Source: a virus. From it: a stretch of 20,461 nucleotides of DNA. This document shows, piece by piece, positions 1 to 20,461 of this stretch (position 1 is its first letter; every line of letters begins with the position of its first letter). The notes under the pieces are model-generated. The model was not told the origin of the DNA, did not search any database, and saw only the letters and a list, made by a program, of their open reading frames with translations. A program made the translations under genes and the position numbers. The stretch lies in the IMG/VR virus record IMGVR_UViG_3300009790_003956, positions 1 to 20,461 of that record; one strand, 5' to 3'.

Positions 1-69
1 CTGCTTGTGAACAACCCGCGCGAGGTGACACAGGCCGATGCTCAGGCGATCTACGAGGCGGCTTGGTAA
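1..69 (+). CDS. 3' end of an unidentified upstream gene (partial)
   Basis: An open frame enters from the left edge and ends with TAA at 67-69, giving 22 residues that begin LLVNNPREVTQAD and end AIYEAAW. The stop overlaps the ATG of the next gene (TAATG), so the two are probably co-transcribed and translationally coupled. The LLVxNPR ending vaguely recalls the C-terminus of phosphotriesterase-type metal hydrolases, but 22 residues are too few to assign a family, so no function is given. Confidence 0.6.
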   Translation: MLVNNPREVTQADAQAIYEAAW

Positions 70-512
70 TGGCCGCCCGCGCACCCGCTGCCACCCGTGC
101 CGATTTCGCGGATTTCTATCCATTGCAGACGCGATGGAACGACAATGACACCTATGGGCATATGAACAACGTCGTGCACTATGCGCTGTTTGACACGGCC
201 GTAAACGGCTGGCTGATCGAACGGGGGCTGCTGGACCCGCAGACCAGCCCCGCCTTCGGGCTCGTCGTGGAAACCGGTTGCCGCTATTTCGGAGAGATGG
301 CCTTCCCCGACCGCGTGACAGCGGGGCTGCGGGTGGCGCAGCTTGGCAAAAGCTCCGTCCGGATGGAGCTGGGCCTGTTCCGGAACGACGAGGAAAACGC
401 CTCTGCCGAAGGGTTCTTTGTGCATGTCTATGTGAACCGCGACGACCACCGCCCGACCGAGATTCCCGCCGCGACCCGTACCGCGCTAGAAGGGCTGAAA
501 ACCACGGCCTGA
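69..512 (+). CDS. Hot-dog fold acyl-CoA thioesterase (4HBT family)
   Basis: A 147-residue protein of the usual size for single-domain 4HBT thioesterases, which hydrolyse acyl-CoA thioesters in the cytoplasm as homotetramers. The N-terminal signature is visible as DNDTYGHMNN (residues 25-34) followed by Tyr38, matching the family pattern D-x-x-G-H-x-N-N-x3-Y, with Asp27 the likely catalytic acid. I chose the ATG at 69 because it overlaps the upstream stop; an in-frame TTG lies only two codons earlier at 63. The acyl substrate cannot be read from the sequence. The YbgC/FadM-like subgroup is likely. Nothing nearby ties it to a particular pathway. Confidence 0.85.
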   Translation: MAARAPAATRADFADFYPLQTRWNDNDTYGHMNNVVHYALFDTAVNGWLIERGLLDPQTSPAFGLVVETGCRYFGEMAFPDRVTAGLRVAQLGKSSVRMELGLFRNDEENASAEGFFVHVYVNRDDHRPTEIPAATRTALEGLKTTA

Positions 513-655
513 GCGTGGCGTAATCCCGCGCGCCCTAGCTTGGCGGTTGCAAATGCTTGGTGTCCACATGTTATACATCCCCGAATCACAGCGTTTTTCT
601 GCGTTGCGGCATTCTGTGTCGCGCGGGATGACGCGTTGAAATTTAACAATAAACC

Positions 656-667
656 GGAGAAATCTCC
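656..667 (+). promoter_or_regulatory. Shine-Dalgarno of proB inside a small palindrome
   Basis: GGAGAAATCTCC (656-667) contains the ribosome-binding GGAG and its own complement CTCC, directly before the GTG start at 670. A 4-bp stem with a 4-nt loop would cover the site, so weak start efficiency or structure-dependent translation is possible. A stem this short is only marginally stable. Confidence 0.4.
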
Positions 668-669
668 CC

Positions 670-1830
670 GTGTCCAAGAAGAAACGTATCGTCGTTAAAA
701 TCGGATCCAGCCTGTTGGCCAATGAAGAAAAGCTGACATTGCGCTATGCTTTCATGAACGGTCTCATGGCGGATTTGGGGGACCTTCAGGACCAGGGATA
801 CGAGATAATCCTGACCTCTTCAGGCTCGGTCGCGCTTGGCCTGAACATGATCGGAAAACGCCCCGAAGAGGCCGGTATTCTGGACAAACAAGCGGCGGCC
901 GCCTGTGGTCAGCCACTGCTGATGAACGCCTACCGTCAGGTTGCGAATGAATACAACTTTGACGTGGCGCAAATGCTGGTGACCGTCGAAGACATGGAAG
1001 AGCGTCGCCGCTTTCTGAACATAAAGAACACCATGCTGCGGCTGTTTGAAAACCAGATCCTGCCCATCATCAATGAGAACGATTCCATCGCCACTCGCGA
1101 CCTGAAAGTGGGCGACAATGACCGTCTCTCCGCCAAGGTGGCCCAGATGGTCGAGGCCGATCACCTGATCATCCTGACCAGCGTCGAAGGTCTGTATGAC
1201 CGTGACCCCTCCGAACCCGGTGCCCAGTTCATCGAGGAAATCGAAGACGTGTCCGAACACCTCGAATCCACCAAAAGCATCAGCGAATTGGGCAGCGGCG
1301 GCATGCTGACCAAGATGCTGGCGGCCAATATGGCACAGAACGCCGGTGTCGAGACGATCATCGCCGACGGCATCATCGAACGCCCGATTTCCTCGGTGCT
1401 GAACAACGAACGCCGCCACACCCGTTGTCTGGCGTCGGGCAAGGCCGCGTCGCCGCTGATGATCTGGCTGAGCAACCGTTTGCAGGTTGCCGGAACGCTG
1501 GTCGTCACGGACGAGGCTGTCCGCGCGATCACCGCCAAGGAGCGCGGCTTGCAGCGTGATGATCTGGTGTCGATCCAAGGCGAATTCTCCAAAGGTGACG
1601 TATTGCACGTCTATGACGAGCAGGGGAACGAGTTCGCCCGCGGGCTGACCAACTTCTCGTCCGAAGAGACGATCCTGATGGCGCGCAACCCCGAGATGGA
1701 GATCGAGGACGTCATCGGCTACAAAACCAAAAGCGCGGTTGTGGGGGCGGAAAACATCCTGATCCTCGAAGATCACCACCTGCAGCTCGACGCGCCCGAA
1801 GAAGACGACAAGCCCGTCATTTCCCTGTAA
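670..1830 (+). CDS. proB: Glutamate 5-kinase
   Basis: A 386-residue amino-acid kinase with C-terminal PUA domain. It phosphorylates L-glutamate with ATP to glutamyl-5-phosphate, the first step of proline synthesis. Visible motifs are the N-terminal phosphate loop KIGSS (10-14), SSGSVALG (50-57), INENDS (134-139), GDNDRLSA (148-155) and the second nucleotide loop GSGGMLTK (208-215). The PUA domain occupies roughly residues 270-355, and an acidic tail follows. The start is GTG at 670 behind GGAG. It is monocistronic here: an intrinsic terminator follows and no proA or obg gene adjoins, unlike the common obg-proB-proA order. It is slightly longer than the usual 365-380 residues. It could be a second, paralogous glutamate kinase. 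Confidence 0.92.
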   Translation: MSKKKRIVVKIGSSLLANEEKLTLRYAFMNGLMADLGDLQDQGYEIILTSSGSVALGLNMIGKRPEEAGILDKQAAAACGQPLLMNAYRQVANEYNFDVAQMLVTVEDMEERRRFLNIKNTMLRLFENQILPIINENDSIATRDLKVGDNDRLSAKVAQMVEADHLIILTSVEGLYDRDPSEPGAQFIEEIEDVSEHLESTKSISELGSGGMLTKMLAANMAQNAGVETIIADGIIERPISSVLNNERRHTRCLASGKAASPLMIWLSNRLQVAGTLVVTDEAVRAITAKERGLQRDDLVSIQGEFSKGDVLHVYDEQGNEFARGLTNFSSEETILMARNPEMEIEDVIGYKTKSAVVGAENILILEDHHLQLDAPEEDDKPVISL

Positions 1831-1842
1831 TTGACCATTTCA

Positions 1843-1873
1843 CGGCGGGAGATATTTTTCCCGCCGTTTTGCT
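1843..1873 (+). terminator. Intrinsic terminator of proB
   Basis: Perfect stem CGGCGGG (1843-1849) with CCCGCCG (1860-1866), extendable by one A-T pair, followed by TTTT at 1867-1870 and a further T-rich stretch. It lies 12 bases after the proB stop and insulates the tRNA gene. Confidence 0.9.
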
Positions 1874-1967
1874 TTAAACTGGGCTAGACATTTCCCCAGA
1901 AAATCGGGATAAGCGCCAAACGCATAGGGGCCAGCGGCCCATGTGCCAGCCGCGTCATCGCGGCCGA

Positions 1968-2041
1968 GGCGAGTTGGCGGAGTGGTTACGCAGCGGATTG
2001 CAAATCCGTGTACAGGAGTTCGATTCTCCTACTCGCCTCCA
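1968..2041 (+). tRNA. tRNA-Cys (anticodon GCA)
   Basis: A full cloverleaf can be drawn. Acceptor arms are GGCGAGT (1968-1974) and ACTCGCC (2031-2037). The anticodon loop is TTGCAAA with anticodon GCA, and the T arm is GGAGTTCGATTCTCC. The discriminator is U at 2038, which is the tRNA-Cys identity base, and CCA is encoded at 2039-2041. The DNA after it is compositionally different and carries restriction-modification and phage genes, so its 3' half is a plausible integration site. Confidence 0.95.
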
Positions 2042-2379
2042 TTTAATTTCAATGACTTAGGTGCCGAAGCTGCAACGCGAAAATGCGGCTGCCACACAGT
2101 TTGCCGCACATTCTTGTTCTGTTCTTGTTCTGTCTTCTTGGAGTTAGGCGGGCTTCATAGAGCAGGGAGCGGCAATGATTTAATGGATCTTGAGCCTCAA
2201 ATTTTGAAGCCGATAGAGGATCAATCTCGACCAAGAGTTTGGGTGCTCGAATGACCCTTAAACGCTCTCCGGCTAACAACTGTAAAAATTGCGTCGGTAG
2301 AAGTGATAACGCGCGGTTGCGCTTGACGTGCCGCTAGTGTCATGGTTTTTGCATATGTGAGAAAATTGCAGGTCTATTG
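2042..2379. other. Non-coding stretch between tRNA-Cys and the methyltransferase
   Basis: I see no convincing gene; the reading frames across it are short and lack family features. It holds a tandem 11-bp repeat (2111-2132), a GCGC-GGTT-GCGC palindrome (2311-2322, spacer GGTT) and a good -35-like TTGACG at 2323-2328 with no clear -10 at the right distance. It probably contains the junction with foreign DNA and the methyltransferase promoter. Confidence 0.5.
2111..2132. repeat. Tandem 11-bp repeat TTCTTGTTCTG x2
   Basis: Two exact adjacent copies, 2111-2121 and 2122-2132, followed by a partial third (TCTTCTTG). They start 70 bases after the tRNA 3' end. Short tandem repeats at this distance from an attachment core are reminiscent of integrase arm-type sites, but there is no direct proof. 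Confidence 0.55.
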
Positions 2380-3867
2380 ATGGAAGCGCAGTCCGCAAAA
2401 GTTCTACTGAAGTCCTTAATGAAAGAGCACGGGGTGAGCACTGCTGATTTAGCCGAGCTTCTTTCTGATGATGGATCAACAGAAACGAAAGCTTCTATCG
2501 ATAGCAAGATAAGCCGAGGCCGGTTCTCGGCTGATTTTTTTCTACGCTGCGTAGGTTTAATGCAAGTACAGGATATCAATGTGAACTTTCCCATTCTGCC
2601 ATCAGATTCAGAAGCGGTTGCAGTCACAGAACCGGAAAACGCTAACCCGGTAAGGTTTCATGATGAACGAACGGGCAAAGATTACATTCGTACCGATGTG
2701 AGCGAACAAGAGGCTGCGCCATTAGAGGTAGTGAGCCTGTTCTCGGGCGCGGGCGGGTTTGATATTGGTCTGGAGCAGGCTGGCTTTAGAACACTTGCTT
2801 GTGTGGATTTTGATAAGGATTGCCGAGAGACACTTGAATTCAATCGACCAGATTGGGTCGTTGTCGACGGTAGCTCCTACCGAAAGCAGGCAGAGCTACC
2901 CGAGCGTGTTCTTGGCGATATACGTGCGATTGAGCCATCGGAAGTATTGGGGGCCGTGAAGCGACAACCTGGCGATATCGACTTGGTCGTTGGTGGAGCT
3001 CCGTGCCAACCGTTCTCAAACATGGGAAAGAAGAATGGCCAAAACGATGAGCGAAATGGTGACCTGTTCCTCCACTTCGTCCGTTTTGTTAAGGAAATGC
3101 AGCCTAAGGCGTTCATTTTCGAGAATGTTGTTGGCATTACGCAAGGTCGGCACCGCGAAGTGATTTCCTATATGGAAGAGCAGTTCTCGGGGATGGACTA
3201 CGGTATTTCACACGCGGTTTTAAATGCCGCAAACTATGGTGTGCCTCAGCGGCGTGAGAGGTTCTTCTTGGTTGGCATCAAGAATTCTGATGTCCCCGCA
3301 TTTCCTCTGCCCACCCACTTCAAAAGTGATGCCAGTTGGAAAACCTTTGTTGGTGGGTTTGATAAAGTTCCAACGGTATCGCCAAGGTCTTGGGTGACGG
3401 TTGGCGAGACGCTCAAAAAAATCCCTCCGAAGCGGCGGGAAAACGATGATTACGCCTGCATGTCGATATCAGACAAGGTCGTTGAACGGATGCTTTTCAT
3501 CAAGGCGGGTGAAAACTTTAAGGTCGTGCCGCCTGAGCTACTTCCGCAGTGTTGGAAATCTGGAAGACATCTCGGATCAGATACCTTCGGTCGGCTTGAC
3601 CCCGAGCAGCCTTCGGTCACCATTCGGACAGCCGCCTATAACCCGTCGAAAGGGAGGTACATTCACCCCTTTGAAAATAGAGGGCTCGATACTGTCGAAA
3701 TGGCCGCTTTGCAGGACTTTCCACCAGAGTGGAAATTTCGTTGCAAAGATAGAAGCCGGGTTACCCTTGTGAGTGCGGGAAAGCAGATTGGGAATGCTGT
3801 TCCACCTGGGCTTGCAAAGGCACTTGGGCAAGCCATCCGGGCGCAGCTTACTGAGACGTTAAGCTAG
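2380..3867 (+). CDS. DNA cytosine-C5 methyltransferase with N-terminal DUF6471-like domain
   Basis: A 495-residue modification enzyme that would transfer methyl from S-adenosylmethionine to cytosine C5. In order: a DUF6471-like segment (about 5-68) with LAELL, SKISRGRFSADFFLRC; a linker; then catalytic motifs I LFSGAGGFDIGLEQAGF (120-136), IV GGAPCQPFS with nucleophile Cys209, VI ENV (248-250), VIII QRRERFF (290-296) and X GKQIGNAVPP (467-476). The target-recognition segment is about 300-410. ATG at 2380 is preferred over the TTG at 2377; upstream GCAGG is a weak ribosome site. Its 3' end overlaps the convergent restriction gene by 9 bp, so it is the probable cognate protector. The extra domain resembles small HTH-type proteins and may make the enzyme its own regulator, which is inferred. 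Confidence 0.9.
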   Translation: MEAQSAKVLLKSLMKEHGVSTADLAELLSDDGSTETKASIDSKISRGRFSADFFLRCVGLMQVQDINVNFPILPSDSEAVAVTEPENANPVRFHDERTGKDYIRTDVSEQEAAPLEVVSLFSGAGGFDIGLEQAGFRTLACVDFDKDCRETLEFNRPDWVVVDGSSYRKQAELPERVLGDIRAIEPSEVLGAVKRQPGDIDLVVGGAPCQPFSNMGKKNGQNDERNGDLFLHFVRFVKEMQPKAFIFENVVGITQGRHREVISYMEEQFSGMDYGISHAVLNAANYGVPQRRERFFLVGIKNSDVPAFPLPTHFKSDASWKTFVGGFDKVPTVSPRSWVTVGETLKKIPPKRRENDDYACMSISDKVVERMLFIKAGENFKVVPPELLPQCWKSGRHLGSDTFGRLDPEQPSVTIRTAAYNPSKGRYIHPFENRGLDTVEMAALQDFPPEWKFRCKDRSRVTLVSAGKQIGNAVPPGLAKALGQAIRAQLTETLS

Positions 3868-4653
3868 GATCTCTTTAAACGCTTCATTAGCGGCTCCCAG
3901 CGTATCAACCTCATAGACTTCGTCGACAGCGGGTTCCGGTATGCTTGCGACAGTTGTGATGGAGTGCGTTGCAACTGTTTTAAGGGATTCGCGATCGGGT
4001 GCGCCGACTTTTGTCGCCATTGCATAATACCGAAGGCCCGGCGGATTTAGGATCCATTCGCGTGTTTGGAGGTGTACGTAGAGAGCCTTCATCAAAGACC
4101 CTTCGTGTGAAATTTGCAGCCGCCGATCGGGGCGTAGCGAAGACTTCACCGACAAATAACCAACAATGTCCTCGAACGCACACTTGCCAACCAATCTGCC
4201 CCAGAGCCCGTTCAAGGCATCCAGATCAGCCACGTCAATTTGCGAGTAGGGCGTGATCGGTCCAAACAGCTGATCCGCAAGCTCCCTTCTAATAAGAATG
4301 AAGTCCGGGTTTGAGCTGATCAATTGTACGGTTGAGCTTTCTTCGACCTTTCGCCGCAGGTCATCAATTTTCTCGCTGAGGCTTTGGACATATAGACTGG
4401 AAAGCTGCAGCGTCGATTTGTTCGGCAGCGGTATAGCGACATTCAAGCCCGGATCATTTGCGGACATATTCCACGACGCGATCGCGAGCATCCATTCATA
4501 CCAGTCACCATGTGCATTGCTGAGGGCACCCTGTGAGACGTTGGGGGCAACAGCGCGAATTGCATCATCCATGTCATGTAAAATATATGTAAAACGTTCG
4601 TGTCCGGCGGGTATCAGCCCGTTTCTGATCTCTACGAATGCTTCCCGCTTCAA
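3859..4653 (-). CDS. Type II restriction endonuclease, Cfr10I/Bse634I family
   Basis: A 264-residue protein predicted to cleave DNA at a CCGG-centred site and paired with the convergent methyltransferase. The catalytic set of Cfr10I (Glu71, Asp134, Ser188, Lys190, Glu204) has counterparts with nearly the same spacing: Glu53 in GDWYEW, Asp117 in SSNPD, SVK with Ser168 and Lys170, and Glu184 exactly 14 residues after the lysine, the swapped-glutamate arrangement of this family. RPDRR (174-178) matches the motif these enzymes use to read CCGG. The start is TTG at 4653, with no Shine-Dalgarno; a stop four codons upstream prevents extension. The protein is therefore about 20-30 residues shorter at the N-terminus than Cfr10I or Bse634I, so either a weak start limits toxicity or a frameshift has trimmed it. 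Confidence 0.85.
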   Translation of the reverse strand: MKREAFVEIRNGLIPAGHERFTYILHDMDDAIRAVAPNVSQGALSNAHGDWYEWMLAIASWNMSANDPGLNVAIPLPNKSTLQLSSLYVQSLSEKIDDLRRKVEESSTVQLISSNPDFILIRRELADQLFGPITPYSQIDVADLDALNGLWGRLVGKCAFEDIVGYLSVKSSLRPDRRLQISHEGSLMKALYVHLQTREWILNPPGLRYYAMATKVGAPDRESLKTVATHSITTVASIPEPAVDEVYEVDTLGAANEAFKEILA

Positions 4654-5321
4654 GATTTGGGATCAGCCGCCCGCATTGGTGTCGATGAGTGCCAAAATAT
4701 AATCTTCCAGTTTATTGGGCGAAGTGCATTGCACAAGAATTCGCCTAATACGAATCTATCCCGTATCTGTAACAACCTGCACCACGCGGCGCATCTGCAA
4801 AACCTGATCGGCTGAAGCCCAATGATCCCCGCGTCAATCTCAGATGCTGCCGTCGCAGGGCATTGTCTGTCTGACCAGACGACTGCGCAGATGATGCGGT
4901 TTTAGTTGGCGTTGTCAGATGTTCGGAGATTGATGCCTTGCTCGACTTTGGCAGAGTGGATGATGGGCTGGCCGTCGAACGTCTAAAGTCGCTTGATTCA
5001 TGCGTCTTCGCCAATGCCTCCGAAGGCTGAGGAACTTTGAGTGTAGATCTCAGGCTTGCGTTTGTGGATTCGACAAGATCGTTTTCGAAGGAAATGCTCT
5101 CACTATGGACGTCGAAGAGAGGGCACACACTGCGATCGCAACCGTGATGTGTTGAAGCCGAAGATAGCCCTATGACAGTGTATACGGTGATAAATGGCCA
5201 TTGTCTAAGACTGCACACAAGTAAATTTCCTGTGTGAGAATCAGAGATAGGTTAGATGGGGATTTGCGCGGCTTTGTTGATCAGAGAGTATCCATAATGG
5301 TTGCGTAGCTAGGGCAAGCAA
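4654..5321. other. 668-bp gap without a convincing gene, probable decayed DNA
   Basis: Open frames here have no domain features, and the longest, leftward, is rich in Ser and Thr as expected of an antisense shadow. It holds an inverted repeat (4713-4750), a short frame fragment LAEWMMGWP (4948-4974) that resembles the C-terminal LMGxP-type signature of phage DNA methylases, and GGCTTTGTTGATCAG (5270-5284), which looks like the terminal repeat of IS5-type elements. All are consistent with a mobile-DNA scar, at low certainty. Confidence 0.4.
4713..4750. repeat. Nested inverted repeat upstream of the restriction gene
   Basis: Outer arms TATTGGGCGAA (4713-4723) and TTCGCCTAATA (4740-4750) pair except for one G-T. 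Inside lies the palindrome GTGCATTGCAC (4724-4734). It sits about 60-100 bases before the restriction gene start on the strand that gene reads, so it may be an operator for a regulator such as the methyltransferase N-terminal domain. The regulator assignment is inferred. Confidence 0.55.
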
Positions 5322-6677
5322 CTAGTATAAGGAAATCGCTGCCGAAGAATATCGAATTGGATTGTCAGGTCCCGGAACCGAAGGTAGACCAAATGCAAGT
5401 TGTAACATCACTGGCATGCATAATTCGGCTATCAATGCGATCCAAGACGACTCGGTAGCTAGGTTCTCGTTCGAAATGTGAAACTCAGTCGCCTTATTGT
5501 GCACGATAGAACAACGAATTCCATAAACCAATAACGAGAAATTTCTACGGAAAGCCGCTTCATCTCCGTTGAAATGCGCGCCATACTCCAGTCGATTTCC
5601 GTTTCCCTTTTTGATATCCAGTGATCTGAAAAAACTATCAAATTTGGCAGGTGTATCTTGATGTCTTTCCCGAAATGCATCCCTGGATTCTATAGCCATT
5701 TCAATCAGCGACTTGCTGCCAATTTGCTGGTCCCAACACCTTTCGAACAACTCGCTCAAGAATTTACTTTCACTTTGGTCGATACGTGTCCCAAGACGCT
5801 TGAAATCCCTGACCCGGCTGAGTGATAGGGTTGCGCTCTGCGTAAATGTGTCCGCAACCTGACTTCTGATCATGTAGTTTTCTAAGGCATGGTAAGCAGC
5901 CATAAACCCTTCAAGGATGCCAGTTGATGCGTTCACTCCGCTAAGCATGGAAAATGGTTCACGGAATTGGGCATAGTGTTCTGGGCTTCCAATGAAATCT
6001 CGTAGATCATTAATATTGGCCATTGTTTCAATCGGTAATTGCACGGGTGTCGACCAACTATCGCCACTGAGGACTAAGTGATATTGTAGATGCGCCTGTG
6101 CTTGGTTTATGTTCTCAATTTTTGAAATAAGCACGCATCCTTCTGATAATTCAGCTAGGTTCTCAAGCATTAGCAAGCATGCAATGACCTGGATGCCTTC
6201 ATCCCCAACATTGAACCTGCTTCCGGGAATATCCACCGAAGCAATCCGCAGATCGATAAAAGCTAGAGAATTAACAAACGCGTCATTACCATTGTAATAA
6301 TAAAAATCAGTATCCCTTCCATCCACTCCCGTTGACTTCTGTATATTATCGGTTTGGGAAAAGGAGTGAAAGCTTAGCTCATGTTCATGGTTGTATTGTT
6401 CAGTCCATGCCTCTGGATTTATTTTTCTTCCAATACTAATAATTCTTGCAACATTCTTAATGTTGTCGTCGTCTATAAGCTGGAGAAAGTTTTCATCGGG
6501 TGAGATTAGGTCGCTCAGCAGGGGCCAAAAAACTTCGGGCCTGGTCGATGGGCGATTAGCGGGAGCTAATAAATTTTCCAGTAGATCGTCGGCGGCGATC
6601 AAGTCATCCTCCGTTGCCTCCTCATCAAAACCAATTTTTTCACTAAGCAGCTGAATGAAACGCTCTTCGAGAGTCAT
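5322..6677 (-). CDS. HEPN-motif protein, probable RNase effector of a two-gene module
   Basis: A 451-residue cytoplasmic protein with no membrane segment or signal peptide. The N-terminal third is acidic and helical (about 1-90), and the middle (100-240) is unassigned. The C-terminal 200 residues are helical and contain YGIRCSIVHNKATEFHIS (385-402). Here Arg388-x4-His393 fits the HEPN R-x4-6-H signature, as in Apea-like and other RNase HEPN proteins, where Arg and His cut RNA in a dimer. AYHALENYMIR (261-271) could be the preceding HEPN helix pair. Its ATG overlaps the upstream stop (ATGA), so translation is coupled to the DGQHR-like partner. A nuclease toxin or abortive-infection effector is inferred from motif and context. 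The HEPN call is moderately firm; the target is unknown. Confidence 0.75.
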   Translation of the reverse strand: MTLEERFIQLLSEKIGFDEEATEDDLIAADDLLENLLAPANRPSTRPEVFWPLLSDLISPDENFLQLIDDDNIKNVARIISIGRKINPEAWTEQYNHEHELSFHSFSQTDNIQKSTGVDGRDTDFYYYNGNDAFVNSLAFIDLRIASVDIPGSRFNVGDEGIQVIACLLMLENLAELSEGCVLISKIENINQAQAHLQYHLVLSGDSWSTPVQLPIETMANINDLRDFIGSPEHYAQFREPFSMLSGVNASTGILEGFMAAYHALENYMIRSQVADTFTQSATLSLSRVRDFKRLGTRIDQSESKFLSELFERCWDQQIGSKSLIEMAIESRDAFRERHQDTPAKFDSFFRSLDIKKGNGNRLEYGAHFNGDEAAFRRNFSLLVYGIRCSIVHNKATEFHISNENLATESSWIALIAELCMPVMLQLAFGLPSVPGPDNPIRYSSAAISLY

Positions 6678-7930
6678 TTAGGAAACTCCCGAAAACGCGG
6701 AAACTCTGATTTTTCGGGCCTGAAGTACTGGCTCCAGTTTACTGTTTCCGTGTGGCCACCATCCAGATACTCCTGAACGGCCAACATCACCGCGTTCTTG
6801 TTCATGTTGCCGATGTTCACACTTCCTGTGTCTTGGCTATTTCTGACAGCTTCAAATTGCTTCAAATCCAACCAATTTTTAAATCGTGACACATCACTTA
6901 CCAGCTTCTCATAGGTCCGAGAAAAAGGTACTTTCGCTTTCTTAGACGAGCTCCCTATTGCAGCAAACAGCCCAGCTAATACAACTTCCCTGCCAAGCCA
7001 GCGGATTTCAATATCATCAGAAAACTCAAGGTCGAGTTTCGCTAAAAATTCGGAGAAAGCACGTAGATCCTCTTCTGAGATGTCTATGAAAGTATCTGCA
7101 GAACTTGCGCTCTCATTGGCAACACCAGCGGCGAAATCTGCGTTTGTCGATACTGGCTTGCCAAGCTTCAACGATTCAAATGCTGTTACCAGATGAGCGA
7201 AGAAGAACTGACCCTGCGTTCTGCGCTTACTGTAAGCCATTGAGCTTTGCTCTCGCTCGCGAACAATCCCACCGGGAAAGGCGCTTTTGAAAATCGGCAG
7301 GTAGGATGCAAACAGCAATTCAATCTGGTGCTTAATACTAACTGACTTATGACCCGCGTTGAGCAGGAGCATTTTTTTAATCTGCTCATTTTCGGTCAAT
7401 CCCACCCAGAGCTCTAACCAAAGAGTATTTTCTGCTATTATATCTAGTAACGGTCGACTGGGTTTTTCAGCCTTGGTTCTCAACATTTTTGCAAAGAGAA
7501 CTGGTGGACAGTCTAATTCATTGAGTTTGGGCCTATGCGTCTTGGTAAGCTGCCGAACGTCGAAATGACTTCCTCCAAAGAGGTCGTTTTGGACAGCCAC
7601 TTCTCGATCAATAAACCTTGCAGTATCGGCAATGATCTTGAGTCTATTGGTCCTTTGCAGGCCGTCCAGTATTTTCCAGCTACCTACAAGAGCTGGATTG
7701 GACGTTTTTTCATTTTCGGGATCGCCAACAACTACGATTATTGGAATATGAAGTCGCTGCTCAAGGGTTTCCCAAAGTGTATCGAGGTAGCGGTTGCTGA
7801 CTATTCCTCGCTGGACAAAATAGTCTTTAAACTCAATAGGTAAACTTTCTATAAACTCGAGCGCACCAACGCGGCAAAAGTAGCCTTTGGCGCTTCCTTC
7901 CTCAAAGGTGTCTATGACCTCTAATGTCAT
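6674..7930 (-). CDS. DGQHR/ParB-like (DUF262-type) protein, first gene of the HEPN operon
   Basis: A 418-residue protein. WKILDGLQRTNRL (85-97) matches the D-G-[QL]-[QH]-R core of DGQHR/DndB and ParB/DUF262 folds, which in GmrSD- and Dnd-like systems hydrolyse nucleotides or DNA or sense modified DNA. LLLNAGHKSVSIKHQIELL (188-206) fits the conserved N-x-G-x-K stretch that follows in these families. The C-terminal half is helical and unassigned. ATG at 7930 is chosen over TTG at 7933 because AAGGAGAG is correctly spaced for it. A promoter lies at 7981-8008, and the last codon overlaps the next gene by 4 bp. It may sense invasion or restrain the HEPN protein, which is inferred. The glutamine of DGQ is replaced by leucine, so this is a divergent family member. 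Confidence 0.75.
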   Translation of the reverse strand: MTLEVIDTFEEGSAKGYFCRVGALEFIESLPIEFKDYFVQRGIVSNRYLDTLWETLEQRLHIPIIVVVGDPENEKTSNPALVGSWKILDGLQRTNRLKIIADTARFIDREVAVQNDLFGGSHFDVRQLTKTHRPKLNELDCPPVLFAKMLRTKAEKPSRPLLDIIAENTLWLELWVGLTENEQIKKMLLLNAGHKSVSIKHQIELLFASYLPIFKSAFPGGIVREREQSSMAYSKRRTQGQFFFAHLVTAFESLKLGKPVSTNADFAAGVANESASSADTFIDISEEDLRAFSEFLAKLDLEFSDDIEIRWLGREVVLAGLFAAIGSSSKKAKVPFSRTYEKLVSDVSRFKNWLDLKQFEAVRNSQDTGSVNIGNMNKNAVMLAVQEYLDGGHTETVNWSQYFRPEKSEFPRFREFPK

Positions 7931-7980
7931 CAATCTCTCCTTGGGTGAGGCGGCTGGATTGCCAGCAGGAAGCGAAGATC

Positions 7981-8008
7981 ACCATAGAAGGTGTTGGACC
8001 ACGGTCAA
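7981..8008 (-). promoter_or_regulatory. Sigma-70 type promoter of the DGQHR-HEPN operon
   Basis: On the minus strand TTGACC (8008-8003), a 16-bp spacer and TATGGT (7986-7981) precede the start codon by about 50 bases. This gives a short untranslated leader ending in the AAGGAGAG ribosome site. The operon therefore seems to have its own promoter rather than depending on the integrase genes upstream. Confidence 0.55.
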
Positions 8009-8100
8009 TGCCAGCATTGGGTGTGTTGTATAAAAGCACGGATGCTGCAGTCAAAATGTCCGGGCGCGACTTTGTTCAGATATTGGGCAGCTAGTTTTTC

Positions 8101-9129
8101 CTAGTTTTTTTCACGCGCGATGTTCGCTGCTCTGGCCCGAAGTTTCTGACGTTCGGCCCCGGCATAGAGCTGCACCATACGGTGGGTCTTGTGTCCTGTG
8201 ATGGCCATGATCAGATTATCGTCCAGGCCGACCCGGGCCAGCTCTGCTGTCGCCGTGTAACGCAAGGAGTGGATGTCGTATGCTTCACCGCCGATTTGCC
8301 GTCTCAGCTTCATCATTCCGTCGGCTGCACCGCGGTAAGACCAGGGGCCAGTCTGTGCCCGGTTGGTCAGAATAAACACAGAGCTGCGCTGGGCGGTCGC
8401 CAGGGCCTGCAGAAGCATCTGTGGCGCTGGGATCCAGAGATTGGCCTTGGTTTTGCCCTGGCGGACGCTGATGGCCTCTCCGTCGAAGTCTGACCACTTC
8501 ATCTTGAGCACGTCGCCGATCCGCTGCCCGGTGCCCAGCAGAAGCTCGAACAGCAGACGGGTGCGTGGCTCAGCGTTTTCCCTGGCGGCGTCGATCATCT
8601 CGGTCGGCCAAGGCATGCGCTCTTTCTTGTCGTATTTCACTTCGGACACGCCTTTGGCCCGGTTGCCGCCAGTGGGCAGCAGGCCGAAGTCGATCGCGCG
8701 CTCCATGACAATCTTCAGGACGCGCAGCCGGTAGTTGGCTTTGTGCGGACTTTTCTTGGCCCATGCGTCCCGCCACTTGATAACATGGTGCCGCTCGATC
8801 GCTTTGGGCTGCAGGTGGCCAATCTTTTCCTGAAGAAAGTCCAGGTGCTGGCGGTAGTCGGCCTTTGTACGCGCGGCGAGGTTGGCAAAGTCGTCAGACC
8901 TTTCATATCGCTCGATCACATGCGAAACGGTTTTACCCTCAGCCACTGGCGTGGGGGCGTTCAGCATGCGCTCTCGTTCTTGGTGCAGGGCAAAGGGGAC
9001 AGGGTCGCCCGCGGGGAACTGGGTCTGCAGCGGGATCTCGACGATCTTTGTGCCGTAGCGCTTTCGAAAGAACAGCTTACCGTCCCGCTTGCGTCGATGG
9101 ATGTAGGAGGGGAGATCGCGTCCCTTCAT
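8101..9129 (-). CDS. int: Phage tyrosine recombinase (integrase)
   Basis: A 342-residue site-specific recombinase that joins phage and host attachment sites. After an arm-binding N-terminus (1-60) and a SAM-like core-binding domain (about 65-155, with ERYERSDDF), the catalytic domain shows Arg203 in GTGQRIGDVL, lysines 226/228, His287-x2-Arg290 in HSLRYTA, His313 in GHKT, and nucleophile Tyr322 in MVQLYAG. It ends the leftward gene chain and its start overlaps the previous stop (ATGA at 9126-9129). The direct repeat CTAGTTTTT (8091-8099 and 8101-8109) sits on its stop codon. Its position, facing the tRNA with cargo genes between, is typical for an attL-proximal integrase with passenger genes. 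Confidence 0.93.
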   Translation of the reverse strand: MKGRDLPSYIHRRKRDGKLFFRKRYGTKIVEIPLQTQFPAGDPVPFALHQERERMLNAPTPVAEGKTVSHVIERYERSDDFANLAARTKADYRQHLDFLQEKIGHLQPKAIERHHVIKWRDAWAKKSPHKANYRLRVLKIVMERAIDFGLLPTGGNRAKGVSEVKYDKKERMPWPTEMIDAARENAEPRTRLLFELLLGTGQRIGDVLKMKWSDFDGEAISVRQGKTKANLWIPAPQMLLQALATAQRSSVFILTNRAQTGPWSYRGAADGMMKLRRQIGGEAYDIHSLRYTATAELARVGLDDNLIMAITGHKTHRMVQLYAGAERQKLRARAANIAREKN

Positions 9130-9326
9130 TCAGTCATATCCACAAGGTCAGCTGGGTTCGACGAGTTGTCATGGCCTGCAATCTCCACCTCAATCCCTCC
9201 GCCTGGCAAAATCGTTGCCTTGCCGATTTGGCGGCCAAGCTTCTGTTCCAACGTCGACACATAGAGAGCGACGCGGGCAGGAGACAAGATGGTAGTGCCC
9301 GAAGTAGGTTTGACGTGTGCGTTCAT
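9126..9326 (-). CDS. Small protein upstream of integrase, possible excision factor
   Basis: A 66-residue protein overlapping the integrase by ATGA at its 3' end and the preceding gene by ATGA at its 5' end, so translational coupling supports it as real. A helical N-terminal half (SPARVALYVSTLEQKLGRQI) is followed by a glycine-rich turn and an acidic tail. No HTH or Xis signature is obvious. Position and size would suit a recombination directionality factor, but that rests on context alone. Confidence 0.7.
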   Translation of the reverse strand: MNAHVKPTSGTTILSPARVALYVSTLEQKLGRQIGKATILPGGGIEVEIAGHDNSSNPADLVDMTE

Positions 9327-9604
9327 CGTGCTGCACTCCGATACTGGCCGGGTCGCAGTCGCAGAGGCTTCGCATTAACGTCGACTATCTCGATGCATCT
9401 TGTACCGTATTCGCGCGACATAACGTATCCGGTTTCCCGCTCGTGGGACGGGGATCTGGTAAAGACTACCTCGTCACCTACTTCGGGGAAGTGAAACGGG
9501 AAGCGAGAGTTCACAGAAACGCTCGTCTGCACATCGACATTTGGTGCCGTTGTAACCGTTTGCTCACAGCGGGCGGAAGATTTGGGTTTCGATTTGTCCA
9601 TCAT
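9323..9604 (-). CDS. Small phage protein of unknown function
   Basis: A 93-residue protein if it starts at the ATG at 9604; a second ATG follows at once at 9601. The frame stays open to beyond 10057, but the upstream part crosses strong hairpins and reads like non-coding DNA, so the shorter form is preferred. The C-terminal half (FPFHFPEVGDEVVFTR through RLRPGQYRSAAR) looks like a compact beta-rich domain. It overlaps the next gene by ATGA. No family is recognised and the ribosome site is weak. Confidence 0.5.
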   Translation of the reverse strand: MMDKSKPKSSARCEQTVTTAPNVDVQTSVSVNSRFPFHFPEVGDEVVFTRSPSHERETGYVMSREYGTRCIEIVDVNAKPLRLRPGQYRSAAR

Positions 9605-9652
9605 GGTATGTCGGCCTACCGAGTGGTGGGGACTACCTCGCCAACTGAATAG

Positions 9653-9696
9653 CTTGGTTGCCCCTAAGCTGCGCTGAGACCTTAGAGGCAACCAAG
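9653..9696. repeat. Hairpin with 16-bp arms
   Basis: CTTGGTTGCCCCTAAG (9653-9668) and CTTAGAGGCAACCAAG (9681-9696) pair at 15 of 16 positions across a 12-nt loop, 49 bases before the start of the 93-residue leftward gene. It has no T-run on either side, so it is not a standard terminator. Confidence 0.75.
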
Positions 9697-9805
9697 GTGC
9701 GGCAAGAGCCACACTAGTTGCAAGCCTACCTATAAGTTTGGGAAAAACTGCGAATTTGTCAACTTTTTCGCACGCAAAGGCGGCGGCTTTGAAAAAAGAG
9801 CCAAG

Positions 9806-9828
9806 CCGGATTGTGTTGCGCAATCCGG
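9806..9828 (-). terminator. Hairpin, possible leftward terminator
   Basis: CCGGATTG (9806-9813) and CAATCCGG (9821-9828) pair perfectly over a 7-nt loop. Read leftward the stem is followed after 8 bases by a run of six T (9797-9792), so it could terminate the repressor-side leftward transcript. The gap before the T-run is longer than normal, so the terminator role is uncertain. Confidence 0.4.
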
Positions 9829-9856
9829 ATTGACCTAGTGCTTCGTAGGGAATGTT

Positions 9857-9888
9857 TGCCCCCGAGCGGGAGTTACTGCTCAGGGGCA
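9857..9888. repeat. GC-rich hairpin
   Basis: TGCCCC and GAGC (9857-9867) pair with GCTC and GGGGCA (9878-9888), with one C-A mismatch and a 10-nt loop. Neither strand has a T-run immediately after it. It is one of the cluster of structured elements in this gap. Confidence 0.65.
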
Positions 9889-9893
9889 GATGG

Positions 9894-9925
9894 GGAATTG
9901 CAGCACTGTTGCTGAGTGCAATTCC
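9894..9925. repeat. Perfect 9-bp inverted repeat
   Basis: GGAATTGCA (9894-9902) and TGCAATTCC (9917-9925) are exact complements over a 14-nt loop, only 6 bases right of the preceding hairpin. They could form a hairpin or serve as two operator half-sites. Confidence 0.65.
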
Positions 9926-9980
9926 ACTGATGAGTGTGGCAGATCCTAATGGCATGTCAATATTCCTTGCATCAGTGGCG

Positions 9981-10259
9981 TCATTCGCAGACGCCTTCGA
10001 TATCCAGTTCCATGAGCCCCTGTTCAGTGAGATGTGCTCTGCGATCGGGCTTTTCACCAGAGACCTGAAGCAATCCAGCCCGCACCAGCAGCTGCGTTGT
10101 GCTGTCGGCGTGACGCTTTTTGTAGGTGGAGTTCATCGCGGTCCACACGATGTCGAGCGGGTTGCGAGAGGGCATTTCGATGAGGCCGCCGTAGTTCAGC
10201 GATCGGTGTGCATCGATCAACGCCGCTAGTTGCAACTCTGTCAGCTTCCTGGTGCTCAT
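9981..10259 (-). CDS. Small phage early protein, possibly winged-helix
   Basis: A 92-residue protein starting MSTRKLTELQLAALIDAH and ending MELDIEGVCE. A helix, a loop with a Tyr-Gly-Gly, then NPLDIVWTAMNSTYKKRHAD and LLVRAGLLQVSGEKPDRRAHLTEQGLMEL give a pattern (helix, helix, short beta wing, L-T-x-x-G) like winged-helix DNA-binding proteins. It begins inside the end of the preceding leftward gene (ATGA at 10256-10259), so it is part of the leftward early transcript. No named family is recognised. Confidence 0.65.
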   Translation of the reverse strand: MSTRKLTELQLAALIDAHRSLNYGGLIEMPSRNPLDIVWTAMNSTYKKRHADSTTQLLVRAGLLQVSGEKPDRRAHLTEQGLMELDIEGVCE

Positions 10260-10759
10260 AGTGCCATCCCCCGCTGCAACTGCGCTAAGCGTGTCTGGTT
10301 CACCCTGTGGCCGCGAGCCGCCATCAGCGTCGACCAGGCAAGACGGCGTAGGAGAGGGCGATCGTAGACCAGCTCAGGGTGGCTGGCGATCGCCATCGCA
10401 TTGCCGAGTTGAGTAGGCGGGGGAACCGCCAGAGGAAATTGGATTACCCGCGGGCAAGTCTGTTTGCATGACTTGTCCGCGGGCATGATGCCGGCGCTAC
10501 CAACACCGACATCCAATCCATCCCGCAAAAACAAAGGAAATACGGGATGAAACTCAGCTGTGAACTCGCGCTCGCTGGAGCGTGGAGAAAATTTAAGGAG
10601 GCTCGGCGAATGCTGATCATCATGTACGACAACCCCGGTCTCACCATCTTTTTGGCAGTGTGCCTGATAGTCTTGGCTCTGTGCCTGCTGGCTGCTTACG
10701 CAATCTACCGGCTTGGCTAGGCCTTGGGCTGATGGGGTGGGTCCGGTGTGGGTTCGCAT
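10256..10759 (-). CDS. Leftward early phage protein, start uncertain
   Basis: If it starts at the ATG at 10759 it has 167 residues. That start has GGAGG five bases ahead (10769-10765) and a promoter at 10785-10814. The last 76 residues, from an ATG at 10486, look most like a real protein (RVIQFPLAVPPP, ELVYDRPLLRRLAWSTLMAARGH). The first 90 residues are glutamine- and serine-rich and lie opposite a small membrane-protein frame on the other strand, so they may not be translated. The 3' end overlaps the next gene by ATGA. No family is recognised. Confidence 0.45.
   Translation of the reverse strand: MRTHTGPTPSAQGLAKPVDCVSSQQAQSQDYQAHCQKDGETGVVVHDDQHSPSLLKFSPRSSEREFTAEFHPVFPLFLRDGLDVGVGSAGIMPADKSCKQTCPRVIQFPLAVPPPTQLGNAMAIASHPELVYDRPLLRRLAWSTLMAARGHRVNQTRLAQLQRGMAL
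10447..10483. repeat. Hairpin with 14-bp arms
   Basis: CCCGCGGGCAAGTC (10447-10460) and GACTTGTCCGCGGG (10470-10483) pair at 13 of 14 positions over a 9-nt loop. It lies against the alternative start at 10486 of the leftward gene and 63 bases before a rightward small membrane-protein frame. It may be an RNA control element or a palindromic binding site. Confidence 0.7.
10547..10720 (+). CDS. Small single-pass membrane protein (candidate)
   Basis: A 57-residue frame with a basic N-terminus (GAWRKFKEARR) and a clear transmembrane helix, LTIFLAVCLIVLALCLLAAY (33-52). AAAGGA lies eight bases before the first ATG. A second in-frame ATG at 10610 has a near-perfect AAGGAGG (10595-10601) and would give 36 residues. 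The frame runs antisense to the first half of the leftward gene at 10256-10759, so only one of the two may be expressed. An arm pair CATCCCG (10519-10525) and CGGGATG (10543-10549) would cover the first start codon. It could be a holin-like or exclusion peptide; this is not recognised. Confidence 0.4.
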   Translation: MKLSCELALAGAWRKFKEARRMLIIMYDNPGLTIFLAVCLIVLALCLLAAYAIYRLG

Positions 10760-10784
10760 GTCTTCCTCCAAATATATTGAGAAA

Positions 10785-10814
10785 GAAATAGTCCGAAAAA
10801 TGCGTACAAGTCAA
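10785..10814 (-). promoter_or_regulatory. Leftward early promoter
   Basis: On the minus strand TTGACT (10814-10809), an 18-bp spacer and TATTTC (10790-10785) are followed by GGAGG and an ATG at 10759. The spacer contains a copy of the TCCGAAAAA motif (10792-10800), which is shared with the operator-like repeats to the right, so repressor control is likely. Confidence 0.45.
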
Positions 10815-10816
10815 AC

Positions 10817-10842
10817 AAAAATCCGAAAAAAATGGATATAAT
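10817..10842 (+). promoter_or_regulatory. Operator-like repeat joined to a rightward TATAAT
   Basis: AAAAATCCGAAAAAAATGGAT (10817-10837; in two parts, AAAAATCCG then seven A and TGGAT) closely resembles the immunity repeat at 11346-11365. It ends in a consensus -10 TATAAT (10837-10842). The matching -35 position (AACAAA) is poor. A repressor-controlled rightward promoter reading toward 10876 is possible. Confidence 0.4.
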
Positions 10843-10875
10843 GTAGGCGGCTGGTTTACAGGCGGCGATAGGTGG

Positions 10876-11064
10876 GTGAGAATAAAACGTGAACATTGGA
10901 GAATCGACTTGAGGATCTACGCCCTTCTAGCAAAGCCGTTGCGCCTCCTTGGGGTAGACTTAAATTGGGTGTTCGATCCGGTTACTCAGTTAGTGCGGCT
11001 AACTGTGCAAAGAGTCGCTCCTGAACGTCCTGGGGAAGTTGAGCAAAGTCACCATGAAGAATGA
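10876..11064 (+). CDS. Small rightward frame overlapping the repressor 3' end (candidate)
   Basis: A 62-residue frame with a GTG start at 10876, 33 bases after a TATAAT. It encodes a basic-hydrophobic peptide (IDLRIYALLAKPLRLLGVDL) and then a charged tail. Its last 83 bases run antisense to the repressor gene. There is no family match or clear ribosome site. If transcribed, the RNA would be antisense to repressor mRNA whether or not the peptide is made. Confidence 0.3.
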   Translation: MRIKREHWRIDLRIYALLAKPLRLLGVDLNWVFDPVTQLVRLTVQRVAPERPGEVEQSHHEE

Positions 11065-11290
11065 AATTGAAGTCGATGCGGTGTTGTCTATGAAAATAGC
11101 GCATCGTTTTAGCGCTCGGAGCCCCTCGAACCTCTTGGGAATTAAACGTGGTCTTTTTTAACCCTACGGCTGCAGCGACATCTTGCTGCTTCATCCTGAT
11201 CGAATTCCTCGCCGCTAGCAGGCGGACGTGAACCGCTTCAGGCGAGATATCGCCAAGTCGGGCTAGGCGCTCTTTTTGTTCAATATCCAT
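10982..11290 (-). CDS. Prophage HTH repressor (XRE family, CI-like, short form)
   Basis: A 102-residue DNA-binding protein with one XRE-type HTH, about residues 22-75: VRLLAARNSIRMKQQDVAAAVGLKKTTFNSQEVRG. The recognition helix is around GLKKTTFN. It has no LexA/S24 autocleavage domain, so induction would need an antirepressor or proteolysis. ATG at 11290 has GAGG four bases upstream, and the longer frame upstream of it crosses the operator region. It faces a divergent rightward Cro-like gene across repeats at 11307-11376, the classical immunity layout. The HTH call is firm and the repressor role is inferred from position. Confidence 0.8.
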   Translation of the reverse strand: MDIEQKERLARLGDISPEAVHVRLLAARNSIRMKQQDVAAAVGLKKTTFNSQEVRGAPSAKTMRYFHRQHRIDFNFILHGDFAQLPQDVQERLFAQLAALTE

Positions 11291-11306
11291 GCTTCCTCGA
11301 TAGCCT

Positions 11307-11376
11307 AAATCCGCAAATATTGAATTTCCTGAATGACGGATGTTGAAAATCCGCAAAAATCGGATTATTCCGATTT
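11307..11376. promoter_or_regulatory. Immunity operators between repressor and Cro-like gene
   Basis: Two direct repeats, AAATCCGCAAATAT (11307-11320) and AAATCCGCAAAAAT (11347-11360), lie exactly 40 bp apart. A perfect palindrome AAATCGGATTATTCCGATTT (11357-11376) overlaps the second. They fill the divergent region and share the ATCCGnAAA core with copies near 10791 and 10817. Binding by the repressor and Cro-like proteins is inferred. Confidence 0.65.
11344..11371 (+). promoter_or_regulatory. Rightward early promoter, leaderless transcript predicted
   Basis: TTGAAA (11344-11349), a 16-bp spacer and TATTCC (11366-11371) overlap the palindromic operator. The expected transcription start falls at about 11378-11379, which is the ATG of the Cro-like gene, and no ribosome site is present before that ATG. 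Confidence 0.5.
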
Positions 11377-11378
11377 CT

Positions 11379-11600
11379 ATGTATGAAAATCCAAGGAAGT
11401 TTATAGCTGCGTTGGGGGGGTACAGAGCGGTTGCTCGTGCTCTGAACAAGACGCACACCACTGTACACTCTCATATGCAGGCTGGCGTATTGCCTGCATC
11501 TTGGTACGACGCGCTTTGCCAAATGGCGCTCGATGCGTCTTTGGAAGAACCCCCACGCTCGATGTTCTCCTTTCTGCAGATTGAGGAGGACGCGGCATGA
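11379..11600 (+). CDS. Cro/YdaS-like DNA-binding protein
   Basis: A 73-residue protein: MYENPRKFIAALGGYRAVAR then ALNKTHTTVHSHMQAGVLPASWYDALCQMA. This matches the compact YdaS/Cro fold, with helix GGYRAVARALN, turn, recognition helix THTTVHSHM and a following G-x-L-P-A-x-W. It is divergent from the repressor, so it is likely the lytic-switch regulator acting on the same operators. The ATG at 11379 is preferred over the ATG at 11340 because the latter would place coding sequence over the operators. It lacks a Shine-Dalgarno. A rightward frame that overlaps its stop (from 11597) is a shadow of the opposite-strand gene. Confidence 0.75.
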   Translation: MYENPRKFIAALGGYRAVARALNKTHTTVHSHMQAGVLPASWYDALCQMALDASLEEPPRSMFSFLQIEEDAA

Positions 11601-11611
11601 GCTGGTCACCT

Positions 11612-12103
11612 TCAGTTTACCACCCTGTTTATCGCGGAGGGGTGTTTGAGAGGCTCGACGGTGAATACTGTCTCGCAGCCGCTGCAGATCTTAGTGTTGT
11701 TCCCTTGCAGAAACGACTTTCTCTTGTTGGCCATGCAGTTCGGACAAATGAAATGCTCTGGTTCTCCCATGTCATGGCCTTCTTTCAGCCGATACATGAG
11801 GCTGCCGGCAGGAGTATTCCAAAGTTCATAGCGGTCGAAGTCAGACTGCTTTGTCTTCGATGCCGCAAGCGAAGCGGCAAGCACCGACAACCGTTGTATC
11901 AGCGTCGCGTTCGCGACCTGGATGCTAGCCACCTGTGCCAGCAATTCGCTAGCGGCGAGTTTGATTTCCGGAGCTGGGATCTCTTCCACCGTTTTCGACA
12001 GCTGTTTGATTTCGACGAGGGTTTCAGTTGCCCGCTTCGCAGACGTGCCAGTGTCTTCCGCGAGTTCAATCGCGTCTCTGATGGATTGGAATTCGATATC
12101 CAC
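11612..12103 (-). CDS. Zinc-ribbon phage protein with coiled-coil N-terminus
   Basis: A 163-residue protein. Residues 1-85 are a long helical, probably coiled-coil segment (ATETLVEIKQLSKTVEE, LAASELLAQVASIQ). Residues 89-147 contain YELWNTPAGSLMYRLKEG and a four-cysteine metal site CPNC (120-123) and CSGC (140-143). I chose GTG at 12103 because GGGGAAG lies at proper distance; the longer frame to 12214 overlaps the divergent gene at 12160. It is transcribed against the early rightward genes, like a lysogenic-conversion or exclusion gene. Similar zinc-ribbon proteins with a GEPEH motif occur in phages without known function; that is from memory and unverified. Confidence 0.75.
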   Translation of the reverse strand: MDIEFQSIRDAIELAEDTGTSAKRATETLVEIKQLSKTVEEIPAPEIKLAASELLAQVASIQVANATLIQRLSVLAASLAASKTKQSDFDRYELWNTPAGSLMYRLKEGHDMGEPEHFICPNCMANKRKSFLQGNNTKICSGCETVFTVEPLKHPSAINRVVN

Positions 12104-12159
12104 AGTCTTCCCCAAGTTGATTCGTTTCCGAATGTTACCTCCAAAGGGAGTTTCGCGAC

Positions 12160-12504
12160 ATGAATGCGTTGCCGGCGGGTTCCCCGATCGTGATTTATGT
12201 GAATGGCTCTCCATACGGTGACACTGTCACGGTAGAGGGTTCGCAGACGAGCGGACCTTCCTCCGGGGCCCGTGCGGGGTACGATGCGTATCAAGTACAC
12301 CGTGACTTCCCAGCGCGCTGGCAGGCATACATCGTCGCCAACTATCGAAACATCGGCCATGTCACGAATGTGTTCGGAGTGTCCGAAAGAACCGCCAGAA
12401 ACTGGTGGAAAGGGCAATTTGGGGCCAATGGTGGCCACGTTGCCGTGGCAATACGCGAGCACGGCCAGATCGCTTTTCAGATGCTATTTGCGGAGGCCAG
12501 CTGA
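12160..12504 (+). CDS. Early phage HTH protein
   Basis: A 114-residue protein with AAAGGGAG nine bases before the ATG. The N-terminal 45 residues are strand-rich and low in complexity (GSPIVIYVNGSPYGDTVTVEG). The rest holds an HTH, NIGHVTNVFGVSERTARNWWKGQFG (about 66-90), typical of small phage regulatory or replication-accessory proteins that read unmethylated or palindromic DNA. It is the first gene of the rightward early train and is followed after one base by the next start codon. The exact role is unknown. Confidence 0.7.
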   Translation: MNALPAGSPIVIYVNGSPYGDTVTVEGSQTSGPSSGARAGYDAYQVHRDFPARWQAYIVANYRNIGHVTNVFGVSERTARNWWKGQFGANGGHVAVAIREHGQIAFQMLFAEAS

Positions 12505-12505
12505 C

Positions 12506-12727
12506 ATGGGCACTCCGCATATTTTTTTGCCCAGTATCGGACTTATCGCCGGACTTATGGCGGGACGGTTACTGCCCAAAATGCTGCACAGCAGCAGATT
12601 CGTGCTTGCGGCAGTAAATCAATTATCACGTTCAATTCAATGCATTCGCTCTGCTCGTCGGATCGTTTGCATGGGTGCGCCGAGCGTGAGCCTGCCCAGG
12701 ACGCACTCGTGTGAGGTAATGCTATGA
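12506..12727 (+). CDS. Small membrane-associated phage protein
   Basis: A 73-residue frame with GGAGG nine bases before the ATG. It starts two bases after the previous stop and overlaps the next gene by ATGA. The N-terminal part (IFLPSIGLIAGLMAGRLLP) is hydrophobic with glycine spacing, a possible single membrane helix, and the rest is basic with four Cys overall. Spacing and coupling support it as real. No family is recognised. Confidence 0.55.
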   Translation: MGTPHIFLPSIGLIAGLMAGRLLPKMLHSSRFVLAAVNQLSRSIQCIRSARRIVCMGAPSVSLPRTHSCEVML

Positions 12728-13581
12728 GCCACGCTGCTACCCACTGGTTGGCAACGGTGCCGCCCAACGACATGACGCATGGCGAGTTCAGGGTGCTGTT
12801 TCACCTGTGCGATTGCCACAATGCCAGCATGGGGTGCTTTCCAAAGCAGACCTATTTGCGCGACCACACAGGCCTGTCGAATGGTGGTTTGAACAAGGCG
12901 CTGGGCGAGCTCGAGCGTAAGGGACTGATCCGCAGAAAGCAGGAGCGTGATCCGCGCACAAACCGTCAAAAACCCACCCGATATGTCCTCGGTTTCGAGC
13001 TGTCAGAAGCCCAAAAGCCGACTCCACTCAGTGGAGCCGGAGCCGTCTCCACTTTTGACGCAGTTCCGTCTCCACTTTTAGAGGGGTCCGTCTCCACTGG
13101 GGTGGAGTCGTATATAGAAGAACCAGTAAGAGAACCTGTAAAGGAACCTTGCGCGTCGGAAGCCGACCCGCAGACAGATGGAATTTCTTCGGATTTCTTG
13201 GAAGAGTTCCTCGAGGCGCATCCACGCCCCGGAGATCCTGTCGAAACCGAGGCCGCGCTGAAGAAGGCGATTGCCGCCGGTGCCGATGCCGCTGCCATCC
13301 TTTCTGGTGCCAAAGCTTACGCCCTGGAGCAGAAGGGCAACGAACTTCGCTACGTGTCGTATTCGCAGAATTGGCTCACCCGTCAGGGGTGGGTTCAGTT
13401 CCTTGCCAAGTCGGCAGCCAAAAACACGGTCAACGCCGATGCCGTAAAAAAACGCTGGGCGCGCTGGATCCGAACGAAGGCTGAGAATGCGCGGCATTGT
13501 TCGGCAGCGATGGCCCGTCAACTGTGCACCGAGGGCCTAGTTTCCGCCCAAGAGTGCCGGGCAGTGGGGATCGACGTATGA
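12724..13581 (+). CDS. Phage replication initiator-like protein with internal iterons
   Basis: A 285-residue protein. Residues 10-90 form a winged-helix domain: DMTHGEFRVLFHLCDCHNA, GCFPKQTYLRDHTGLSNGGLNKALGELERKGLIRR. The wing carries QERDPRTNRQKPTRYVL. A proline- and glutamate-rich linker follows (about 95-150), then a helical C-terminal domain with ALKKAIAAGADAAAILSGAKAYALEQ and a motif common in phage DnaA/DnaT-like replication proteins. The DNA coding the linker contains four iterons, as the lambda O gene contains its origin, so it likely binds its own coding sequence to start replication. It overlaps both neighbours by ATGA. The family is inferred from domain order, not search. Confidence 0.75.
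   Translation: MSHAATHWLATVPPNDMTHGEFRVLFHLCDCHNASMGCFPKQTYLRDHTGLSNGGLNKALGELERKGLIRRKQERDPRTNRQKPTRYVLGFELSEAQKPTPLSGAGAVSTFDAVPSPLLEGSVSTGVESYIEEPVREPVKEPCASEADPQTDGISSDFLEEFLEAHPRPGDPVETEAALKKAIAAGADAAAILSGAKAYALEQKGNELRYVSYSQNWLTRQGWVQFLAKSAAKNTVNADAVKKRWARWIRTKAENARHCSAAMARQLCTEGLVSAQECRAVGIDV
13018..13110. repeat. Four iterons, candidate phage replication origin
   Basis: CCG(A/T)CTCCACT occurs at 13018-13028, 13043-13053, 13066-13076 and 13088-13098, with starts 25, 23 and 22 bp apart. The outer copies are palindromic: CTCCACT-C-AGTGGAG (13022-13036) and CTCCAC-TGGG-GTGGAG (13092-13107). AT-rich TATATA and purine-rich DNA follow at 13111. The array is entirely inside the initiator gene. 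Confidence 0.65.
13120..13148. repeat. 12-bp tandem repeat next to the iterons
   Basis: GAACCAGTAAGA (13120-13131), GAACCTGTAAAG (13132-13143) and a partial GAACC (13144-13148) encode the repeated peptide EPVREPVKEP. The purine-rich repeat may be part of the origin unwinding region or simply a protein linker. Confidence 0.5.
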
Positions 13582-13865
13582 GCTCGGTCCACAACGATCC
13601 GTCAAGCAATGGCACCACGTTCGATGGCGTCACTGTGACCGTCGATCTGATCGCGGGGGATTGCGTCATCCACTCGCAGCGGCCTGGGCCCTGTAGGGAT
13701 ATCCCATACCGGAAACGTTTTCATTCCATCGACGAGATTCAAGGAGCCTACCAGGTCCAGCTCGGGCTCGGCGTTACGGATCCTGACGCAGCCAATGTTG
13801 CGCGGGCTCTGAAATTCGCGGCTACCCAGTTGATGGCTCAGCGGAAGGGGGACAAGCGTGGTTGA
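13578..13865 (+). CDS. Phage protein of unknown function
   Basis: A 95-residue protein starting at the ATG that overlaps the preceding stop. Sequence features are GTTFDGVTVTVDLIAGDCVIHSQ, then FHSIDEIQGAYQVQLGLGVTDPDAANVARALKFAATQLMAQRKG, a strand-rich half followed by a helical half. No family is recognised. Its tight spacing between the replication initiator and a nuclease-like gene suggests a DNA-metabolism accessory role, by context only. Confidence 0.65.
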   Translation: MSSVHNDPSSNGTTFDGVTVTVDLIAGDCVIHSQRPGPCRDIPYRKRFHSIDEIQGAYQVQLGLGVTDPDAANVARALKFAATQLMAQRKGDKRG

Positions 13866-14241
13866 ACGTATGACCGCCGCTGATCTGCGAGCGACGCAAT
13901 TCCAGCCAAAGATCCAAAAGTACGGGGCCCAGCGCACCGTGGTGGATGGCGTAACCTTCGATTCCAAGAAAGAGGCCGCGCGCTGGGCGCAGCTTTGCCT
14001 TCTCCAGCGCGCTGGGCAGATATCTGAGCTAAAGCGCCAGGTGGTCGTTCCGCTCGTGGGGCGAGACGGACCGTTGCTGTCTCGGAAAGGGCGGCAGATG
14101 CGGATCACGGTCGATTTTGGCTATGTCGATCTGGAGACTGGGCTGCAGGTCTACGAGGACGCAAAGGGCATGCCCACCCGTGACTACGAGGTCCGTCGAG
14201 CTGTCGCCGGTGCCCAAGGCATCGAGGTGGTGGAGGTCTGA
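13858..14241 (+). CDS. DUF1064 family nuclease-like phage protein
   Basis: A 127-residue protein. KYGAQRTVVDGVTFDSKKEA (21-40), WAQLCLLQRAGQI and the core DFGYVDL plus YEDAKGM match DUF1064, a PD-(D/E)xK restriction-endonuclease-like fold seen in phage replication clusters and suspected of Holliday-junction or branched-DNA resolution. Probable metal ligands are Glu39, Asp86, and Asp101-x-Lys103. It starts with GTG at 13858 behind AAGGGGG and overlaps the previous gene by 8 bp; an ATG at 13867 is an alternative. The next gene overlaps its stop. Confidence 0.8.
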   Translation: MVERMTAADLRATQFQPKIQKYGAQRTVVDGVTFDSKKEAARWAQLCLLQRAGQISELKRQVVVPLVGRDGPLLSRKGRQMRITVDFGYVDLETGLQVYEDAKGMPTRDYEVRRAVAGAQGIEVVEV

Positions 14242-14630
14242 TGGGACGCGAGATGGTCGCACGGCTGCCAGAGTCCGTGCAAGAGATTGCGGAAGTGATT
14301 GGGCGTGACAAAGCGCTCGAGTTCATTGGCAAGCTGCCGGTGTCCGGATCACGCTCTTGGCGCGTGTGTGTCTACATCCCAAAGCGCATTTCAATTGATC
14401 ACAAGCTGGTCGAGCTGCTCGGATGGCAGGATGCCTGCAAGATGGTCTACGCCTTCTCAGGTATGATCCTGCAGCCAAGTAACTGCCGCTTCATCCACCG
14501 CAAGCATCGCGATCGCGAGATCATGCGGATGCTGAATGAAGGCATGGCAATCAACGAAATCGCAGACCGCGTCGAGCTTTCAACCTATCGGGTTCGAGAG
14601 ATCGTTGCGCTGCAGGAAGGGTCAGCATGA
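14241..14630 (+). CDS. Mor-like transcription activator
   Basis: A 129-residue protein. LPESVQEIAEVIGRDKALEFIGKLP (9-33) and HKLVELLGWQDACKMVYAFSGMIL (54-77) look like the two-part dimer domain of the Mor/C activators of Mu-like phages. IMRMLNEGMAINEIADRVELSTYRVREIV (93-122) is the HTH that binds middle or late promoters. The TGATG overlap with the preceding gene indicates coupling. It stands directly before the lysis genes and probably turns on the lysis and packaging genes downstream. No target promoter could be identified. Confidence 0.75.
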   Translation: MGREMVARLPESVQEIAEVIGRDKALEFIGKLPVSGSRSWRVCVYIPKRISIDHKLVELLGWQDACKMVYAFSGMILQPSNCRFIHRKHRDREIMRMLNEGMAINEIADRVELSTYRVREIVALQEGSA

Positions 14631-14671
14631 TGCGATCCGCAATCCAACCCAATGAAAGGGACGTACCGTGA
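14627..14671 (+). CDS. 14-codon coupling frame (candidate)
   Basis: MMRSAIQPNERDVP is read from an ATG that overlaps the activator stop (ATGA) and ends in a TGA that overlaps the amidase GTG (GTGA). It may merely be a chance bridge that lets ribosomes reinitiate at the amidase gene. No function is claimed. Confidence 0.2.
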   Translation: MMRSAIQPNERDVP

Positions 14672-15723
14672 GTGGCGGACGAATGAAGCGCGTCATCGCG
14701 CACTGGACTGCCGGGGCAGGGCGCGCCTCTGCTGAAGACAAGGCGCACTACCACAGGCTGGTCGAGTATGACGGCACAGTCGTTGCTGGGGCAGAGGCTG
14801 TTGAGGACAACATCGTCACGTCTGATGGCGACTATGCGGCCCATACTCTGAGGCTGAACACAGGATCGATCGGTGTTGCTATGTGCGGCATGCATGGCGC
14901 TGTAGAGCATCCCTTTGATGCCGGACCCTCGCCGCTCAATGAGGCGCAGTTCAACGCCTTTTGCAAACTGGTCGCTGATCTTTGCGTCGAGTACGGCATC
15001 CCCGTCACACCCCAGACGGTCCTCACGCATGCAGAGGTCCAGACAACGCTTGGGGTGCAGCAGCGGGGTAAATGGGACGTTGCGCGGCTGCCCTGGCGGG
15101 ACGATCTCCGCGGGGCTCGATCAGTCGGTGACTTCATGCGCCAGCGTATCACCTTGATGCTGGGGGGCGTCGAAGTGCTGCAGTCCAACCGGCCGATCCT
15201 GCGGTTCGGCGACAAGGGCGTGGATGTGGGCGTTTGGCAGGTGGAGCTTTCCGATCGTGGCTATCACCTGGGTCGCGCGGATAAGGATTTCGGCCGGCTC
15301 ACCCGTGCTGCAACCCTCGCTTTCCAAGCCGATAACGATCTGCCTTCCGATGGTGTCGTAAACGCTGATGACTGGCTGCAAATGGCAAAGGCGACATCAC
15401 GGCCTGAGCGTTTCGTCACGCAGGAAGAGATCGATCGTGAAAGTGGCACTGCGCAGGATGCCCAGATGACGGCCCGCGTCGGTGATCTGGTCGGAATTGG
15501 CGGTATTGCTGGCATCGCGACCCAAGCAAAGCAGGCAGGTGAGGCAGCGCAAGCCGCATCTGGCGTGATGGGGCAGGTGACCGCAATGATTACTGATCAC
15601 TGGCCTGCGCTGCTGCTGTGCGGGCTATGCGTGACGGCATGGTTTGCGTTGCGCGCGCTTGGGTATTCTACCCGTCGTCGCCGGCTGTTGGATGCGCGTG
15701 AAAACCGGAGCCTGGCGCGATGA
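14668..15723 (+). CDS. Endolysin: N-acetylmuramoyl-L-alanine amidase with PG-binding domain and C-terminal membrane helix
   Basis: A 351-residue lysis enzyme. The amidase-2/PGRP domain (about 7-150) cuts the lactyl-amide bond of peptidoglycan; its zinc ligands are His12 in AHWTAG, His121 in LTHAEV and Asp137 in KWDV. A PG_binding_1 domain (173-240) follows: LRFGDKGVDVGVWQVEL, TRAATLAFQADNDLPSDG. After an alanine-rich linker, residues 312-331 (WPALLLCGLCVTAWFALRAL) form a membrane helix with a basic tail. The start is GTG at 14668 behind AAAGGG. It has no signal peptide and no separate holin is visible. The membrane tail may let it act as its own anchor or export signal, which is inferred. It overlaps the i-spanin by ATGA. 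Confidence 0.85.
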   Translation: MSGGRMKRVIAHWTAGAGRASAEDKAHYHRLVEYDGTVVAGAEAVEDNIVTSDGDYAAHTLRLNTGSIGVAMCGMHGAVEHPFDAGPSPLNEAQFNAFCKLVADLCVEYGIPVTPQTVLTHAEVQTTLGVQQRGKWDVARLPWRDDLRGARSVGDFMRQRITLMLGGVEVLQSNRPILRFGDKGVDVGVWQVELSDRGYHLGRADKDFGRLTRAATLAFQADNDLPSDGVVNADDWLQMAKATSRPERFVTQEEIDRESGTAQDAQMTARVGDLVGIGGIAGIATQAKQAGEAAQAASGVMGQVTAMITDHWPALLLCGLCVTAWFALRALGYSTRRRRLLDARENRSLAR

Positions 15724-15965
15724 TCGGTTTGCTTGCACATCGGTTCATGCGCTCGGCATGGGGACGCTACCTCATGCTCGGGCTTGCCATCTTGGCTGGG
15801 CTGAAAGGTTGGGGCGAGCTCAGAGAGCGCGAGGGCAGAGTTGACGCTAAAGAGCGTCAATCGCTGGAAAACATCAAAACTATGAGGAGGATGCAGGATG
15901 CAGGCGCTGCCGTTGCTACTGATCGCCGGTCTGTCGTTACACGCTTGCGGAAGGGAGACTTCTAG
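15720..15965 (+). CDS. Inner-membrane spanin (Rz-like)
   Basis: An 81-residue protein with one N-terminal membrane helix (YLMLGLAILAGLKGWGEL, about 18-33) and then a charged, helical periplasmic segment (REREGRVDAKERQSLENIKTMRR) of the type that pairs with the outer-membrane spanin to fuse the envelopes after peptidoglycan is cut. It overlaps the amidase stop by ATGA, and its last 68 bases overlap the outer spanin in another frame, the usual spanin architecture. It is shorter than lambda Rz (153 residues). Confidence 0.75.
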   Translation: MIGLLAHRFMRSAWGRYLMLGLAILAGLKGWGELREREGRVDAKERQSLENIKTMRRMQDAGAAVATDRRSVVTRLRKGDF

Positions 15966-16116
15966 CGTGTTGCCGACCGTGAAAGACTACCCGCGCGCGG
16001 TCCAGGCGCAGGCCGCTAATGAGCTCGAAGCATTGCCGCAGGGCTCGGTGCTGCCAGTGCTGATCGGCGACTATGCCGTACTGCGTGAGCAGCTGCGCGC
16101 GGGCAGGGCGCAGTGA
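15898..16116 (+). CDS. Outer-membrane spanin lipoprotein (Rz1-like)
   Basis: A 72-residue protein with a lipoprotein signal, MQALPLLLIAGLSLHAC. The lipobox LHAC has Cys17 as the lipidated residue, and a His replaces the common small residue at -2. The mature protein is about 56 residues. A GAGGATGCAGG stretch lies before the ATG. It is embedded out of frame in the end of the inner spanin gene. It would bridge to the inner spanin to complete lysis. The low proline content is unlike lambda Rz1, but the arrangement is diagnostic. Confidence 0.75.
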   Translation: MQALPLLLIAGLSLHACGRETSSVLPTVKDYPRAVQAQAANELEALPQGSVLPVLIGDYAVLREQLRAGRAQ

Positions 16117-16235
16117 AATCGTCATATAAAAAGGGGTCCTTCTGCGGGCGGGAGGGCCAGTGGGTGCGCATGGTCGCAAAAAACAATTTGTGAGTGCTCC
16201 ATTTTTTCCATTTCGTTTCGTTTTAGGAGCAGCGC

Positions 16236-17615
16236 TTGTCTGATCTAATTTCTTACACCGACGTCGAGATGTTGCCGCCCGGTGGCCTGACGCCCTACGA
16301 CCGAAACTCACGGACGCATAGCCCTGAGCAGGTCAACCAGATCGCGGCATCGATCCGCGAGTTCGGGTTCACCAACCCGGTGTTGGTTGGGGAGGACGGC
16401 ACCATCATCGCCGGCCACGGTCGGGTGCTTGCAGCCTTAGAAATAGGGATGTCGCAGGTTCCGTGCCTCAGAATTACCGGCCTGTCAGACGAGCAGCGGC
16501 GCGCCTATATCATCGCCGACAACAAGCTGGCGCTTAACGCCGGATGGGATGATGAGCTGCTTAAGCTGGAGCTCGGCGAGCTGCGCGATCTGGGATTTGA
16601 CCTCGGGGTTGTGGGCTTTGATCAATCCGAATTAGACGAGCTTTTTGTCGATCTCGACGGCCTTGAAGAGGAAGGAAAAACCGAAGACGACGAGGTGCCG
16701 CCGATCGGGGGGGACTTCGTTTCTCGGCGTGGCGATGTTTGGGTTTGCGGTGATCACCGGATCATGTGTGGCGACTCCACGGTCATGTCCGACATCGAGC
16801 GGCTGATCGGTGACGAGCTGGTCGATATGTGTTGGACCGATCCCCCCTATAATGTGAACTACGAGGGCACGGCCGGCAAGATTGAGAACGACAACATGGG
16901 CGCGGACGCGTTCTTGGCCTTCCTAACCGATGCTTTTGTTTCTGTCTTCTCTGCCGTCAAGCCAGGCGGTGCGCTCTATGTGGCACATGCCGACACCGAG
17001 GGACTGCCGTTTCGCACAGCCTTCAGCTCCGCTGGGTTCAAACTGTCGGGGTGTCTGGTCTGGGTGAAACCGAGCCTTGTCCTGGGCCGCTCGGATTATC
17101 AGTGGCGGCACGAGCCGATCCTTTACGGCTGGAAGCCAGGCGCACCGCACCGGTGGTTTGGCGGCCGTAAGCAGACAACGGTCATCGATGCGGAGGATCC
17201 GCCGTTCGTCGTCAAAGAGGACGGGTCGCTGTTGATCGACACGGGATCCGGCCATCTGCGCGTTTCAGGTTCTGACCTTCAGATCGAGGAGCTGGTGTCG
17301 TCGGTGCTGCGCCACGAAAAGCCGAGCCGCAACACCGAGCACCCGACCATGAAGCCGGTCGGGCTGGTGATACAGTACCTGAAGAACAGCAGCCGGCGCG
17401 GTGATCTAGTCCTGGATCCTTTCGGCGGTTCGGGGAGCACGATGATTGCGGCGCAGAAGATCGGCCGTGTCGCGCGGCTGATGGAGCTGGATCCACGGTT
17501 CGCGGATGTGATTGTGAAACGCTGGCAGGATTTCACCGGGGGGCAGGCCGTCCTTGAGGGCACGTCGGATCGCTTTGACGATCTGCGTGGCAAACGTGGG
17601 GAGGCAGGCAAGTGA
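16236..17615 (+). CDS. ParB-domain DNA methyltransferase (beta-class N4/N6), phage
   Basis: A 459-residue protein. The N-terminal ParB/Srx-like nuclease domain is about 10-110, with LTPYDRNSRTHS, IIAGHGR (57-63), VPCLRI and ADNKLAL. The methyltransferase domain (165-440) has motif IV DPPY (202-205) before motif I DPFGGSGS (394-401), the beta-class order, and NTEHPTMKP (366-374). It would methylate adenine N6 or cytosine N4, probably protecting phage DNA from host restriction before packaging. The start is TTG at 16236 behind TTAGGAG (8-nt spacing). The 119 bases upstream hold no gene and probably a promoter region. ParB-methyltransferase fusions commonly sit next to phage terminases, which is known of the family. 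Confidence 0.88.
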   Translation: MSDLISYTDVEMLPPGGLTPYDRNSRTHSPEQVNQIAASIREFGFTNPVLVGEDGTIIAGHGRVLAALEIGMSQVPCLRITGLSDEQRRAYIIADNKLALNAGWDDELLKLELGELRDLGFDLGVVGFDQSELDELFVDLDGLEEEGKTEDDEVPPIGGDFVSRRGDVWVCGDHRIMCGDSTVMSDIERLIGDELVDMCWTDPPYNVNYEGTAGKIENDNMGADAFLAFLTDAFVSVFSAVKPGGALYVAHADTEGLPFRTAFSSAGFKLSGCLVWVKPSLVLGRSDYQWRHEPILYGWKPGAPHRWFGGRKQTTVIDAEDPPFVVKEDGSLLIDTGSGHLRVSGSDLQIEELVSSVLRHEKPSRNTEHPTMKPVGLVIQYLKNSSRRGDLVLDPFGGSGSTMIAAQKIGRVARLMELDPRFADVIVKRWQDFTGGQAVLEGTSDRFDDLRGKRGEAGK

Positions 17616-17665
17616 CAAGGCGCGTAGGTTGGCTGCCCGCACTGGATTGCTCGGATGTTGAATGA
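17612..17665 (+). CDS. 17-codon coupling frame (candidate)
   Basis: MTRRVGWLPALDCSDVE is read from a GTG overlapping the methyltransferase stop (GTGA), with GGGAGG eight bases upstream, and ends in a TGA overlapping the small terminase ATG (ATGA). It is better supported than most frames of this size because both ends are coupled and a ribosome site is present. A role as a reinitiation bridge is more likely than a functional peptide. Confidence 0.35.
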   Translation: MTRRVGWLPALDCSDVE

Positions 17666-18168
17666 GCAGTTCGGGAAATCCAACATATCCGGTCAGCGTG
17701 ATTGCGAAGCTGCTGAAGCTGACCGAGCGCCGGGTCCAGCAGCTGTCGAAGGAGGGCGTGATCCCGAAAGCCGAACACGGCCGCTATGAGCTTGCGGCCG
17801 CGGTACAAGGCTATGTCGGGTACCTGCAAGAACGGATTGCACCCCGCGGTGCCGACGGTGATCCCGAAAAGGCCGACTACCATACCGAAAAGGCGCGGCT
17901 GACCAAGTCGCAGGCTGACATGGCAGAAATGGAAGCGGCGAAGATGCGCGGTGCGCTAGTGGATGCCGAGCAGATGAAGGAGGCCCTGGACTTGGTGGTC
18001 GCCGAGGTCCGCGCCAATCTATTGAACAACGCGCCCACTCGGATCGCGGCGCGCGCTAAGTCGGAAAAGAAAGAGGCTTCGATCAAGCTCATCGCAAAGG
18101 AAGAGATCGGTGCGGCTCTGCGCAAACTGTCGACCACTGATCCGTCTTCTCTGGTGGGAGCCGACTGA
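17662..18168 (+). CDS. Terminase small subunit (DNA recognition)
   Basis: A 168-residue protein. An N-terminal winged-helix, VSVIAKLLKLTERRVQQLSKEGVIPK (11-36), reads the phage packaging site. The central segment GYVGYLQERI and long charged helices (AQADMAEMEAAKMRGALVDAEQMKEAL, about 83-108) form the oligomerisation part, as in Nu1-like small subunits. The C-terminal tail would contact the large subunit. It overlaps the start of the large terminase (TGATG), the normal pair. Confidence 0.85.
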   Translation: MSSSGNPTYPVSVIAKLLKLTERRVQQLSKEGVIPKAEHGRYELAAAVQGYVGYLQERIAPRGADGDPEKADYHTEKARLTKSQADMAEMEAAKMRGALVDAEQMKEALDLVVAEVRANLLNNAPTRIAARAKSEKKEASIKLIAKEEIGAALRKLSTTDPSSLVGAD

Positions 18169-20087
18169 TGTCCTGGCCATTTGGTAGCGCCGCTCTGATG
18201 GTGGCCACCTCGTTCCTCGCAGGCTTGGCACCGCCCCCCGACCTGAAGCCGTCCGAGTGGGCGGAGCAGTCGGTTCAAATTCCCGTCGGCAACGCGATCC
18301 CTGGTCTGATCAGTTTCGACAACGCGCCGTATCAGCGCGAGCCGTTGGACATGACGGCCGACCCATCGTGTCACCGTATCACGCTCAAATGGGGCGCGCA
18401 GGTTGGCAAGACGCAGCTGGCACTCTGCGCTCAGGGTTTTAAGATTGTGCACGACCCGGTGTCTCAGCTGATGATGCAGCCGTCGGAAGGCGACTTGCAG
18501 ACATGGCTGACGACGAAGTTTAACCCGCTGGTCGAAGCCAACCCCGACCTTGAGACGCGGATCGCCACGCCTCGGGCGCGCAAGGGCGTGAACAACACGC
18601 GGATGAAGTCCTACCCGGGCGGCTTCATCATGTTTGCCTGGTCCGGATCGCCCAAGACGCAGCGCGGCCGGTCTGCGCCGTTCATCGTCTGCGACGAAAC
18701 CGACGGCTACGATCGCACGGCCGAGGGCCATCCTGTCGGTCTGCTGTGGGAGCGCGCCAACACCTTTGATGATCAGCGCAAGCTGGTAGAGATTTCGACG
18801 CCAACAATCCGCGGGATTTCGTGGATCGATCATGCCTACGAGCAGGGGGACCAGCGTCAGTTCCATGTGGCCTGTCCGCAGTGCGATGCCGTCCAGACGA
18901 TCGAGTGGTCAAACGTCAAATGGCAAAAGAACGCGGACGGCGAGCACATGCCCGAGAGCGCCTATTATGAGTGCCAGGCGAATGGCTGTGTTTGGTCTGA
19001 CACCGATCGGTACTTTGCCATCCGAAACGCCGAGCGGCTGGGGCATGGGTGGAAGGCAAAGAAGCCGTTCCGGGGGCATGCGTCCTATCATCTCAACGGG
19101 CTCTATTCCTGCTTTGTGAAGCTGAAGATGATCGTGCAGTCGTTCCTGGACAAGAAAGCGGCCGGGGATCTGCAGACCTTCGTCAACGTCACGCTTGCCG
19201 AAGCCTGGGAGGAAGAGGCCGAGACGCTCGAGGTCGAGCAGCTGATCGCGCGCGCCGAGCCGTTCCCATCGAAGGTTCCGATGGAAGTCGGCGTCCAGAC
19301 GTGCGGTGTCGACATGCAAGAGGATCGCCTCGAGCTCGAGCGCGTCGGCTGGGGGTTGGGCGAGGAAAGTTGGAGCCTCGATCATCAAGTCTTCTGGGGT
19401 GACCCGCTTAAGCCTGAAGTCTGGAACCAGCTTTTTGACTATCTCGATCAAACCTTCGAGCACGAATCCGGGGCGCAGATGCGGATTGCCTCTGCGTGTG
19501 TCGACACCGGTGGTTCTGGTGGCCTGACCCAGGCGGCTTATGAGCAGCTGCGCGGGAAGCAGCGGCGCAACATCTTTCCCATTAAGGGAGGCAAGGGGTG
19601 GGACAATCCGATCGCGTCTGCTCCGAAGAAGTCCAAGTCGGGCAAGCGCGCGCGGCCGGTGACCTTGTTCACGATCGGGGTCAATGACGCCAAGCTGATT
19701 GTGATGCGTCGGGCAAAGCAAGACACGCCTGGGCAGGGCTATTGCCACTGGCCTGTCGATCGGGATCCGGAGTGGTTTCACCAGCTGACGGCCGAGCGGT
19801 TGGTGACCCGGTTCGTGCGGGGCTTCCCAATCCGCGAGTGGAAGAAAACCCGCGACCGAAACGAGGCGCTCGATTGCCGGGTCTATGCCTATGCCGCGCT
19901 GAAAATCTTGAACCCGAATATCTTGGTGCGGCTGCGCCGGCTCAAACCCGACGACGATCATGTTGCGGAGGATGAAACGGTCGCGGGGGAACCGCCAGAG
20001 GAAGCGAAGCCAAAGGCTCGCAAGACTAGGCGAGGTAAAACGCGCCGCACACGACCTCGTGGATCAGGGCGGATCAGCAATAGGTAG
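18168..20087 (+). CDS. Terminase large subunit, lambda gpA family
   Basis: A 639-residue packaging ATPase and nuclease, the same length as lambda gpA (641). The ATPase domain has the adenine region LKPSEWAEQ, Walker A WGAQVGKT (75-82), Walker B FIVCDE (172-177) with the acidic pair Asp176-Glu177, and the coupling stretch ISTPT (209-213). A four-cysteine zinc site follows: CPQC (236-239), Cys269 and Cys274. The nuclease domain is about 310-580, with CGVDMQEDRLELE, ACVDTGGSGG and NEALDCRVYAYAALKIL, carrying the acidic residues that cut the concatemer. The basic C-terminal tail (KPKARKTRRGKTRRTRPRG) would contact portal or DNA. The start overlaps the small subunit stop. Confidence 0.93.
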   Translation: MSWPFGSAALMVATSFLAGLAPPPDLKPSEWAEQSVQIPVGNAIPGLISFDNAPYQREPLDMTADPSCHRITLKWGAQVGKTQLALCAQGFKIVHDPVSQLMMQPSEGDLQTWLTTKFNPLVEANPDLETRIATPRARKGVNNTRMKSYPGGFIMFAWSGSPKTQRGRSAPFIVCDETDGYDRTAEGHPVGLLWERANTFDDQRKLVEISTPTIRGISWIDHAYEQGDQRQFHVACPQCDAVQTIEWSNVKWQKNADGEHMPESAYYECQANGCVWSDTDRYFAIRNAERLGHGWKAKKPFRGHASYHLNGLYSCFVKLKMIVQSFLDKKAAGDLQTFVNVTLAEAWEEEAETLEVEQLIARAEPFPSKVPMEVGVQTCGVDMQEDRLELERVGWGLGEESWSLDHQVFWGDPLKPEVWNQLFDYLDQTFEHESGAQMRIASACVDTGGSGGLTQAAYEQLRGKQRRNIFPIKGGKGWDNPIASAPKKSKSGKRARPVTLFTIGVNDAKLIVMRRAKQDTPGQGYCHWPVDRDPEWFHQLTAERLVTRFVRGFPIREWKKTRDRNEALDCRVYAYAALKILNPNILVRLRRLKPDDDHVAEDETVAGEPPEEAKPKARKTRRGKTRRTRPRGSGRISNR

Positions 20088-20093
20088 TCAGGT

Positions 20094-20461
20094 TTGCTCC
20101 ATCAGTTTCCCAGCTCAGTCACGGCCGGCTTAAGCATCAAGGCCGAGGTGCATGTCGATGCATATCCGGCACCCGAGTGGACATTGACGGCAATCATCCG
20201 TGGTCCGTCTTCGATCGATCTGGAAGCGGCACCGCTCGGGTCTGGGCATTTGTTCGTCGTAACCGCGGCCGTCACCTCGGGTTGGGAGGCTGGCACCTAT
20301 GCGGTGTCGGTCCGTGCCGTCTCGAGGGAGGATGTGCATGAGGTCGAAGCCGGTCAGCTGACCATCGCTGCGGATCTGGTGTCGGTCGATGCCGGGTTTG
20401 AGGCACGTGGTCATGCGCAGCGAGTGCTTGCCTCGATCGAGGCGGTCATCGAGGGCCGCGC
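20094..20461 (+). CDS. Head-region phage protein, truncated by the window edge
   Basis: At least 122 residues, continuing beyond the window. I start it at TTG 20094 because the in-frame stop is just before (20085-20087) and the encoded FPSSVTAGLSIKAEV segment fits the head-joining/neck family I recall after gpA-type terminases, usually beginning near FPTSVTAGL. The body is strand-rich (PEWTLTAIIRGPSSIDLEA, WEAGTYAVSVRAV) and then helical (ARGHAQRVLASIEAVIEGRA). The family match is from memory. Without the C-terminal half the role is not certain. Confidence 0.55.
   Translation, partial: MLHQFPSSVTAGLSIKAEVHVDAYPAPEWTLTAIIRGPSSIDLEAAPLGSGHLFVVTAAVTSGWEAGTYAVSVRAVSREDVHEVEAGQLTIAADLVSVDAGFEARGHAQRVLASIEAVIEGR

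Follow-up and report, generated by a model that had tools for sequence, protein, structure and literature searches.

A probable replication origin within the linker-coding part of a phage initiator gene, with iterons that covary with the winged helix of the initiator

Replication origins inside initiator genes are already known, in phage lambda and in the staphylococcal plasmid pSK41. The lambda origin lies inside O, and protein P brings the helicase (PMC5043065). Four O-binding iterons are annotated at nucleotides 349, 369, 393 and 416 of the O gene (spacings of 20, 24 and 23), and lambda O matches the Pfam family Phage_rep_O at 6e-36. Hairpins in lambdoid replication regions have been raised as a question (PMC7466680). 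The rep gene of pSK41 has four Rep boxes at its center, in a part that encodes a dispensable linker; in RepA_N plasmid initiators of this type the winged-helix N-domain contacts the major and minor grooves, and the C-domain binds DnaG primase (PMC5703833). The same paper describes plasmid pPR9, whose initiator is a chimera carrying a PF13730 (HTH_36) N-domain: pPR9 departs from pSK41 over some 500 bp that hold the N-domain and the origin, and a pPR9 mini-replicon replicates and is compatible with pSK41. The RepA_N initiator of the mobile element PLE of Vibrio cholerae binds iterons through its N-domain (PMC7145576). In geminiviruses, Rep proteins and iterons form sequence-specific pairs, and the iterons often differ between close relatives (PMC12548392). 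For mycobacteriophages an origin has been suspected in or just upstream of repA (PMC7157519). In the literature searched, which was mainly non-subscription and consisted largely of titles and abstract openings, we found neither an origin nor a residue-to-base code for the phage group described here.

The window, by which we mean the whole stretch of DNA analysed, is IMG/VR virus record IMGVR_UViG_3300009790_003956 (20,461 bp, positions 1 to 20,461). Because it encodes an integrase, a late activator, an endolysin and a terminase, we take it to be a temperate phage or prophage. The features of the locus are listed in Table 1. Four direct copies of the iteron CCGNCTCCACT occur in the initiator gene, spaced by 25, 23 and 22 bp. 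Sites 1 and 4 each have an inverted copy beside them and are therefore palindromic, while the inner sites 2 and 3 are single half-sites. They are followed by TATATA (13111-13116) and by two purine-rich 12-bp units (13120-13131 and 13132-13143), with a half unit extending to 13149, and then by a GC-rich hairpin. The iterons, the A+T/purine-rich stretch and the hairpin all lie within the linker between the winged-helix domain and the helical C-domain. Reading the sequence directly thus bears out the original prediction, made from the sequence alone, of four iterons 22-25 bp apart with the outer two palindromic, followed by TATATA and a 12-bp tandem repeat, all in the linker-coding part of a winged-helix initiator gene.

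Table 1. Coordinates of the initiator gene and of the elements of the proposed origin in the window
Feature	Position	Strand	Sequence	Basis or remark
Initiator gene, 285 aa	12724-13581	+		ORF, HTH_36, PHROG 270, AlphaFold models
Initiator domains: N-terminal winged helix, residues 1-95; disordered linker, 95-152; helical C-domain, 156-285				AlphaFold models
Recognition-helix codons, residues 52-65	12877-12918	+		Residues 53 and 58 track iteron bases 5 and 9
Codon of wing residue Q82	12967-12969	+		Tracks iteron base 3
Iteron 1	13018-13028	+	CCGACTCCACT	Sequence read directly
Inverted copy of iteron 1	13030-13040	-	CCGGCTCCACT	Sequence read directly
Iteron 2	13043-13053	+	CCGTCTCCACT	Sequence read directly
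Iteron 3	13066-13076	+	CCGTCTCCACT	Sequence read directly
Iteron 4	13088-13098	+	CCGTCTCCACT	Sequence read directly
Inverted copy of iteron 4	13101-13110	-	CGACTCCACC	Sequence read directly
Probable unwinding element	13111-13149	+	TATATA + 12-mers GAACCAGTAAGA / GAACCTGTAAAG / GAACCT	64% A+T, 67% purine
GC-rich hairpin, one mismatch	13150-13172	+	TGCGCGTCGGAAGCCGACCCGCA	Proposed third origin element, absent from the original prediction

By family, as judged from sequence profiles, the gene is a phage replication initiator. Its Pfam match is HTH_36 (E 3e-9), and the profile of PHROG 270, annotated as replication initiation protein, matches residues 16-282 and thus most of the protein (E 7e-20). 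The 'O-like' families PHROG 391 and 345 also match it, and its homologs likewise match the phage 'replication initiation' families PHROG 270, 391, 345 and 678; these labels carry nothing on origin position or iteron specificity. Phage_rep_O (PF04492) is matched neither by the window protein nor by five homologs, all of which match HTH_36 in Pfam. RepA_N (PF06970) is absent among the 10 Pfam families listed for the window protein with E up to 0.1, Rep_3 (PF01051) is not among the Pfam matches listed up to the same value, and DnaD_N matches weakly (E 0.03). AlphaFold models the N-domain with a pLDDT of 94.6, with the recognition helix at residues 53-65 and residue 82 between the two strands of the wing; in the full-length model pLDDT is under 50 at residues 95-152, which is the stretch encoded by the proposed origin. 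When PDB sequences are searched with a profile of the N-domain, MarR/SlyA-type regulators come first, so the N-domain alone does not say 'initiator'. Its fold matches tie across TFIIE, Fur, LexA, CRP and MarR, and the C-domain is barely covered in the fold lists. The match to 4pt7_B (Z 8.3, 82 aligned residues, 3.2 Å) is tied with many unrelated winged helices and therefore indicates fold class only; 4pt7 is the N-domain of a staphylococcal RepA (PMC7145576). A sequence search of the PDB with E up to 0.1 gave no structure of lambda O. We note that the public records of phages vB_LagS-V1, PPF1 (a Rhizobium phage) and RcOceanus label the homolog as an HTH protein or transcriptional regulator, and that the record of cyanophage Pam5 has no annotated gene over most of its homolog (L008, 2502-3104).

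The layout parallels that of the lambda origin, as had been proposed: both lie in the middle of the initiator gene, between the parts encoding the DNA-binding and C-terminal domains, with the four O iterons in the matching part of O. In lambda, too, the four iterons are 20-24 bp apart and fall in several reading frames, an A-rich stretch corresponding to the A+T/purine-rich one adjoins iteron 4, and by eye an inverted repeat (GTCAGAG...CTCTGAC) follows the A-rich stretch at the place of the window hairpin. The two systems differ in initiator family, as was also predicted, since Phage_rep_O is matched by lambda O and not by the window protein; the iteron sequences are unrelated; and every lambda iteron is a full inverted repeat that binds a dimer, in contrast to the half-sites 2 and 3 of the window. 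Lambda has the helicase-loader gene P next to O, whereas no helicase or P-like loader was recognised among the window proteins scanned, and the gene directly downstream of the initiator has no Pfam or PHROG family match. Plasmids pSK41 and pPR9 have their origins inside the initiator gene, as proposed for the window, and pPR9 additionally resembles it in its Pfam N-domain class and in an N-domain and origin that look like a unit separable from the C-domain; RepA_N, as found in pSK41, is a different Pfam family, and these are staphylococcal plasmids. The PLE iterons lie in the noncoding region NCR3 and not in the gene, and the geminiviruses, which are single-stranded DNA viruses of plants, have their iterons upstream of the gene.

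The repeats exceed what chance would give. AGTGGAG/CTCCACT is the only 7-mer in the 20,461-bp window with at least four non-overlapping copies within 130 bp, and the five copies in the initiator gene were reached by none of 20 codon shuffles that preserve the protein. A weaker test, counting the iteron over the whole window with up to one mismatch, gave 5 matches against 1.38 expected, a count reached by one of 100 shuffles. Labrenzia phage vB_LagS-V1 has a genome of 39,329 bp, and the four 7-mers in it that reach at least four copies in 130 bp all lie inside the initiator homolog. Rhodobacter phage RcOceanus has 20 such 7-mers genome-wide; its iterons are not among the top eight listed, and the cluster has no prominence there. 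No DnaA box (pattern TTWTNCACA) occurs anywhere in the window. A GC-skew turn at the iterons, which had been named as a check, is not seen within the window: cumulative skew climbs on either side of a dip at about 5.5-7.5 kb and keeps climbing beyond the iteron site. In vB_LagS-V1 the minimum and maximum of cumulative skew fall at the two ends of the record.

We then surveyed the family. A search of genome-contig proteins with the window protein alone gave no relative, whereas alignment queries did retrieve relatives (80 viral and 80 genome loci). Most titles of the retrieved loci name Rhodobacter-type and rhizobial genera, and a few titles are of MAGs from other groups. The discovery set comprised 169 sequences, of which 7 had no gene by the start pattern; the remaining 162 genes reduced to 127 non-redundant ones, the window gene included. 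A 7-mer with at least four non-overlapping copies in 130 bp is present in 119 of the 127, against 43 of 2540 codon shuffles, and the remaining 8 have a three-copy cluster only. In all 119 except L147 the first copy lies at codon 92-144. The iteron sequences vary by gene (CCGTCTCCA, CCGTGTCCGG, CCATCTCCGG, CCGTGTCTCA, CCGAGTCCAG and others). Motifs could be anchored in 117 discovery genes (10 of the 127 had none). A held-out set from three further scans (231 loci, 8 without the gene) gave 63 anchored genes, 29 of 92 having no anchored motif. Across the 180 anchored genes, three direct sites 23 and 23 bp apart fit best in 145, in a scan that covered first spacings of 21-25 and second spacings of 22-24 with a slight preference for 23. 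Inspection by eye shows that an inverted copy usually comes after the last site, with two or three TAACCYTGTAAGRGAACC-like 12-mers behind it; 196 of 219 genes have a pair of 12-mers downstream of the iteron cluster. In these 196 genes, the last-iteron offset carries a palindromic stem in 79% and the first-iteron offset in 40%. A query with the Pam5 protein retrieved 80 loci, many of them matching through the C-terminal part only; 46 were tested for repeats, giving 41 non-redundant ORFs. At least five copies of a 7-mer in 130 bp occur in 11 of the 41 (0 of 820 shuffles), four copies in 8 (10 of 820 shuffles), and three or fewer in 22, so that in-gene repeats extend past the present group and not to all of the matches to Pam5.

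Several observations indicate that the repeats are conserved as DNA. The spacings are not multiples of three and the copies are read in two frames, which marks the iterons as a DNA signal. In comparisons of homologs, the mismatch rate at third codon positions is 0.365 for the N-domain and 0.377 for the remaining linker, against 0.160 for the iterons and 0.124 for the 12-mer array, making mismatches 2-3 times rarer in the iterons and array than in the N-domain. These values come from 753 non-independent pairs, with members in common, among 136 genes; the filters let through 1281 pairs, of which 753 were counted because iteron positions cover discovery genes only. Two close relatives, L001 and L002, whose proteins are 93% and 96% identical to the window initiator, show no synonymous change in the two 72-bp blocks covering 13012-13155. 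The other ten blocks have 1-10 synonymous codons in L001 and 0-5 in L002, the last L002 block also having none. We propose that the linker serves the protein as a spacer, and that its sequence matters mainly as DNA.

The base composition is consistent with a place where the duplex opens. The A+T content of the 39-bp stretch 13111-13149 compares with 42% gene-wide and is reached by 0.4% of the gene's 39-mers; this stretch is the probable unwinding element. In the family, A+T content peaks over the 12-mer array at 57-63%, from about 40% upstream, and falls to 20% at the hairpin. The hairpin was sought in the 40 nt from the last 12-mer on and scored as stem length plus half its GC pairs, in the 196 genes that have a 12-mer pair (the 23 without one being left out). 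A perfect stem scoring at least 7.5 occurs in 114 of 196 genes; among codon shuffles the count is 278 of 1960, and among other gene pieces 192 of 3126. The contrast is smaller when one mismatch is allowed (score at least 8: 49 of 196, against 182 of 1960 shuffles and 198 of 1928 other gene pieces). With its mismatch, the window hairpin has a score of 10.5, which 6 of 500 codon-shuffled versions of the initiator gene equal; its perfect stem scores 7.0, below the family threshold of 7.5 and equalled by 51 of 500. The stem strings are varied: 47 different ones occur in the family, mostly of the GCGCGC type and also including the unrelated CCCCCCGAAATCGGGGGG and CGAGCGTTTCGCTCG. We note in addition that many Paracoccus-type loci (e.g., L043, L052 and L065) share a AAAGGAGGAGGAGG stretch that comes after the 12-mer array and ahead of the hairpin and resembles a strong Shine-Dalgarno sequence inside the gene. 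An internal start behind it was considered and dropped on inspection by eye of one gene, because the nearest ATG there is out of frame.

The iteron bases covary with residues of the initiator. In the 117 anchored discovery genes, base 3 is G where residue 82 is Q (92 genes) or A (1) and A where it is R (23) or K (1); base 5 is G where residue 53 is R (75) and C where it is N, I, V or P (42). Both rules hold in 117/117. Base 9 tracks residue 58: it is G with D, E or A, A with N, K, T or S, and C with R, and is mixed with V and L. The window fits this code, with Q82 and G3, N53 and C5, and K58 and A9. Among the 63 held-out genes, residue 82 gave the correct base in 62 and an incorrect one in L323, and residue 58 was correct in 48 and incorrect in L235, with no call in 14; residue 53 was correct in 63, which is not really a test of it because all 63 were R53/G5.

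Prediction was also assessed over all 180 anchored genes, with training only on relatives below an N-domain identity cut-off of 60% or 70%. At 60%, residue 82 gives the correct base 3 for 177 of the 180 genes and reaches a balanced accuracy of 0.98; the runner-up among the 95 columns reaches 0.73 and the nearest neighbour 0.48. Residue 53 ranks first for base 5, by a small margin at 60% (0.76, against 0.74 for the second column and 0.68 for the neighbour) and by a wider one at 70% (0.87, against 0.78 and 0.74). For base 9, residue 58 is the best of the 95 columns at 60% (0.57; 0.43; 0.36) and again at 70% (0.85; 0.51; 0.50). On a tree there are 8 changes of base 3, 6 of base 5 and 18 of base 9; independent pairs on well-supported branches number 3 for base 3 and 2 for base 5, all concordant and too few for a sign test. 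Across the three direct sites, which had been picked for likeness, base 3 is identical in 163, base 5 in 178 and base 9 in 158 of the 180 genes; flanking bases agree less often (base 10 in 89, base 12 in 55). As the model places the tracking columns in the recognition helix and wing, they are the ones expected to touch DNA. We regard the covariation as strong, though indirect, evidence that the initiator binds the iterons.

Of the 39 rows without an anchored motif, 17 were re-inspected (all 10 from the discovery set and 7 of the 29 held-out). Ten have readable sites (L013, L024, L031, L077, L089, L090, L097, L172, L178 and L384), and within each of them most sites obey the residue 82 rule when judged by eye and unblinded; L077 and L097 have one deviating site each. 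Of the other seven, none with sites of the iteron type, six differ in their recognition helix: L006 and L087 (of the phage PPF1 type), L292, L299, L385 and L008. The seventh, L379, lacks repeats, and its wing is garbled. The PPF1 type makes up 20 of the 29 dropped held-out rows. In the R82 genes L024, L089, L090 and L097 the iterons mostly start with CTA, not CCA, and the wing and base 2 are possibly linked in these genes.

The anatomy, its recurrence, the constraint at the DNA level, the covariation and the predicted disorder of the linker together suggest that 13018-13172 is very probably the replication origin of a temperate phage, lying inside the gene that encodes its own initiator. Contacts from the recognition helix (residues 53, 54 and 58) and from the wing (residue 82) would let the winged helix bind the half-site CCGNCTCCACT. 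A multi-protein complex would assemble on the four direct half-sites, which are spaced by about two helical turns and of which the outer two are palindromic, and the bending and torsion of this complex would open the neighbouring array of A+T/purine-rich 12-mers. On its right the opened stretch would be bounded, or stabilised, by the GC-rich hairpin, which may help to hold the single strand or to load on it. The C-terminal domain would then recruit the host helicase or primase; we favour direct recruitment because no loader was recognised among the scanned proteins, but the neighbouring gene has no family match. Opening of the array and recruitment of helicase or primase by the initiator is the most likely course by analogy with lambda and the RepA_N plasmids.

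Covariation tells only which DNA the initiator probably reads, not what its binding does, and the same repeats could serve as an autoregulatory operator, by which the initiator would bind its own gene and block or slow transcription of the early operon as a roadblock, the true origin being elsewhere. We consider this unlikely: the iteron cluster begins about 300 nt inside the gene and not at its start, an operator needs neither the 12-mer pair (196 of 219 genes) nor the GC-rich stem (114 of 196), and the protein family is one of replication initiation (PHROG 270). Operator and origin are not exclusive, and binding to the iterons could also regulate the gene.

Tandem iterons are typical also of partition, incompatibility and packaging sites, and the window does encode, at 16236-17615, a ParB-like domain fused to a DNA methyltransferase (PHROG 498, E 2e-164). 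Centromere-like or pac repeats bound by the initiator or by another phage protein nevertheless seem very improbable, as the iteron bases track residues in the initiator's own winged helix and in the window about 5 kb separate the site from the large-terminase gene at 18168; the repeat survey covered the inside of initiator genes, and other places in the window and in two phage genomes. Disordered linkers are often repetitive, and the linker is indeed predicted to be disordered, which would suit a repeat at the protein level with no DNA function. This explanation is hardly credible given that the copies fall in different frames, that codon shuffles destroy the repeats, and that third positions are conserved in them, with no synonymous change in L001 or L002 over 13012-13155.

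Returning to the reading as an origin, the C-terminal parts of 193 genes fall by single-linkage clustering into 10 clusters, six of them single-gene. One iteron code spans up to 5 of these clusters, and the largest cluster (128 genes) carries 11 codes. Because codes and C-terminal clusters mix, the N-domain and origin look separable from the C-domain. We lean towards the view that the winged helix and the linker origin form a self-contained specificity cassette, with a near-deterministic code of three contacts (residues 82, 53 and 58), joined to varied C-domains and with the hairpin as a third part. If so, the origin of such a phage, and which co-resident phages could cross-activate it, would be readable from the protein alone. 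The analysis places a probable origin for a large group of phages and prophages, mostly of alphaproteobacterial hosts, whose initiators are often labelled only HTH. Initiator-origin specificity, which is usually solved replicon by replicon, becomes a sequence prediction in which a known residue gives the iteron base. Natural protein/site pairs exist that share a recognition helix and differ in the wing residue and its matching base, as do L142 (Q82, CCG iterons) and L145 (R82, CCA iterons); the system would be a test bed for the joint change of an initiator and a site, in several copies, in its own coding sequence.

Some further features of the window may be recorded. A tRNA-Cys (gca) gene at 1968-2041 lies just downstream of gene 670-1830, which from its protein sequence we take to be glutamate 5-kinase-like, and upstream of the cargo genes. 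This tRNA gene is the likely integration site; no repeat of at least 14 bp was found within 1800-2500 around it, and the other end of the phage would lie outside the window. Between the tRNA gene and the integrase gene is a restriction-modification pair (2377-4653), consisting of a cytosine-5 methyltransferase gene (2377-3867, + strand) and, beside it, a type II restriction enzyme-like gene (3859-4653, - strand). Near the integrase, at 5322-7933 on the - strand, two genes match PADLOC DzbB (E 6e-10) and DzbA (E 1e-27) and form a DzbAB-like defence pair.
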